Source: Terriglobia bacterium
GTDB taxonomy: Bacteria > Acidobacteriota > Terriglobia > Terriglobales > Acidobacteriaceae
Direction: 5' to 3'
Assembly (NCBI GenBank): GCA_020073665.1
Contig: JAIQEU010000004.1
Coordinates: 372,001 to 436,000, forward strand
DNA: 64,000 nt
This document shows, one piece after another, positions 1 through 64,000 of this stretch (the first letter of the stretch is position 1; every line of letters begins with the position of its first letter). A model generated the notes under the pieces. The model was given only the letters and a program-made list of their open reading frames with translations. It did not search any database and was not told where the DNA came from. Position numbers and translations under genes: made by a program.

Positions 1-943
1 CACCGCTGTTGATGATTGCCTTGATGGCATAGTGTCCGTCCGCGGGATTGCCAATCGCCAGCGAGCGTGCAATGGTCGCCGGCTTCTGCGGTTCTATCTC
101 GGTGTTTCCAGCTTTTACCGCAGTCGAAATCGGAGAGCACCCCGTCGCCTGCGCCCCAAAGAACTTCACTGGCTTGGCATCCACCAGCCCAAGCTTCACC
201 AGTTCGTCGAACGCCTTCTTGATCTTGGTAATCAACGATCCACCCGCCATGGGGACGACAACGTTGTCAGGCAGCCGCCACCCGAGTTGTTCCGCGATCT
301 CGAAACCCACGGTCTTCGATCCCTCGGCGTAGTACGGCCGCAGGTTCACGTTGACGAATCCCCAGTTGCGTTCGTCAGCGATTTGCGAACACAGCCGGTT
401 CACCTGGTCGTAACTGCCCGCGATGCGCACCAACTTGGCTCCAAATATCTGCGTTCCCAAAATCTTCGCCGGCTCCAGATCGGCCGGGATAAAAATCACC
501 GCTTTGAACCGTTCCCGTGCCGCCTGTGCGGCCACCGAGTTGGCCAGGTTCCCGGTGGAAGAACAGGCCACGGTGTCGAATCCAAAGCTGCGCGCCTGGG
601 CCAGGGCCACCGCCACTACCCGGTCTTTGAAACTCAGGGTAGGGAGACAAACCGCATCGTTCTTGATGCAGAGTCTCTTAGCGCCTAGTTCTTTGGCTAA
701 GTGGGGCGCGCTCAGCAGCGGGGTGAAGCCTACCGGCAGGCTAGGATGGTAATTCGCCGGCAGAGGCAGCAACTCCGCGTAGCGCCACATGTTCGATGGG
801 CGTTGGGCAATTTGCTCGCGGGTAAGATGTACCGCCTCATAGTCATAACCGACTTCCAACGGAGAAAAGCAATCGTCACAAATCGAGCGAGGCACATTGC
901 CCCAGCTCTTGTGGCATTCCCGGCACCTCAGTTCGTATGTCAT
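1..943 (-). CDS. thrC: Threonine synthase, 3' end cut by window edge
   Basis: PLP-dependent last step of threonine synthesis (O-phosphohomoserine to threonine, cytoplasm). I translated this frame by hand because it runs off the window. The protein starts MTYELRCREC and has an N-terminal zinc-ribbon-like pair (C7, C10, C22, C25), then the PLP-lysine motif SFKDR, a CSSTGN segment and, near the edge, SLAIGNPADG, all typical of the family. About 314 residues are visible; the C-terminal part is missing. The start is ATG at 941-943. It lies 3 nt after a perfect hairpin (947-963) and downstream of a SAM-I-type riboswitch, so expression probably responds to SAM. Family assignment is secure; whether further methionine/threonine genes follow in the operon cannot be seen. 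Confidence 0.93.
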   Translation of the reverse strand, partial: MTYELRCRECHKSWGNVPRSICDDCFSPLEVGYDYEAVHLTREQIAQRPSNMWRYAELLPLPANYHPSLPVGFTPLLSAPHLAKELGAKRLCIKNDAVCLPTLSFKDRVVAVALAQARSFGFDTVACSSTGNLANSVAAQAARERFKAVIFIPADLEPAKILGTQIFGAKLVRIAGSYDQVNRLCSQIADERNWGFVNVNLRPYYAEGSKTVGFEIAEQLGWRLPDNVVVPMAGGSLITKIKKAFDELVKLGLVDAKPVKFFGAQATGCSPISTAVKAGNTEIEPQKPATIARSLAIGNPADGHYAIKAIINSG

Positions 944-946
944 CAG

Positions 947-963
947 CTACTCGTTCCGAGTAG
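947..963 (-). promoter_or_regulatory. Hairpin directly before the thrC start, possible expression platform
   Basis: On the minus strand CTACTCG-GAA-CGAGTAG forms a 7-bp perfect stem with a 3-nt loop, ending 3 nt before the thrC ATG. It covers the place where a ribosome binding site would sit. No U-run follows, so with the riboswitch upstream it suggests translational rather than termination control. The structure is seen; the role is inference. Confidence 0.5.
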
Positions 964-1040
964 CGGAAGGACGAGGCCTCTTCCCCCGGATAGAGTTGGG
1001 GAAATAGAGGTACGAGATGCTGGAAGTGCGGCACCCCGAA

Positions 1041-1152
1041 CTTCATGTCCCCCGTTTCCGGGCGAGAGTTGACACCAGGCGACCGGGATAGATGATCCCG
1101 ATCCGGTTGTCGTGGCTTCACCGGGCTCGTCCCTCAGCCACTCTGCATGAAA
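1041..1152 (-). promoter_or_regulatory. SAM-I (S-box) type riboswitch upstream of thrC
   Basis: Read on the minus strand, the core GCTGAGGGACGAGCCCGGTG followed by AAGCC and ACAACC matches the conserved S-box core. A 7-bp P1 pairs TTTCATG (1146-1152) with CATGAAG (1041-1047). The P4-like hairpin CCCG-GAAA-CGGG sits just inside the 3' side of P1, and the GGTGTCAACTCT segment matches the family's joining region. It lies about 100 nt before the thrC start. The aptamer class is recognised from consensus features; ligand binding and direction of control are inferred. Confidence 0.88.
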
Positions 1153-1332
1153 TTCAAGGTCTGCTCAAAAAGAGCAAACTTGGAGAAAGATAGTATCTGC
1201 AGCGGGCGGGTTCGTCAAGCCGGAGGAAGTGCAACCGTCCGCCGCGCGCAAGGCAGTATCACGCTTCCCCGCTGAAAATAAAACGCCCGGCACGTGGGTG
1301 CCGGGCTCACTCGAAGTTTGCGTTCTTCAGTC

Positions 1333-1749
1333 TTACGGGCAATACCATCTTTGCTGCCCGTAGTAATCGACCACCAACTGGCATCCCCGCACCGCCCGGT
1401 AATCCCAGTTGTTGATGGCATTGGAAGTCCGGTCAGAGTTGGCCGCGGACGAAGCATGGTAAGCATCCATCGACTGCTGCAGCCGCTGCATGGAAGCGCG
1501 CAGCGTGTCCGGAGTGACGCCGGTCGGAAGCGACGGACCGGTGTAGCCCATCCGGCGCAGGCGCAGCATGTAGTTGTAGTACGCCATCGCGGTCGCATGG
1601 GCGGTGTAATCGCCCTGCCGTTGCAGTTGCAGCTGTGAGCGCATTGCCCAACTCATATCCATGTTGGGCATCTGGGCGGCGGCGTTGGTCGGCGTCAGAG
1701 CGGCCATCAGGCCCAGGGCGAAGATCAGGGTTAGCAGGTGCTTTTTCAT
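1333..1749 (-). CDS. Small secreted protein of unknown function
   Basis: 138 aa. The N-terminus (MKKHLLTLIFALGLMAAL, then ...TNAAAQ) is a clear signal peptide with an Ala-rich cleavage region. The mature part is Met/Tyr/Gln-rich with no motif I recognise, and has a Cys near residue 129 and a C-terminal WYCP. A purine-rich GAGGAGGAAAT precedes the ATG. It stands alone between thrC and ddl, and is probably periplasmic or exported. I do not assign a function. Confidence 0.75.
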   Translation of the reverse strand: MKKHLLTLIFALGLMAALTPTNAAAQMPNMDMSWAMRSQLQLQRQGDYTAHATAMAYYNYMLRLRRMGYTGPSLPTGVTPDTLRASMQRLQQSMDAYHASSAANSDRTSNAINNWDYRAVRGCQLVVDYYGQQRWYCP

Positions 1750-1951
1750 ATTTCCTCCTCAGTCAGGAGCGGCGCTTGATTTTCGGGTGGGCCCGATTGC
1801 CCGCTCTGATATCCATGGCGAGAAACCTCCGCCCCAGGGCTCACGGATCGGTGAAAAAAGCGATTGCCCCCGAAAATTTTCGTGCGGCAAAGTTTGACGG
1901 GCTGCCGAGAAGAGGCTTTCCCGGGTTCCAGATCAGCCATCAGCCAAGTCC

Positions 1952-3151
1952 CTACCGGCTGTACTGGTTCTTCATCTTCTCTTCGTGCCGCTCCAGCCCC
2001 AGCTGGATGAGCCGTTCAATCAGGTCGGAATATTTCAGCCCTGAGGCCGCCCACAGCTTGGGATACATGCTGATGGCGGTAAAACCGGGCATAGTGTTGA
2101 TTTCGTTCACGTAGATCTTCCGCGTCTTCGGCTCCATCAGGAAGTCCACGCGGGCCAACCCGGAGCAGTCCACGGCCTGGAAGGCGCCGACTGCCAGTTG
2201 CTGCACCTTCTTGGTCTCAGACTTGGTCAGCTTCGCTGGGATGATCAGTTCTGAACCTTCGTCCAGATACTTGGCGGTGTAGTCGTAGAACTCCTTGCCG
2301 GGGACGATCTCTCCCGGCACCGAGGCCTCGGGCCGGTCGTTCCCCAGCACCGAGCATTCAATCTCGCGGGCCTTCTGTTTCTTTCCGCCCACACCCTGCT
2401 CGATCACGATTTTGCGGTCGAATTTTGCCGCTTCGTAAATTGCCGGGCCCAGCTCTTTGCTGTTGTGCGCCTTGGAAATTCCGACCGAAGATCCCAGGTT
2501 GGCGGGTTTCACGAACACCGGGTACTTCAACGCTTTCTCCACCCGCTTTTCGGATTTCTTCGGTTCGCTTTCCCATTCGCCGCGCAGGATGGTCACGTGC
2601 TTCACGATCGGCAGCCCAGCGGCGCGGAACAGCGACTTCATGATGTCTTTGTCCATGCCGGCAGCCGAACCCAACACGCCCGCACCCACGTATGGAATGT
2701 CCGCCAGTTCGAGCAGGCCTTGGATGGTCCCGTCTTCGCCAAACGTCCCGTGCAGCACGGGGAAGATGACGTCCACGTTGATGGCGCGATCGGCGGCCCG
2801 GCGGGTCAGCGAGGCGCTGCCGGCGTCGGTGTGGAATGGAGCCATGGCCCCGGCGGATTTGGGTTCGGGCGGCACGATGACCGCTTCGCCTTTGGCCAGA
2901 AGCGCGGCGCCCGGAGTGGCCTCGGGATCACCGGCGCGCAGATGGCGTTCCTCATGCTCGACCGGCTTGCCTTGCAGCAGTCGTTCCGCGTCCGCCGCCG
3001 TCAGCCAGTGCCCTTCCTTGGTGATGCCGATCGGGACCACCTCGAACTTGTCTTTGTCGATGGCATTAAACACTGATGCCGCCGAGAGCAGCGAAACCTC
3101 GTGCTCTCCGCTGCGCCCGCCAAACAGGATTCCGACACGAAGTTTTTTCAT
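1952..3151 (-). CDS. ddl: D-alanine--D-alanine ligase
   Basis: ATP-grasp enzyme making the D-Ala-D-Ala dipeptide for peptidoglycan, cytoplasmic. The N-terminal motif [19 protein letters not shown] is diagnostic. The ATP-grasp core includes [14 protein letters not shown], and the C-terminal metal/substrate motif is [12 protein letters not shown]. At 399 aa it is slightly longer than most Ddl proteins; an insertion around residues 75-115 (a [13 protein letters not shown] segment) accounts for this. Monocistronic on the minus strand, with about 500 bp of noncoding DNA upstream. Confidence 0.96.
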
Positions 3152-3413
3152 GATCCTTCAGTGTGATAGGACGCGGCTCTGCCGTCAATTGTCAAGGATG
3201 ACCGTTTGGGTTCGCTCCGCGACAATCACCCTACCCTGGCACCAGATACGCCAGCGGCGAAGTGCGGGTTCTGTCAGATATTTCGTTGCGGCATGATGGT
3301 TTTTCCCGGGCGTTTACGCATTGCGTAGTGAAAGCAGGTTTAGGGGACTGGGGAGGAGCCGGACCTTCTGGTGCAGGATGCTCCTATGCGATGAAAACAC
3401 CCCGCTAATTGGG

Positions 3414-3442
3414 TTGACAGGCATCGCATCTCGGAGTACCCT
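3414..3442 (+). promoter_or_regulatory. Candidate sigma-70-like promoter for the repeat protein
   Basis: A perfect TTGACA (3414-3419) is followed after 17 nt by TACCCT (3437-3442). Transcription from here would give a leader of about 220 nt before the GTG start at 3669. The -10 match is weak, so this is a candidate only. Confidence 0.3.
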
Positions 3443-3551
3443 CGCCAACGCTTCAGGTAGGGGTTCACCTCGGTAAGTTGGGGTAACCGGAGTTTCCGTT
3501 TGGCGCAAGGCGACGCCAGACTCTCCCCGGGAACGACCTGCAAGTCCTACG

Positions 3552-3600
3552 CCGGGCAAGCGTGCCCGGGAATCTGATTCAACCCAGAGGTGGTCCTCTG
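3552..3600 (+). other. Consecutive hairpins in the leader of the repeat-protein gene
   Basis: In the 517-nt gap 3152-3668 there is no gene I can support. The + strand has two good hairpins: CCGGGCA-AGCG-TGCCCGG (3552-3569) and CAGAGG-TGGT-CCTCTG (3585-3600), with a weak GAAT/ATTC stem between them. No U-run follows, so they are not simple terminators. I compared the region with c-di-GMP-I consensus elements and could not make it fit. Confidence 0.4.
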
Positions 3601-3668
3601 TATCGAGGGAGACGTCTGTTTCCCCGTCCATGGATCACGCGCAACGGTTCTGATGAGGAGGAGGCCGC

Positions 3669-5510
3669 GTGAATTGGAACAAGGGGAGTGAGAACATCCT
3701 GCCGAAGTGGTTGGTTTTGGTAGTCGTGCTAACGCTCTCGACACTCGTATTGGCCCAGAAGCCCCGAGGAGGTTCGCCACCCCCTGCACCCCATGCGAGT
3801 GCTCCCCGGCCTGCGGCGCCCAGCGCACCGCATCCCGGCAATCCGCCTAACCAGTCTCACGGCGCCAATACTGCGCACGGTGCCAACCCCGCTGGCGGAG
3901 GCAATGCAGCGCATGGAGCCAATACCGCGCACGGCGCCAATGCGGCTGGTGGAGCTAACGCGGCGCATGGTGGCACTAACACCGCCCACGGCACCAACTC
4001 GATGGGTGGAGCCAACACGGCCCATGGTGGCACCAACACAGCCCACGGCGCCAACGCGGCTGGCGGAGCCAACGCAGCTCATGGTGGCACTAACGCCGCC
4101 CATGGCGCCAACGCTCACGGCACCAACGCGGCTGGTGGAGCGAACGCGGCCCATGGCGGCAACGCCGCTCACGGGGCGGCTAACACTGCCCATGAGACCC
4201 ATACCAACGGACCGAACAACGCTCACGGGGCAAACGGCGGTCACACGGCCATGGCAGCCCGCCGAGGCCCGCCCACCACCACCCGGCAAATTACCAGCCG
4301 GTCGGGTGCGAAGCTTCAGGCTAGCTATCGCGGCGGCCATGTGCGCACCATCGAGGCCCACAATATGAGGATCGAGCATGGCCTGCGCGGAGAGCGGCGA
4401 ATCGTGGCCGAGCACAACGGGCGCCGCGTGGTGTGCGTAGGAGGCCGGCGGGGCTACATGGAGCGTCCCTACTTTAATCGTGGTGGTCGCGCATATGTCC
4501 AGCGCACCTACTACTACGGCGGACGACCCTACGCCTATGCCTATCGCACCTACTACTACGGCGGTAGACCCTACTACGGATACGCACCCGCCTACTATTA
4601 CCGGCCCGCCTACTACGGCTGGGCGTACAACCCGTGGCCTCAACCCGTTTACTACAACTGGGGCTACTACAATCAACCGTGGTACGGCTATTCCAACCCT
4701 TACTATCAGCCGTATCCGTCGTATCCCACCGCTTCTTCATGGCTGACCGATTACATTACCGCTGAAAACTTGAAAACTGCGTACGAGGCGACGCACGGTG
4801 CTCATTCCGTCCTGCCCGATTCCCTGAAATTTGCCCAGCCTGAGGATGGGAATTGGCTCTCCGCCAAGGACCTGGATTTGGCCTACGAAGGCCGCCTCGG
4901 CGGCGGTTCCGACAAGACTGCGGGCAAGACGGCGCAACCTGCGCTAACTCCAGAGGTGAAACAAGAACTGGGCGATGAAGTGAAACAGGAGATTGCCGAC
5001 GAGAAAACCGCCGCTGAAACCACGGCGACGACCACCGCTGCCAAAGGCGATGAAGCGCCACCGGCCATGGATCCCAAGCGGCGTATCTTCGTGGTGTCCA
5101 GCACTCTGGACGTCACCGACGCCGCTGGCAAAGAGTGCCAACTAAGCCCTGGTGACGTGATTAAACGCACCGGCGACAGTGCCGACGAAGACAACAACGT
5201 GGCTGTCTTGGTAAGGGCCAGCCAGAAAGACGACTGCGCGGCCGGAACGGAAACTGCCGTCGACGCCAGCGACTTGCAGGAGATGCACAACCATCTCCGC
5301 GAAATGCTGGATAGAGGACTAAAGGAACTGGCCGACAATTCCGGCAAGAATGGCATGCCGAAAGCTCCCGATACCAGCACCACGGGCGGTGAAGTTCCTC
5401 CACCCGCACCGGACTCCAATGTCGACTCTGAACTGCAGCAGGCCCAGAAGGATGCTGACCAGACCGAAGCCGATGTCCCGAAGGATGACACGGGCGGAGG
5501 CAGCAACTAG
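3669..5510 (+). CDS. Secreted His-Gly-Ala-Asn repeat protein with Tyr-rich segment
   Basis: 613 aa, GTG start chosen because a strong AGGAGG lies 7 nt upstream. Residues 1-29 are a signal peptide ending LVLAQ. Residues about 64-192 are a degenerate tandem array of units such as GANTAHG and GGTNAAHG. Residues 264-352 are very rich in Tyr, Arg, Gly and Pro (RTYYYGGRPY is nearly duplicated). The C-terminal 260 residues are more ordinary in composition and end in an acidic, Pro/Gly tail. It is probably exported, and the His-rich array could bind metal or polymer, but that is inference. I recognise no catalytic domain. The repeat array makes the opposite strand spuriously open over 900 bases. Confidence 0.85.
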   Translation: MNWNKGSENILPKWLVLVVVLTLSTLVLAQKPRGGSPPPAPHASAPRPAAPSAPHPGNPPNQSHGANTAHGANPAGGGNAAHGANTAHGANAAGGANAAHGGTNTAHGTNSMGGANTAHGGTNTAHGANAAGGANAAHGGTNAAHGANAHGTNAAGGANAAHGGNAAHGAANTAHETHTNGPNNAHGANGGHTAMAARRGPPTTTRQITSRSGAKLQASYRGGHVRTIEAHNMRIEHGLRGERRIVAEHNGRRVVCVGGRRGYMERPYFNRGGRAYVQRTYYYGGRPYAYAYRTYYYGGRPYYGYAPAYYYRPAYYGWAYNPWPQPVYYNWGYYNQPWYGYSNPYYQPYPSYPTASSWLTDYITAENLKTAYEATHGAHSVLPDSLKFAQPEDGNWLSAKDLDLAYEGRLGGGSDKTAGKTAQPALTPEVKQELGDEVKQEIADEKTAAETTATTTAAKGDEAPPAMDPKRRIFVVSSTLDVTDAAGKECQLSPGDVIKRTGDSADEDNNVAVLVRASQKDDCAAGTETAVDASDLQEMHNHLREMLDRGLKELADNSGKNGMPKAPDTSTTGGEVPPPAPDSNVDSELQQAQKDADQTEADVPKDDTGGGSN

Positions 5511-5678
5511 ATCGGAAGGTTGCGTTTCTCAGACGCGGGCCATCCCATGCAAGCAGACAGGAGGGATCGCCGGACGACCTGGGTGATCCTTCCGCTGCTT
5601 GCCGGAACAGCAGTTCAGCAAGCGCGCTTTAACGTCAGACTGGGCCGAAGACCGAACCTTCACAGGAGGATTTCACAC

Positions 5679-6500
5679 ATGCGGCGGAATCTTGGAATCA
5701 TCGTTGCAGTTGCCGCTTGGGCTCTTTTCGCGATCGCGCCAGTTTTGGCAGTAGCCCAAGGCGCTCCCACTGTTTCACTCGACGACCAACTCAAGGCGCA
5801 ATATACGATGGTAAAGATGGGCGCCGACTCCAGCGGACCTGCGGTGGTCGAGGCGGGTACCATCCTGGCTATCCAGAAGGGTGGAATCCTTGGCGTCCCG
5901 TACGGCGACGTTACGCTCGCCCCGACCAAGTATCAGGACGGGACGATGCATACTCCGAATAACTTGATGATGAAGGGTCTGGGTTCGATGTTCAAAAAGG
6001 CCAATCTCAAGCAGGAACAGACTACCCGCTTGTTCCAGGTTGGCGAGAAGGTCTATCCCTCGCGAATTGCGGTCGATGTTCCCAAGGACAAAGTGACGAT
6101 GGACATCATCGCCTGCGATGCCTGCAATAACGTCAACCCGACCACGTTCTACAAGTCGGAGGTTGTGTTCCAGTTTGCCAAGGGTTATCTGGCCACCGCC
6201 AGCGTCCCGCAAGTGGAAGACACCATCGCGCAGGTCTTTACCATCGATAACGGCGACGATTCGCAGCAGAGTGGCAACAATGCCCAAGGGGGAAACCAGC
6301 AAGGTGGAGGACAACAGGAACAGCAGCAGCAGCAGCCACAGGCTGAACCCCAAACCATCCAGTTAGGACAGTCGATAGATGACGTACAGAATGCGCTCGG
6401 TAAGCCGGAAAAGATCGTCAACCTCGGAGCCAAGCAGATTTACGTTTACAAGGACCTTAAGATTACGTTCGTGAAGGGGAAGGTCACGGACGTGCAGTAG
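5679..6500 (+). CDS. Secreted protein with SmpA/OmlA-like C-terminal motif
   Basis: 273 aa from the ATG at 5679, chosen because AGGAGG (5664-5669) is well spaced and the protein then opens with a proper signal peptide (MRRNLGIIVAVAAWALFAI...VAQG). Upstream in-frame codons lack these. Residues about 195-222 are a Gln/Gly-rich linker. The end has IQLGQSIDDVQNALGKPEKI followed by a lysine- and valine-rich strand pair, resembling the SmpA/OmlA-type fold (short helix, GxP, beta hairpin). It follows the repeat protein by about 170 bp on the same strand and may be co-expressed. Function unknown. Confidence 0.82.
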   Translation: MRRNLGIIVAVAAWALFAIAPVLAVAQGAPTVSLDDQLKAQYTMVKMGADSSGPAVVEAGTILAIQKGGILGVPYGDVTLAPTKYQDGTMHTPNNLMMKGLGSMFKKANLKQEQTTRLFQVGEKVYPSRIAVDVPKDKVTMDIIACDACNNVNPTTFYKSEVVFQFAKGYLATASVPQVEDTIAQVFTIDNGDDSQQSGNNAQGGNQQGGGQQEQQQQQPQAEPQTIQLGQSIDDVQNALGKPEKIVNLGAKQIYVYKDLKITFVKGKVTDVQ

Positions 6501-6541
6501 AGCTTCTATCGAAGTGAGTCCCGTCGCCGGGATGGCGAGAC

Positions 6542-7483
6542 CTAAAGAATCTTCTTGCCGAAGGCTGACAGCGTCAATTCCACCGCCAGGTCCGCGGTCT
6601 GGTTGTGCTCGTCGATGACCGGATTCACCTCCACGATCTCGTAGCTCAACATGCGGCCGTGGTCGGCGATGATCTCCATCGCCAGGTGTCCCTCGCGATA
6701 CGTCGCCCCACCCCACACCGGAGTGCCGACGCCGGGCGCATCTTCGGGATCAATCCAGTCCATGTCGAGCGAGACGTGATAGCCGGCGGTACCGCGTCCG
6801 GCCATGCGCAGGGCTTCTTCCATCACCGCGCGCATACCGCGTTCGTCAATGTCGCGCATAGTGAAGACTTCCACCCCAGCTTTGCGGATGTTCTCTTTCT
6901 CGTGGGCATCGACGTCGCGGATGCCGACCAGCACACAGTTCTCTGCCCTGATTTTGGGGGAGAAATCGTAGATGTTTCCCAGTTCGCTCGGCCCCAATCC
7001 CATGATGGCCGCGAGCGGCATGCCGTGCACGTTGCCGCTCGGCGAAGTGTCGGGGGTATTGATGTCGCTGTGCGCATCGATCCAGAGCAGGCCGATTTTC
7101 TGCTCTTGCCGGCGATAGAACTCCGCCACCCCTGAGACCGTTCCAGCCGCAACCGAGTGGTCGCCGCCGAGCACGATGGGAAACTTCCCCGCCTCCAGAG
7201 TTTTGATTACCAGGTCAGCGTGCTTGGTACAGGTCGCGGTGATTTCTTTCAGATACTTGGCATTGGCCGCGCCTTCCTTTTTCTGTTCGGGGAGTGCCAC
7301 CGATATGTTGCCGGCGTCTTCCACCTGGTGCCCGAGCGCCTCCAGGCGCGCCTCCAATCCAGCCACGCGTACCGCCGATGGCCCCATGTCAACGCCTCGG
7401 CGGGACTGCCCCAGGTCAAGCGGCACACCGATCACCCGGATCCTCTTGGGAACAATGCTGGAAAAAGATGCTGATGTAGGCAT
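6542..7483 (-). CDS. rocF: Arginase (ureohydrolase family)
   Basis: Hydrolyses arginine to ornithine and urea with a binuclear Mn centre. The metal-binding motifs are all present: GGDHS, DAHSDIN with a following GNVHGMPL, and SLDMDWIDP near the C-terminal third. 313 aa is normal length. It follows asnS on the minus strand with a palindromic repeat in the gap. The N-terminal [20 protein letters not shown] favours arginase over agmatinase. Confidence 0.93.
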
Positions 7484-7506
7484 AGTTATTGACTCATTCT
7501 GCTATG

Positions 7507-7552
7507 GAATCATTGAGTCATTGAAAACAATGGCCCGATGACTCAATGATTC
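7507..7552. repeat. Palindromic intergenic repeat, element A
   Basis: A 15-bp perfect inverted repeat (GAATCATTGAGTCAT at 7507-7521 and its complement at 7538-7552, 16-nt loop) fills the asnS-rocF gap. The flanks repeat the same word (TGACTCATT, CAATCGCTCAAT). It shares its AT-rich, short-period TCAAT/ATTGA style with the elements at 8912-8993 and 12216-12301, though the words differ. Confidence 0.7.
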
Positions 7553-7570
7553 AATCGCTCAATCTCGTTT

Positions 7571-8896
7571 CTACGGGTACAACCGGTGCAGCATCCTGGG
7601 GAACGGAATGGTCTCGCGCACGTGTTCCAGACCGCAGATCCACGCCACTGCCCGCTCAATGCCCATACCGAATCCGGCGTGGGGCACGCTGCCGAATTTC
7701 CGTAAATCCAGGTACCACTTGAAAGCTTCCTCGGGCAGGCCGTGCTCGTGAATGCGTTGCAGCAGCAGATCGTGGGAGGCCATACGCTGTGAGCCTCCGA
7801 TGATCTCGCCGTAGCCTTCGGGCGCCAGCACATCCACGCACAGCGCCAGGTCCGCACGTTGCGGATCAGGCTCCATGTAGAACGCCTTTACCTTGGCGGG
7901 ATAGCGGTGCACCATGACGGGCTTGTCGAACTGCGATGAAATGTACGTTTCGTCGGGCGAACCCAGGTCCCCGCCCCACTCGAAGTTATTTTCCAGCGCG
8001 CCCTTGGCGTGGCCTTCCTGCAACATCTCTACGGCATCGTCGTAGGTGATGCGCGGGAACGGGGCTTCAATCTTCTCCAGCTTGGCAACATCGCGGCCAA
8101 TGATCTGCAAATCGGCGCGGCGTTTCTCCAGACAGCGCTTCACCAGGAAACTGATGAGCCCTTCCGCCAGTTCCATGACGTCATCGAGCTGGCCGTAGGC
8201 CACTTCCGGCTCGACCATCCAGAACTCGGTCAGGTGCCGGCGGGTCTTGGATTTTTCCGCGCGGAAGGTCGGCCCGAACGAATACACCTTGCCCAGCGCC
8301 ATGGCCGTGGCTTCGATGTAGAGCTGGCCGGACTGGGTGAGGTAGGCCTGCTCGTCAAAGTAGTCGACCGGAAACAGAGTGGTCGTGCCTTCGCACGCGG
8401 CCGGAGTGAGGATGGGCGGATCGGTAAGAGTGAAGCCGCGCTCATCGAAGAAGTCGCGCGCGGCTTTGATGATCTCGGCCCGCACTCGCAGGATGGATGC
8501 CTGCCGCGGCGACCGCACCCAGAGGTGCCGGTGCTCCATCAGGAAGTCAACGCCGTGCTCTTTCGGAGTGATGGGATAGGGATCGTTCTCAGCCACGCGC
8601 TGGACGACTTCCACGCTGCTGACGTCGAGTTCGTAACCTCCCGGTGCGCGCTTGTCGGCCCGGACTTTGCCCTCGACGATCACGCTCGATTCCTGCGTCA
8701 AGGTCTTGATCGCGTCGAAAACTTCAGGAGAGACGGCGTTCTTCGGCACCACGCCCTGGATCTGGCCGCTGCCGTCGCGAAAGATGGGGAACAGCAACTT
8801 CCCGCTCTCGCGCAGGTTATAGAGCCAGCCGCGGATGGTGACCGTCTGGCCTTCGTGTTTTCCGATTTCGGCAATCGTGGTGACAGGTGAGGGCAT
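7571..8896 (-). CDS. asnS: Asparaginyl-tRNA synthetase
   Basis: Class IIb aminoacyl-tRNA synthetase charging tRNA-Asn. The N-terminal OB-fold ([18 protein letters not shown]) binds the anticodon. Motif 2 is [15 protein letters not shown] and motif 3 is [15 protein letters not shown], with the Asn-specific arrangement. 441 aa from the ATG at 8894-8896. A longer in-frame start 33 bases upstream would add residues encoded by a repeat element, so I prefer the shorter form. A palindromic repeat lies at each end of the gene. Confidence 0.95.
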
Positions 8897-8911
8897 AATT
8901 CTTGATTTGGC

Positions 8912-8993
8912 AATTGTGTAATCGGGCAATTCGGAAACCCAGCTGCCGCGATTCTTAAATTACCCAATTACAAAATCACTCAATTACACAATT
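8912..8993. repeat. Palindromic intergenic repeat, element B
   Basis: The whole asnS upstream gap is an inverted repeat. Outer arms AATTGTGTAAT (8912-8922) and ATTACACAATT (8983-8993) are perfect. An inner arm GTAATCGGGCAATT pairs imperfectly with AATTACCCAATTAC. The right side is built of near-tandem units CAATTACAAAATCACT / CAATTACACAATTC. It resembles element C at 12216-12301. Confidence 0.7.
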
Positions 8994-8996
8994 CCT

Positions 8997-9806
8997 TTAC
9001 GCCGTTTCCAGCTTCGCAAACGCCTCCGGCATCTTCTCGCCGACATTGCTCTTTTCGTCCCCCTCAATCTCCAGCAGCAGGGGTGGCGTATGCGGGGCGG
9101 TGCGCAGCAATTCCATGGCCTGTTTCCAATCGATGTTGCCCTTACCCGGCCACAGATGCGTATCGCGGTCGTGGGCGTTGTCATGGATGTGGGTAGAGTG
9201 TATGTGGTCCTTCACGATTTCAAACGCCTGCGACACAGCGCTCATCAGGTGCGCATGTCCCACGTCAAAGCACACTCCCACATCGTCGAAGTGCGAGGAG
9301 TGAATGAACTCCACCAGTCGGTCGGGAGTAGCCAGCTCGTTGGGGATGTTTTCCAGCAGGATGCGCACCCCCAAAGGCCGGGCAAACGCTCGCAGATGCT
9401 CGATGGAGGTCATCGCCGCTTCGAACTTTCTCTCATCGAACGACTCCCCGGCGACCCCGATATGCTGGACCAGGAAGCGGAATGGAATCTGTTCCGCAAT
9501 CTCGAGCGCACGCTTGATCTCGTCCATGGCCTCGACCCGCTGGGCGCGGTCCGTGGAAGCCACATTCACCGGCATAGCCCCGGCCCGGCCCATTTCGTAA
9601 TCGGCATACATGGGCGAATGCACCGAGTTCAGCGTGGCCGTGCCGTTGCGGAACCAGTCGGCGATTTCGCGCACGTGTTGCTTGCGGTTGGCATAGTCGA
9701 GGTGCTGGCGCGCGGCAAAGATCTCGATCGCCTGGGCCCCGCCCCGGACCAGCCCGTCGAGCAGCCCAGGGTGCAGCCGCTCTTTCACGTACACATAGGT
9801 GGACAT
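8997..9806 (-). CDS. Sugar phosphate isomerase/epimerase-like TIM-barrel protein
   Basis: 269 aa from MSTYVYVKE; an ATG four codons earlier is also possible. Residues typical of the xylose-isomerase-like (AP endonuclease 2) barrel are seen: LNSVHSPMY early, RILLENIPNELATP mid, GVCFDVGHAHL, and STHIHDNAHDRDTHLWPGKG with the metal-binding His/Asp. The substrate is unknown. It stands between asnS and ggt on the minus strand. Family assignment is good; specific reaction is not claimed. Confidence 0.85.
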   Translation of the reverse strand: MSTYVYVKERLHPGLLDGLVRGGAQAIEIFAARQHLDYANRKQHVREIADWFRNGTATLNSVHSPMYADYEMGRAGAMPVNVASTDRAQRVEAMDEIKRALEIAEQIPFRFLVQHIGVAGESFDERKFEAAMTSIEHLRAFARPLGVRILLENIPNELATPDRLVEFIHSSHFDDVGVCFDVGHAHLMSAVSQAFEIVKDHIHSTHIHDNAHDRDTHLWPGKGNIDWKQAMELLRTAPHTPPLLLEIEGDEKSNVGEKMPEAFAKLETA

Positions 9807-9840
9807 TGCTTTCAGCATCGTTCAATCCTATAAGGACGAT

Positions 9841-11613
9841 CTAAAATCCGACTGCTTTACCGTTATTTCTCTCGTCGCTCGCGCCCAGGCGCTCGCCGGT
9901 TTTCGGATCAATGGCAATGCATTCGCCATCGCTCCAGCGCGGCTCCCAGCTGCTGCCCTCGTCCTGCTCGCCAAACTCAATCTTGTACCCCATGCGCTGC
10001 AGGCTCTTCACCGTGTCGGGCGAAAACCATTGCTCGACGCGCACTTCGTCGGGCAGCCATTGTTGATGAAATCTCGGTGCGTTCACCGCTTCCTGAATGT
10101 CCATGCCATAGTCCACCACGCCTATCAGGATATTGGCTACGGTGCTGATAATGCGGGCCCCGCCGGGCGATCCCAGCACCAGGAACAAATGGCCATCCCG
10201 CACAACCATCGTAGGGGTCATGGACGAGAGCGGCCGCTTGCCGGGACCAATCGCATTCGCCGGGCCCTGGATCAGGCCGTAGACGTTGGGCGTGCCCGGC
10301 TTGGAGGCAAAGTCGTCCATTTCGTCGTTCAGCAGAAAGCCCAATCCGGCGGCGGTAACGCGCGAGCCAAAGTCGTCATTCAAGGTGGTCGTCACGGAGA
10401 CGGCGTTCCCCTCGGCATCAACCACCGAGTAGTGAGTGGTGTGCCCGGGCTCGCGGACCGCAAGCGGTTGCGGATGGGCGGCGGCATAGCTCTCCAGTTC
10501 GCTGAAGATCTGGGGCCGCCGCAGGTCTTTGCTGGAACTGGCGTGCGCTGGGTCAATCGACTCACGCCATGCCTCCCCGTAGCGTTCGTCCACCAGTTGC
10601 GCCACCGGAATCTTGGAGAAATCCGGGTCGCCCAGGAACTCCGCCCGATCGTAGAAGGCGCGCCGGAAGGCCTCTACCGTCAGGTGGATGGCGTCCGCCG
10701 ATCGCTCGCCATACTTGGCCAAGGGGTAGCCTTGGAGAATGTTCAGGATCTCGATCAGCGCAATTCCACCGGAGGAGGGCGGGGGCGCGCTGATAATTTC
10801 GTAACCGCGGTAGCTGCCTCGCACCGGCTCGCGCTCCTTCACTTCATAGTGAGCGAGGTCGTCCGCGGTGATGAGGCCGCCGCCCTTTTGGATGTCCGCC
10901 GCTATTTCGCGTGCCAGAGCGCCGTGGTAAAAACCGTCAGGATTAGCGGCAATCCGTTCCAGCGTTCGAGCCAGTTCTGGCTGCCGCAGCATCTCGCCCT
11001 CGTGGTAATAGTTTCCGTCACGCTGGAAAATGCGCCGCGACTCGGGAAACCCGGCGAGCTTCTTGTCCTGAAAATCGTCCGCATCCTCCCAACTCAGCAC
11101 GAAACCTTCTCGCGCCAGCTTGATCGCTGGAGCCATCACCCGGGCGAGCGGCAGTTTGCCATATTTGGCCTGGGCATACGCCATTCCCGCCACGGAACTG
11201 GGCACAGCAATCGCCCGGTAGCCAATCACGCTGGCGTCAGCAATGACGTTTCCCTGCGCGTCCAGATACATGTTGGCGGTAGCCGCCGCCGGGGCCGTTT
11301 CCCGGTAGTCAATGAAGCGGGTCTTACCATCGGCCATGCGGACGAGCATGAATCCGCCGCCGCCCAGGTTGCCGGCCTGGGGATGGACGACGGCCAAGGC
11401 AAATCCGGTGGCAACGGCTGCGTCCACGGCGTTTCCGCCAGCTTCCATCATTTCCACTCCAGCCCGGGAGGCCAGTTCATGCTCGCTGGCCACCATGGCA
11501 TGGGGCGCATGCGCGGGATGGACCGGCGCCGCTAGCGCGGGGGTGGCCGCGCCCGCCAGGAGAGCTATAAAGACTAGAAAAATGAATGGCTTGCAATCGG
11601 ATCGCATGAGCAC
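9841..11613 (-). CDS. ggt: Gamma-glutamyltransferase
   Basis: Periplasmic Ntn-hydrolase that cleaves or transfers gamma-glutamyl groups (for example glutathione). A signal peptide (FIFLVFIALLAGAATPALA) is present. AGGNAVDAAVATGFALAVVHP and GNLGGGGFMLVR belong to the large subunit. The autoprocessing site lies at TTHYSVVDAEGNAVSVTTT, where the Thr becomes the new N-terminal nucleophile. RPLSSMTPTMV and GSPGGARI follow in the small subunit. 590 aa, usual length. Confidence 0.95.
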   Translation of the reverse strand: MLMRSDCKPFIFLVFIALLAGAATPALAAPVHPAHAPHAMVASEHELASRAGVEMMEAGGNAVDAAVATGFALAVVHPQAGNLGGGGFMLVRMADGKTRFIDYRETAPAAATANMYLDAQGNVIADASVIGYRAIAVPSSVAGMAYAQAKYGKLPLARVMAPAIKLAREGFVLSWEDADDFQDKKLAGFPESRRIFQRDGNYYHEGEMLRQPELARTLERIAANPDGFYHGALAREIAADIQKGGGLITADDLAHYEVKEREPVRGSYRGYEIISAPPPSSGGIALIEILNILQGYPLAKYGERSADAIHLTVEAFRRAFYDRAEFLGDPDFSKIPVAQLVDERYGEAWRESIDPAHASSSKDLRRPQIFSELESYAAAHPQPLAVREPGHTTHYSVVDAEGNAVSVTTTLNDDFGSRVTAAGLGFLLNDEMDDFASKPGTPNVYGLIQGPANAIGPGKRPLSSMTPTMVVRDGHLFLVLGSPGGARIISTVANILIGVVDYGMDIQEAVNAPRFHQQWLPDEVRVEQWFSPDTVKSLQRMGYKIEFGEQDEGSSWEPRWSDGECIAIDPKTGERLGASDERNNGKAVGF

Positions 11614-11700
11614 CGAGGCTGTTTCAGGCTCAGAAAACGAGCTCTGGGCAGACTTCTGAGGCTAGCTGATGGGTTGGCGGGAGTCAAATCGGATGGGGTG

Positions 11701-11822
11701 GCAGGGCGCACGTCGCGGGCGGCAGGCTCGCAGACGTAGGGACAGCCGCCCCGGCTGTCCAGCCGAACTGAATGCTCGGCAAGGCAGTGTCGATGAGGGC
11801 GGGGTTGCCACCTGCGCCCTGC
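11701..11822. repeat. Nested inverted repeat between yjbR-like gene and ggt
   Basis: Outer arms GCAGGGCGCA (11701-11710) and TGCGCCCTGC (11813-11822) enclose a tight hairpin GGACAGCCG-CCC-CGGCTGTCC (11740-11760, 9-bp stem). The inner GGACAGCC/GGCTGTCC hairpin looks like a dispersed repeat rather than a terminator, as no U-run follows on either strand. Confidence 0.6.
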
Positions 11823-11833
11823 CGCCTGCGACC

Positions 11834-12208
11834 TTACTTCCCGCGCTTCTTACTTTTCTTGCGCTGTCGGTCCGCTCCACGCCCCGCAACCTTCGCCTTG
11901 GCAACCACCATCTCGTACGACTGGCGGACCAGTTCTTTCAGCTCCGCATCTTGCAAAACATCCAGTCCGCCCAAGCGTACCCGCTTGTAGCGGCCGACGT
12001 ACGGCGCGGGATTGATCCCTTCCCGCTCCACCAGTTCGGCGAACGTCTCCGGTGTGCACTTGAAAGTAAGGCCCCGGGGCAGGGTGCTCAGGCTAACGGC
12101 AGCAAAGATCTTGCCGTTCACTTTGAAGCAGAGATCGTCGGGCCACGGCATGTCTTCGGCGGCTTGGGAGAACGAGAGGCAGTAGCGGCGTAGGGCTTCG
12201 ACGTCCAT
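11834..12208 (-). CDS. MmcQ/YjbR family protein
   Basis: 124 aa from the ATG at 12206-12208; the longer frame would read into a palindromic repeat, so that start is rejected. The fold signature is MDVEALRRYCLSFSQAAEDMPWPDDLCFKV... with KIFAAVS and a central LTFKC, as in YjbR-like proteins whose cyc-type fold resembles DNA-binding domains. The C-terminus is strongly basic (KSKKRGK). The biological role of the family is poorly defined. Confidence 0.85.
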   Translation of the reverse strand: MDVEALRRYCLSFSQAAEDMPWPDDLCFKVNGKIFAAVSLSTLPRGLTFKCTPETFAELVEREGINPAPYVGRYKRVRLGGLDVLQDAELKELVRQSYEMVVAKAKVAGRGADRQRKKSKKRGK

Positions 12209-12215
12209 GGTTAGT

Positions 12216-12301
12216 TTTTGTAATGAAGTAATCGGGTAATGTTGGTCCCCATTTCCACGGGATTCTAAATTACCCGATTGCAAAATTACTTAATTACAAA
12301 A
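12216..12301. repeat. Palindromic intergenic repeat, element C
   Basis: Left arm TTTTGTAATGAAGTAATCGG with GTAAT (12216-12240) pairs with ATTACCCGATT (12269-12279) and ACTTAATTACAAAA (12288-12301), interrupted by an 8-nt insert GCAAAATT. It overlaps the stop codon of the GNAT gene upstream. The words ATTACCC(G/A)ATT and AATTACA(A/C)AAT are shared with element B. Confidence 0.7.
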
Positions 12302-13112
12302 TCTTCTTCACCACCGTCGCCTTGCTGTAGGCCAGGCGAAAACCCAGTCGCTCGGCGTTGCGTTGCGACGTCGTCCCTCCCCGGGTCACAATCACGGCCA
12401 GGTCGCATCCGGCTTGAGCGGCAAGCTGGAGACGAAAACCCAGCAGCGCCGTCTGGATGCCGCGTCCGCGAAACTCGGGCAGGGTCCCGGCGCCGAACAG
12501 CGCCAGTACCTTGTGCTCCGGAATGACCAACCCTGCGCCCACCCCCACCGCCTGGCCTTCGACCGAAGCCACAAACGAGATCGATCCCGGGAACTGATAG
12601 TTCGGCATGAGCATTGTCTCGAACCCTTCGGGCGGAACTCCGTACTCCGCGAAACAGCGGGCAACGATGGCGGCAAACGTGTCCGCCTCCTCCGGACCGC
12701 CGCGACGGATGTACACTCCGGGCGGGGCGGGAGGCGGGCCTTCTCCAGTCCGCAAGCGCCGCCAGAGCACGTTGTTTAGTTCCGCCAGAGCATACCCGCG
12801 CTGCTTGAAAACCTCGAGCAACTCAGGATCGTGCAAAGGACAGATGTCCACCTGGGCCGGCGCATGGTGGGAGTGGTAGAACGCCTCCACGCGGCCTATG
12901 TCTTCACGGGTGAATGGCCGGTCAAGGCCCAATCCCGTGGCCCTTCCAATAGGCGAGCCGAGCCCGGCAAAGATCATGTGCCCGCCGCAGATTTTCTCCA
13001 CCGCAGCGCCCACTTCCGGCCTCAGTTTCTGATAAGCCAAGGCGTAGTGCACCTGCGGCATCTCCTCCGCCGCTTCCAGACGGCGAGCCAGTGCTTTGTC
13101 CACGAATTCCAT
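12294..13112 (-). CDS. GNAT-family N-acetyltransferase
   Basis: 272 aa. The C-terminal half carries the acetyl-CoA binding signature around GAGTLPEFRGRGIQTALLG followed by a beta strand and NAERLGFRLAYSKATVVKK. The N-terminal 130 residues form a second, diverged GNAT-like half. Substrate unknown. The stop codon lies inside palindromic element C. A gap of about 280 bp upstream (13113-13395) has only short TCAGCTGTCAGC-type repeats. Confidence 0.85.
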   Translation of the reverse strand: MEFVDKALARRLEAAEEMPQVHYALAYQKLRPEVGAAVEKICGGHMIFAGLGSPIGRATGLGLDRPFTREDIGRVEAFYHSHHAPAQVDICPLHDPELLEVFKQRGYALAELNNVLWRRLRTGEGPPPAPPGVYIRRGGPEEADTFAAIVARCFAEYGVPPEGFETMLMPNYQFPGSISFVASVEGQAVGVGAGLVIPEHKVLALFGAGTLPEFRGRGIQTALLGFRLQLAAQAGCDLAVIVTRGGTTSQRNAERLGFRLAYSKATVVKKIL

Positions 13113-13395
13113 GGAGAATCCTTTCTGATTGTAAGAAGAATGGAATCGAAGGGAGACATGTCAGCCGCAATGTCACCCGTTCGCAACCAGCAGATTTAGA
13201 GGACGGCAGTCATAGGCAGAAGAGGAGAGTACACGTAGTTCAGATCAATTTCAAGAAACGCTATCAGCTGTCAGCTTTCAGCCATCACTAACGGCCTTTG
13301 GACGGCAGACATTTTCAATCGCCAATCTTCGATTAGAAACGTCGCCAACAGAGAGTTCTGCCGCTGGGTTCTACGAGAGCTGAGAGCGACTTTCC

Positions 13396-14541
13396 CTACA
13401 CCTGTTCCCTTGCCTCGCCCAGCGTCACCGACACGTCCATTTTTCTTTTGCCGCGGTAGATGGTGACCTTCACGGTGTCGCCGGAACGATGATTGTTCAT
13501 CACCCGGGACAGGTCCTGCTGATTCTGGATCTCCTGGCCGTCCACGGCGACGATCAAGTCTCCGCCCAGCATGACTGGAATATTGCCGATGTAGGCACGC
13601 TCGGTGCCAGCGCGAAGGCCAGCCTGCTCAGCGGCGCTGCCCGGCACTACTTGCACGATCAGCAAACCGTAATCTGCGGGAAGGCCGCCCATCTGATCTG
13701 CCAGTTCAGGATCAATCGGGATGGTACGCACGCCCAGCGCCGGACGCCGTACTCGGCCCAGGGTTACCAGGTCGTTGAGCACCGCCTTGGCGGTATTGAT
13801 GGGAATGGCAAAGCCGATGCCGGCGCTCTGTCCCACGCTGGACGCGATCATGGTGTTGATGCCGATTACATCGCCATGCCAGTTCAGCAGCGGCCCGCCG
13901 GAATTGCCGGGATTGATGGCGGCATCGGTCTGGATGGCTTCATCAATGGTCATGCCATCCGGTTCCTGCACGGAGCGAATGGAGCTCACAATCCCGCTGG
14001 TCAGGGTGCCGCTCAACCCAAACGGATTGCCGATGGCATAGACCTTCTGCCCCACCTGCAAATTACGTGAGTCGCCCAGCACCATGGGAGTGAGGTCGGG
14101 GGCCTTGATCTGGACAATGGCCAGGTCGTGCTGGCGGTCGGTACCAACGATCGTGGCCCGGTACTTCTTGCGGTTGTGCAGTGTCACCTCGACCTGGCGA
14201 GCGTTCTCGATGACGTGAAAGTTGGTGAGGATGTGGCCATCTTTGTCGATGATGAAGCCCGAGCCTTGGCCTTCCTGCGGGACCAGCCCGTAGAAGAAAT
14301 CAAAGGCCACGGCGCGCGAGGTGATGTTGACTACCGACTGAATGTTCCGCTTGTAGACGTCGATGTTGTTCTGCTCGTCGGCGTCGGCGGGGTTGCTGCT
14401 GGCCGCTTCGGTGATTTCCACTTTGCTGCTGGGCTGGCCCAGCCAGTTCGTCAGTTTCAGACGGCCTGAATTCGCTGTGGTGAAATAAAAAAACGCACCG
14501 GCGATTATCATCGCGAGAAAAACAGGACGTATTAGTTTCAT
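13396..14541 (-). CDS. HtrA/DegP-type trypsin-like serine protease with PDZ domain
   Basis: Envelope protease and chaperone for misfolded proteins. One N-terminal membrane segment (VFLAMIIAGAFFYFTTA) anchors it. The catalytic triad is visible: His in LTNFHVIEN, Asp in HDLAIVQI, Ser in NPGNSGGPLL. One PDZ domain follows at about residues 285-375 (AGLRAGTERAYIG, GDLIVAVDGQEI). 381 aa with a single PDZ resembles the DegS/HhoA type. Located upstream of coaE on the minus strand. Confidence 0.94.
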   Translation of the reverse strand: MKLIRPVFLAMIIAGAFFYFTTANSGRLKLTNWLGQPSSKVEITEAASSNPADADEQNNIDVYKRNIQSVVNITSRAVAFDFFYGLVPQEGQGSGFIIDKDGHILTNFHVIENARQVEVTLHNRKKYRATIVGTDRQHDLAIVQIKAPDLTPMVLGDSRNLQVGQKVYAIGNPFGLSGTLTSGIVSSIRSVQEPDGMTIDEAIQTDAAINPGNSGGPLLNWHGDVIGINTMIASSVGQSAGIGFAIPINTAKAVLNDLVTLGRVRRPALGVRTIPIDPELADQMGGLPADYGLLIVQVVPGSAAEQAGLRAGTERAYIGNIPVMLGGDLIVAVDGQEIQNQQDLSRVMNNHRSGDTVKVTIYRGKRKMDVSVTLGEAREQV

Positions 14542-14648
14542 GGTTCTGGACCCTTGTTTACGGATTTAATTTTGAATGACCCAAGCCTTGCCGCTCCTAG
14601 TCGTCCGTCGTCAGCAAAACCTGAAGACTGACGACCGCCCTAAGGCAG

Positions 14649-15296
14649 TTAAGCGTTCTTTCGCGCTTCGGCCCTTAACTTCGTGTACACCGCCTGTACC
14701 TGCTTCCGGGTTTCGTCCAGCGATCCGGAGTTGTCAATGACGTAGTCGGCGGCCTTGACTTTCTCTTCATCGGGCAACTGCGCCGCCATCCGCCGCATGA
14801 CCTCGTGCCGGGCGGCTTGCTCATCTACTTGGATGCGGCCAGCCCAGCGCTGGACGCGCTGCTCGGGACGGCAGGTCACCACCACCAGGCGGTCAAAACG
14901 TGGACCGGCGCCCGCTTCCAGAATCAGGGCGGCTTCCACGATGGCAATGGCCTGAGGGTCGCGGCGGCCGACCTCCTCCATCCAATCCTCCTGCCTTTGA
15001 ATTACGGCAGGATGCACGATCCGGTTCAATTCTTCGACGCGCGAGCGGGTATTTCCGGTAGCACCCTGCGGCTCGAAAGCGGCCTCCGCCAACCGAGCCC
15101 GGTTTAGGGTGCCATCCGGATTCAGGATTCCCGGGCCAAAATGCTTTACCACTGCGGCGTAGACGGCCTCCCCCGGCTGCATAAGCCGGTGGGCGATGTT
15201 GTCGGCCTGGACCAGGTAGGCGCCCAAGCCCACGAACATTTCGCCCACCACGGATTTACCCGCGGCGATACCGCCGGTCAGGCCGACCTTCAGCAA
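14649..15296 (-). CDS. coaE: Dephospho-CoA kinase
   Basis: Last step of coenzyme A synthesis, cytoplasmic. The P-loop MLKVGLTGGIAAGKSVV is at the N-terminus. QADNIAHRLMQPGEAVY and a VEAALILEAGAGPRFDRLVVVTC segment follow, with the lid region RMAAQLPDEEK and VIDNSG. 215 aa, usual size. Lies between htrA-like protease and folD. Confidence 0.95.
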   Translation of the reverse strand: MLKVGLTGGIAAGKSVVGEMFVGLGAYLVQADNIAHRLMQPGEAVYAAVVKHFGPGILNPDGTLNRARLAEAAFEPQGATGNTRSRVEELNRIVHPAVIQRQEDWMEEVGRRDPQAIAIVEAALILEAGAGPRFDRLVVVTCRPEQRVQRWAGRIQVDEQAARHEVMRRMAAQLPDEEKVKAADYVIDNSGSLDETRKQVQAVYTKLRAEARKNA

Positions 15297-15342
15297 GCTG
15301 GCCTCGCCGATTTCGTATTTTCAGCAAACCCCATAAAACCAT

Positions 15343-15434
15343 TTCACCACGGAGATACAGAGGCACAGAGAAAGCAATCTCTGGTCTTTTTTTCTTCTTT
15401 CTTCTTCTCTGTGTCTCTGTGCCTCTGTGGTGAA
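15343..15434. repeat. CACAGAG-type inverted repeat between folD and coaE
   Basis: The left arm TTCACCACGGAGATACAGAG with GCACAGAG pairs with the right arm CTCTGTGTCTCTGTGCCTCT with GTGGTGAA; 28 positions, 4 mismatches. The arms are made of a short-period (A)CACAGAG word. The loop is pyrimidine-rich. On the minus strand it lies between folD and coaE. Similar CACCACAGAGGCACAGAGAC elements occur in several soil phyla, from memory. Confidence 0.75.
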
Positions 15435-15440
15435 AAAGAT

Positions 15441-16382
15441 TCAGGCTTTAGCTAACTCGGGCACGCGCTTTCCCCTTCGTAGTTTCGCCGCCCGCACCGT
15501 GTTCACCATCAGCATGGCGATGGTCAGCGGGCCCACGCCGCCGGGCACCGGGGTAATCGCTCCCGCAATTTCCGCGACCTCGGGATGAACGTCGCCCACC
15601 AGGGTAGAGCCCTTCGTCCTGAACGTCTCTTCACGCTTGGCATTTCCCGCGAATAAGCGATCGAACTCGGCGCGCTCGGTGACTTTGTTCATGCCCACAT
15701 CAATCACGGTGGCGCCCGGACGCACAAAATCGCGGGTCACCATGCCGGCCCGCCCAATGGCCGCGACCAGGATATCGGCGCGACGGCATACTCCCGGCAG
15801 ATCGCGGGTCTTGGAGTGGCAGACGGTCACGGTGGCATTGCCATTGATCAGCAACATCGCCGTGGGCTTGCCCACAATGTCGCTGCGTCCCACCACTACC
15901 GCTTCCTGGCCAGCAATCGGGATGTTGCTCCGCTTCAGGATCTCGATGATTCCCTCCGGCGTGCAGGGCACCAGCCCTGGCCGCTGCGTTGACAGGAAGC
16001 CGACGTTGACCGGGTGAAAACCGTCTACGTCCTTCGCCGGGTCCACCGCCATCAAGATCTTCTTGGCGTCCACCTGCGAAGGCAGCGGCAGTTGCACTAG
16101 GATGCCGTCGATTTCGTCCCGCCGGTTCAGGTCGAGCACCAACTCCAGCAAGGCCTCCGTGCTGATATTGTCGGGCGGGGTGTGCTTTTCGCTGTACACA
16201 CCCACTTCCTCGCAACTCTTTACTTTGCCCCGAACATAGATTTCCGAGGCCGGGTTATTGCCGACCAGGATCACAGCCAGGCCCGGCCGCATGCCCGCGG
16301 CGGTCAACGTCTTTACTTCGGCGGCGACTTCTCCGCGGATATCGCTGGCGATCTTGTTGCCGTCCAGAATGATGGCGGACAT
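15441..16382 (-). CDS. folD: Bifunctional methylenetetrahydrofolate dehydrogenase/cyclohydrolase
   Basis: Interconverts methylene-, methenyl- and formyl-tetrahydrofolate. 313 aa from MSAIILDGNKIASDIRGEV; the frame extends 12 codons upstream without support. Motifs seen: VGNNPASEIYVRGKVKSCEE with the catalytic Tyr/Lys, VQLPLPSQVDAKKIL, the NAD(P) loop VVVGRSDIVGKP, and TPVPGGVGPLTIAMLM near the end. Confidence 0.96.
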   Translation of the reverse strand: MSAIILDGNKIASDIRGEVAAEVKTLTAAGMRPGLAVILVGNNPASEIYVRGKVKSCEEVGVYSEKHTPPDNISTEALLELVLDLNRRDEIDGILVQLPLPSQVDAKKILMAVDPAKDVDGFHPVNVGFLSTQRPGLVPCTPEGIIEILKRSNIPIAGQEAVVVGRSDIVGKPTAMLLINGNATVTVCHSKTRDLPGVCRRADILVAAIGRAGMVTRDFVRPGATVIDVGMNKVTERAEFDRLFAGNAKREETFRTKGSTLVGDVHPEVAEIAGAITPVPGGVGPLTIAMLMVNTVRAAKLRRGKRVPELAKA

Positions 16383-16489
16383 GGCACCTCGTTGGTCAGT
16401 GGAGTGATCGAACCACAAATTTTATCGTAACCGGCGTTTCGTTGCTGTGATGGCTCTACGATGCTCCCTGCGGTTCGGCAAGGTGTAGA

Positions 16490-16669
16490 ATGCGCCGCAT
16501 GATCTCCCAAGACCTGCTGGACATGCTGGTATGCCCGGTCTGCAAGAAGCCGTTGGTGCTCAAGGACGGCGGGCAAAGCCTGAAGTGCGGGGAGTGCCGT
16601 CGCGTGTACGCCATCCGGGACAACATTCCCAATTTCTTGGTCGACCAGGCGGTCATCGACCCCTCTTGA
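16490..16669 (+). CDS. Trm112-family zinc-ribbon protein (short)
   Basis: A 59-residue frame reading MRRMISQDLLDMLVCPVC..., with CPVC at about 18-21 and CGEC in the second half (four Cys, zinc ribbon), then VYAIRDNIPNFLVDQA. This is the standard bacterial Trm112/YcaR-type small protein. An alternative start is the ATG at 16499. Divergent from folD with about 107 bp between starts. Followed by a GC-rich hairpin at 16694-16710. Confidence 0.85.
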   Translation: MRRMISQDLLDMLVCPVCKKPLVLKDGGQSLKCGECRRVYAIRDNIPNFLVDQAVIDPS

Positions 16670-16693
16670 AGTGGGTCTTTTGAGCCAGTCGTT

Positions 16694-16710
16694 AAGGGGC
16701 CACGCCCCTT
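16694..16710 (+). terminator. Hairpin after the Trm112-like gene
   Basis: AAGGGGC-CAC-GCCCCTT, 7-bp perfect stem, 25 nt after the stop. Only two further T residues follow the stem, so termination is plausible but weak. Confidence 0.35.
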
Positions 16711-16952
16711 TCCGTCCCAGAACGACACAACGTGTCACTTTCGAGACTGTGTCTGGCCCCTTGCCGCAACCCCTTCCGTGAAAAGAGTTGCCTGCAACCC
16801 CATGGTTTTATAAGGGCTTTATGAAACCAAACCGCTCCTCCGCACGTATACCAGGATAGGGTTGGACTCCGGCAATTGAATTGCATGCAACTTAGCAGGC
16901 ACTCGGTGAGTCTAATACCCAAAGGAAGTAACGGTCGGAGGTGATGACGGCC

Positions 16953-17183
16953 ATGAAAGAGAGATTTTCCACTACCGAATTGACGGCGTTGCGGAACGAT
17001 TTGCTGCAAGGTGGGCTAATCGACTCCCGCGAGGCCGCCGAGTTGTTGCAGGTATTCCTTATGGGTAGAGGCTACGGGGTATCGCCACAAGCGGCCCTGG
17101 ATGCGGCTGGCCGGGTCGAGATGGCCGGCTGCGCCTTACCCGTGCTGCAGCTTGAACTGGAGAACCTGGCGTTAGTCATGTAG
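16953..17183 (+). CDS. Small hypothetical protein
   Basis: 76 aa starting MKERFSTTELTALRNDLL. The ATG at 16953 is preferred over GTG 16941/ATG 16944 because GGAGG (16937-16941) is 11 nt before it, while the others overlap the site. Predicted to be mostly helical, with two helix-turn segments (REAAELLQVFLMGRGYG and PQAALDAAGRVEMAG). I know no family. It is followed at once by a structured region and an intrinsic terminator. Confidence 0.5.
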   Translation: MKERFSTTELTALRNDLLQGGLIDSREAAELLQVFLMGRGYGVSPQAALDAAGRVEMAGCALPVLQLELENLALVM

Positions 17184-17189
17184 CGGTGA

Positions 17190-17298
17190 CAAACGGCGCA
17201 GGCCGCCACCCCGGGCGACGCGGTTAAAAGCCCAGGTGGACAAGAAATCTCGGGGACCCCAGAACCAAGTCGTTCCCCGCAGGTGGTGAGTAGAAATG
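17190..17298 (+). ncRNA. Possible structured RNA or structured 3' UTR
   Basis: Between the small gene's stop and the terminator, two helices can be drawn: CCACC..GGGC with GCCC.GGTGG, and CGGGGA with TCCCCG enclosing a purine-rich loop. No known RNA class fits what I see (not SRP, tmRNA, RNase P or 6S). Either a 3' UTR structure or a small RNA. Confidence 0.3.
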
Positions 17299-17328
17299 AG
17301 CCGGGCAAACCAGCCTGGCTTATTTTTT
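17299..17328 (+). terminator. Intrinsic terminator
   Basis: AGCCGGGC-AAACCA-GCCTGGCT (8-bp stem with one G-U pair) followed by TATTTTTT. Good rho-independent terminator, ending the small gene and/or structured RNA upstream. Confidence 0.8.
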
Positions 17329-17503
17329 GAGAACAACTCCTAGCTACCAGCTTCCAGCCCCCGTTTCTCGCAAGCTCATGCTTTCGCTTCGAATCGGTTA
17401 TCCTGAATCGGTCATCCAGCCCGCGCGGAGTGTAGATGTTGCCAGGAGCTAGAGGCTAGTAGTTGAGCTTTGTGGCTCTCTCCCGCGCTCGCACTGGCAA
17501 ACG

Positions 17504-18769
17504 ATGCTCCGAGGCAAACTGAAGCCCTACATCTTCATGGTGCTGGCCGCGCTGGTGATCCGGCTGGCGGTGATGGGGTTCCTGTACCCAGAGCAACTGG
17601 ATCCGGAACGCGACCACTGGAGATTCGGCTACGAGACGGGGAGAATCGCGCGCTCGATTGTGACCGGCCAAGGTTTCAGCAGCCCTCTGTTTGCGTATAC
17701 CGGGCCGACCGCGTGGATGACTCCGGTCTATCCCTACATGGTCGCGGGCGTATTCAAGGTGTTCGGGATTTACACCACGACTTCCGCCTTCGTGCTGCTT
17801 TCTCTGAACGCCCTGATTTCGGCGCTGAACTGCCTGCCGATCGTCTTCTTTGCGCGAAGATGTTTTGGCGATCGCACTGGCCGGTGGGCCGGGTGGACGT
17901 GGGCGTTATTTCCCTATGCCATTTACTTTCCGGTAGAACGCATCTGGGAAACCTGGCTGGCGACTTTGCTGCTGAGCGTACTGTTCCTGATGGCGTTGAG
18001 GCTTGAGGAAACATCACCGTTTCGGGAGTGGATTGGATTCGGTCTGCTTTGGGGCGTGGCGGCGCTCACCAGCCCGTCGATGCTTGCCGTGCTGCCATTC
18101 ATGGGCGGGTGGATTTGCTATCGCCTCTACCGGCGCGGGCAGCGCTGGTTCGTCCCCGGCACGGTGGCGGCGCTGGTGTTTTTTGCAGTGATCTCGCCCT
18201 GGTTCATCCGCAACTATCGTGCGTTCCACCAGTTCGTGCCCTTCCGCGACAACATGGGGCTGGTGCTGCGACTGGGGACCAAAGGCGCTGCGACCAACAC
18301 GCATTGGGCGGTTTACGAGCTTGGCCCCTGGCACAACGACGCGGAGTGGCAGGAGTTCTTGCGCCTCGGCGAGTTGGGCTACATGGCCAAGAAAAAGCAG
18401 CAAGCGGTAGAAGCGGTGGCCGCAGACCCGGGGTGGTATGTGTGGACGTCGTTGCGGCGGGCGGTGTTCTTGTGGACGGGATACTGGAGCTTCGATCGCG
18501 ACTACCTGGCTGAGGAACCGCTCGATCCGCTCAACATCGTATTCTGCACCAGTTTTACGGTTCTGGCGATGTTTGGCCTTTGGCGAGCCTTCCAAAAGGA
18601 CGCTGGCGTAGCCATGCTTTACGCTCTCGTGCTGTTCTTTTTTCCCGTCATTTACTACATCACTAGCCCGGAGGTGTATTATCGCCGGCCCATTGACCCC
18701 ATGATGGTGGTGCTTGCGGTATACGCGGTCAGTCGGTGGAGAGACTCAGCGCAGGATGCAAGAGCCTAG
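17504..18769 (+). CDS. Multi-pass membrane glycosyltransferase (GT39/83-like)
   Basis: 421 aa, about nine to ten hydrophobic segments. The first loop after TM1 carries DPERDHWRFGYETGRIARSI and then PTAWMTPVYPYMVAGVFKVFG; the acidic first loop and the aromatic Pro-rich segment are typical of lipid-linked-sugar glycosyltransferases of the PMT/ArnT-type. YRRPIDPMMVVLAVYAVSRW ends the last helix. Likely transfers sugars to lipid or protein at the outer face of the inner membrane. Acceptor unknown. Confidence 0.75.
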   Translation: MLRGKLKPYIFMVLAALVIRLAVMGFLYPEQLDPERDHWRFGYETGRIARSIVTGQGFSSPLFAYTGPTAWMTPVYPYMVAGVFKVFGIYTTTSAFVLLSLNALISALNCLPIVFFARRCFGDRTGRWAGWTWALFPYAIYFPVERIWETWLATLLLSVLFLMALRLEETSPFREWIGFGLLWGVAALTSPSMLAVLPFMGGWICYRLYRRGQRWFVPGTVAALVFFAVISPWFIRNYRAFHQFVPFRDNMGLVLRLGTKGAATNTHWAVYELGPWHNDAEWQEFLRLGELGYMAKKKQQAVEAVAADPGWYVWTSLRRAVFLWTGYWSFDRDYLAEEPLDPLNIVFCTSFTVLAMFGLWRAFQKDAGVAMLYALVLFFFPVIYYITSPEVYYRRPIDPMMVVLAVYAVSRWRDSAQDARA

Positions 18770-18783
18770 GCACTCGCCGGGGA

Positions 18784-20016
18784 TCATTCGTAGCGGAGGC
18801 TTTCCACCGGATCGAGTTTGGCCGCCCGGGCCGCCGGAACCGTTCCGAAGATGATTCCGACCAGCGAAGAGACCACAATGGCCACCACCGCGGACAGCCC
18901 GGAGATGGGGATGCGATACTCGGTCAGGAATCGCACCGAAAACGGAATAGCCAGACCAATAATGATCCCGACAATGCCCCCGACCAAAGAGATCAGAATC
19001 GCTTCCGACAGGAATTGAAAACGAATCTCGCGGTTGGTGGCGCCAATAGCTTTGCGAATCCCAATCTCGCGAATGCGGGCGCTGACCGTAGCCAGCATGA
19101 TGTTCATGATGCCAATGCCACTGACCAGCAAGGTCACAGTAGCCACCAGCAGCAGCACGATGGTCAGCGCGTTTGCCGTCTTCTCCGCGACCGCCACCAG
19201 TTGGGTGAGGTTGTCGACGTTATAGGTCGACTCCGGCCGGTGACGAGCCGAAATCACGCGCTTGATCTGGGCGGTTGCCGGCACCACCATTTCCGGATCG
19301 GCTACCGAGAAATAAATCTGCCGCACCGTGGGCGAGTCCGCGAGATAACGGCTCACGGTGTAGGGAATCACCATGGTATTGTCCAGTACTTCGGACTGGC
19401 CGAAGGTGTCCACCCGCTCTTTAAAAGTGCCCACGATGGTGAATGGCAGGCCGCTCAGCTTGATGACCTTTCCCACCGCATCTTCGGCAGAGCCATACAG
19501 CTGCTGCGCCATCTTCAGCGTAATCACGCCGACTTTGTTGCGGGCCTGCTGGTCCTGTTTGTCGAAGAAACGTCCGGAGATGATTTGCAGGTTACGCACC
19601 GTGCGGTAGTCCGGATAAACCCCCAGGATGCGAATGTCGCGCTCTTTGCCGGCTCCGATCGGAATGCGCTCGTCAAGCGGGCTGACCGGGGAAGCCGCCA
19701 CGATGCCGGGCACTTCCCGCAAGACCGCCTGCATATCCTCGACGGTCACCGGATCAGGCGTGGTGTGGGCCCCGCCTTCGTACTCGGCGTAGATCAGGTT
19801 GGCCCCGATGGCCTCGATCTGGGTAAGCACATACTGCTTGCCGGTCATGCCGATGGTGACCACCAGAATCAGCGAAGCCGTACCGATCACCATGCCCAGG
19901 GCGGTCAACATGAAACGGACTTTGTTGCCGCAGAAGGTGTCGTAGGCGAAACTTATGATCTCGCCAAAGACGAGCTTGGGCGGGCGCTGGGCCGGGGTGT
20001 TGGTTGCAGTTGCCAT
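18784..20016 (-). CDS. MacB/FtsX-type ABC transporter permease
   Basis: 410 aa. One TM (FMLTALGMVIGTASLILVVTI) precedes a long periplasmic domain (residues about 60-270, MacB_PCD-like), then three TMs form the FtsX domain with the conserved VSARIREIGIRKAIGATNREI coupling helix and a C-terminal DPVESLRYE. The partner ATPase and fusion protein are not in the window; the genes on both sides are unrelated membrane proteins. Probably extrudes peptides or lipoproteins. Confidence 0.9.
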   Translation of the reverse strand: MATATNTPAQRPPKLVFGEIISFAYDTFCGNKVRFMLTALGMVIGTASLILVVTIGMTGKQYVLTQIEAIGANLIYAEYEGGAHTTPDPVTVEDMQAVLREVPGIVAASPVSPLDERIPIGAGKERDIRILGVYPDYRTVRNLQIISGRFFDKQDQQARNKVGVITLKMAQQLYGSAEDAVGKVIKLSGLPFTIVGTFKERVDTFGQSEVLDNTMVIPYTVSRYLADSPTVRQIYFSVADPEMVVPATAQIKRVISARHRPESTYNVDNLTQLVAVAEKTANALTIVLLLVATVTLLVSGIGIMNIMLATVSARIREIGIRKAIGATNREIRFQFLSEAILISLVGGIVGIIIGLAIPFSVRFLTEYRIPISGLSAVVAIVVSSLVGIIFGTVPAARAAKLDPVESLRYE

Positions 20017-20084
20017 GTGTGGTTATTAGATGCTAACCCTTGGCCGGGAGAGGCGCAATTGTTCGATTCCGGGCCAGGGCGGTT

Positions 20085-21626
20085 TTACTCCAAACGGCAA
20101 ACGAGCACGGCCTTGTTCTGGTAGGGACAACTCAAGCCCGACACCCCGGGACGCTCCAGCACCACCCAGTTCACTCCAAATTCTTCCTTCAGGCGCCGGA
20201 AATCTGCAGCCTGGAAGCTCTTCCATCCGCTTTGGGCGCGCACTTGGGATGACCAGGTTTCGGCAAGCGCCGGGAACATGGTGACCGCGCCGCTGTCTTT
20301 GATGCGATCGGCGAGCATCGACCGTTCAGCGATGGCGCGGAAGCCATGCTGGTCCTCGCCGGGGGATTCCATGTGGTCAGGGTCCAGCGCGAAGTATGCG
20401 TCCACCGGAGTATAGTCGCGCACCCAGACAAAGGCCTGCACCCATTCATTGCTGGATGCGGCTCCGGGCCATTCAATGTGAGAGGTCGCGGGGAACAGGG
20501 CGCGCTGGGTGAACCACATTCCGAAGCAGAGCGGAACGAACAGCAGCAGCCATCTCCACCAGTGGCCCTGCAAAACGAACTGGGCGAGCAGGCCACCGGC
20601 CGAAACCAGGAACAACACATACACCAGGTGCAGGCTGCGCATGGGCTGCAGTTCGGCGAAATTCGCCAGCGATCGTGGAACGGTGATCACCAGGGCGATG
20701 GCGAAGAACACCAGCCCAAATGCCACCACGGTACGGCACAGCAAATCGAGCACCGGCAACTGCTGCCTGCGCGCAATGCGATGAAACCACCACAACAGCG
20801 CCAGCGGTCCGAAGATGCCCAGCCACTCGTACCACTCCCAGCGCAGAAGAAAGAAATAGGAATGGCTCTCCATCACCTCGCGGTAGGCGCCGGTCACCGG
20901 CGGAAACAGGCCGAAAGGTAGCAACAGGATTGCGCCTGCACATTGCGTTTCGTCTTTACCCCGCTTCACCAAAAGCAGCAGGGCGACGAAGGCCAGTCCG
21001 AATCCCACCATTAAGGGATGGATCACGGCGGTAAACACAGCCCACCCGGCAGCACGCAAGAATTTCCTTTGCAAGGCATTAATAATGATGAACAGCACCG
21101 CCGGGGTGGAGAGCGATCGCGTGTTCAGGTACTGGTCCATAACGTAAAGCGCGGTGCCGGCAACCGGCAGGGTCAGCAGCGCCGCCACCAGCGCCACGCT
21201 ACCCCAAACCGCTTTCGAGTCGCGGAAACACATCCTTCCCAAACGCCGGCAGGCCAGCAGCAACAGAAAAATCGAAAAGAAATGCCAGAGGAACAGGCCC
21301 CACTCTACCGACACATGCGTGAGCCGGATGAAGCCGGCGATCAGGTTGGGGAACAAGGTCAGATGCGCATGGGAGGTGAAGAAGGCCGCGTTGAAGGGAT
21401 ACAGCGCTGGGTTCAAGACATGCTTGATCCCGGGGACATAGATTTCCGCGTCTTCTACAAAGGGATGATAGCCATGAACCAGGATTGCCCCGGCGGTGAA
21501 GAGCAACAGAAGCAAGAAATCTTTGCGAGTTAGTCGGCTATCGGGCACGCTGGGCTGAGGCTTAGTGTAACCGCCGGGATTGCAAGCACGCCGAGGAATT
21601 TCAACTACCCCCGGGTCTCCAGCCAC
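20085..21626 (-). CDS. Multi-pass membrane protein of unknown function
   Basis: 513 aa with about ten hydrophobic segments and a soluble C-terminal part (residues about 385-513). The periplasmic VHGYHPFVEDAEIYVPGIKH after TM1 resembles the acidic first loop of membrane glycosyltransferases (ED motif), and the tail has YTPVDAYFALDPDHMESP. A mannosyl- or arabinosyl-transferase-like role is possible but not shown. The start is uncertain: the first 30 residues are polar, and a GTG near residue 27 is an alternative. Located next to other envelope genes. Confidence 0.7.
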   Translation of the reverse strand: MAGDPGVVEIPRRACNPGGYTKPQPSVPDSRLTRKDFLLLLLFTAGAILVHGYHPFVEDAEIYVPGIKHVLNPALYPFNAAFFTSHAHLTLFPNLIAGFIRLTHVSVEWGLFLWHFFSIFLLLLACRRLGRMCFRDSKAVWGSVALVAALLTLPVAGTALYVMDQYLNTRSLSTPAVLFIIINALQRKFLRAAGWAVFTAVIHPLMVGFGLAFVALLLLVKRGKDETQCAGAILLLPFGLFPPVTGAYREVMESHSYFFLLRWEWYEWLGIFGPLALLWWFHRIARRQQLPVLDLLCRTVVAFGLVFFAIALVITVPRSLANFAELQPMRSLHLVYVLFLVSAGGLLAQFVLQGHWWRWLLLFVPLCFGMWFTQRALFPATSHIEWPGAASSNEWVQAFVWVRDYTPVDAYFALDPDHMESPGEDQHGFRAIAERSMLADRIKDSGAVTMFPALAETWSSQVRAQSGWKSFQAADFRRLKEEFGVNWVVLERPGVSGLSCPYQNKAVLVCRLE

Positions 21627-21635
21627 GAGCGGAAG

Positions 21636-22592
21636 TCAAGGAGCCTTTTCTACTGCGGGGGCGACACAGGGATAGAGGGAGTGAGGATAGTGGATGCCGT
21701 CCTGGTGGACTCTTCGGGTCTCCAGGTTCGCAACCGTAACCTCTAGTTTGGTCTGGCCTCGGATCGCGGCTGACGAGAAGCTCAGCCGGTAGGGCTCGGC
21801 GATCCAGGCATACAAATCGGCAAGAAAGCCCTGGAACAGCGTCATTTGTCCCGGTTGATTGAGGTTATGGGCGGCATGGAACGAAAAGAAATACCCGGTT
21901 TCCGCGCTCAAGGACTCCAACTTCGATCGACCAGAGCCTTTCGGCAGCGGTTTATTGGCCAGCGGGTCAGCAAAACTCATGCCGTAGAATCTCATCCGAT
22001 TCTTGACTACCAAGTCGAGGATCTGGTCTGCAGAGGCCGCGCTGCCGGAATCCTGGTTATGACCGAACAGAAAGATCGCGTCCCCAAATTGGGGAGGATT
22101 TAGGCGATGCGCCGCATCCAGGACAGAGTCGTAAATTCTCTCGTTCGCCTCCGTAGCGGCTGGCCGCGAACTCGTCATTTTTTGTAGCCGCCCGGCTACG
22201 TCGTCGAAAGACAGGAACGAGTCCGCGGTACCTTCTGCGCCTATCACCAGGAAAGCAAACTGGTCTTTCGACCGCGCGTGCCCTACGAAGCTCGCGGCCA
22301 TCTCGGTTTCCAGTTTCCACTCGCCGTCCGGGACATTCTTGCTGGCATCGAGAATCAAAGCGATGCGTTTGGGGCCTCCGTCGATGGACGCGCTGTCAAC
22401 GGCCTTGGGAGCATCTGCGAGACGCACCGAAAAATCTGCCGGCGCCAGATCGCGAACCAGTTGGTTGTCATAACCGGTCACCACCACCGGCACATCACAC
22501 GATTGCGCCGTGTCTTGTTGAGCAAACGACTTAGAAGACTGCAAGCACGATGCGGCGAGGCAAAGTGTCAGCAAGAACCCGTTTAATCTCAC
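21636..22592 (-). CDS. Secreted VWFA-related protein (acidobacterial type)
   Basis: 318 aa with a signal peptide (LLTLCLAASCLQSSKSFAQ). The mature part starts with a beta-rich segment (VVTGYDNQLVRDLAPADFSV), then a von Willebrand A-like domain with IALILDASKNVPDGEWKLE as the degenerate first MIDAS strand (D-x-S present) and FAFLVIGAEG. Such proteins are numerous in Acidobacteriota; their partners are unknown. Confidence 0.82.
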   Translation of the reverse strand: MRLNGFLLTLCLAASCLQSSKSFAQQDTAQSCDVPVVVTGYDNQLVRDLAPADFSVRLADAPKAVDSASIDGGPKRIALILDASKNVPDGEWKLETEMAASFVGHARSKDQFAFLVIGAEGTADSFLSFDDVAGRLQKMTSSRPAATEANERIYDSVLDAAHRLNPPQFGDAIFLFGHNQDSGSAASADQILDLVVKNRMRFYGMSFADPLANKPLPKGSGRSKLESLSAETGYFFSFHAAHNLNQPGQMTLFQGFLADLYAWIAEPYRLSFSSAAIRGQTKLEVTVANLETRRVHQDGIHYPHSLYPCVAPAVEKAP

Positions 22593-22669
22593 GGTAGCTC
22601 CTCAAACGAATCCGGATCAACGCGGTACAGGAAGGTTTGTTTCTCTTGGACGCCCTCAGGGGTAATCGG

Positions 22670-23476
22670 TTATCCCTGCGGCCCGCCGGCCGCGCCGCGC
22701 GCGTAATACGTAGGCAAGCCGGCCTCCAGCCGGTGCCCTTCCGGACTGAATATCCGGAAGCGTGCCAATCCCATTTTCTGCAAGGCGAATTGCAGGGTTG
22801 TCCCCAGCACGCCCAAGCCGTACTGAACGCTGCGGCGGAAATTGATGGACGAGGCCTCTTCAAAATACTTGGTGGGACACGAGACTTCCCCAATATGAAA
22901 GCCGAAGTGCACGCACTGCGCCAGCATCTGGTTGTCAAACACAAAATCGTCCGAGTTCTCCAGCAACGGAAGGCGGGTAAGAACATCGCGGCTGAAGGCG
23001 CGGTACCCGGTGTGATACTCCGACAGCTTGATCCCAAGGAACAGGTTCTCGAATGCGGTCAGAAAGCGGTTGGAGACGTACTTGTAAAACGGCATGCCGC
23101 CACGCAGCGCTTGCCCGCCGATAATGCGCGACCCCAGCACTACGTCATACACACCGTAGGCCACCATGCTGGCCATGGCTGTCACCAGCAGTGGCGTGTA
23201 CTGGTAGTCGGGGTGCACCATGATGATGACGTCGGCGTCCGCGGCCAGGGCCTCGCGATAGCAGGTTTGCTGGTTGCGGCCGTACCCGTAGTTGCGGTCG
23301 TGAACGTAAAACTGCAGGCCCAATTGCTTGGCCACTTCCACAGTGCGGTCAGAACTATGGTCGTCGACCAGGATGCGGATGTCCACCAGGTCGGGAAGCT
23401 CACGGACCGTGGCTTCCAGGGTCTTCTCCGCGTTATAGGCGGGGAAAACCACGGCGATACGTTTACCGTTAATCAT
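22670..23476 (-). CDS. Family 2 glycosyltransferase
   Basis: 268 aa. GT-A fold: [18 protein letters not shown] at the start, VDDHSSDRT for the nucleotide-sugar site, [13 protein letters not shown] in the DxD region, and [19 protein letters not shown] later. It resembles dolichyl-phosphate-mannose-synthase-like or polyprenyl-phosphate glycosyltransferases without TMs, so it may supply lipid-linked sugar for the membrane glycosyltransferases nearby. Divergent from leuC. Confidence 0.9.
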
Positions 23477-23570
23477 TTGTCCTCGGGTTGTCTATGATAA
23501 CCTGTACTGCATCTGCGCGGGAACAGGGGCCCCTGCGCATCTTTGTTGGTAAACTATCCTCTCACTGCCC

Positions 23571-24980
23571 ATGCAAAAGCACACCCTATTTGAAAAAGTC
23601 TGGGATGAGCACGTGGTGTGCGTCCCCGACGGGCGCCTGCCTCTTCTTTATATCGACCTGCACCTGGTGCACGAGGTCACGTCACCGCAGGCATTCGACG
23701 GGTTACGGGCGGCGAACCGGCGAGTGCGCCAGCCGCAGCGCACCATCGCCACCGTGGACCACAATATTCCGACCACGCCGCGCGGCACACCCATCACCGA
23801 CCCGATTGCGTTGCGGCAAATCGAGGCGCTGCAGCACAACTGCAAAGAGTTCGGCGTGCCCTTGTTCGACATGGACTCGCCTGACCAGGGGATTGTCCAC
23901 GTGATTGGGCCCGAGCTTGGACTGACCCAGCCGGGCGCGACCATCGTCTGCGGCGATAGCCATACCAGTACTCACGGTGCATTCGGGGCGCTGGCGTTTG
24001 GCATCGGGACTTCGGAAGTGGAGCATGTGCTGGCTACGCAGTGCCTGCCGCAGCGCAAGCCGAAAACCATGTTGATCAACGTCAGCGGCGCGCTGGCGGA
24101 GGGCGTCACTGCCAAGGATCTGGCGCTCGGGATCATCGGACAGATCGGCACGGACGGGGCTACCGGACACGTCATCGAGTATGCGGGTGCTGCTATCGGC
24201 GCGCTGTCGATGGAAGGCCGCATGACGCTATGCAACATGAGCATCGAAGCCGGAGCTCGCGCCGGCATGGTCGCGCCCGATGCGACCACGTTCGCCTACA
24301 TGAAAGGCCGCCGCTTCTCTCCAAAGGGCGCTGATTGGGAGAGGGCCTTGGCGCACTGGCAAAGCTTGCCATCCGATGCCGGCGCCAGCTACGACCGGGT
24401 GGTCGAGATAGACGCGTCCACGCTCAGTCCGTTTGTCACCTGGGGTACGAATCCGGGAATGGTTGTGCCCGTCAGCGGCCGAGTGCCCGAACTGAGCGGG
24501 TTACCCAGCGACGCCGACCGCCAATCTGCCGAGCGCATGCTGGAATACATGGGACTGCACCCCGGCACGCGCATGGAGGAGATCGTGGTAGACCGGGTGT
24601 TCATCGGCTCCTGCACCAATTCGCGCCTGGAAGACCTGCGCGCCGCCGCGCGGGTGGCCAAGGGATATCGCGTGAGCCCGAAAGTGCGGGCGATGGTTGT
24701 ACCCGGCTCGCAAGCGGTGAAGCACGCCGCGGAGCAGGAAGGGCTGGACCGCATCTTCGCCGAGGCGGGCTTTGAATGGCGCGAGTCCGGTTGCTCCATG
24801 TGCCTGGGGATGAACCCCGACATCCTGGAGCCGGGCGAGCGCTGCGCCTCCACCAGTAACCGCAACTTCGAAGGCCGTCAGGGACGCGGCGGACGCACCC
24901 ACCTGGTGAGTCCGATGATGGCCGCTGCGGCCGCGATTGCAGGGCACTTCACCGACATCCGAAACTGGCGTTTTCGCTGA
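23571..24980 (+). CDS. leuC: 3-isopropylmalate dehydratase large subunit
   Basis: Leucine synthesis, [4Fe-4S] aconitase family. [42 protein letters not shown] and the cluster cysteines in FIGSCTNSR and [11 protein letters not shown] are all present. 469 aa, standard. The stop is 8 nt before the leuD start, so translation is likely coupled. Confidence 0.97.
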
Positions 24981-24988
24981 GGCAGACG

Positions 24989-25588
24989 ATGCAACCGTTT
25001 CGCAAACACGAAGGCCGCGTGGCCCCGCTCCACCGGGCGAACATCGATACCGACCAGATCATCCCCAAACAGTTTCTGAAGCGAATCGAACGCACCGGCT
25101 TCGGCGAGTTTCTGTTTTACGACTGGCGCCGGGCGGAGAATGGAAAGTTCGTGCTCGACGAACCCCGCTATGCGGGCGCCAGCATCCTGGTGGCGGGAAG
25201 GAATTTTGGTTGCGGGTCATCGCGCGAGCATGCGGTGTGGGCGCTGGCCGATTTCGGATTTCGCGCGGTGATCGCGCCGTCGTTCGCGGACATTTTTGCC
25301 AACAACTGTGTAAAGAATGGCGTGCTCACGGTAGTGCTGAGCGAGGAGCAGATAAGCGGGATCGTTGACCGTGCCGAGAAAACTCCCGGCTACCAATTGA
25401 CCATCGACCTGGAGCAGCGAACGGTGGCGGATGGGCAGGGATTTTCGGTCACTTTCATGATCGACGAATTCACTCGGCACTGCCTGCTGAATGGACTCGA
25501 CGATATCGGGCTCACCCTGCAACATGAAGCTGAGATTGCGGCATATGAAGCGGTGCGCGAGAAGCGGCAGATGGCCGGGCCTCAATGA
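24989..25588 (+). CDS. leuD: 3-isopropylmalate dehydratase small subunit
   Basis: 199 aa. [20 protein letters not shown] near the N-terminus and [21 protein letters not shown] are diagnostic of the swivel domain of LeuD, as is the [13 protein letters not shown] segment. Forms the enzyme with LeuC immediately upstream. Other leucine genes are not in the window. Confidence 0.97.
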
Positions 25589-25642
25589 GCGTAGTGGGGA
25601 TTTTTCAACAACTATGGTCCCGTTGTAGCATTTTGGAAAGCC

Positions 25643-26089
25643 ATGTTGCCTGACGTGCGTAGATTCATCAGCGTTGAAATGATTCGGGATGGCGGCTCAT
25701 TTGCGGCCAAATTCGAAAGCAGTGACGGCAATCAATACATTCTCTTTACGAAGGTTCAATTTGCTAATGTTGGCACTCCGAAAAGGGACGAGCACGGCTA
25801 CAATCAAGAAAGGGAATTGGTAGGTTACGACGAGCCCGTCATCATTGACTGTGACCCGGCAAAGCGTCCACAGGATACAGAGAAGGTACGCCATAGCGTC
25901 CTGTCGGGGCCTGCAAGCCGAGTTCCTTGGGATCAAGCACGTAAAATCATTGGCAAAATCGGAGACCTCGCACAGGGCCTAAGTCCGATACCAGCAGGCT
26001 GGCTGAAGCAGATGACAGCCGTTGTAGAGGGTGAGGGCCATCCACCGCCCGGTTCGAAAACGCGATCGACATGGCATCGAGGTCGCTGA
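25643..26089 (+). CDS. Hypothetical protein
   Basis: 148 aa, 55 bp after leuD. Base composition is more AT-rich than the neighbours in its first half. No motif recognised: an N-terminal beta-rich part (FISVEMIRDGGSFAAKFESS), a middle with paired prolines, and a basic C-terminus. No signal peptide or TM. The AT shift may mean recent gain. The reading frame is plausible but could be a decayed gene. Confidence 0.5.
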   Translation: MLPDVRRFISVEMIRDGGSFAAKFESSDGNQYILFTKVQFANVGTPKRDEHGYNQERELVGYDEPVIIDCDPAKRPQDTEKVRHSVLSGPASRVPWDQARKIIGKIGDLAQGLSPIPAGWLKQMTAVVEGEGHPPPGSKTRSTWHRGR

Positions 26090-26199
26090 GCCGTGAAGAT
26101 GATTGACGCTATCAGGCGAATTTCACCCACAATATCCGACTAGCGACACGCAAGCGACATATAACTAGAGAATTGCGCGATCCTTGCAAGGTTCCTCGC

Positions 26200-28677
26200 C
26201 TACACCGGAGGCCCTGCCGGCGCCCCCGACGGCACCAGCTTCGGCGTGTTCTCCTTTGGATTCTGCAGGAACAAATCAACCTCATGCTGCAGGTGCACCA
26301 TGTCCGGGTTTTCGCCCGCCATGATATGCAGCATGACCTTGGATTTATTTACTCCGGCCAATGCCGCTGCGCGGATCTCCGCCGGGGCGTCGGTATTGGC
26401 AGCCAACACCATCAGTCGCTCGGTGATCTCGGCGCGCAGGACTGTAGTGATTGGATCCGTCTCCGGCCTCTCCACCGGGTACACCTTTCTGATCAAAACA
26501 GCAATAACATCGTCCGGCGTCGGAACACTCGCGTCCTGAGCCGACATCACCTTCAACCGCTCCAGCCGCCGCGGGTCAAGTAAGCCCCCGACCACAATCT
26601 CGGCAACCGCACGTGCTCCGTCTTGCGGTGAATACAAGTATCCAGCGGACGAAGTAAAACGCTCGGAATCAGGCTCTGTATTCTCGAGGGGAGCCAATGC
26701 CTTCCAGAGTTCGGGAGCAATTCCTAGCTCATTCGGTTCCAGCGCCTTCAGCAACAGACTCAGTGCTTCTTGCTGGCTTTGACCCGGCCAGATCGTCAGC
26801 GGAGTCTGCCCGTCGCCCGCGAGCGACAGCGGAATCTTCGCGCCTCCGACCACATTAATCGCCGAGGCCAGGGCGTAGCGATGGAACAGGTACACCAGCG
26901 GGAATCGCGACGCCAGCATGGAAACCGGTTCGCCCGGCCGCAACATTTGCGGACCGTAGTTTTTCAGCAGCGCGTCGCGCACCGGCAGCACTTCCTTCAG
27001 CCACGCGATCGGATCGGGCCCATCGTCATAGGCATTCCATCGCGGATCGTCGTTGTTGCCCCACACAATTCCCTTCGCGATGTTCGCCCGGACAATTGCG
27101 TCCAGACGCGCGTGCTGCTGCTCGGGCGTCGCGCCCGGCTTGTCCTGGCTGTAGCCCCACTCAATGGCAAAGCGGTCGTAGCTGCCGGTGCCCTGCATGT
27201 AAGCGTCAGAAAGATCGGCGGTGCCATCCGGACGAATGCGCACTCGCGGAGCAAAGTAATCCATCACCGAACCCCGGCCGTAGGTGCTGGCCACAAAATT
27301 GTGGCCCAGGCCCAAAACATGGCCCATTTCATGGCAAGTGAGCAAGGCGATGCGATTCAGCATCACTTGTTCGGCATTCAGCTTGGGGTCGAGGTTGTCG
27401 AGCGCCGCGAAAGCATCGAGAGCTTGCTCGGCAGTACGGCCCGGCGGCGTGGTTGCGTCCCAATAGTTGCTGGCCGTGCGCATGCGATGCGAATCAAGTT
27501 GGACTACGGCGTGAACAATCTCTCCCGTACGTGGGTCAGCGTGCGACATGCCCACCGACCAACCCCGGCCGGAACGATTGGTCCACTGAATCGTAGGGTA
27601 GCGAATATCGAGCGGATCGGCACCTTCGGGCAAGTCCTCAATGCGCAGTGCATTTTTGAAGCCGGCCTGCTCGAACGCCACATTCCACCACATGGCACCG
27701 CGGCGGGCGGCTGATCGCATGGGCTCAGGCATGGCGCGGTCAAGATAGAAGACGATTGGCTTGACCGGTTCGCTCACCGCTGCATGCGGGTCCGCCTTCT
27801 GCAGACGCCAGCGGTTCACCAGGCGACGCCGCAGCGGAGCGTCAAAGGGTTGGGAGAAATCCTCGAAGCTGGGGCCGAAGAATCCTACCCGCGGATCCTG
27901 CTCTCGCGGCTCGAAGCCGGGCGCGGGCAGCGCTACAAAAGAGTGATGCTCGCGAACACTGAGGGTATGCGCATCGGGCTGGTTGAGATCACTTTCCGAA
28001 TCAGAGCTGAACGTCAGCAGCATCTCGACTTCGGTGTTGAGCGGAAAACTTCCGGTGTGCTCCAGATCGACCACGCTGCGCTCGGCATCAAGTCTCCAGT
28101 TCGCTCCTTGGGATGGCTCCTGTCGCACCAGCGTGCCGCCCACCGCGCGAGTCGGCCGCCGCAGTTGCGACAGCAGGTCGGTGGCATCTCTCATCAGCAA
28201 GGCGCTGGCATTCACCAGCACGGTACCGTCCTGTTCGGCCTCCACGGGAAGAGCAGCCAGCACTGACGTGGGAAAGCTGAACTCGACCGAGTGCTTCAGT
28301 TCCGCGCTGCCTGCGGTGGCGCGGAAATCGGTGTTTTCCTGGATCACCAGCACACGCATGCCGACCCGGCGTAAACGGCACAGCGCCGCCCCTGAGAACG
28401 AACTGCGATCGGCAAACACTTCCGTGGATCCGATGCCGCTGCCCAGCCCGTTAAAGTACAGGAACTCGCGGGCGAGAGCCGCCGGAGACAATTCGAACAG
28501 GATGGCGCCCTTTTTCTCGTCCCAGTAATAAGGGAAGAAGCCGTCGTGCTTCTCGAGGCCTGCAACGCGAGACGCAAGGGTAGTTTTTTCGCCGGCTGGC
28601 GTGGCCGGAGTCTGGGCGGGCGCAATCCCGCAAGTAAGAACGCACATGAGGACGAGGAGGCAAGCAGATCGCTTCAT
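26200..28677 (-). CDS. Secreted zinc metalloprotease (DUF5117/DUF5118-type)
   Basis: 825 aa with a signal peptide (CLLVLMCVLTCGIAPAQ). The central catalytic motif is CHEMGHVLGLGHNF (HExxHxxGxxH) with a Met-turn GSVMDYF about 15 residues later, so it is a metzincin. The N-terminal 280 residues are beta-rich and match the DUF5117 pattern (LARSFVYLN-like strands); the C-terminal part is helical. Likely periplasmic or outer-surface. Such genes are common in Acidobacteriota and Bacteroidota. Confidence 0.9.
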   Translation of the reverse strand: MKRSACLLVLMCVLTCGIAPAQTPATPAGEKTTLASRVAGLEKHDGFFPYYWDEKKGAILFELSPAALAREFLYFNGLGSGIGSTEVFADRSSFSGAALCRLRRVGMRVLVIQENTDFRATAGSAELKHSVEFSFPTSVLAALPVEAEQDGTVLVNASALLMRDATDLLSQLRRPTRAVGGTLVRQEPSQGANWRLDAERSVVDLEHTGSFPLNTEVEMLLTFSSDSESDLNQPDAHTLSVREHHSFVALPAPGFEPREQDPRVGFFGPSFEDFSQPFDAPLRRRLVNRWRLQKADPHAAVSEPVKPIVFYLDRAMPEPMRSAARRGAMWWNVAFEQAGFKNALRIEDLPEGADPLDIRYPTIQWTNRSGRGWSVGMSHADPRTGEIVHAVVQLDSHRMRTASNYWDATTPPGRTAEQALDAFAALDNLDPKLNAEQVMLNRIALLTCHEMGHVLGLGHNFVASTYGRGSVMDYFAPRVRIRPDGTADLSDAYMQGTGSYDRFAIEWGYSQDKPGATPEQQHARLDAIVRANIAKGIVWGNNDDPRWNAYDDGPDPIAWLKEVLPVRDALLKNYGPQMLRPGEPVSMLASRFPLVYLFHRYALASAINVVGGAKIPLSLAGDGQTPLTIWPGQSQQEALSLLLKALEPNELGIAPELWKALAPLENTEPDSERFTSSAGYLYSPQDGARAVAEIVVGGLLDPRRLERLKVMSAQDASVPTPDDVIAVLIRKVYPVERPETDPITTVLRAEITERLMVLAANTDAPAEIRAAALAGVNKSKVMLHIMAGENPDMVHLQHEVDLFLQNPKENTPKLVPSGAPAGPPV

Positions 28678-28782
28678 AGGCTGTTCTTATACATCACATC
28701 GCGGAGCCGCTCAAAGCCCGCGCTCGACCCCGGCTCGGCACTTCTCATACACTGAGAGCGGGGCTATTCGCATCGAAAGGCC

Positions 28783-29184
28783 ATGCAACGACTGACCATC
28801 AAGACGCGCAAGAAACGTGAGGTGTTAGACATCACCGAGGTGTTAGAGAGCCTGCTTGGCAAGGGTCCGGGAACGAAAGCAGGAGTCTGCCATCTGCTCA
28901 TCCTGCACACCACGGCTGCGCTGACCACAGCCGACCTCGATCCCGGAACCGATCTCGACATGCTCGATGCTTTCGAGGCCATGATTCCCAAGCTGCGCTA
29001 CCGCCATCCCCACAATCCGGCTCACGTCCCGGATCACATCCTGTCGTCAATGATCGGCACCTCGGTGACGCTGCCCTTCGACCATGGCAAGTTCCTGCTT
29101 GGCACCTGGCAAAGGGTAGTCTTGGTGGAACTGGACGGTCCGCGCGAGCGCGAACTTGTAGTTACAGTTACACCTGAGCAATGA
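28783..29184 (+). CDS. YjbQ (UPF0047) family protein
   Basis: 133 aa. The family signature is well kept: LLILHTTAALTTADLDPGTDLDMLDAF, then HPHNPAHVPDHILSSMIGTSV with three histidines and a closing GTWQRVVLVELDGPRERELVV. The family has been linked with thiamine-phosphate synthase activity in E. coli, role uncertain. Located 51 bp before tRNA-Ser on the same strand. Confidence 0.92.
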   Translation: MQRLTIKTRKKREVLDITEVLESLLGKGPGTKAGVCHLLILHTTAALTTADLDPGTDLDMLDAFEAMIPKLRYRHPHNPAHVPDHILSSMIGTSVTLPFDHGKFLLGTWQRVVLVELDGPRERELVVTVTPEQ

Positions 29185-29234
29185 GGAGCATCCGAGCCAG
29201 CAGAAACCTGCTAAACTGCTGACAGCAAAGGCGC

Positions 29235-29324
29235 GGAGGGATGTGTGAGTGGTTGAAACAGGCGGTCTTGAAAACCGCTGTACCCGAAAGGGTACCGGGG
29301 GTTCGAATCCCTCTCCCTCCGCCA
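29235..29324 (+). tRNA. tRNA-Ser (anticodon UGA), CCA encoded
   Basis: Acceptor arms GGAGGGA (29235-29241) and TCCCTCC are paired, with discriminator G at 29321 and CCA at 29322-29324. The anticodon loop is CTTGAAA, with TGA at 29269-29271, between GCGGT and ACCGC. A long variable arm (TACCC-GAAA-GGGTA) and the TTCGAAT T-loop confirm a serine tRNA. Reads UCN codons, mainly UCA. Confidence 0.97.
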
Positions 29325-29582
29325 TGCAGGTCTGAGTCGCAGAGAATTCCGGCGGCATTGCTATGAAGACCACTTGAAATCGCCGCAATTCTGCAACTCT
29401 CACCCTCAAACGGGACCGGCGACAGTGTCCCGCTGACCCCTATCGGCAACCTTTCGCGCTTTTTGTCTCTGGAGGGCACATCAGCAAGTCCGGTTTCAGA
29501 CTCCTCCCGACGAACACAATGCGCCTGTTTGCGACAACTACCTGCATCCAGTTGCAGGCAGGGAGTGTCCGATCGTCGAGAG

Positions 29583-29645
29583 GATAGCCGAGTGAGAAGC
29601 AGGAGTCCTGCGCAGCATCGAAAGGGCAGTCTAACCTCGGCTATC
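29583..29645 (+). other. Inverted repeat in the tRNA-uspA gap
   Basis: The 480-bp gap 29325-29808 has no gene I support. It holds a 10-bp perfect inverted repeat (GATAGCCGAG 29583-29592, CTCGGCTATC 29636-29645) enclosing GCAGGAGTCCTGC, and upstream CTGCATCCAGTTGCAG. This could be a structured RNA or a regulatory cruciform. No terminator U-run. Confidence 0.4.
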
Positions 29646-29685
29646 GTGTCTCGATGCGACCCACACCAGGGATGCCGCATTGCTA

Positions 29686-29701
29686 TGTGATAGGAATCAC
29701 A
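29686..29701. promoter_or_regulatory. CRP/FNR-superfamily-like operator upstream of uspA
   Basis: TGTGA-TAGGAA-TCACA, a perfect TGTGA-N6-TCACA palindrome 107 nt before the uspA start. It matches the CRP consensus core, and the same core occurs in four other places in the window. The regulator is not in the window. Confidence 0.6.
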
Positions 29702-29808
29702 GCCTCACGTGCCCCCTGCTATTAAGCTAGTAGGCGTCTTCTATCCCAGGTCTGCGTACTGGTGGCGGTCGCGTATGTGGCCTGCTGCCAGCACCAAAGC
29801 AGGAAGTC

Positions 29809-30240
29809 ATGAAAATCCTACTGGCAATTGATGATTCCAAGTTCTCGGAAGCTGCGGTGAAGAGCCTTGCCGGGCAGTTCCGGCCTCAGGATACCGAGGT
29901 CCGGGTATTGCACGTTGTGGAGCCGACTGCGATCTCTGAGCCTCCACAGATGGCAAGAGGATACTATCCGGAACTGGAGGACCAACTCCCGCATGGGCAC
30001 GAAGTCGTAGATCGGGTGGCCAAAACGCTCTCCTCCGCTGGCTTCAGAGTGACCACCTCGGTCGCGACCGGCGACGCGAGGAGCGTCATTCTGGATGATG
30101 CCGAGGAATGGCACGCTGACCTGATTGTTCTGGGCTCTCATGGACGCAAGGGGCTGGGACGCTTCTTCCTGGGCAGCGTTTCAGAAGCTGTAGCCCACCA
30201 CGCACGCTGCTCTGTGCAGATTGTGCGGATTCCATCGTAA
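29809..30240 (+). CDS. Universal stress protein UspA family
   Basis: 143 aa, single Usp domain. ILLAIDDSKFSEAAVKSL at the start and the ATP-binding signature LGSHGRKGLGRFFLGSVSEAV at the end (GxHGxxG-x8-GSV). Cytoplasmic ATP-binding stress protein. A CRP-like operator lies upstream, fitting regulation by starvation or redox state. Confidence 0.93.
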   Translation: MKILLAIDDSKFSEAAVKSLAGQFRPQDTEVRVLHVVEPTAISEPPQMARGYYPELEDQLPHGHEVVDRVAKTLSSAGFRVTTSVATGDARSVILDDAEEWHADLIVLGSHGRKGLGRFFLGSVSEAVAHHARCSVQIVRIPS

Positions 30241-30510
30241 GCAAACAACTCATCTTGCCGGCGCCACACCGGGTTCCTTGACAAAGAGCACTGGGATGTC
30301 ACTCTTGGACAAGTCGGAGTCACTGCCAGACAAGTATTCTCTGATGCAGTAGAAGTACCCTGTCTCTCAGCTTTGACCTCCAAGTCGAAGTCGGGCCCAA
30401 CAGCGCGCTGCGCACCGTCTCGAGTGCTGTCGTCGCAGCCGAACACCCCCCTGCGTCCCAAACTACGAGGTCGCTGCCAAACAAAACCGAATTCCCCCAG
30501 GAGGATGCCC

Positions 30511-33500
30511 ATGAAGCGTGTTGAGCAGGTTATGTTTTTTTTGGTGGCGTTCTTGCTATCAGTGACCAGCGCTTTCCCCCAGGCTTCTTCTACTTCGTTG
30601 CGGGGGTCCGTGACCGACCCCAGCGGGAGCGTAGTCACAGGGGCCACGGTGGTATTGGCCAACGCCGAATCCAAGACCGAACGCACCGCCACGACCGGGC
30701 CCCAGGGAGAGTACCAGTTCCTGTTCGTGCCCCCGGGAACTTACATCCTCACCGTCAGCGCCTCGGGCTTTGCACGCTATCAGCAGACCGGGCTACAGTT
30801 GCTGGTGAACACCCCGGTTACTGCGAACCTACAGCTTAAGGTTGGGGCGACAAACGAAAGCGTCACTGTGACCAGTGAAGCGCCGGCTTTGAACTTGGTG
30901 GATGCCTCGATTGGCAACTCGTTCGACCAGGTGCAAGTCACGCAGATTCCGCTCGATGCCCGCAACGTCCCCGACCTGCTTAGCCTGCAGGCGGGGGTTG
31001 CCTACACCGGCGACCGTCCGGACATCGACAAGGACCAGGACACGCGGAACGGCGCGGTCAATGGCGCGCGCAGCGACCAGAGCAACATCACGCTCGACGG
31101 CGTGGACGTGAACGATCAATCCAGCGGGTATGCCTTCACTTCCGTGTTGCCCACCACTCTGGATTCAGTCCAGGAATTCCGCGTCACTACTTCGAACTAC
31201 AACGCTGACCAGGGAACCGGTTCAGGAGCACAGGTTTCGTTGGTCACCAAGAGCGGCACGAATTCCTGGCATGGCTCGGCCTACGAGTACCACCGCAACA
31301 CCGTGACCAGCGCCAATGACTATTTCGTCAAGGGAGCGGAAGTGGGCAGCGGTCAGCCCAACGTACCCGATAAGTTGATACGGAATATCTTTGGTGTGTC
31401 AGTGGGCGGTCCGATCCAAAAAAACCGTCTCTTTTTCTTTGCCAACTACGAAGGGACAAGGCAGCGGGAAGAGCAAAGCACGGTGCGTACTATTCCGACT
31501 CCCACCCTGTGCGCGGGACAGCTTCGCTACAACGACGTGAGCGGCGGGGTTACCACACTCACCCCAACCGACATCGCGAACCTGGATCCACTCCAAAGCG
31601 GCTACAACGGGCAGGGGCCTGGAATCAACCAGGCGATCCTCAATGCCACTCACACGGGTTACTTTGACAAGACGTTCTGTACCGGGCAGTTTGCCACCAA
31701 TGACACCTCGGTAGGCGACGGGCTGAATTATTCCGGATATCGGTTTCGTGCACCCGTTAGCCTGAATAACAACGCCTTCATCGCTCGTCTCGACTACCAC
31801 CTCACGGCCGACGGCAGACAAAATATCTTCTGGCGGGGCGCTCTGCAGAACCTCAACAACCCGCAGGCGCCGTTTCTACCGGGATCCCCACCGGAACAGA
31901 CGGTGACCGACCATAGCAAAGGTTTTGTCGTTGGCTACACCGTGGTATTGAACCCGACGATGGTTAACACCTTTCACTGGGGATTCACCCGCCAGAGTAC
32001 GGGCTTCCAGGGGAACGCCAACCAGGAGTGGAATGTTTTCTATGGCTTGGACCAGGGGATTGTCTACAGCCACAACGCGCAGACCCCGGTCCACAACCTC
32101 ATCGATGATTTTTCCTGGACCAAAGGAAAGCACACGCTGCAGATGGGGACGAACATCGGTTTCGTGCGCAACCCGCGGGTTAGCTATGAACATTCCTTTA
32201 ACATAGGCAAAGGGGCCACCAACTGGATGTCCCCGACCGGTTTCGCCAACACTGCCCAACACGATCCCAATAATCCCCAGTTCTGCTTCGCAGGAGGCAG
32301 CCCGCTCGACCCCTGTCACGCCACCGACCCCAACACCGGCCTTCCGTTTCCGGAGCCTACGTCCACTCCGCAGTTCGACTATCCCATCCTGGGCTTGCTG
32401 GGAATGGTTTCCGACATCGTCGGGAATTACAACTACGACAAGAGTGGCAACCCGTTGGGCTCGGGAACTCCCGTGCAGCGGAAGTATGGGCTCAACTGGT
32501 ACGAGTTTTACGGGCAGGATTCCTGGCGGGTCAAACCAAACTTGACCATCACCTACGGACTGCGCTGGTCGTTGTTCCCTCCGCCGTGGGAGGTCAATGG
32601 ATTCCAGGCGTCTCCCACTTGCGATCCCACGGTGAATGGCGGGGTATGTCCCTCCTGGGCCTACAATCTGGGGACCGAGTTCGCACACAATGCCCAGGCG
32701 CAGAAGCAAGGCATTGGGTACGATGCGACGCCGCTGGTGTCGTTCATTCTGGGAGGACCGGGCAATCCTGGGCCCGGTTTCTATCAATTTGAAAAATCTG
32801 ATTTCTCGCCGCGCGTCTCGTTCGCTTATTCGCCGCGTGCCTCAGGCGGCTGGATGAGGAAGATGTTCGGCGACTCGGACAAGACCGTGATCCGCGGCGG
32901 ATTCAGCAAGGTCTATGACCGGCCCGGCATGCAACTCCTCAGCACCTTCGACGCCAATGCTCCCGGCGGCCTGTCTGCAACCGTGCAGAATCCATGCTGC
33001 AGCGCAACCTTGCCTACGGGAATTCCCGGGCCTTCGCCTTCGGATCCTTACGATACTGCCGACGGTGTACCGCGGATCACGAACATCAACCAGATTCCTG
33101 CGACCAACTCGTTCGGTGACCAGTTCCTGACGCCCGCGCCTCCCGGGCAGTTCCCGCAGACACCGCCATCGTCTGGCCAAGCCATTACCTGGGGAATTGA
33201 CCAATCCCTCAAGACCCCGTATGCGTATGCCTTCGATTTCTCCGTGGGCCGTGAACTGCCGAGAAACTTCTCGCTGCAACTGTCTTATGTCGGACGCTTG
33301 GGGCGCAACCTGCTCACCCAGCGTGACCTGCGGCAGCCAATTGACATAGTCGATCCCAAGACTGGAATCGATTATTTCTCCGCCGCCACCGCCTTGGCGA
33401 AGGTGGCCATGGCCCAACTCGCGCGTCCGGCCCCAAATAACGTAATTGATCCCACCCAGGTCACCAACAATTCGGTTGGCAAGACCTATCAATTCTGGCA

Positions 33501-34629
33501 AGACTTGATTCCGGCGCTCCCCAATAACTCTCTGTCCTATCAGAGCCTATACACCGGGTTTACAGCAACACCGGGGCCGAACGGGCTGATTCAGGCGATT
33601 TACGATCTGTATTACGACCCATCCCTCTCCTATCTCGGTAACGAAGTCGTGGGCCTTGGCTACACCGACATTTATTACGGGCTCACGGACAGCAGCGGCA
33701 GCGGGGCCGCCTATGGCTTCAAGGGCCCGGCCTGTACCGACCCGCTTGGCGTCGGATTTTGCCCCGGCACTTCGCTGAACAATCAGGCAACCAGCATGTT
33801 CGCGTGGAGTTCCATTGGCAAGTCCAACTACAATGCGCTCCAGGCCACGCTGCGGAAGCAGTTCGGTCATGGCGTTCAGTTCGACCTTAACTACACCTAT
33901 TCCAAATCCATAGATTTCACCTCCGCCGCGACCCGCCTCGGCTTCAGCTCGAGCGTAAACGTGGGCGCGCCTGGAAGCCGCCTAGCCAACGGTTTTTCTC
34001 CCGATTCGCGCCGCGGTGTCTCGGACTTCGACACTACGCACCAGATCAATGCCAACTGGATTGCTGACCTGCCCTTCGGCAAAGGCCGGCACTTCGCCGG
34101 TGGTGCGGGCTCGGTCACCGACGCCTTTATCGGAGGCTGGCAGCTTTCTGGGGTAGCACGCTGGACCAGTGGATTGCCCTTCTCTGTGGACAACGGCAAT
34201 TTTTGGGCGACGAACTGGGACGAACAGGGCATCGCACAGCAGCTTTCCGGAGTAAAAACTGGGGCCTTCAAACAGCCTGACGGCTCAGTCAGCGTTTTTG
34301 CGAATCCTGCTGCCGCGTTCGCAAGCTTCCAGCATCCTTTCCCGGGGCAAAGCGGCTCGCGCAATGTCGTCCGCGGGGACGGATACGCCGGCCTGGACAT
34401 GGCGCTCAACAAGCGCTGGAAATTGCCCATGGAAGGCCACAGCCTGCAGTTCCGCTGGGAAGTATTCAATGTTCCCAACCTGCACCGCTTCAATGTGCTG
34501 TCGGGCCTTGGCACCCAGGCATGCGCTTGCATCGCGTCCCTGCAGCAGCTTCCGCAATCGTTCGGGAGCTACACCGGCCTGCTGACGCAACCGCGTGTCA
34601 TGCAATTCGCGTTGAGATACGAATTCTGA
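30511..34629 (+). CDS. TonB-dependent receptor with carboxypeptidase-regulatory-like domain (Oar-like)
   Basis: 1372 aa from the ATG at 30511, chosen because AGGAGG ends 6 nt before it and a signal peptide (FFLVAFLLSVTSAFPQ) follows; the frame is open for 46 codons upstream. A CarboxypepD_reg-like Ig domain (residues about 25-110: LRGSVTDPSGSVVTGATV) is followed by a plug-like region (VTSEAPALNLVDASIGNSFD; GARSDQSNITLDGVDVND) and a long barrel ending in ...QPRVMQFALRYEF, a terminal Phe as in outer-membrane proteins. Acidobacterial genomes carry many of these. Substrate unknown, probably a polymer or peptide. Confidence 0.92.
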   Translation: MKRVEQVMFFLVAFLLSVTSAFPQASSTSLRGSVTDPSGSVVTGATVVLANAESKTERTATTGPQGEYQFLFVPPGTYILTVSASGFARYQQTGLQLLVNTPVTANLQLKVGATNESVTVTSEAPALNLVDASIGNSFDQVQVTQIPLDARNVPDLLSLQAGVAYTGDRPDIDKDQDTRNGAVNGARSDQSNITLDGVDVNDQSSGYAFTSVLPTTLDSVQEFRVTTSNYNADQGTGSGAQVSLVTKSGTNSWHGSAYEYHRNTVTSANDYFVKGAEVGSGQPNVPDKLIRNIFGVSVGGPIQKNRLFFFANYEGTRQREEQSTVRTIPTPTLCAGQLRYNDVSGGVTTLTPTDIANLDPLQSGYNGQGPGINQAILNATHTGYFDKTFCTGQFATNDTSVGDGLNYSGYRFRAPVSLNNNAFIARLDYHLTADGRQNIFWRGALQNLNNPQAPFLPGSPPEQTVTDHSKGFVVGYTVVLNPTMVNTFHWGFTRQSTGFQGNANQEWNVFYGLDQGIVYSHNAQTPVHNLIDDFSWTKGKHTLQMGTNIGFVRNPRVSYEHSFNIGKGATNWMSPTGFANTAQHDPNNPQFCFAGGSPLDPCHATDPNTGLPFPEPTSTPQFDYPILGLLGMVSDIVGNYNYDKSGNPLGSGTPVQRKYGLNWYEFYGQDSWRVKPNLTITYGLRWSLFPPPWEVNGFQASPTCDPTVNGGVCPSWAYNLGTEFAHNAQAQKQGIGYDATPLVSFILGGPGNPGPGFYQFEKSDFSPRVSFAYSPRASGGWMRKMFGDSDKTVIRGGFSKVYDRPGMQLLSTFDANAPGGLSATVQNPCCSATLPTGIPGPSPSDPYDTADGVPRITNINQIPATNSFGDQFLTPAPPGQFPQTPPSSGQAITWGIDQSLKTPYAYAFDFSVGRELPRNFSLQLSYVGRLGRNLLTQRDLRQPIDIVDPKTGIDYFSAATALAKVAMAQLARPAPNNVIDPTQVTNNSVGKTYQFWQDLIPALPNNSLSYQSLYTGFTATPGPNGLIQAIYDLYYDPSLSYLGNEVVGLGYTDIYYGLTDSSGSGAAYGFKGPACTDPLGVGFCPGTSLNNQATSMFAWSSIGKSNYNALQATLRKQFGHGVQFDLNYTYSKSIDFTSAATRLGFSSSVNVGAPGSRLANGFSPDSRRGVSDFDTTHQINANWIADLPFGKGRHFAGGAGSVTDAFIGGWQLSGVARWTSGLPFSVDNGNFWATNWDEQGIAQQLSGVKTGAFKQPDGSVSVFANPAAAFASFQHPFPGQSGSRNVVRGDGYAGLDMALNKRWKLPMEGHSLQFRWEVFNVPNLHRFNVLSGLGTQACACIASLQQLPQSFGSYTGLLTQPRVMQFALRYEF

Positions 34630-34647
34630 GCGCATAGCATTCAACAC

Positions 34648-34673
34648 GGACGGCCATGAGATTATGGCCGTCC
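34648..34673 (+). terminator. Perfect hairpin after the TonB-dependent receptor
   Basis: GGACGGCCAT-GAGATT-ATGGCCGTCC, 10-bp perfect stem, 19 nt after the stop. Lacks a U-run, so it may act as a processing or rho-linked structure instead. It covers the first ATG of the downstream frame. Confidence 0.5.
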
Positions 34674-34681
34674 GATCCCTT

Positions 34682-36049
34682 ATGACAACTCTGGCTCGCA
34701 AGCTGCGCTTGGTGGACTACTTCACGCTGGCATTTGGCGTGATGGTGGGTACCGCCTGGCTGGTCGTCATGGACGACATTCTGCAGCGCGGTGGACCGCT
34801 CGGCGCTATCCTCGGCTTCACCGCCGGAGCGCTGATTCTGCTGCCGATTGGTTATGTCTACGGTCAACTGGTAAAGGAGATCCCCGATGCCGCCGGCGAA
34901 GCCGCCTACGTGGCCCGGTTCTTCTCTCCGGGGGTGAGTTTTGCAACCGGCTGGATGATGTTCCTTAGTTATTTCCTCACCTGCCCCTTTGAGGCTTTAG
35001 CTGCCGGACGGATCAGCGGTTACCTGTTCCCCTCGTTGAACTCGTACGAACTGTACCGCTTGGGCGGATATCCGGTGTACCTGCCCCACATGGTGCTCGG
35101 GTTGACCATCACGGTACTGTTGACCTGGCTGAACTATCGGGGGATTCAAGCCAGTGCCCGGCTGAGCAAGACGACCACGTTCACGTTTCTCACGCTGGTC
35201 ATCATCTTCGCTTTGGCTGGAGCAAAACACGGATCCGTCTCAAACTTTCATCCGCTGTTCAGCCACGCACCGCTTCTGTCCATCCTCTTAGTCTGGCAGG
35301 TCGTGCCCTGGCTGGTGTCGGGCTTTGAGTCGGTGGGCAAGTGCGCGGAAGAGGCCAGCCCGAGTTTCAAGGGAAGAGACTTCTCCGTGGCCATCCTTCT
35401 CACCATCTTCGCCGGGCTCACGTTTTTCTGGGTGGTGATCGGTGCCGTTTCCTACGTGGCTCCCTGGCAAAGCCTGAGCAGTAACCAGCAGTTCCCGACG
35501 GCGGTCGCCTTTGAACGCGCGCTACACGCCCACTGGATCGTTGTCCTCATTATGGGATCGGCGCTGGTGGCACTGGTGCAGGCTTTCAACGCCAACATGG
35601 TGGCGTCCTCTCGTCTTCTGTTTGCCATGTCGCGCCGCAATTTGCTCAACCCGAGGATGAGCCGGGTTCATTCCGTCAACCAGACTCCATACATTGCGAT
35701 CATCTCAATTGGAGTTGCGACGGCGCTGACCATCTTCCTCGGAGAGGCTTTACTGGTACCGATCCTGGAAGTCGGCGCCGTTTCGGCGGCAGTGGCCTGG
35801 ATGGCCGCGTGTGCGTCATATTACAAGATGAGGCCGCCGTGGCCCCGGCGGGCGGCAGCGGTGTTTGGCCTGATGGTCACGTCCGTCATGATCCTGGTCA
35901 AACTGGTTCCCCTGGTTCCCGGCCACTTCAGCTCGGACGAATGGATCGCCCTCGCCATCTGGGGAGTGCTGGGCGCCGGCATTCGTGCTTCACGGCAGCG
36001 TGAACAGCGCCAGGAACCTGAGATGGCCGTGGCGAATGTCGAAAGCTAA
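34682..36049 (+). CDS. APC-family amino acid/polyamine permease
   Basis: 455 aa, about twelve TMs. The start is set at ATG 34682 because the earlier ATG (34664) is inside a terminator-like hairpin. TM1 has DYFTLAFGVMVGTAWLVVMDD, the broken-helix region of APC carriers; FESVGKCAEEASPSFKGRDF is the usual TM6-7 loop. Followed 44 bp later by an FAD amine oxidase, which suggests uptake of the amine or amino acid that enzyme uses. Confidence 0.9.
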   Translation: MTTLARKLRLVDYFTLAFGVMVGTAWLVVMDDILQRGGPLGAILGFTAGALILLPIGYVYGQLVKEIPDAAGEAAYVARFFSPGVSFATGWMMFLSYFLTCPFEALAAGRISGYLFPSLNSYELYRLGGYPVYLPHMVLGLTITVLLTWLNYRGIQASARLSKTTTFTFLTLVIIFALAGAKHGSVSNFHPLFSHAPLLSILLVWQVVPWLVSGFESVGKCAEEASPSFKGRDFSVAILLTIFAGLTFFWVVIGAVSYVAPWQSLSSNQQFPTAVAFERALHAHWIVVLIMGSALVALVQAFNANMVASSRLLFAMSRRNLLNPRMSRVHSVNQTPYIAIISIGVATALTIFLGEALLVPILEVGAVSAAVAWMAACASYYKMRPPWPRRAAAVFGLMVTSVMILVKLVPLVPGHFSSDEWIALAIWGVLGAGIRASRQREQRQEPEMAVANVES

Positions 36050-36093
36050 GTCGCACCCATCACGTTCAGCCCGTACGACCCGGTTCGCGTGAC

Positions 36094-37479
36094 ATGACCG
36101 ATTACTCCAAGCACAGCTTCTGGCTCGAGACCTCGGGCGACGATCTTACGCCCCGACCCGCACTCGCCCGCTCCACCGAAGCCGATGTCGTCATCCTGGG
36201 CGCCGGTTATACCGGACTTTGGACTGCCTACTATCTGCTGAAGACCAATCCTGGCCTCGAAGTCGCTGTGGTTGAAAAAGAGATTGCCGGCTTCGGCGCT
36301 TCCGGGCGCAATGGCGGATGGTGTTCCTCCAAGTTCCCCGTGACCCCGGCGATGCTGGAGCAGCGCTATGGCCGCGATGCGGCCCGGGCCTTGATGCTCG
36401 CGATGAACGGGTCGGTCGAGGAAGTGGCCCTCGTCTGCGAGGAAGAGGGCATTGACGCGCACTTCCATAAAGGCGGGATTCTCACGCTGGCTCGTGGAGA
36501 GCACCACCTGCCGATGCTGCGCTCCGCCTTCGAAGCATATTCCAGGCTGGGACTCGGCCAGCAGTATCGTTTGTACAGCGCGGGTGAAGCCCAGGAGCGC
36601 GTGCGCGTGACCAATGTTTGCGGTGCGTTGTACGCCTCGGAAAATGCCAGCATCCATCCCGCCCGCCTGGTTCGCGGTCTGGCTCGCGCGGTTGAAAGGC
36701 GCGGAGGAGTGATTTACGAGAACACTGAGGTCATGGATTTTGAGCGCGGAACTGCTCCGCGGCTGGCGGCGCCGTCCGGCGAATTGCGGGCCCGTCAAGC
36801 AATAGTGCTTGCCGGGGAGTCGTATCTCTCGCGCCTGCGCAAGCTCCACCGCGCCGTCTTGCCGGTCTACTCACTGATCGCGTTGACTGAACCGTTGACC
36901 GCGGCGCAGTGGGCGCAGATCGGGTGGCAGAACCGGGAAAGCTTAGCGTCCTGCAACTACACGGTTGACTACCTGTCCCGAACCGCCGATGGGCGAATCC
37001 TGTTTGGCAGCCGTGGGGCGCCTTACCGCTTCGGGTCCAGGATCTCCGACGAGCAGGATCGTCACGCCGAGACCCATGCCCGCATCCAGCAACTGCTGGT
37101 CGAGTGGTTCCCCGTGCTGAGGGGTGTGAAGTTCACCCACGCCTGGGGAGGTCCAGTGGGCATGCCGCGTGATTGGATGCCGATGACGGAGTTCGATCCT
37201 GTGACAAAGATTGCAACGGCGCGAGGGTACACCGGGCAGGGTGTTTCGACCACCAACCTGACTGGCCGGATCCTGGCAGAACTGATCTCGGGTAAGCGTA
37301 CCGAACTGAGCCAGTTGCCAATCGCCCAACGACGGTCGCCCAATTGGGAATACGAGCCTTTGCGGTGGCTGGCCGTGCGCTATATGCAGAACGCCTTCCT
37401 TCGTATTGACGAAGCTGGGAAACAGGGGAAGTCCAGGCCGAAGGACGCCGCCGTAGCAGAATTTCTGGGAAGGCACTGA
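36094..37479 (+). CDS. FAD-dependent amine/amino-acid oxidase (DAO family)
   Basis: 461 aa. Rossmann motif VVILGAGYTGLWTAYYLL and the following GASGRNGGWCSSKFPV place it in the DAO family near gamma-glutamylputrescine oxidases (PuuB-type). C-terminal ARGYTGQGVSTTNLTGRILA is the FAD-binding end. Probably oxidises an amine carried in by the permease upstream. Substrate cannot be told from sequence. Convergent with the AraC-type regulator. Confidence 0.9.
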   Translation: MTDYSKHSFWLETSGDDLTPRPALARSTEADVVILGAGYTGLWTAYYLLKTNPGLEVAVVEKEIAGFGASGRNGGWCSSKFPVTPAMLEQRYGRDAARALMLAMNGSVEEVALVCEEEGIDAHFHKGGILTLARGEHHLPMLRSAFEAYSRLGLGQQYRLYSAGEAQERVRVTNVCGALYASENASIHPARLVRGLARAVERRGGVIYENTEVMDFERGTAPRLAAPSGELRARQAIVLAGESYLSRLRKLHRAVLPVYSLIALTEPLTAAQWAQIGWQNRESLASCNYTVDYLSRTADGRILFGSRGAPYRFGSRISDEQDRHAETHARIQQLLVEWFPVLRGVKFTHAWGGPVGMPRDWMPMTEFDPVTKIATARGYTGQGVSTTNLTGRILAELISGKRTELSQLPIAQRRSPNWEYEPLRWLAVRYMQNAFLRIDEAGKQGKSRPKDAAVAEFLGRH

Positions 37480-37505
37480 GGTCTGGCCGGTCAGCTCGAT
37501 CCCGG

Positions 37506-38537
37506 TCAGTTGGGCTTGGAACACCTCAACTCGGCTATCTCCGTGCGCAAGAAATCGCGTACCCCCTGATCCCGCTCGTCATTCCACGTTTTCAGGCCAG
37601 CTTGGGTGCGGAAGACTCGAGGACAGAGCCCAAACTGCCTGCGGAAGGACCGGCTGAAGTGAGCCGAATCGCTGAACCCCCAAAGAAAAGCGATCTCCGT
37701 GATGCTTCGTTCGCGCAAACGGGGATCTGCCAGGTCGCTACGGCATTGTTGAAGCCTGCGCCCTCGAATCCAGCCTCCCACGGTGTGTCCTTTAAGGGAG
37801 AACAGGCGATGCAGATGTCGCACAGAAATACCGGCGGCCGAGGCGATCTCTGCCGGCCCCAGCGAGGGTTCCGCCAGGTGGGCCTCTATAAAGGTCTGAA
37901 TGCGCAAGCACAGTTCGGTGCCCTCGTGTCCGATTCCCCGATCTTCCCTGAGACGCCCGATACAAGCGGACAAGATCTCGAAGTATCCTTCCAGAACCGC
38001 GCCCCCTTCTTCCGGCTTTAGGAGTTCGGCTTCGTCATAAAGTGACGTGGTGAGATGAAAGAGCGTTGCCCCCAGGCCCGCTTTTCCTGGAATCCGCCGG
38101 GCCACAGGAATCTCGCTCATCCGCAGGCGGTTCTCCATCATCCAGCGCGGCACTCGCAGGTAAAGGCGGGTACACTCGCCCGGACAGTCGGACGACCAGG
38201 GATGTCCGGAATCGATCAAGGTACTGTCCCCCGGTTGCAGGATTACCGCGGCGCCATCTTGCGAATAACGCCGCACGCCCCGCAGTTGCGTGATGACAAT
38301 GCAGCACCGATTCTCTGAACGCGCGGTTTCGGGGGGTGTCTTCATGAACGAGATGGCGCTGGAGGAAAACCGGGTCCACTCCAGCCCCCCGATTTTTCGG
38401 CTGTCTATGGAACCATGAAATAGAAGGTTCTTGGGGAAATGCATGCGGCAATCGCCGCAGATTTGCCGTGCCTTCCACTGCCAAGCATCTATCCGGTCAG
38501 AAGGCGAAAGTTGTCCGGTTGAAAACGGCTGCGACAT
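37506..38537 (-). CDS. AraC-family transcriptional regulator (FeaR-like)
   Basis: 343 aa. N-terminal cupin-like sensing domain (residues about 20-190, DSTLIDSGHPWSSDCPG) of the type in FeaR/TynA-linked regulators. C-terminal AraC double HTH: LGPAEIASAAGISVRHLHRLF and RSITEIAFLWGFSDSAHFSR. It likely regulates the adjacent permease and amine oxidase genes, whose 3' end faces its own 3' end. No operator identified. Confidence 0.92.
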   Translation of the reverse strand: MSQPFSTGQLSPSDRIDAWQWKARQICGDCRMHFPKNLLFHGSIDSRKIGGLEWTRFSSSAISFMKTPPETARSENRCCIVITQLRGVRRYSQDGAAVILQPGDSTLIDSGHPWSSDCPGECTRLYLRVPRWMMENRLRMSEIPVARRIPGKAGLGATLFHLTTSLYDEAELLKPEEGGAVLEGYFEILSACIGRLREDRGIGHEGTELCLRIQTFIEAHLAEPSLGPAEIASAAGISVRHLHRLFSLKGHTVGGWIRGRRLQQCRSDLADPRLRERSITEIAFLWGFSDSAHFSRSFRRQFGLCPRVFRTQAGLKTWNDERDQGVRDFLRTEIAELRCSKPN

Positions 38538-38819
38538 TTTGCCTCAATCTCTCCAGTCGGCCACCGGAGGGCATGGCTCGAATAACGACAGCCACAGTCA
38601 GGCTAGTTTTCCCCACTTGGCGTTCAGGCCAACATTGGAGCGTCACGCTAGCACAACATGCGAACTCGGTGCAAGATGAATTTCTCTCTTCTTGGAGGCG
38701 CTGTTCTCTCTAAAGAATCCAGGGGTTTCGCCCGCAGCAGAAGCCAGGTCCGCAGTAGAAAAATGCCCGAGAAGGGAGCTTCAAGAAGAGCAGCCACTAA
38801 GCTCTTGTCGGGCGACTGG

Positions 38820-38839
38820 GGACGGCAAGAGTGCCGTCC
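38820..38839 (+). repeat. GGACGGCA hairpin upstream of mscL
   Basis: GGACGGCA-AGAG-TGCCGTCC, 8-bp perfect stem. The gap 38538-38917 has no gene I can support; this hairpin and an SD for mscL are the only features seen. It resembles the GGACGGCC hairpin at 34648. Confidence 0.4.
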
Positions 38840-38917
38840 GTAACGAGCCTGCTGAGACAATTGCGGGCCCAAGACGAGGAAATTCCCTGTATTATCGCCC
38901 TGTTTAGGAGGTGTGCA

Positions 38918-39445
38918 ATGGCGACAGGAGACGACCCGATTCTCGGCAGTCTCGGAATGGCTCACTTGGGCAGCCCCAAAGCGCTCCTGGGGAAGAAAGG
39001 TGGCCGGATGCTCGACGAGTTCAGAGATTTTGCACTGCGCGGCAGCATGCTCGACATGGCGGTGGGCATCATCGTAGGCGCAGCCTTCGGGAGAGTTGTG
39101 AGCTCTTTCGTCTCCGATGTCCTGATGCCTCCGATTGGCTTGTTCACCGGCCACTCGGATTTCTCCAACAAGTTCATCAACCTCTCGGGACATGCCTATG
39201 CCACCCTCGCCGAGGCGAAAGCTGCGGGTGCCGCCACCATCAATTACGGCGTCTTCTTCAACGCTTTGTCCGACTTCTTGATTGTCGCATTTGTGGTATT
39301 CATGCTCATCCGCCAGGTAAATCGCCTGAAGAGCGAACAAAAGGCATCCGTTGCCGTGATGAGGGACTGCCCATTCTGCCTCTCTGCCGTCGCGCTCAAA
39401 GCCACCCGCTGTCCGCATTGCACCTCCACACTATCGGCGGCTTAA
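38918..39445 (+). CDS. mscL: Large-conductance mechanosensitive channel with zinc ribbon
   Basis: Emergency pressure-release channel in the inner membrane. 175 aa from ATG 38918 (SD TAGGAGG, 38905-38911). The MscL core is residues about 31-145: MLDEFRDFALRGSMLDMAVG..., TM1 GIIVGAAFGRVVSSFVSDVL and TM2 FFNALSDFLIVAFVVFMLI. There is a 30-residue N-terminal extension and a C-terminal CPFC...CPHC (C151, C154, C165, C168) zinc ribbon not found in E. coli MscL. Confidence 0.92.
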   Translation: MATGDDPILGSLGMAHLGSPKALLGKKGGRMLDEFRDFALRGSMLDMAVGIIVGAAFGRVVSSFVSDVLMPPIGLFTGHSDFSNKFINLSGHAYATLAEAKAAGAATINYGVFFNALSDFLIVAFVVFMLIRQVNRLKSEQKASVAVMRDCPFCLSAVALKATRCPHCTSTLSAA

Positions 39446-39448
39446 GGT

Positions 39449-39464
39449 TGTGCGCGGCATCACA
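39449..39464. promoter_or_regulatory. CRP-like operator upstream of the PPDK-like gene
   Basis: TGTGC-GCGGCA-TCACA, 9 of 10 conserved positions of TGTGA-N6-TCACA, directly after the mscL stop and 103 nt before the PPDK-like start. Confidence 0.5.
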
Positions 39465-39566
39465 GACAGCCGGGCTTTCCAAATTGCAGACTCAGGCGTA
39501 TTCCCGGCCAGGTGCCTGGAAGGCAAGTACGCTTCGTGTTGGCTGGCTCGGCCAGAATGACTCACT

Positions 39567-42242
39567 ATGGAAACCGTCACCGGGACGAGAATCCGCGACT
39601 TCAGGGTCCGCGGAAACTACTTTAACTGGCGCAGCCTCCTGTCCCGCCGGGACCTGCACTCTTCGAAGAGAGAAAATGTAGTTCCGAACTATCCTGGATA
39701 TTCTCCTCCCGTCGTGGACTTCGGCCTTAACGACGGCACAACCAGCAGTATCACGGTCGGCGAATCCGATATCCCTCTTCTGTGTGACGATGATACGGAG
39801 AAGGCGAAGAGATACCTTTCCCTGATTCTGCAAGCCCGTCAGGGCGACCCCGGCGCCGCCAAAGAGCTGTCTTCCGCCGCGCAGGAATATCCGTTTGGAG
39901 GAGGGGGGCGTATCCAGCCCTCCGAAAGCCCCTTCGTGGTTCCCTGCACCAGCAGTCAGGCCCACTCCGAGCAGGCCATAAGTCAAAAAGCGTTCATACT
40001 TCTGAAACTGTGCCAACTCGGCTATCCCGTGCCGGACTTTGTTGTGCTTACCGCGCAGGCCTACATCGATCGGGCTCAGCATCTTGAGAAGCATTTTGCG
40101 GAGGCCCTTAAGCAACTCGAGATCGTCACCATGCAGAACCTGGGGGATGACCGGAGCCCGCTGGTGTTCGCCATCCGCTGCGCCACGGGTCACTACATTC
40201 CTGGAGTCATGGACACCTACCTCAACGTCGGGGTGACGGAGAAAACGTTGCCCTGCCTGGAGAGGATGTATGGCCGGGTTGCCGCACACAAGATGTTTCT
40301 GAATAACTTGAGGAACCTCTGTCACGCGCTCGACCGTGACGAGTACGCGCCGGTGGTCAGTGCCGTCAGGTCTGACCTCTCTCCTGATGAGGTCGCCCGG
40401 TTAGTGGAGCAGATGTCAGATATTCTCGGGAAAACTGACCGAAGACTCATCGAGGATCCGTTTGCGCAAGCCGCCTTCTTGGTAGGACAGGCCTACAAGC
40501 ATTTTGAAGAGAACCAGGAACTCGTACTCGCACTCTGCCGAGGAACGGAACATTATCCCAGCCTCATTCTGCAGAAAATGATCTGCACGGTCCGGCACGA
40601 AAACGCTTATGCCGGCGTCATCTCCAGCCGCCATACTCAGACGGGATTGGGTAGAGAGCTCCAGACCGCCCGCAATATCTTCGGCGAAGAAATGATGACG
40701 GGAGCGGCGGAGGTCGAATCCACCGTTTTTGGGGACAGAGAGGCCATTAAGGGCGTCTTTCCTGCCGTGTATCACTTCGCCCCCCATCTTTCCGATCTTG
40801 AAAGAGAGTTCGAGTCTCCGGTGACCATCGAGTTCGCCGTGGAAGCAACGGAAAGGTATCAGTGGTTTGCGCTCCTGCAACTCAATGAAACCGGAATGGC
40901 AGGTCGAGCCGCCCTCACCTCGGTGGTGGACATGCATAAGTCGGGGACGATAACCCGCCAACGGGTGGCCGAACTCATCCGGCCCTACCACATCCGGCAG
41001 CTGACCAGCGACACCATCGACCAGGAGGTTTTCGACACGCTCCACAGTTTCTGTTCCGGCGTGCCCGTTCTACCCAGATCCGCCGTGTCGGCTCGCGTTT
41101 ATTTCACGGGCGAAGACGCTTTGCGAGCCAAGAGCCAGGGAGAGAAGGTGTGCCTGTGTAAGAAGAACTTTGTCCCGACCGACACGGTCGTGATGCGCGA
41201 AGTGGACGCAATCATAAGCCTGACCTCGGCTGCCATCCATGTGGTCACGATCTGCCAAAGCCTGGGTATCCCAGCCCTGCTGAACCTGGAGAAGAACGGA
41301 GTTTCGTTACAGCCGGGTGGTGGCCTGGTCAATTGCCGGGGAAAGGAAATCAAGGAAGGAGACTGGATCACGATTTCGTCGAGACGCAGATCCCTCTACG
41401 AGGGGAAAGCCAAGTTCACGCCAGCGAGGCTCTTGCGCTACATGAAAGGGGAACCGGTCCAGATGGACGAGGATGAAAGAAGAGCCTTCGCTTCCATCGC
41501 CTACGCGTACCGCTACTACCAGCAGCTGACCAGGGGCCTCGAGGTGGACCAGATTTCCACCCTCAGCGAAGTTACCCGGCTGGTGAATTTCGAACTCCGC
41601 GGGGAATCCGAGGAGGCAAAGCAACTTGTAAACGGCTGGTTCGACGACCGCGAGACCCTGTACATGGAAGAGGTTTTGAAAAGCGATATTGGCGACCACC
41701 TGGGGCAAAGCAACGTCTTCGACCGGCTCACCCTCGACCGGAAGGTCAGGTTCTTCAAGGCGGCTCTGGCAAAATGTTCCCGCAATCATATCTCCGGCTA
41801 CGAGGCGGGTGCCTTCATGCTGGGCCGGTTCTTGTCTTCGCGCTATCCCGTCGCTTTCTGGAAGTGCTTCAGCCCCTCAGAAATCGGTTTGCTGGTGAAC
41901 GAGTGGGTTCTCTTCGAGAAGTACATGCAGCTTCTGCACAACGTGGGCGAGAGGAAAGTCCTTCTGGCTCGTAAACAGATTCTCAAGGACGGGCTCGGCC
42001 AGATCGCGCTTCACCCGGGCAACGTGCAGTGCCTCATCACGCTTAAGCTGAGCGGCGCACGCTTAGAGGAGGCCCGGGAGTCCCTGCCCACATGGACCGA
42101 TCCCCAGTCCGTGAGGGTGCTGGAGCTTCTGCAGCAACCCTACCGTGCTTTTTATGACTTCAATGCAGCCTGGTCCGTGAGCCAGCTCGAGAAGATCTGC
42201 CGCGAGGAAAACCTTCCCCTTCCCCGTCCGGAAGCCACCTAG
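39567..42242 (+). CDS. PPDK-like protein without PEP/pyruvate barrel
   Basis: 891 aa. Residues about 130-450 match the N-terminal nucleotide domain of pyruvate phosphate dikinase: ISQKAFILLKLCQLGYPVPDF, SPLVFAIRCATG, HYIPGVMDTYLNVGV, GRAALTSVVDMHKSGTITRQ. Residues 500-620 match the phosphohistidine domain (VLPRSAVSARVYFTGEDAL, AIHVVTICQSLGIPAL, KEGDWITIS); His558 aligns with the catalytic His of PPDK's TSHAA motif. From about 630 to the end the PEP/pyruvate TIM barrel is absent, replaced by some 260 helical residues I cannot assign. Without the barrel it cannot make PEP by the normal mechanism. No clear SD; ATG start is the first plausible. Its stop shares CTAG (42239-42242) with the convergent M50-enolase gene. 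Confidence 0.85.
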   Translation: METVTGTRIRDFRVRGNYFNWRSLLSRRDLHSSKRENVVPNYPGYSPPVVDFGLNDGTTSSITVGESDIPLLCDDDTEKAKRYLSLILQARQGDPGAAKELSSAAQEYPFGGGGRIQPSESPFVVPCTSSQAHSEQAISQKAFILLKLCQLGYPVPDFVVLTAQAYIDRAQHLEKHFAEALKQLEIVTMQNLGDDRSPLVFAIRCATGHYIPGVMDTYLNVGVTEKTLPCLERMYGRVAAHKMFLNNLRNLCHALDRDEYAPVVSAVRSDLSPDEVARLVEQMSDILGKTDRRLIEDPFAQAAFLVGQAYKHFEENQELVLALCRGTEHYPSLILQKMICTVRHENAYAGVISSRHTQTGLGRELQTARNIFGEEMMTGAAEVESTVFGDREAIKGVFPAVYHFAPHLSDLEREFESPVTIEFAVEATERYQWFALLQLNETGMAGRAALTSVVDMHKSGTITRQRVAELIRPYHIRQLTSDTIDQEVFDTLHSFCSGVPVLPRSAVSARVYFTGEDALRAKSQGEKVCLCKKNFVPTDTVVMREVDAIISLTSAAIHVVTICQSLGIPALLNLEKNGVSLQPGGGLVNCRGKEIKEGDWITISSRRRSLYEGKAKFTPARLLRYMKGEPVQMDEDERRAFASIAYAYRYYQQLTRGLEVDQISTLSEVTRLVNFELRGESEEAKQLVNGWFDDRETLYMEEVLKSDIGDHLGQSNVFDRLTLDRKVRFFKAALAKCSRNHISGYEAGAFMLGRFLSSRYPVAFWKCFSPSEIGLLVNEWVLFEKYMQLLHNVGERKVLLARKQILKDGLGQIALHPGNVQCLITLKLSGARLEEARESLPTWTDPQSVRVLELLQQPYRAFYDFNAAWSVSQLEKICREENLPLPRPEAT

Positions 42243-44635
42243 ATCGCATGGGCCACTTCAAGGACCACCACCGCTGACTTGATCCCGTAGAGATGATCGC
42301 GGTCAATCGTCGATTCCATCTCGCGCAGCACCTCGGGAAGTTCCTTACCGTCCCTCGCGGCCACCAACCGCCCGAGTGCGAGTGAGAGCGACAGGACCGC
42401 ATTCATGCCCAGATTCGCCTTTCTCTGCATGATCTGGATCTTCTCTTCTGCCGAGGCGAGACAACCCTTACCGCCGTACCGTTTGGCCCTCATCCACAGG
42501 TCTGCCAGTTCGCGATTCTCCTTCGTGATCGTCTCCCCCTTGATGTTGCCGGCGAAGCGATAGGTTTTCTCTTTTTCCTTGAACACGAAATAGTTGGGGA
42601 ATTTTCGCGTCAGGGGATTGGCCTCGATGATGCTGTCCACCAGGTGGACCGCCTCATCCGTCCCCGCCGAGGTGCCCAGGGGCGTGGCCGCAGTAAATTT
42701 CATCCCGTTGTCGAGCATGACCACAACTCCCACCGTCGGTATGCCGGCGTTGGTCGGCTCCTCGTGAGCAGAGATGTCGGCGATGGTGATATCAGGATCG
42801 AGTTTCCGGGTAATCTTTGTACCTTTCTTCGCCATTTCCATCAGCTCGACGATTCTTCCGTACTTGACCAGCCTCTCCGTGTTCGCCCCACCCCCACATT
42901 TCAGGCCCAGGGCGCCAACCGCGAAACTGATGTCGGCTTCCATAACCTCGTTGGGAGACTTGGATCGGTGCGAGACCACCAAGGCAAGCCCCAACTGCTT
43001 CGCCTTACGAGTGGCCAGCAGGGTCTCACTGAGAGTGCCGATCTGGTTGGCCTTGATCAAGGCAGTATTGATGAGCCCCTGTTCGGCGCATTTCTGGATG
43101 GTCGAATCCTTGGTCGTAACCAGATCGTCCCCGATAATGAGGATCTCCTGGTCGAGGGCTTTCATAAGTTTCTTCCAGCCCTCGAAATCATCCTCCGCGA
43201 AGGGGTCTTCCAAAGAAACGATAGGATATTTCTTGACCCAGCGAAGGTACAATTCCACCATTTCGTCCGTGGTTAAGACCTTGGGATCCTCGGCTCTCCA
43301 GAAGAGGTATTGGCCAACCGACTCTTTCTCGCCGGTTTTCTCCCGGTAGGCATTGCTGAGTTCGCTGGCGGCGGGATCGAGCGCGAGACAAACGTCGCGG
43401 TCGGGGACAAATCCGCATTCTTCGATAGCTTGGACGGCTACCCTTAGTGCCCTCTCTTCCGGGAGCAGGTCACCCTCCTGCTTGGCGTAGGAGGCGACGA
43501 TGCCTCCCTCCAGGCCAATACCCACAAAATTGAGCCCTTCCGTGTCTTGGATAATCTGGATCGCCCGGCTTTGCAGCAGGTTGGTGACCCGTTGGGCCTC
43601 AATGTAGTCCTTGGCGGTAAGTGGTAGGAACATCAACTCCTGGAAACTCAGGTTGCCGCCCATTTCTTCGGTGTGGCGACCACCCATGATGGAGTTCCGG
43701 AACTCCCATGGGGCGAACACGAATGTTCCGTCGGCGAGTTCCAGTTCCTGAAGCCGGTGCAGCCGCAGCTTACGCCTGAGTTCGGATGGCTTGACCGGAC
43801 GCGCTTCTTGCGTTTCGCGAGCCGGTTCTGCCGCCCTCACTTCCGCCGCCTTGGCCGCCGCCTCTCGCTGCCTCTCCCGGAAAGCCTTGTATTTCCCTGC
43901 GTCCGAGAGCAGGAAGTCGAAGAGCGCCACAACGCCAACGGTGAACAGCAACCTTCCCCCGTAGACCGCCGCCGGATACGCTCTGTACAAGCCAAACAAT
44001 ATCAGGGCGATTCCTGGCAAGAACGTGGCCTGGCTGAGCACTTTGCTCGCCTTTGGCCCCGCGGCCGAAACCGCCAGGTTCTGGGTCTTGACGCCGGGGT
44101 GGTAGCTCCCCGACTCCTTATGTACCCCCTGAAAGGCTCCGTACGGGATCTTCACGAACATCTCGACATACCAGAGCCACCTGCCCAGCAGGCCTTGCTT
44201 CAGTTTTTGCTCGGCAGGCCCCGCCAGCTCCGGTCTCAGGTTGTTGGTTTTGACGGCGGATAAGTAATGGCCCATCTCGTGGATGGCGATGTTCGAATGC
44301 CATGCTGCGTACCACATCAGGCAGGAAATCACCACTTCAACGCTCAGGAACATTTCACGCATCACATCGAATCTGGTTCCCACGTGAAGAGGGATGCTGA
44401 GCAACGAAGTCAGGAAAGCGGCATGAAAGGAAACCAGCTTATGGTTGGCGATGATCCAACCACGATCCAGACGCGGGGTGTCGCTCGGCGAGGGGATAAA
44501 TGTGAACATACGTCGCTCCGGGAGCCCGCGCAACGATCGACCGATCCCGGTCAAGAACTGTTTCCAGCGAATACCGGCATGTCGATGCATAACGTTAACA
44601 AGGGGACCTTCAAACGGCGCGCGGGGCTTCAGCAT
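42239..44635 (-). CDS. M50-like membrane metallopeptidase fused to a circularly permuted enolase
   Basis: 798 aa from the ATG at 44633-44635 (GGAG 6 nt before); an upstream TTG adds ten codons. Residues about 60-250 are a membrane region with HEMGH at 119-123 and ALFDFLLSDAGKY at 237-249, resembling M50 peptidases. After a charged linker (255-300), residues about 305-600 are an enolase barrel: GGRH (H321), FQE (E333), LEGG (E376), ALD (D420), SLED (E476), GDD (D503), IKANQIGT (K528), SHRS (556-558), GLK (K579). Residues about 615-775 are the enolase N-terminal domain, out of normal order: NAGIPTVGVVVMLDNG, PLGTSAGTDEAV and RYGGKGCLASAEEK. The catalytic set is nearly complete, so activity is plausible. 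Role unknown. Confidence 0.88.
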   Translation of the reverse strand: MLKPRAPFEGPLVNVMHRHAGIRWKQFLTGIGRSLRGLPERRMFTFIPSPSDTPRLDRGWIIANHKLVSFHAAFLTSLLSIPLHVGTRFDVMREMFLSVEVVISCLMWYAAWHSNIAIHEMGHYLSAVKTNNLRPELAGPAEQKLKQGLLGRWLWYVEMFVKIPYGAFQGVHKESGSYHPGVKTQNLAVSAAGPKASKVLSQATFLPGIALILFGLYRAYPAAVYGGRLLFTVGVVALFDFLLSDAGKYKAFRERQREAAAKAAEVRAAEPARETQEARPVKPSELRRKLRLHRLQELELADGTFVFAPWEFRNSIMGGRHTEEMGGNLSFQELMFLPLTAKDYIEAQRVTNLLQSRAIQIIQDTEGLNFVGIGLEGGIVASYAKQEGDLLPEERALRVAVQAIEECGFVPDRDVCLALDPAASELSNAYREKTGEKESVGQYLFWRAEDPKVLTTDEMVELYLRWVKKYPIVSLEDPFAEDDFEGWKKLMKALDQEILIIGDDLVTTKDSTIQKCAEQGLINTALIKANQIGTLSETLLATRKAKQLGLALVVSHRSKSPNEVMEADISFAVGALGLKCGGGANTERLVKYGRIVELMEMAKKGTKITRKLDPDITIADISAHEEPTNAGIPTVGVVVMLDNGMKFTAATPLGTSAGTDEAVHLVDSIIEANPLTRKFPNYFVFKEKEKTYRFAGNIKGETITKENRELADLWMRAKRYGGKGCLASAEEKIQIMQRKANLGMNAVLSLSLALGRLVAARDGKELPEVLREMESTIDRDHLYGIKSAVVVLEVAHAI

Positions 44636-44808
44636 GGCGTGCTCCAGTGAGATGACGTTGGCCAAGCTAGACTGGCTACTCAGCGGCAGCGCTGCTATTC
44701 GTCCGCACTCCGCAGACTTGCTGCCTCAATTCGAGAATTACTCATTAAATCAGCTTGGAATCAGCGTGCATTCCTCTCAGATTCTCTACGGTAGGCAGCT
44801 GCTCGGTC

Positions 44809-44824
44809 TGTGACCCGTATCACA
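44809..44824. promoter_or_regulatory. CRP-like operator upstream of the M50-enolase gene
   Basis: TGTGA-CCCGTA-TCACA, a perfect palindrome about 174 nt upstream of the ATG at 44635. The gap 44636-45081 holds this site and the maeB terminator; nothing else seen. Confidence 0.6.
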
Positions 44825-44925
44825 ACCGGGAGAAGTACCCGGCCCAGCAGGGCTGCTCATGCTGTCGCGATCCATGGTTCCCCGTGGAACCTTGAAAACC
44901 GGCGCTCGAAGGAGTGGGACCAAAA

Positions 44926-44957
44926 GAGAGGGAGTTCCGAGCTGGGAACTCCCTCTC
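44926..44957 (-). terminator. Terminator of the malic enzyme gene
   Basis: 13-bp perfect stem GAGAGGGAGTTCC / GGAACTCCCTCTC with loop of six, followed on the minus strand by TTTTGG. It lies 125 nt after the maeB stop. Confidence 0.75.
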
Positions 44958-45081
44958 GCTTAACCGCAGCCCTTCTCTTCCGCCTACCGAACGATCTTCA
45001 GCCTGACCAGTAGCCTGGGTTCACTGCGGCCAGTGAAAAAGGAAACATGGCCAGCAGTGTTCCAAATACCGTAGGCGCGGA

Positions 45082-47385
<2,304 letters not shown>

Positions 47386-47506
47386 AACATCCCTCCTCGG
47401 TCGCTGATTTGCCGTCGGAGACTGCGCAATACGGAAGAGTTGATCGACCGCATTGCATGCGCCAGGGGCTCACCTAAAATTCTCGCCCCACCTCCGTGGC
47501 CGAAGC

Positions 47507-47522
47507 TGTGACCTGAATCACG
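47507..47522. promoter_or_regulatory. CRP-like operator upstream of malic enzyme
   Basis: TGTGA-CCTGAA-TCACG, 9 of 10 positions. In the 440-bp gap 47386-47827 nothing else is recognised; no gene there is supported. Confidence 0.5.
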
Positions 47523-47827
47523 GCATCATGCCCATTTCTGGTTGTGCCTTGGCACTCCTCCTTCTTCATCACAGAAAACGGGCGCCAGGCGTGGTACAAG
47601 AGAAATAGGCCGGGGGTCGCCCGAAAGTTGCCACTCAACCCCTGCGGTCCAAGCGGGCTAGAGGGCGGCGACGCCCGGCAATCTGCTGCCCCACAAGCTC
47701 CGCAGTTGTTCTGTCCGATCCGTTGCCGGTAACCACCGTCCCCTTTACGCCCGCGAAGGTTCTTGGCGCTGGATCGCGCAACCTGGGCGCGCCGGTTCTC
47801 TGTGAGGAGTTGCGGGGCTGCCCGGGT

Positions 47828-49117
47828 CTAGACCAGATACCAGTTTCCCCGGGTTAGCGGCAAGCCACTTCGCCCGTTCAGCGGCTTAGCGAGCAGGGTC
47901 TCATAAAGGTTGAGGCGACCGTTCCGGAAGCAATGAGCCGCGCCCGCCATGTAAAGACGCCATATGCGGTAGGTGGTCTCGTCAGTCACGCGGCGCGCCT
48001 CCTCCGCATGAGCTTCCAGGCGCTGGATCCAGCGGTGCAGTGTCAAGTCATAGTGCTCGCGCAGGCTTTCGACATCTCTCACCTCAAATCCGCTGAGTTC
48101 CGCAGCTCGCAGGCAGGTGCTGATCGGTACCAGTTCAGCGTCGGGAAACACATAGCGGTCAGTAAAAGATGGCCCTCGCCTCTTGTAAGTCGCGGAGTAG
48201 GCAATTCCGTGGTTCAGGAACACCCCTCCCGGTCGCAACAGGCTCCAGGCCCGGCGAAAGTACTCCGGCAGAAGCGCTTCCCCGACGTGCTCAAACATGC
48301 CGACACTGACGATCTTGTCGTATTGCTGGTCGGGTTCAATATCGCGGTAGTCCGACACCTCCACGCGGCATCGGTCGTTCAGACCGGATTCCTGCAAGCG
48401 ATGTCGTGCCACCTCCGCCTGCGGCACGCTAAGTGTGATTCCCACAGCTTGCACGCCGTAGTGAGCGGCCGCGTGCGCGATCAATCCACCCCAGCCGCAG
48501 CCGATGTCCAAGAGACGCTCGCCGTGTCGGAGGCGCAGCTTCCTGCAGATGTAATCCAGCTTGCGCGCCTGGGCGGAATCCAGGTCGTCCGCCGGCGTGA
48601 CAAAATAAGCGCAGGAGTAAATCATGCGCTGGTCCAGCCAGAGTGCGTAGAACTCAGTCGGGAGATCGTAGTGATACCTGACGGCTCGTCGGTCCCGGTC
48701 TTCGGAGTGGACCCTACCCCACAATGCAGGCCCGTGCAGGCCAGCTGTGCGTCCAGTCGAAGGCAGCTTCTTTAGTCGCTTGGCAAGCTCGAAACTCTCC
48801 CCCAGGCTGCGCTCCTGCCCGAGCAGGTAGTCGGCCAGTTCGAAGGCGGCTTCCACGTCGCCCTCGATATCGAAATCGTCGTGAATGTAGGCCTCTCCCA
48901 GCGCGAGTTCGCTGGGCGAGATGAACATCGCGCGCAGCGCTTCCGGGTGCTTGAGAACCAGCGTGAAAGGCGGCTGCTCCTCCATTCCCCAAGTAGTGCC
49001 ATCCCACAGTCGCACTTGGAAGTCGCGCCTCGGGTAATCTGCTAATAGCGCTTCCAGGAATTCGACGCACACCAGGGATGGCGTTGCCCCGAATAGAGAC
49101 TTCGCCAATGTGCCCAT
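47828..49117 (-). CDS. cfa: Cyclopropane-fatty-acid synthase family
   Basis: 429 aa from MGTLAKSLFG (GGAGG 5 nt upstream, which itself follows an ATG four codons earlier). SAM-binding motif RLLDIGCGWGGLIAHAA, and VSVGMFEHVGEALLPEYF are diagnostic. VRYHYDLPTEFYALWLDQRMIYSCAYF precedes them. Adds a methylene to membrane phospholipid unsaturated chains, typical in stationary phase or acid stress. Downstream of flp and hsp20 on the minus strand. Confidence 0.95.
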   Translation of the reverse strand: MGTLAKSLFGATPSLVCVEFLEALLADYPRRDFQVRLWDGTTWGMEEQPPFTLVLKHPEALRAMFISPSELALGEAYIHDDFDIEGDVEAAFELADYLLGQERSLGESFELAKRLKKLPSTGRTAGLHGPALWGRVHSEDRDRRAVRYHYDLPTEFYALWLDQRMIYSCAYFVTPADDLDSAQARKLDYICRKLRLRHGERLLDIGCGWGGLIAHAAAHYGVQAVGITLSVPQAEVARHRLQESGLNDRCRVEVSDYRDIEPDQQYDKIVSVGMFEHVGEALLPEYFRRAWSLLRPGGVFLNHGIAYSATYKRRGPSFTDRYVFPDAELVPISTCLRAAELSGFEVRDVESLREHYDLTLHRWIQRLEAHAEEARRVTDETTYRIWRLYMAGAAHCFRNGRLNLYETLLAKPLNGRSGLPLTRGNWYLV

Positions 49118-49230
49118 ATACTCCTCCATTGCGCCGCGATGGTGCCCCGCCAGCCTAATATCTGGCGTAACTTGGCTTCGGTGATTCCAAACTCTTCGGA
49201 ATCGCCATGGCCCCCCAGTTCAAAACCAAC

Positions 49231-49395
49231 CTACTGCAGCGTGCTGGCGACGCTGGAGAAGGCGGTATTGGCATTTGAGCCGATCAATCTCAGCGTACCC
49301 ACGACGAGCACGAGAATCACCGCCAACATCACTGCATATTCAGCAATGTCCTGGCCTTCTTTCTCTCTCCAGAGACCGCGCAGAAAGCTAACCAT
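49231..49395 (-). CDS. Flp/type IVb pilin-like small protein
   Basis: 54 aa from ATG 49395 with GGAGG upstream. The protein reads MVSFLRGLWREKEGQDIAEY then a hydrophobic helix AVMLAVILVLVVGTLRLI and a short polar tail. The G/Q-D-x-A-E-Y before the helix is the Flp pilin prepilin motif. No tad/cpa assembly genes are near, so this is an isolated pilin. Confidence 0.8.
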   Translation of the reverse strand: MVSFLRGLWREKEGQDIAEYAVMLAVILVLVVGTLRLIGSNANTAFSSVASTLQ

Positions 49396-49528
49396 ACTGT
49401 CCTCCGGACGACGATTTGGGCCTAAATCAGTTGGCTCGGCTTCTTGGCCGTTTCCCACTTGGTTCATCGCACGAGCCTTTAGGGGCCGCGCTGCGGCGAC
49501 CACACCCTGCGAGCGGGTCGATGGCCTT

Positions 49529-50059
49529 TTAAGCCGCAGCAACTGCGGTCTCGACCTTGTGCCCGGCCGCTTTGGGGAGCTCGAATTTCAGCAACCCCGC
49601 CTGCAATTCGATCACTGCAGTCTCCGGGATCACCGGCGATGGAAGGTCGATGAACTGCAGGATCTGGTCGGGATACCAGTCGATGTACTCGACTTTTCCT
49701 CCTTCGGATTCGGTTACTCTCGTTTCCCTCTTGCCCAGGATCATGATGCGACGCGGTTCGACGCTGACCCTGAGCTCATTCTCGTCAAAACCCAGCACAT
49801 TAACGCGAACACTAATGCGATCGCCTGATTCCGAAATGGAAATGGACACCGGGCGCAGCAACTCTGACTCGGCACGGAACCAGTCTTCCCAGTCGTGACC
49901 GTGTTCACAGCCACGCGTCTCAAACAACTCATAGGCACGGCGCGCGATGGCAAGCTGCACCTCTTGCATCTCCCAGTGAAGGTCTTGGGGATTCCGTGGG
50001 CTCAACAATGTAGCGGGGGGCTCAGATGGTGGCTGGTAAGACGCCTTCTTGGATTTCAT
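49529..50059 (-). CDS. Small heat shock protein Hsp20 with N-terminal DUF2934-like segment
   Basis: 176 aa. Residues about 33-67 (AIARRAYELFETRGCEHGHD...WFRAESEL) match the DUF2934 pattern (small helical domain). The alpha-crystallin core spans about 75-165 (ISVRVNVLGFDENELRVSVE, GLLKFELPKA). Probably an ATP-independent chaperone. A CRP-like site lies about 148 nt upstream. Confidence 0.9.
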   Translation of the reverse strand: MKSKKASYQPPSEPPATLLSPRNPQDLHWEMQEVQLAIARRAYELFETRGCEHGHDWEDWFRAESELLRPVSISISESGDRISVRVNVLGFDENELRVSVEPRRIMILGKRETRVTESEGGKVEYIDWYPDQILQFIDLPSPVIPETAVIELQAGLLKFELPKAAGHKVETAVAAA

Positions 50060-50206
50060 AACATCCTCCTTCGGATGCTGCGCTGAAGGAGCATCGCTCG
50101 GCCTCTTGTCGCGGTCGGCACAGGCGGGGGCGAGCCGTCATGAACAGTTTGTGTGAACGAGAAACACGTATACATCTTCATTTTCATCGCCACTCAGCCG
50201 CGGTGC

Positions 50207-50222
50207 AGTGACGAGCATCACC
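50207..50222. promoter_or_regulatory. CRP-like operator between hsp20 and MarR gene
   Basis: AGTGA-CGAGCA-TCACC, the weakest of the five: 8 of 10 positions. The gap 50060-50411 also holds the MarR promoter. Confidence 0.4.
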
Positions 50223-50307
50223 CAGAGGGGTGTCAGGCGGGGAATTCCGCTCGCTCCCCAACTCCACTTTCGTCGGAAAGTAACAGATTCTATTTTAGTT
50301 AAGTTGC

Positions 50308-50335
50308 TTGACAGTTAAGCACATATACTTATAAC
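50308..50335 (+). promoter_or_regulatory. Promoter of the MarR-hydrogenase cluster
   Basis: TTGACA (50308-50313), 16-nt spacer, TATAAC (50330-50335). The direct repeat GTTAAG (50298-50303 and 50314-50319) overlaps the -35 and is a candidate operator for the MarR regulator (autoregulation). Confidence 0.55.
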
Positions 50336-50411
50336 ATAACAGCCAAAAGGGGCTTCGGGATCTCGTGGCACAAGCAGCATCTTGGAGCTGACTGAAGGGA
50401 GCTGACCTACC

Positions 50412-50996
50412 ATGGCTGACAATGCCCGGGTCGCCAGAGATTTCTTGGGCAGTGCACACGTGTTCGCCACTGCCGTACGTGACGTCATGGAGGAGCGGCT
50501 GCTGCATGAGGTGGTTGGCCCGCAAGTGAGCGTTTCGCAGTTGAAAGTGCTGACCCTCCTCGCCAGCACAGACACGCATACGATCGGAAACGTGGCGGCG
50601 TTCCTGGGGGTAAGCAAAGCAGCCGCCAGCCAGACCGTAGACCGGCTCGCCCGCCGCAAGTGGCTGCGGCGCATCGTAAGGGAAGCCGACCGAAGGACCA
50701 CTGACCTCTTCCTGACCGAATCGGGCCGGCGGCTGTTGGCGGCGTATGAATCGGCCAGAGCGAAGAGATTGGCAAAAGTGTTTCGGGGCTTTGCGCCGAC
50801 CGAGCTTATTCAGGTCGCTGATCTACTGGACCGAGTGTCGGCGCAGATTGTCAATCACACAGCCAAACCGGAGGAGATTTGTCTGCAGTGCGGGATCTAT
50901 TTCCGTGAAAGGTGCTTGCTGCGGAATCTTACCGGTCGCACTTGTTTCTACCAGAGGCATCGCGTCAGGAATGAGACTCGCGGTGTTGTGACGTGA
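50412..50996 (+). CDS. MarR-family regulator with C-terminal Cys cluster
   Basis: 194 aa. Winged HTH of the MarR type at residues about 40-115 (QLKVLTLLASTDTHTIGNVA, VSKAAASQTVDRLARRKWLRR, and wing READRRTTDLFLTESG). The last 40 residues carry C157, C160, C168 and C178 (CLQCGIYFRERC, RTCFYQRH), spacing x2, x7, x9, not seen in ordinary MarR proteins. This could bind Fe-S or zinc and sense redox. It is the first gene of the Hdr-hydrogenase cluster, 75 bp before hdrC, and likely regulates it. Confidence 0.85.
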   Translation: MADNARVARDFLGSAHVFATAVRDVMEERLLHEVVGPQVSVSQLKVLTLLASTDTHTIGNVAAFLGVSKAAASQTVDRLARRKWLRRIVREADRRTTDLFLTESGRRLLAAYESARAKRLAKVFRGFAPTELIQVADLLDRVSAQIVNHTAKPEEICLQCGIYFRERCLLRNLTGRTCFYQRHRVRNETRGVVT

Positions 50997-51071
50997 GAAA
51001 GTCGGCGGTCGCAGAAGCTCCTGTCTCGGCGAACCGTTGAGCGCTGAGCTGACAGTGAGCGGGGTTGGAGT

Positions 51072-51662
51072 ATGGAGCTCAAACGCACTGTCAAGTTTGA
51101 AGCCGATCGCGATCCAGAATTTGCCCGCTGGATCAGCCATACGGTGGGTGGAGAGCGGATCCGGCACTGCCTGCAGTGTGGGCTGTGCAGTGGAAGCTGC
51201 CCCCTGTCCCTGTACATGGACTACACCCCGCGACGGCTGATGCACCTGTCGCGCGAAGGCTTCAAAGAAGAGGTTCTCAGCAGTTCTTCCATCTGGTTGT
51301 GCACCGCCTGCTACGCCTGCATGGTGGAGTGTCCCAAGAAAATCAACATCACCCACTTGATGTACGCGCTCAAGCAACGCGCCATCGAGGAACGGTTCTA
51401 TCCCAAACGCTTTCCTATCCCGGTGATGGCACAACAGTTCTCGCGCATGGTGCGCGGTTCGGGACGGATTACGGAAAGCTGGCTCATCGTGCGGGTGTTT
51501 CTGCGCACCGCTATCTGGCGCCTGCTGGGTATGAGCGGATTGGGCCTGAGGCTGTTCCGCGCAGGGCGCATGACGCTCAAGCCCGAGAAGATCGAGCGCC
51601 GGGCAGAGATTATCTCCATGCTGGACTCGGTTGCCGCAACCCGGAAGGAGTTGGCGTTATGA
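51072..51662 (+). CDS. Heterodisulfide-reductase-like subunit C (HdrC)
   Basis: 196 aa. Two [4Fe-4S] motifs: CLQCGLCSGSCP (C33, C36, C39, C43) and CTACYACMVECP (C77, C80, C83, C87), the HdrC/ferredoxin arrangement. It passes electrons between HdrA and HdrB in the cytoplasmic complex. The stop overlaps the start of hdrB (ATGA). ATG is the start in the family, following GGAG. Confidence 0.93.
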   Translation: MELKRTVKFEADRDPEFARWISHTVGGERIRHCLQCGLCSGSCPLSLYMDYTPRRLMHLSREGFKEEVLSSSSIWLCTACYACMVECPKKINITHLMYALKQRAIEERFYPKRFPIPVMAQQFSRMVRGSGRITESWLIVRVFLRTAIWRLLGMSGLGLRLFRAGRMTLKPEKIERRAEIISMLDSVAATRKELAL

Positions 51663-52534
51663 AATACGCCTACTATCCCGGCTGTTCGCTGCGAGGGACT
51701 GGGCGCGCCTACGAAGAGTCGCTGCTGGCCGTGTTCCAAGCCCTGGAGATCGATTTGCAGGAGCTGGAGGATTGGAATTGCTGTGGTGCCACGACCTACA
51801 TGTCGGTGGATGAGCTGACGTCCTACGCGCTTGCTGCGCGAAACCTGGCTCTTGCCGAGCGCGACCATATGAATGTTGTCGCGCCATGCGCTGCCTGCTA
51901 CCTGGTGCTCAATAAGACCCAGCGCTACATGCACGATTATCCCGACATCAAGCTGGTCGTCAGCCGCGCGCTCGCCGCCATTGGTCTTCACTACGACGAT
52001 CACGTCCAAGTGCGGCATCCGTTGGATATCTTGCTCCACGAAGTTGGTCTGAAAGCCATTGCCGCCAAGGTCAAGACACCTCTGAAGGGCCTGCAGGTCG
52101 CACCCTACTATGGATGCCAGATCGTAAGGCCATACGCTACGTTCGATGACCAGCGTAACCCAACTTCCATGGACCGTCTGTTGGAAGCGTGTGGGGCAAA
52201 GATTGTGCACTATCCGCTGAAGACCCGCTGCTGCGGTGGCAGCCAAAAAGGCACGCTGCCGGAAATTGGACTGGAACTCATCCGTCATTTGCTGACCGAA
52301 GCGCAGAACAATGGCGCCGACGTGATCGCTACGGTTTGCCCGCTCTGCCAGTTCAATTTGGAATGCTTTCAGAAAGAAGCCGGGAACCATAACCATCCGA
52401 TCTCGATGCCGGTTTTGTATTTCACCCAACTGATGGCGCTGGCTCTAGGCGCATCCGGGGAAGCGATCGGCCTGCAGCGTAGCCTGATCCCCATCGAGCC
52501 GCTGCTGGCCAGGAAAGAAATCGCCTATGCCTGA
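51659..52534 (+). CDS. Heterodisulfide-reductase-like subunit B (HdrB)
   Basis: 291 aa from the ATG at 51659; the open frame extends upstream inside hdrC but family alignment supports this start (MKYAYYPGCSLRGTG). Two CCG cysteine-rich domains are intact: GCS...NCCGATT...CAACY and GCQ...RCCGGSQ...CPLCQ. In methanogens this subunit holds the non-cubane [4Fe-4S] clusters that reduce the heterodisulfide. In bacteria the physiological disulfide is unknown. Overlaps the hdrA start by 8 nt. Confidence 0.93.
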   Translation: MKYAYYPGCSLRGTGRAYEESLLAVFQALEIDLQELEDWNCCGATTYMSVDELTSYALAARNLALAERDHMNVVAPCAACYLVLNKTQRYMHDYPDIKLVVSRALAAIGLHYDDHVQVRHPLDILLHEVGLKAIAAKVKTPLKGLQVAPYYGCQIVRPYATFDDQRNPTSMDRLLEACGAKIVHYPLKTRCCGGSQKGTLPEIGLELIRHLLTEAQNNGADVIATVCPLCQFNLECFQKEAGNHNHPISMPVLYFTQLMALALGASGEAIGLQRSLIPIEPLLARKEIAYA

Positions 52535-54545
52535 GATTCCCAGTTCGGCGATTGAGTCCAGCCGTGAGCGGCCACGCATTGGTGTATACGTGTGCCATTG
52601 CGGCACCAACATCGCGGGCATTGTCGACGTAAGGGCAATTGTCGAATTCGCGGCCAAACTTCCTGGCGTCGTGGTCTCGCGGGATTACAAATACATGTGT
52701 TCGGACCCGGGTCAGGCACTGATCCAGCAGGACATCGCCGAACACCATCTCAATCGGGTGATCGTGGCCTCCTGCTCGCCCTTGCTGCACGAGGCTACAT
52801 TTCGCCGGGTCCTCAGTCGCGCAGGTCTCAACGCCTTCTTGCTGCAGATGGTGAACATCCGGGAGCACGTTTCATGGGTCCACCTCAACCAGCGGGAAGC
52901 AACGGAGAAGACGAAGGACCTGGTTCGGGCGGCGGTGCGGCGTGTTTCCCTGCACAAACCATTGCAGAAGCGGCGAGTTTCCATCAATCCTCATGTTTTG
53001 GTTGTGGGGGGTGGTATCGCCGGGATTCACGCCGCGCTGACGCTCGCCGAGGCGGGCAAGCAGGTGTACCTGGTAGAGCGTGAGCCCACTATCGGCGGCC
53101 ACATGGCCAAGTTCGACAAGACCTTCCCCACTCTGGACTGTGCCGCCTGCATTCTCACACCCAAGATGACGGCGGTCGGTTCCCATCCCCGCATCCATCT
53201 GTGGACCTACTCGGAGGTGGTTCGGGTGGAAGGGTACGTGGGCAACTACAAAGTCAAGGTGCGGCGCAAACCGCGATACGTGATCGAAGATCTTTGCCTC
53301 GGCTGCCAGGAATGCGTGACTGCCTGCGTCTACAAGGAGGCCAAGAACCCCGACGAATTTAATCTCGGCTTAAGCAAGAGAAAACCGGTCTACCTGCCTT
53401 TTCCCCAGGCCGTACCCCAGAAGGTGGTGATTGACCCCCAAACCTGTATTCAGTTCAAGTCGGGGAAGTGCAAGAAGACATGCGTGGAGGCCTGTGGAGA
53501 TCGCAAAGCGATCGACTTCACGCAGAAGGAGACTATCGAAGACATCGAGGTTGGAACGATTATTCTCGCGACTGGCTTCAAAACCTTCGATCCGGTGCGC
53601 AATCCTTATTACGGCTACGGCCGCTACGCGAATGTGTACACGTCTCTGGAAGTGGAGCGTCTGATCAATGCTTCCGGACCGACTGCAGGCGAGATTGTGC
53701 TGCGCGACGGTGGGCAACCCAAGGCAGTGGGCATTATCCATTGCGTCGGTTCGCGCGACGCCAACACCAACCGCTGGTGCTCCAAAGTGTGTTGCATGTA
53801 CTCGCTGAAACTCGCTCACCTCATCAAGGAGCGGACTGGCGCAGAAGTTTACAACTTCTACATTGACATGCGAACACCCGGGAAGGGCTACGAAGAGTTT
53901 TACGATCGGCTGCTCGATGAGGGCGTGCACTTCGTACGCGGCCGTGTTGCCGAAGTCAGCGATTGGGCCACACATCCCTCGGAGAAAGGAAGGTTGGTGA
54001 TCCGCGTCGAGGATACCCTGGCAGCCTTCGTGCGCCGCATTCCCGTGGACATGGTGGTTCTCTCTGTGGGAATGGAGCCACAACCGGACGCCCAGGACGT
54101 GCGTCGCCTGTTCAACATCAGCTGTTCGACCGAAGGTTGGTTCCTGGAGCGGCATCCCAAGCTGGCGCCGGTAAGCACATTCACCGAAGGCGTGTACATC
54201 GCAGGCGCTTGCCAGGGGCCGAAGGACATTCCCGATTCCGTGGCCCAGGCAGGGGCGGCAGCGGCCGAGGCAATGGCTCTGATTGATGCGCAGTTCGTAG
54301 AACTGGAGCCCTACACCGCTTTCATCTCCGAGGATCAGTGCTCAGGATGCAAGACCTGCATCCCGCTTTGCCCTTACCAGGCGATCTCGTACATGGAGGA
54401 GAAGAAGAAAGCCGCGATCAACGAGGTGCTGTGCAAGGGTTGCGGAACTTGCGTCGCAGGCTGCCCCTCGGGATCGATCCAGCAAAACTTCTTTGAAGAT
54501 GAGGAAATCTTCGAAGAGATTGAAGGGGTGCTGGCCTATGCGTAA
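52527..54545 (+). CDS. Heterodisulfide-reductase-like subunit A (HdrA), flavoprotein
   Basis: 672 aa. N-terminal domain (1-150) with YVCHCGTN; FAD-binding GGGIAGIHAALTLAEAGK at 161-178; CAACILTPKM after it; a ferredoxin-like CLGCQECVTAC (C257-C267) and a second Cys group at 307-323; two C-terminal [4Fe-4S] motifs (CSGCKTCIPLC and CKGCGTCVAGC, about 613-655). This is the full-length HdrA of bifurcating complexes. FAD here could support electron bifurcation, but bifurcation is not shown. Confidence 0.93.
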   Translation: MPEIPSSAIESSRERPRIGVYVCHCGTNIAGIVDVRAIVEFAAKLPGVVVSRDYKYMCSDPGQALIQQDIAEHHLNRVIVASCSPLLHEATFRRVLSRAGLNAFLLQMVNIREHVSWVHLNQREATEKTKDLVRAAVRRVSLHKPLQKRRVSINPHVLVVGGGIAGIHAALTLAEAGKQVYLVEREPTIGGHMAKFDKTFPTLDCAACILTPKMTAVGSHPRIHLWTYSEVVRVEGYVGNYKVKVRRKPRYVIEDLCLGCQECVTACVYKEAKNPDEFNLGLSKRKPVYLPFPQAVPQKVVIDPQTCIQFKSGKCKKTCVEACGDRKAIDFTQKETIEDIEVGTIILATGFKTFDPVRNPYYGYGRYANVYTSLEVERLINASGPTAGEIVLRDGGQPKAVGIIHCVGSRDANTNRWCSKVCCMYSLKLAHLIKERTGAEVYNFYIDMRTPGKGYEEFYDRLLDEGVHFVRGRVAEVSDWATHPSEKGRLVIRVEDTLAAFVRRIPVDMVVLSVGMEPQPDAQDVRRLFNISCSTEGWFLERHPKLAPVSTFTEGVYIAGACQGPKDIPDSVAQAGAAAAEAMALIDAQFVELEPYTAFISEDQCSGCKTCIPLCPYQAISYMEEKKKAAINEVLCKGCGTCVAGCPSGSIQQNFFEDEEIFEEIEGVLAYA

Positions 54546-55020
54546 TCGCGACCTCACGCCATCCGAGAAATCTCAGGCGACCTTCGAGCCCAGGATCGTT
54601 GCCTTCTTCTGCAACTGGTGTACTTACCTGGCCGCGGACCTGGCCGGGACTTCGCGCATGAAGTATGCGCCCAATGTGCGCGTGATTCGGGTGATGTGTT
54701 CCGGGCGAGTCGACCCGCAATTTGTGCTGGATGCGTTTGCCCACGGAGCCGATGGCGTGTTTATCGGCGGATGCCACCCCGGCGACTGCCATTACCAGGA
54801 AGGCAACTACAAGACATTGCGGCGTTTTCACCTGCTCAAGCGAGTGCTCCAGCAGATGGGCATCGAAGATGAGCGTTGCCGCCTGGAATGGATCTCGGCG
54901 GCAGAGGCCGAGCGGGTGCGCAGCACCATCAACGACATGGTGGAGAAGGTGCGGGCTCTCGGGCCCCTCGATCTGATTCCGACCGAAGAAAAGGTCTCCG
55001 CAGAGGAGGTGGCGGTGTGA
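54538..55020 (+). CDS. MvhD-like iron-sulfur linker protein
   Basis: 160 aa, ATG overlapping hdrA by 8 nt. FFCNWCTYLAADLAGTSRMKY is the FrhD/MvhD family signature, then VMCSGRVDPQFVLDAF and GGCHPGDCHYQEGN. It joins hydrogenase to HdrA in methanogen Mvh-Hdr complexes. Its stop (TGA) overlaps the start of the hydrogenase small subunit by one base. Confidence 0.93.
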   Translation: MRNRDLTPSEKSQATFEPRIVAFFCNWCTYLAADLAGTSRMKYAPNVRVIRVMCSGRVDPQFVLDAFAHGADGVFIGGCHPGDCHYQEGNYKTLRRFHLLKRVLQQMGIEDERCRLEWISAAEAERVRSTINDMVEKVRALGPLDLIPTEEKVSAEEVAV

Positions 55021-56021
55021 TGCCGGAGAAACCCAAAGTGGCGTTCTACTGGTGCGCATCTTGCGGCGGCTGCGAAGAAGCGGTAGTTGATCTGGCGGAG
55101 GCCATCCTCGATGTGATCGCCGCGGTGGATATCGTCTTCTGGCCGGTAGCCCTGGACTTTAAGCGTAAGGACGTGGAGGCGATGCCGGAGGGCTCCATCC
55201 TGGTGAGTTTTGTGAACGGCGCCATCCGCACTTCGGAACAAGCAGAAATGGCGCACCTGTTGAGAAGCAAGTCGAAACTGCTGGTGGCCCTGGGGGCCTG
55301 CGCGCACCTGGGTGGAATTCCGGGCCTGGCCAATTTGTTCGATCGAGAGAGCATTCTCAAAGCTGTCTATCTGGAGGCGCCCAGCACCGTAAATCCTGAA
55401 GGGAGTCTGCCGACCACACATCATAAAGATGACGGACACAGTGTGGAGTTGCCCGGCTTCTACAACACTGTGCAAGCACTCAACCAGGTCGTGGAGGTGG
55501 ACTATTCCGTGCCCGGCTGCCCACCCACGCCGAGGATTTTCCGCACCGCGCTGCAGACCTTGTTGGGTGATGAGTTACCCGCTAAAGGCACGGTGCTGGC
55601 TCCCGATTGCGCACTTTGTGATGAGTGTCCGCGGAAGGACAGTAAGCCGGAGCAGCTATCCATTGTCGAGTTTAAGCGTCCGCAGCAGCTCCTGATCGAC
55701 GAGCAGAAATGCCTGCTGGCACAGGGCTTGCTTTGCATGGGCCCGGCGACGCGCGCCGGCTGCGAGGCACTTTGTGTACGGGGCAACATGCCTTGTTCCG
55801 GTTGTTGCGGTCCCACCAGCCGGGTGAAGGACCAGGGTGCGAAGATCCTGTCCTCGCTCGCCTCCCTGGTGGCGGGCAAGGAGGCGGCGGAGATTGACCG
55901 TATCCTGGCCACCATCCCTGATCCCGTAGGAACGTTTTACCGTTACAGCCTGCCGGCTTCGCTACTGCACAGAAAGCAGCTGGATAGGGCGTCACTGCAT
56001 GAAGCAGCGGCTTCCAAGTGA
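55020..56021 (+). CDS. [NiFe]-hydrogenase small subunit (MvhG-like)
   Basis: 333 aa from ATG 55020. The N-terminal YWCASCGGCEEAVVDL is the proximal cluster site; LGACAHLGGIPGLAN, VPGCPPTP and CALCDECPRKDSK follow. A distal Cys-rich stretch (GLLCMGPATRAGCEALC, PCSGCCGP) holds further clusters. No Tat signal, so a cytoplasmic enzyme. Overlaps mvhD and precedes the large subunit by 9 bp. Confidence 0.92.
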   Translation: MPEKPKVAFYWCASCGGCEEAVVDLAEAILDVIAAVDIVFWPVALDFKRKDVEAMPEGSILVSFVNGAIRTSEQAEMAHLLRSKSKLLVALGACAHLGGIPGLANLFDRESILKAVYLEAPSTVNPEGSLPTTHHKDDGHSVELPGFYNTVQALNQVVEVDYSVPGCPPTPRIFRTALQTLLGDELPAKGTVLAPDCALCDECPRKDSKPEQLSIVEFKRPQQLLIDEQKCLLAQGLLCMGPATRAGCEALCVRGNMPCSGCCGPTSRVKDQGAKILSSLASLVAGKEAAEIDRILATIPDPVGTFYRYSLPASLLHRKQLDRASLHEAAASK

Positions 56022-56030
56022 GGTGGATCT

Positions 56031-57590
56031 ATGGCCGACCAAGGCCAAGAGGCGTTGCAGAAAACCTGGCAGGAAGGCGCTGCGAAGGCCAATACCGAGT
56101 ACGTCCGCCGGCGCATCACCATCGATCCCATCACCCGCCTGGAAGGTCACGGCAAGATCGACATCTTTCTGGATGAAGCCGGACAGGTGGAACGCGCCTA
56201 TTTTCAGGTGCCCGAGTTGCGGGGATTTGAAAAGTTCGTGCAGGGCCGTCCGGCGGAAGAGATGCCCCAGATCACCTCGCGCATCTGCGGGGTGTGCCCC
56301 ACCGCACACCATATGGCTGCGACCAAGGCCCTCGACGCGCTCTACCAAGTAGACCCTCCCGCTGCCGCAAAGAAGATCCGTGAGTTGATCTACAGCACTT
56401 TCATAACGGAAGACCACGCGCTTCACTTCTATTTTCTGGGTGGACCTGATTTTGTGGTGGGGCCAGAAGCGCCTGTTGCCGAACGCAATGTCCTGGGAGT
56501 TATCGGGAAAGTGGGGGTGGAAACCGGCAAGAAGGTTATCGCCATGCGGCGGCGGTTGCGCGAGTTGATCGCGTTGGTCGGTGGCAAAGCCGCGCATCCG
56601 GTTTTCGGGTTGCCCGGCGGGGTTGCCAAGCGCGTCACGCCTGAAATGCAGAAACAATTTCAAGACGTGGCGGCGGAAGCCGTGGAGTTTGCCCAATTCA
56701 CTCTCCGGCTGTTCGAGGATGTGGTGCTCAAGAACACCGACTACGTGAGCCTGATTCTGTCGGACATCTACACCCATCGCACCTATTACATGGGGTTGGT
56801 GGACGAGAGCAATCGGGTAAGCTTTTACGACGGCCAGATCCGTGTAGTCACCCCCGAGGGCAAGGAATGGAAGAAATTCCGCTCCGAGCAGTATCTGGAA
56901 AACGTAGCCGAGCATGTTGAGCCTTGGAGCTACGTCAAGTTCTGCTACTTAAAGCCAGTCGGGTGGAAAGGTTTCATCGAAGGCGCGGAGAGTGGCATCT
57001 ACAGCGTGGCTCCTTTGGCGCGTCTGAATGTCAGCCATGGCATGGCGACACCGCTGGCACAAGAGGCATACGAAAAGTTTTTCTCAACCCTGGGTGGCAA
57101 GCCGGTGCATCACACCCTGGCGAACCACTGGGCGCGGGTGGTCGAGTTGCTTTATGCAGCCGAGCGAATGAAGGAACTCGCCGCGGACCCGCTTCTGACC
57201 GATGACAACATACGAGTTCTGCCGACGGAGAAGCCGCGGGAGGGCATCGGCGTCGTAGAAGCGCCGCGGGGGACGCTCATCCACCATTATCAAACTGATG
57301 AGAACGGGTTGATCCAGAAGGCCAACCTCATCGTGGCCACGCAGAACAATGCTGCGCGTATCGCCATGAGCGTAGAGAAGGCGGCCAAGGGACTGATCTC
57401 CGGAGCGAATGTTCCAGAGGGCGTGCTCAACAAAGTGGAGATGGCGTTCCGGGCCTACGATCCCTGCCACGGCTGCGCCACGCACTCCCTCCCCGGGAGC
57501 ATGCCCTTGTTGCTTCGAGTACGTAACCACGCAGGGGACACGGTCGCGGTTCTGCGACGCGACTTCGACGGGAGCGTGCATCGTGAGTAG
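56031..57590 (+). CDS. [NiFe]-hydrogenase large subunit (group 3-like, MvhA)
   Basis: 519 aa. L1 motif RICGVCPTAHH (R84, C86, C89, H93) and L2 motif DPCHGCATH (C479, C482, H485) coordinate the Ni-Fe site. A 34-residue extension follows H485, so C-terminal processing by the next gene's product is expected. The absence of a signal and the Mvh/Hdr context suggest group 3c, but the class was not confirmed by alignment. Takes up or evolves H2. Confidence 0.92.
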   Translation: MADQGQEALQKTWQEGAAKANTEYVRRRITIDPITRLEGHGKIDIFLDEAGQVERAYFQVPELRGFEKFVQGRPAEEMPQITSRICGVCPTAHHMAATKALDALYQVDPPAAAKKIRELIYSTFITEDHALHFYFLGGPDFVVGPEAPVAERNVLGVIGKVGVETGKKVIAMRRRLRELIALVGGKAAHPVFGLPGGVAKRVTPEMQKQFQDVAAEAVEFAQFTLRLFEDVVLKNTDYVSLILSDIYTHRTYYMGLVDESNRVSFYDGQIRVVTPEGKEWKKFRSEQYLENVAEHVEPWSYVKFCYLKPVGWKGFIEGAESGIYSVAPLARLNVSHGMATPLAQEAYEKFFSTLGGKPVHHTLANHWARVVELLYAAERMKELAADPLLTDDNIRVLPTEKPREGIGVVEAPRGTLIHHYQTDENGLIQKANLIVATQNNAARIAMSVEKAAKGLISGANVPEGVLNKVEMAFRAYDPCHGCATHSLPGSMPLLLRVRNHAGDTVAVLRRDFDGSVHRE

Positions 57591-58131
57591 CGCGATCAAA
57601 GAAGTTTCGGAAACATCCTCGTCAACCGCGTTGCAGAACGTCACCATGCGTGTCTTGTGCCTCGGCAACGACCTACTGAGCGATGACTCCCTGGGCAGCG
57701 TGGTGGCAGAGCAGATTCGGCAATTCGCGCCGCCCGAGGTGGAAGTCCTCAGCACGCCCGAGGCTGGTTTCCATTTGCTGGATTACGTTTTGAATGCTCG
57801 TCGTCTCGTGGTGATCGATACTGTGCGGACAAGCACTGCTCCAGCAGGAACGATTCACGTGTTCCGCGACGGCGATCTGAAAGTCGTGCCGGGAGGATCA
57901 CCACATTACGTTGGACTATACGAGGTGCTCGCGTTGGCGAGGCTATTGGGTCTCCCAGTCGCGGAAGAAGTAGTCGTCCTGGCGGTTGAAGCAGCAGACT
58001 GCACCACCGTAGGCGGAGAGATGCATCCCGCGGTTCGCGCCGCGATACCGGCTCTCATAAGAATGGTTCGGGACAGTATGCCTGGGGGAGCGGGTCGATC
58101 TGCGACGAAAACCATGGTTGTGGCGGTCTGA
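57583..58131 (+). CDS. Hydrogenase maturation protease
   Basis: 182 aa if read from GTG 57583 (8-nt overlap with the large subunit, GGGAG 8 nt upstream); an ATG at 57646 is the alternative. VLCLGNDLLSDDSLGSVVAE matches the HycI/HyaD start with a Ni-binding acid residue, and TPEAGFHLLDYV and VVIDTVRTSTAPAGTI follow. Cleaves the C-terminal tail of the large subunit after Ni insertion. No hypABCDEF genes are in the window. Confidence 0.9.
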   Translation: MSSAIKEVSETSSSTALQNVTMRVLCLGNDLLSDDSLGSVVAEQIRQFAPPEVEVLSTPEAGFHLLDYVLNARRLVVIDTVRTSTAPAGTIHVFRDGDLKVVPGGSPHYVGLYEVLALARLLGLPVAEEVVVLAVEAADCTTVGGEMHPAVRAAIPALIRMVRDSMPGGAGRSATKTMVVAV

Positions 58132-58207
58132 ATGGATCTTAACCGCGTGCCGGTCTTTGTGCATAAGCGGCAAGTTGCGTCCAGGCAGAATCCCGGAGGA
58201 GGGAGCC

Positions 58208-59323
58208 ATGAAACGGCTGCTGAGTTGGCCGCGGTGGAGCTTCTGGACCTGGTGCTGCACGCTTCTTGTGGCGAGCGGCGTTTGTGCCTACTACCTGCGG
58301 ACGGTTCAAGCTGCAGGTTCCGCCTCCCACCTGCGCGACGTTTTTCCCTGGGGCCTGGAGGTTGGTCTGAGCGCGCTGTGCGGGATGGCGCTCTGTGCCG
58401 GTGGTTTTACAGTAGCGGCTACCATTCGTATTTTGGACCTGGATAGTTACAAGTCCATCGTGCGCCCCTGCTTGCTGATGGGCTTCCTGGGGTACCTCGT
58501 CGCTTTTCTGGGTTTCATCACCGGGACGGGTCAACCCTATCGCATAGGGCTGCTGATTACGTGGAACTCACACCTGGTGCTAACCGGCGCAGTGTGGTCG
58601 TTAATCCTCTATGGAGCGGTATTAGCTGTGGAGTTTGCTCCGGAACTGTGCCAACGCTTTGGTTGGCGTGAGCCACCGCGGCTACGCTGGCTCGGTATGC
58701 CGTTGCTGCTTCTGGCTTCGGTCCTCTCGGTACTGCACCAAACTTCCATGGCGGACCTGCTGTTGGGCACACCCAACAAAATCTCAGCGCTATGGTCGAC
58801 GCCACAACTACCATTCCTCTTCTTTGTTTCTGCGGCTTGCGCGGCCTTGGCGGCAGTGATCTTCGCCTCCTGGCACACCAGCATTGCCTTCGGCCGGGGA
58901 CTGCCCACCAACCTCATAACCGGGATGAGCAAAGTCCTGGCAGCACTTCTGTTCTTCTACCTGGGTCTGCGCTTCGCCGACTCCATCGCCAGAGGGATTC
59001 CTCTGCTGGTGCAAAAGAACGATCCGCAGAGTCTTCTGTTCGGCCTGGAGATTGGACTGTTCTTTGTGCCCATGTGGCTGCTGATTACGGAGCGCGATCC
59101 AGTTAACCCCCGCGTGGTCTACTACAGTGCTGCGATGGTCCTGGCGGCGCTGATCACCAATCGTTTGAATACTTGCATCACTTCAGTGGAAGCCATGACA
59201 GGTACGAGATATTCACCCAGCTGGAATGAGTTCATCATTACCTATAGCGTAATAGCTCTGGGTATTGCAGCGTTCAGCATGACGGTCAAACGTTTGCCAG
59301 TATTTTCGGAGTCTCAGAAATAA
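58208..59323 (+). CDS. HybB/NrfD-type membrane subunit
   Basis: 371 aa from ATG 58208 (GGAGGAGGGAG upstream). About ten TMs of the NrfD/HybB/PsrC family: FWTWCCTLLVASGVCAYYL, DLDSYKSIVRPCLLMGFLGY, WNSHLVLTGAVWSLILYG, and a C-terminal TGTRYSPSWNEFIITY. In HybB this membrane partner links hydrogenase to the quinone pool. Its presence beside a soluble Mvh-type hydrogenase is unusual and suggests a membrane route for its electrons. Confidence 0.9.
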   Translation: MKRLLSWPRWSFWTWCCTLLVASGVCAYYLRTVQAAGSASHLRDVFPWGLEVGLSALCGMALCAGGFTVAATIRILDLDSYKSIVRPCLLMGFLGYLVAFLGFITGTGQPYRIGLLITWNSHLVLTGAVWSLILYGAVLAVEFAPELCQRFGWREPPRLRWLGMPLLLLASVLSVLHQTSMADLLLGTPNKISALWSTPQLPFLFFVSAACAALAAVIFASWHTSIAFGRGLPTNLITGMSKVLAALLFFYLGLRFADSIARGIPLLVQKNDPQSLLFGLEIGLFFVPMWLLITERDPVNPRVVYYSAAMVLAALITNRLNTCITSVEAMTGTRYSPSWNEFIITYSVIALGIAAFSMTVKRLPVFSESQK

Positions 59324-59398
59324 TCTGGGCCCCATAATTGTGGTCACTGCATTTAAGCATTTCGTGGATTGACAATAAGGGTGGTGGTGGAGGTGTCT

Positions 59399-59845
59399 AT
59401 GATCCGAAGCGCGGTAGCAACCTGGAAAGGAGGTCCGGGAGCCGGGGAAGGCTCGGTTTCGACCTCCAGCGGAGTGATTTCCAATGCCTTGTATTCTTTC
59501 GGTTCGAGCACCGGCAATGAACCCTGCACAAGTCCGACGGAGATGTTGGCCGCAGCCGTGGCTTCCTGCATGTCGCTCATGGTCACGCAGGAGATGGCCA
59601 AGGCAGGGCTCAAGCAGGAGTACGTAACAACCGAATCGGTGCTGACCCTGGAGGAACAGAAAGGACGCTGGGAGATCACCGGAATTGCACTAAATGTGAC
59701 CGCTGGCATTCATGACATGGATGCGGAGAAGCTCCGTCGTGCGAGTATGAGCGCAAAACACAAATGCCCGATCTCTCGCGCGCTGAACATCCCCGTGAAG
59801 ATGACCCTTAACCTGCAGTCGCCGGTGCATGCCGAAGCAGCCTGA
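59399..59845 (+). CDS. OsmC-family protein
   Basis: 148 aa from MIRSAVATWKGGPGAG. The reactive cysteines are present: LAAAVASCMSLMVTQEM and KHKCPISRALNIP, the usual peroxidatic/resolving pair of OsmC proteins. Likely reduces organic peroxides. Lies 75 bp after hybB on the same strand, so it may be in the hydrogenase operon. Confidence 0.93.
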   Translation: MIRSAVATWKGGPGAGEGSVSTSSGVISNALYSFGSSTGNEPCTSPTEMLAAAVASCMSLMVTQEMAKAGLKQEYVTTESVLTLEEQKGRWEITGIALNVTAGIHDMDAEKLRRASMSAKHKCPISRALNIPVKMTLNLQSPVHAEAA

Positions 59846-59944
59846 GCATTCGTGGCAGACGGATGTCGGGTCGACCTTTGCGAAGGTCTCGGCTTCTGCC
59901 GGCGCGGCGGGTCAGAGCTTGGCCAGGATCGCCGAGGAGAGCTT

Positions 59945-60640
59945 ATGTCTATCCTGCTCGTGCTGCTGACGTTCCTCCTGATCGTAGTTTCCGGTTATCT
60001 ACGAAGGCAGAAGGCGCAGTGCGCTGTGGCTCGGGTGGAGGTGCGTACCAGCCCGGGGCAAACACGCGAAGACACGTTTGCAATCCCCCCTGGTTATTGC
60101 TTTCATCCCAGCCATACCTGGGTCGTAAGCGAGGGGCAGGAAAATGCCCGGGTCGGCCTCGATAATCTTGTGACCTGCCTATTCGGCGAGATCAACCACA
60201 TAGAAGTTATCGGGCTGGAGCGATGGGTGCGCCAAGGTCAAAAGCTGATAACGGTGTTCGGAGCGGGCGTCTCGGTGGATCTGTTGTCCCCGGTGGAAGG
60301 CGTGGTGAAAACGGTGAACCAGGCGGCCTTGCGGAATCCTACTTTGGTTGTGAGCAGTCCGTACCGAGCTGGTTGGATCGCTTTGATCAAGTCGCCCGAG
60401 ATGGTTATCAATCTCAAGAACCTGCTGCAGGACGCGATGGCCGAAGCATGGATGCGCAATAATTTTGCACGCTTGAATGGCCTGCTTACACAGGCTTTGC
60501 CAGCCTTGGCGCAAGACGGTGGGACGCCGCTCCGCGGCCTGCTAGCGAGGGTTCCGCCTGAACTGCGATACGAACTGGTACAGGAATTCTTCCCTACGGT
60601 CCCACTCTCGAGAGCACAGCCTGTATCGACATCGTCGTGA
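59945..60640 (+). CDS. Membrane-anchored GcvH-like protein without lipoyl-lysine
   Basis: 231 aa from MSILLVLLTFLLIVVSGYL, the TM anchor (GAGGAG upstream). Residues about 45-150 follow the glycine-cleavage H protein: GYCFHPSHTWVVSEG, ENARVGLDNLVTCLFGEI, LLSPVEGVVKTVN and SPYRAGWIALIKSPE. The lipoyl-Lys of GcvH (ESVKA context) is aligned with Gly108 in ITVFGAGVSVDLLSP, so no lipoylation is expected. Lipoate-binding proteins accompany some sulfur-oxidising Hdr systems, so this may be a related but lipoate-free partner. Confidence 0.85.
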   Translation: MSILLVLLTFLLIVVSGYLRRQKAQCAVARVEVRTSPGQTREDTFAIPPGYCFHPSHTWVVSEGQENARVGLDNLVTCLFGEINHIEVIGLERWVRQGQKLITVFGAGVSVDLLSPVEGVVKTVNQAALRNPTLVVSSPYRAGWIALIKSPEMVINLKNLLQDAMAEAWMRNNFARLNGLLTQALPALAQDGGTPLRGLLARVPPELRYELVQEFFPTVPLSRAQPVSTSS

Positions 60641-60699
60641 AAGACGAGTAAACGGAACTGCAGAGCAACCCGATCATCGTCCCTCAGCCGCGCGGCTGG

Positions 60700-60894
60700 T
60701 CAACGGCGAAGCTCTTGAATCGATGCTGCCCGCAAGCGGCTCAAGATGGACTCGAGCAACTTCTCATTCTTGCGCAGGCCCAGCTTGAACTCGTGGTGGT
60801 CGGTGTGAGAGATCTCTTTCTGAAGCTCCCGATGGCGCTGCTCAAGAATGCTCAACAGAAGTTCTTGTTCGTCAGTGGTTAGTATCAACTCCAT
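60700..60894 (-). CDS. Small helical protein of unknown function
   Basis: 64 aa, MELILTTDEQELLLSILEQR..., strongly charged helix, probably coiled coil. AGGAGG is 4 nt before the ATG. Typical of small stress-associated proteins, but I cannot name a family. Convergent with the GcvH-like gene. Confidence 0.65.
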   Translation of the reverse strand: MELILTTDEQELLLSILEQRHRELQKEISHTDHHEFKLGLRKNEKLLESILSRLRAASIQELRR

Positions 60895-60989
60895 GATTCC
60901 TCCTCGACAGCTCCTCCGTCCCGCGCGCTTCCATTGAGGCCACTCAGCCGTTCAGCCAACAGACGAGAAGGCCGCGCTAAGCCCGAATG

Positions 60990-61478
60990 TCACGCAGAGG
61001 GCGGTAAATCGCTGGACCAGGCGTCGGCGGCTAGCAACCACGTCTTTCCAACACGTCTCCAAACACTGAGGTACTTGCCGTGATCCTCCTTCTTGGTCCC
61101 GTCATTCTGAGGAATGGTCATGCGGTACGTTCCCACATCCCAAGCGATGGGGCCTTGTTGCTTAATGTAGGTAACTTCGAACGCCAGGTCGGATACACCA
61201 TGACCGAGCGGCGCCTTCAGATATTCCCGAATGGCGTCGCGCCCGTGAACGGCTTCGTGGTGCGGCGGAAGGTACACTGCATCTTCGGCGTAAGCCGCAA
61301 CCACTCCGTCCAGTTCCCCTGCATTCCAATGCCGGGCCCAGTCATCCCCGATCTGGCGGATGGTGGCAGCTGTGGTGACCCGATGGCGCGTAACCGCCGC
61401 GGCTTTACGCCTCGCTCGCACGGTGCGGTTCACTCTACCTCTAGCGCTTCTGGAGCTCTTCTTCACGGTCGATGGCAT
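60990..61478 (-). CDS. SnoaL/NTF2-like (DUF4440-type) protein
   Basis: 162 aa from MPSTVKKSSRS (GGGAGG 6 nt upstream). A basic N-terminal tail of about 35 residues, then an NTF2-like cone: IRQIGDDWARHWNAGELDGV, YAEDAVYLPPHHEAVHGRDAI and a terminal KTWLLAADAWSSDLP. Such proteins bind small ligands or act as hydrolases. Function unknown. Confidence 0.85.
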   Translation of the reverse strand: MPSTVKKSSRSARGRVNRTVRARRKAAAVTRHRVTTAATIRQIGDDWARHWNAGELDGVVAAYAEDAVYLPPHHEAVHGRDAIREYLKAPLGHGVSDLAFEVTYIKQQGPIAWDVGTYRMTIPQNDGTKKEDHGKYLSVWRRVGKTWLLAADAWSSDLPPSA

Positions 61479-61502
61479 GACGGGCCTCCCTTGGAACAAC
61501 TT

Positions 61503-61718
61503 TTACAGAAGTGGGGTGACGTCTTCGTTTCGTTTTGGCTGTTTTCCTTTGGGCCGATGTGTCGCTTCCACGGGTTGCGAGAACCATCGCTCGGTTCTAA
61601 CCCGCTGGTCGCCTTGCGCAATGGGTGCTGATTTTGCCGATTGCCTTCGGCCAGCCAGCATTCTGGCAGCAGTGGACTCCGCCAGCGCCTCGCCCCGATT
61701 TGAAAAATGTCTCTGCAT
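61503..61718 (-). CDS. Possible small basic protein
   Basis: 71 aa starting MQRHFSNRGEALAESTAARM with a strong AAGGAG upstream. Low complexity, basic, no known family. It lies between the SnoaL-like gene and the phosphoribosyltransferase, 32 bp after the latter. The strong SD supports it, composition does not rule it out. Confidence 0.4.
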   Translation of the reverse strand: MQRHFSNRGEALAESTAARMLAGRRQSAKSAPIAQGDQRVRTERWFSQPVEATHRPKGKQPKRNEDVTPLL

Positions 61719-61750
61719 TGGTTTCTCCTTTCCCATTCCCTGCTGGAGGG

Positions 61751-62443
61751 TCAAGCAGCGCGTGGTATCGAGCCGATGCCGCTTTCCAGCAGGCGTTGTA
61801 CATCTTCATCGCCGACTTGGCTGAAGTCCTGATACCACTGCGACACGGCAAAAAACAGTTCTGGTTCTGCCACGCTAATGACCTCGTCTGCCTCCATCCG
61901 GATCGCACTGCAGCCGGAGGCTGGAACAACGGGCACGGCTACCACAACTCGCGCCGCCTTCCGTCGACGGATAGCTGCAATCGCAGCCAGAATGCTGCAT
62001 CCGGTTGCGATGCCATCGTCCACCAGGATGACGGTCTTTCCTGCCAGCTCCCGCGGTGGGCGGCCGCCTCGATATAACCGTTCGCGGCATTCGAGTTCCC
62101 TTCGCGCGGCCGTAGCCGCCTTCCGGATGTCCTCTTCGGAAATGTGCAGTCCCGCGACCATCGAGACATCGAGCACCTGCACGTCGCCCTCGGCAATCGC
62201 ACCCATGGCCAGTTCCTGGTTCCACGGGGTACCGAGCTTGCTGACCACAAGAACATCCAGCGGGATGCCCAGGGCATCCGCCACGGCGAAAGCCACGGGC
62301 ACGCCACCCCGAGGAAGCCCCAGTACCATCACGTCGTTGCAACCGGAGTATGCCAACAGCCTCCTCGCGAGCACGTGCCCTGCTTCGACTCGATTCGTGA
62401 ACGGGAGCACTTCAAGGTCTTCGTCTTCTTCTCGGAACAACAT
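61751..62443 (-). CDS. Phosphoribosyltransferase domain protein
   Basis: 230 aa. The PRPP-binding loop VILVDDGIATGCSILAAI is intact, with GLPRGGVPVAFAVADALG as the first loop and KLGTPWNQELAMGAI in the middle. This is the Acidobacteria/Proteobacteria 'predicted phosphoribosyltransferase' type whose substrate is unknown. Probably cytoplasmic. Confidence 0.9.
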   Translation of the reverse strand: MLFREEDEDLEVLPFTNRVEAGHVLARRLLAYSGCNDVMVLGLPRGGVPVAFAVADALGIPLDVLVVSKLGTPWNQELAMGAIAEGDVQVLDVSMVAGLHISEEDIRKAATAARRELECRERLYRGGRPPRELAGKTVILVDDGIATGCSILAAIAAIRRRKAARVVVAVPVVPASGCSAIRMEADEVISVAEPELFFAVSQWYQDFSQVGDEDVQRLLESGIGSIPRAA

Positions 62444-62523
62444 GGCTACGACCTTTGTTGCGTATGCGGATCACACGCTCTAGCCATTCAGTTCACCGCC
62501 ATCCTGCACACCGCGGCTGCACC

Positions 62524-62898
62524 TCAGGCTGCCGTGTGGGACCGAACTTCCACCTCAGCGGGAAACAACGCAGACAACGCGGACAGAAGGCCCGCGCTGC
62601 CCTCCAATGCGTATACCCGGCCTGTCGCCGGAACCTCGGCGTCTCGACCGGCCCCGCAGACTAAGAGAACCGGGGTGTTCGCCTTCTCCTTGGCCTCGAC
62701 TGCCAGCACGTATTTTTCTTCGGCTGGAAATCGGTGCCCGACAATCACAGCGTCAAATCTCTCGCGATTCAGGAACTCCAACGCCTTCTTGACACTGGTG
62801 GCTGCCGTCACGTCGTAACCAGCTTCCTCCAGGGCAGTCCGCCGGCTCTCTGAAACCATCGTGTCGAAAGACACACATAGAATCTTTCGCTCGGGCAT
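62524..62898 (-). CDS. Receiver-like (pseudo-REC) domain protein
   Basis: 124 aa, single response-regulator-like domain: ILCVSFDTMVSESRRTALEE, YDVTAATSVKKALEFLN, FDAVIVGHRFP, TPVLLVCGAG. The phospho-acceptor Asp (usual DLVLLD position) is Gly in DAVIVGHRFP, and the usual Thr/Ser is Cys. The protein cannot be phosphorylated in the ordinary way, so it probably works by protein contact. No output domain or cognate kinase is near. Confidence 0.85.
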   Translation of the reverse strand: MPERKILCVSFDTMVSESRRTALEEAGYDVTAATSVKKALEFLNRERFDAVIVGHRFPAEEKYVLAVEAKEKANTPVLLVCGAGRDAEVPATGRVYALEGSAGLLSALSALFPAEVEVRSHTAA

Positions 62899-62973
62899 AG
62901 TGATCCTTTCCCCGGCATCGTGGCCGGTTATTCGCTCCAGTAGAAGGTCGCGCCGCCATTGGGCAGCGGCTTG

Positions 62974-63324
62974 TTACGCCGCTACCGCCGGCTTGCCAGG
63001 ACGGATTTCCACTTTCTTTTCCTCCGTCGCAGCAGGCTTTATGCTAGCCAGCTTGGCAAGCGCCTTACCCGTCAAAACCGTCAAATGGATGGTCGCTATC
63101 GCGCCGAAGATAGCGGGCACGATGTACACGTTCTCAATTCGCCAGAGCCAGTGTCCGAATACGGGTGAGCCGAGCCAGGCCCCTACCCAACCCAGAATCA
63201 GCTTCCCGAAGAAAGCGTCATTCCCCTCAAGAAACCGATAGCGAATCACGTTGTGGTAGACAGCAGCAACGACTGCCCCAATGAGAGTGAGAATCAAAAA
63301 GGAAAGCAAGCTCATTCCCAGCAT
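62974..63324 (-). CDS. GlsB/YeaQ/YmgE-like small membrane protein
   Basis: 116 aa from ATG 63324 (AAAGGAGG 7 nt before). Three hydrophobic helices: LSFLILTLIGAVVAAVYHNV, FGKLILGWVGAWLGSPVFG and VYIVPAIFGAIATIHLTV, with GKLILGWVGAWLG as the glycine zipper of the transglycosylase-associated family. The C-terminal tail is Lys/Ala-rich. Usually stress induced. Confidence 0.82.
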   Translation of the reverse strand: MLGMSLLSFLILTLIGAVVAAVYHNVIRYRFLEGNDAFFGKLILGWVGAWLGSPVFGHWLWRIENVYIVPAIFGAIATIHLTVLTGKALAKLASIKPAATEEKKVEIRPGKPAVAA

Positions 63325-63587
63325 ATGTGTACCTCCTTTGGGACCAGGGGAGACCAGAGTGGCCTTCCTGAAGAACGAGGTCCGGAACTGGGTCAAATGA
63401 ACAGCGCCGAATCGAAGTCCCAAGTCGAGGCTTGATCCGCAAATTGATCTTTTCATCTTTAATTCTAGGCCGGCACCATCGCAGACTCAATACTTCCGGC
63501 AAGTGATGATCAGGGATTGGGGGCCCAAAACGGGATTCCGGCCTTTCTCTGTGGGTACAGAGCGGCGACGGTGAGTACAATAATGAC

Positions 63588-63703
63588 GTCACACTCGGTT
63601 GTGATTGGCCGCGCGGATTGCGCCGGGGGGGGCCCGAGGGAACATCCCCAGCTGAGGTGGCCCATGCCAGTGTTGATCTTGCCCACCTCAGTCCGTTTTT
63701 TTT
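63588..63703 (+). ncRNA. Possible small RNA ending in an intrinsic terminator
   Basis: The end of the window (63325-64000) has no gene I can support. The stretch from about 63588 is GC-rich and folds locally (GGCCGCGCGG), and ends in the terminator at 63652-63703. TACAAT at 63576-63581 is a possible -10, but no -35 is seen 17 nt upstream. Candidate only. Confidence 0.25.
63652..63703 (+). terminator. Intrinsic terminator
   Basis: CTGAGGTGG (63652-63660) pairs with CCACCTCAG (63683-63691); a run of eight T follows four bases later (63696-63703). Good terminator form despite its 22-nt loop. There is no plus-strand gene upstream inside the last 600 bases. Confidence 0.75.
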
Positions 63704-64000
63704 CCTTGTTGTAACGTTGCTGTGCATTGCCAACACACTCGAGCCACGAACACTTCGTCGAAAATGAGTTCTAACGCGCTGAAACCGCTAGCCCTGCTCT
63801 CAATCGCGGAAGCACTCGATCCAATCTACTCAGTTCCCTCGTTGATTTGTGTCGGTTACTGCCGGATTGCCCGTCACTCAGGTGTAACCCCTGGATCCTT
63901 TTACAAATCATCTACAAGTCGCTGACAAGAGCGTGACATGTCTCGGTCCGCCGCGCGGTACTTTGATCTTGCACCGGGCCTGCGGTCGGGCCGCGGTTAG

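Follow-up and report, generated by a model that had tools for sequence, protein, structure and literature searches.

The window, a 64,000-nt stretch of a Terriglobia bacterium genome, encodes a protein in which a protease-like membrane region is joined to the glycolytic enzyme enolase with the enolase domains in reversed order. Is this protein real, can its parts work, and what might their joining achieve? The fusion gene is a single open frame on the minus strand (42239-44635) of 798 amino acids counted from ATG; an in-frame TTG is present 30 nt upstream of this ATG. It encodes, in this order, an M50-like membrane domain, an enolase barrel and an enolase N-terminal domain. The membrane domain (approximately residues 60-265; 43841-44458, minus strand), recognized by hydrophobicity and, at the level of the family, by PF02163 and hhalign, has several hydrophobic segments and carries the M50 peptidase zinc-binding motif HEMGH (residues 119-123; 44267-44281, minus strand). 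The enolase TIM barrel, with the catalytic residues, occupies residues 309-600 (42836-43711, minus strand; Pfam Enolase_C, E 4e-56), and the N-terminal domain lies behind it at residues 618-766 (42338-42784, minus strand; Pfam Enolase_N, E 9e-9, 36.0 bits relative to a cut-off of 35). A sequence-only reading of this DNA had listed a series of motifs, and each was found in its listed place: HEMGH, followed by the barrel motifs GGRH (318), LEGG (375), ALD (418), SLED (474), GDD (502), IKANQIG (527), SHRS (555) and GLK (577), and then the N-domain motifs NAGIPTVGVVV (629), PLGTSAG (652) and RYGGKG (719). PLGTSAG, the equivalent of the Ser39 loop, is kept in the window copy.

The same fusion was present in other genomes. 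We collected 42 family members, which belong to Acidobacteriota, Elusimicrobiota and the WOR-3 phylum. Two rows were left out before counting: L197, whose fusion is divided between contigs, and L136, which by its length and coordinates lies on the same contig as L042. The carriers are some soil and subsurface bacteria. The barrel preceded the N-domain in 41 of the 42 members, the window's included, and the sole member without visible order (L196) was cut at a contig end. Enolase_C (PF00113) and Enolase_N (PF03952) were both matched at E ≤ 0.001 in all 37 scanned members. Assembly error or chance was rejected as the origin of the fusion because the same order recurs across many assemblies; the joining of separate genes by error, the caveat attached to the sequence-only reading, is ruled out. 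hhalign gave a 96% probability for RseP-type M50 (0.5% for a control in which an unrelated membrane protein was used as a single sequence). By its sequence, the protein is an M50-like domain fused to a true circularly permuted enolase, as had been proposed. In M50-profile searches, 297 genomes of G450's phylum and 291 genomes of G449's phylum each yielded no strong match and one weak match; 247 Elusimicrobia-phylum genomes yielded one strong match and 12 other, weak ones, and the weak matches inspected were RseP-type M50.

We examined 12 catalytic positions: metal ligands, the acid/base pair, and phosphate-binding and loop residues. They are named by the yeast enolase residues to which we take them to correspond (e.g. 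Ser39, Glu211, Lys345). All 12 are kept in the window copy, which bears out the earlier statement on the active site. Eleven of them are kept in 41 of 42 members; the twelfth, the Ser39 equivalent, could be compared in 41 members and is kept in 40. The exception is paralog L131, which has lost all twelve enolase residues together with the Glu of HExxH (HMMGH). In alignment A3, whose 37 rows do not include L131 and a few near-copies, the catalytic residues and HExxH are invariant. The barrel is ~34-40% identical to ordinary enolases. In a barrel tree from which seven rows had been dropped beforehand, 38 rows of permuted barrels lay on one side of a 100/100 branch and 16 ordinary enolases on the other, a topology that fits a single origin of the permuted enolases. 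The 300-bit cut-off of the NCBIfam enolase equivalog TIGR01060 was missed by the window protein (228.7), L033 (240.8), L126 (225.7), L183 (208.3) and L131 (62.9), and rotation of L033 to the normal domain order raised its score only to 243.4 bits. The specificity of the permuted enolases could therefore have shifted.

The predicted model of ortholog L033, to which the window protein is 90% identical, had a pLDDT of 84.5 and a pTM of 0.82. Its barrel matched a PDB enolase with Z 35.6 and an rmsd of 2.2 Å over 283 residues, in alignments spanning residues 241-549 only. The superposition on enolase that had been suggested as a check thus succeeded for the barrel; that the permuted N-domain packs against this barrel is predicted from the confidence of the model. 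Some Foldseek rows of 420-441 columns with this model had an rmsd near 25 Å, as expected if the aligner follows chain order.

The permuted protein was the only Enolase_C match in 11 genomes: G318, G448 and nine of the WOR-3 phylum. Phosphoglycerate kinase (PGK) was present in all 11. G318 is 100% complete in 8 contigs; completeness is unstated for the WOR-3-phylum genomes, where "only enolase" may partly reflect missing data. An ordinary enolase accompanied the fusion in 18 of 30 fusion genomes compared, and in 10 of the 12 compared from the window's phylum; in the WOR-3 phylum its gene often lay directly downstream of the fusion. Turnover of 2-phosphoglycerate (2-PG), which had been suggested from the motifs, is a likely activity of the family, since no enolase other than the permuted protein was found in these 11 genomes. 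The kept catalytic residues and the sole-enolase genomes make a pure pseudo-enolase unlikely.

For the window copy, the suggested turnover is doubtful, because 49 residues of the enolase N-domain are absent after RYGGKGCL. The segment was present in all 40 other N-domain-bearing members, with 47 or more residues aligned there; comparison with these members placed the point of loss (147 nt, in frame) at 42457-42458 on the minus strand. A search of the window's own genome for the missing piece gave no match and was uninformative, because the query flanks, which are present in the window gene, were also unmatched. The same genome encodes an ordinary enolase. The window copy may be impaired, and its enolase half may serve as a sensor in this bacterium or have decayed. 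Neither the gap nor the dikinase-like gene next door was mentioned in the sequence-only reading.

Of 19 family members scanned, 14 matched PF02163 at E ≤ 0.01 (best 8.6e-6); the bit scores given (L033, 19.1-20.6; L183, 13.8) lay below its gathering cut-off of 27.2 bits. The Pfam scan of the window protein gave no PF02163 match at E ≤ 0.001, and a sequence search revealed no PDB relative of the M50 part (best E 0.97). His62, Glu63 and His66 (A3 numbering) are invariant in 37/37 rows and lie inside a modelled helix (residues 42-72); other polar membrane residues are likewise invariant in 37/37. M50 proteases have a second motif, of NxxPxxxLDG type, which holds the third zinc ligand. A motif of this type was not recognizable in the family. 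Asp183 and Asp188 are invariant; the hhalign M50 match ends before both, and they are only candidates for the third ligand. The M50 part is a putative working site-2-type (S2P) protease.

The neighbouring gene (39567-42242, plus strand) encodes an 891-aa partner resembling pyruvate phosphate dikinase (PPDK). It is convergent with the fusion gene, the 3′ ends overlapping by 4 nt, and this tail-to-tail arrangement was found in all 18 window-type loci. The partner shares with PPDK an ATP-grasp nucleotide-binding part (residues 121-451; 39927-40919, plus strand), as judged by structure (Z 30.8 over 319 residues with PPDK 1dik) and by profile (family profile against PPDK, E 3e-35); the Pfam PPDK_N score of the window partner was 21.5, below the cut-off of 27. 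Its His558 (41238-41240, plus strand) aligns with the PPDK phosphohistidine and is invariant in 15/15, with the surrounding TSH motif (TSHAA) changed. Other features differ from PPDK. Window-type partners have Asn at the position that is presumably Arg337 of PPDK, profile comparison revealed no likeness to PPDK past residue 618, and a helical C-terminal part (41424-42239, plus strand; model of modest confidence) stands at the place of the PEP/pyruvate barrel. Pfam scans of the partner (E ≤ 0.001) and of L126 and L128 (E ≤ 0.5) found no such barrel.

In three distant Acidobacteriota (G279, G257, G169), a different PPDK-like part, with the phosphohistidine motif and without the PEP barrel, is fused at the C-terminus of the fusion, so that all parts lie in one chain of 2039-2158 residues; in a fourth distant Acidobacteriota locus, the PPDK-like part is the next gene. 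Among the 7 other loci known from the window's phylum (6 genomes), 4 had the PPDK-like part in one of these two forms. The fused or adjacent PPDK-like parts of L126-L129 have GGSTSHAA or GGSSSHAA, and the fused versions keep GGSTSHAA as in PPDK. No PPDK-like gene was found at 18 WOR-3-phylum loci or beside L130-L132. The partner C-terminus was detected in 8 of 396 genomes, two of which (G388, G432) had no M50-part match; the partner homologs in these two, and a second one in G257, had no fusion gene in the stretch examined. Strict co-occurrence of partner and fusion was rejected, and the link is not obligatory, because there are both loci without a PPDK-like gene and partner homologs without the fusion.

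Judging from the conserved residues and the sole-enolase genomes, the permuted protein is probably a working membrane-tethered enolase. The explanation that we favour as a whole, with a probability of about 0.55, is a membrane-held permuted enolase joined to an S2P-type protease that is gated by the enolase block. Its observed parts are the domain order, the active sites, the single-origin tree, the sole-enolase genomes and the repeated PPDK-like link. One ancient circular permutation would have swapped the two enolase domains, placing the barrel behind the membrane linker and the N-domain, which forms the cap, at the end of the chain. The M50-type domain would hold a genuine enolase, interconverting 2-PG and phosphoenolpyruvate (PEP), at the inner face of the cytoplasmic membrane. 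The enolase would face the cytoplasm and turn over its substrate, the M50 domain would work as a site-2-type protease, and 2-PG/PEP occupancy of the soluble enolase block would control substrate entry to the protease, by analogy with the possible role of linker and soluble domain in other S2P proteases. The PPDK-like partner perhaps takes part in protease control. A plain membrane-tethered enolase would also account for the sole-enolase genomes: the M50-like domain would be an anchor without proteolysis, and PEP would be made at the membrane, e.g. beside the PPDK-like protein or PEP-using transport. The unrecognizable third-ligand motif and the scores below the Pfam M50 cut-off, where given, agree with an anchor; however, an anchor has no need of HExxH and other polar membrane residues that are invariant in 37/37 rows, and L131, the lone paralog without the enolase residues, has lost the HExxH Glu as well. 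We consider this reading rather unlikely.

The protein might instead be a metabolite-sensing protease without real enolase flux, in which 2-PG/PEP occupancy switches an S2P protease that frees a membrane-held regulator. The conservation of catalytic and binding residues speaks for a sensor, as does the ordinary enolase in the window's genome and in most of the compared genomes of its phylum. There is also a precedent (PMC11486902) in S2P proteases that carry CBS domains at the C-terminus; what these domains do is debated. A pure sensor, however, need not keep the general acid/base residues Glu211 and Lys345, and the 11 genomes with no other enolase found all have PGK; we regard sensing without flux as improbable. 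For the window copy only, the 49-residue in-frame loss could mark a decaying or misassembled gene. The segment is absent here alone and an ordinary enolase is encoded in the same genome, but the frame is open over 798 codons with all other motifs intact and the close identity to L033 retained, and decay of this copy would leave the reality of the family untouched. Such decay or misassembly seems quite unlikely. We give as little credence to a membrane-bound phosphotransfer machine, in which enolase would replace the dikinase PEP/pyruvate barrel, a phosphohistidine arm would swing between the ATP site and the fused enolase, and the relay would gate the site-2-type protease in the same polypeptide. 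The arm would deliver phosphoryl groups to 2-PG, PEP or glycerate in the permuted enolase, or collect them there, within one chain in G279, G257 and G169 and between the products of two convergent genes in the window.

The favoured gated, membrane-held enolase can be set against known systems. The family has the two domains, catalytic residues and barrel fold of enolase (phosphopyruvate hydratase), whereas its domain order is swapped, it stands behind a membrane domain and it scores below the NCBIfam equivalog cut-off. In the E. coli RNase E degradosome, normal enolase is brought near the membrane through non-covalent partner binding; here a permuted enolase would be brought there by covalent fusion. 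With the M50 site-2 proteases that have a C-terminal soluble domain (SpoIVFB and mjS2P with CBS domains; PMC11486902), the fusion shares HExxH in a modelled membrane helix, a downstream AGP motif and a charged linker leading to a C-terminal soluble block; the block here is a central-metabolism enzyme instead of a CBS domain, and the LDG motif is not recognizable. In the open-access papers searched, titles and abstract openings described no naturally permuted enolase, no glycolytic enzyme on an intramembrane protease and no enolase-dikinase chimera. The component families are known, and no precedent for their combination was found in these titles and abstract openings, in agreement with the earlier remark. 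If the enolase is active, lower glycolysis in some carriers would depend on an enzyme tethered to the membrane, and the 2-PG/PEP pool may be coupled directly to S2P proteolysis. The family offers a natural experiment on circular permutation in an essential enzyme.

On the other side of the fusion gene, a MaeB-type malic enzyme (45082-47385, minus strand) was identified by matches to malic and phosphotransacetylase domains. A terminator-like hairpin lies between the two genes (44926-44957, minus strand), one being found in the region relative to 3.1 expected by chance; a promoter scan of the region found nothing. BLAST against the frames of the 15 other loci compared, a few of which had only short flanks, found no counterpart of the malic enzyme; it was rejected as part of the fusion unit because it is not a neighbour there. 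A malic enzyme-like protein, judged by eye, was seen near the distant locus L128.

The fusion gene (42239-44635, (-) strand) is a single open frame of 798 codons. The Pfam enolase barrel (PF00113) lies at residues 309-600 of its protein and the enolase N-terminal domain (PF03952) behind it, at residues 618-766. The sequence-only reading had described an M50-like membrane metallopeptidase joined to an enolase with the barrel ahead of the N-domain; every motif that it listed was found at its position. The genome search that it proposed yielded a family of 42 fusion proteins (truncated L196 included; L197, split over contigs, excluded). When these were searched with an ordinary-enolase profile, the N-domain lay behind the barrel in 41 of the 42, the exception being L196. 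The M50-enolase fusion is a family, not an accident.

In a protein search over all genome contigs, 13 of the best 80 loci (L033-L045) matched the fusion over almost its full length, and the remaining 67 were enolase-part matches. The hosts of the 13 are Terriglobia and other Acidobacteriota, two Elusimicrobia and one WOR-3. A search of 60 relatives added two fusion loci. Of the 396 genomes searched in the window's phylum, 12 (the window's own among them) matched the membrane part used as lone query; G161, with a partial and weak match (E 3e-4), was left out of the fusion count. The assignment of the window and of these genomes to Acidobacteriota follows their closest named relatives. Within the WOR-3 phylum, 19 of 147 genomes were detected with an alignment of this region (each E<=1.2e-80), and the Elusimicrobia phylum yielded one strong genome among 247.

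To compare active sites, the 42 fusions were rotated back to normal order and aligned with 19 ordinary enolases. Eleven residues (His159, Glu168, Glu211, Asp246, Glu295, Asp320, Lys345, His373, Arg374, Ser375 and Lys396, in yeast enolase numbering) were identical in 41/42 fusions, and Ser39 was identical in 40/41 testable fusions. The window copy has all twelve, in agreement with the earlier claim that the catalytic residues are kept. The sole exception is L131, a second fusion copy (1-2911, (-) strand) in a genome, G146, that also has an intact copy. L131 has lost all twelve positions, and the Glu of HExxH is also absent (HMMGH). This joint loss suggests, but does not prove, that the enolase and HExxH sites work together; the L131 protein may be an inactive partner subunit.

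An AlphaFold2 model of L033, an ortholog of 792 residues 90% identical to the window copy, was built from 37 sequences (mean pLDDT 84.5, pTM 0.82). Its barrel (residues 245-548) superposed on PDB enolase 9no4_I (Z 35.6, rmsd 2.2 Å over 283 residues); the swapped domain fell outside the aligned region. Behind the barrel the model has three strands and then helices, like the enolase N-domain. The packing of the swapped domain on the barrel is predicted from the confidence of the model.

The N-domain of the window copy is 49 residues shorter at a point where at least 47 residues are present in 40/40 other proteins that reach it. The corresponding in-frame loss of 147 nt (42457-42458, (-) strand) is confined to the window copy and may be a real deletion or an assembly collapse. 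The missing piece was not found in its own genome (5.4 Mb, 62 contigs, completeness stated as 100%); this search says little, because the query flanks, which are present in the window gene, gave no match either.

A PF00113 search was performed over 30 fusion-bearing genomes. The permuted protein was the only match in ten (G318 and nine WOR-3-phylum genomes), and an ordinary enolase was additionally present in 18. Both kinds also occur in the two Elusimicrobia genomes and in the window's genome, where the ordinary enolase is on a separate contig. G146 has its ordinary enolase as a fragment at a contig end, and G714, whose fusion is cut off, had no Enolase_C match. G448 is an eleventh genome in which the permuted protein is the only enolase found. 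Phosphoglycerate kinase was detected in all 11 of these genomes and in the window's genome; lower glycolysis is therefore present. The most persuasive individual genome is G318 (8 contigs, 100% complete), which belongs to the window's phylum, since the WOR-3-phylum genomes are of unstated completeness.

The membrane part conserves HExGH, an AGP motif and two Asp residues; HExAH replaces HExGH in L130, L132, L182 and L183. Profile comparison with RseP-type proteins gave 96%, and an unrelated window membrane protein (single sequence) gave 0.5% as control. PF02163 was detected at E<=0.01 in 14/19 members; the Pfam cut-off was not reached in members with scores shown. The classical second M50 motif is unrecognisable in the membrane part, and a sequence search of solved structures with this part gave no match. 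Kinship to M50 peptidases is supported by the profile comparison and the PF02163 matches, and we named the part M50-like; protease activity is inferred. The permuted fusion is most likely a functional, membrane-tethered enolase. Its M50-like domain is probably a protease, access to which would be controlled by the soluble block. By analogy with site-2 proteases that carry C-terminal CBS domains, whose role is debated (PMC11486902), the enolase block could report 2-phosphoglycerate or phosphoenolpyruvate (PEP) to the protease. Among the titles and abstract starts listed by searches of open-access literature, there was no permuted enolase, M50-enolase or enolase-PPDK fusion. In passages of PMC2575518 and PMC2876114, circular permutation and the enolase superfamily come up separately.

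A tree was constructed from the barrel alone (38 permuted and 16 ordinary rows; seven rows dropped beforehand; long branches flagged). One branch with 100/100 support separated permuted from ordinary barrels, which fits a single permutation event. Two Elusimicrobia rows fell inside the 17-row window-type clade (98/95), and those of G279, G151, G257 and G169 were nested in the 19-row WOR-3-phylum clade (100/100). These placements suggest transfer of the fusion between phyla.

The window fusion gene is directly adjoined by a convergent gene for a pyruvate phosphate dikinase (PPDK)-like protein (39567-42242, (+) strand; 4-nt overlap). Such a gene is the convergent neighbour in 18/18 window-type loci (window, G015, G026, L033-L044, G130, G177 and G318); ~2 kb separates the two in L044, and the contigs of L040 and L041 hold just its end. 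The nucleotide-binding part of the window partner matched PPDK (Z 30.8; profile E 3e-35), with Pfam PPDK_N below cut-off. One His aligns with the PPDK phosphohistidine within a changed TSH motif, and Asn stands where PPDK has Arg337. The match does not extend into the PEP/pyruvate barrel region, which is helical in the model of the partner; the overall quality of that model is modest (pLDDT 68.6, pTM 0.51), and its His domain is poorly predicted.

In G279, G257 and G169 a distinct PPDK-like part (~1160 residues) follows the enolase in frame, giving proteins of 2158, 2064 and 2039 aa. It carries GGSTSHAA and a conserved Arg, and no PEP barrel was found in it. In G151, which shares its genus code with G279, this part is encoded by the following gene, after a gap of 20 nt. 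Where BLAST aligns the two types of PPDK-like part, they share only 20-24% identity; a PPDK-like partner thus seems to have been acquired by the fusion more than once. In G388 and G432, and at a second place in G257, homologs of the window partner have no fusion gene adjoining them. Full-length homologs (~39%) with no enolase fusion beside them lie at L208:8094-10754, L209:6719-9415 and L210:7602-10310. The link is therefore not obligatory, and the partner family is wider than its fusion-linked members. No PPDK-like part was found beside L130, L131 and L132 on their short contigs.

None of 18 WOR-3-phylum loci had a PPDK-like gene beside the fusion. An ordinary enolase gene lay directly downstream on the same strand in 7/17 fetched WOR-3-phylum loci (L182, L183, L188, L191, L192, L193 and L195), where mixed oligomers of permuted and ordinary enolase could form. 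An ordinary enolase also adjoins the fusion in G126, in convergent orientation. One family of proteins, ~550 residues long and with FWDIEKEKT-like starts (cut in L194), was observed near the WOR-3-phylum fusions at L185, L186, L187, L190 and L194.
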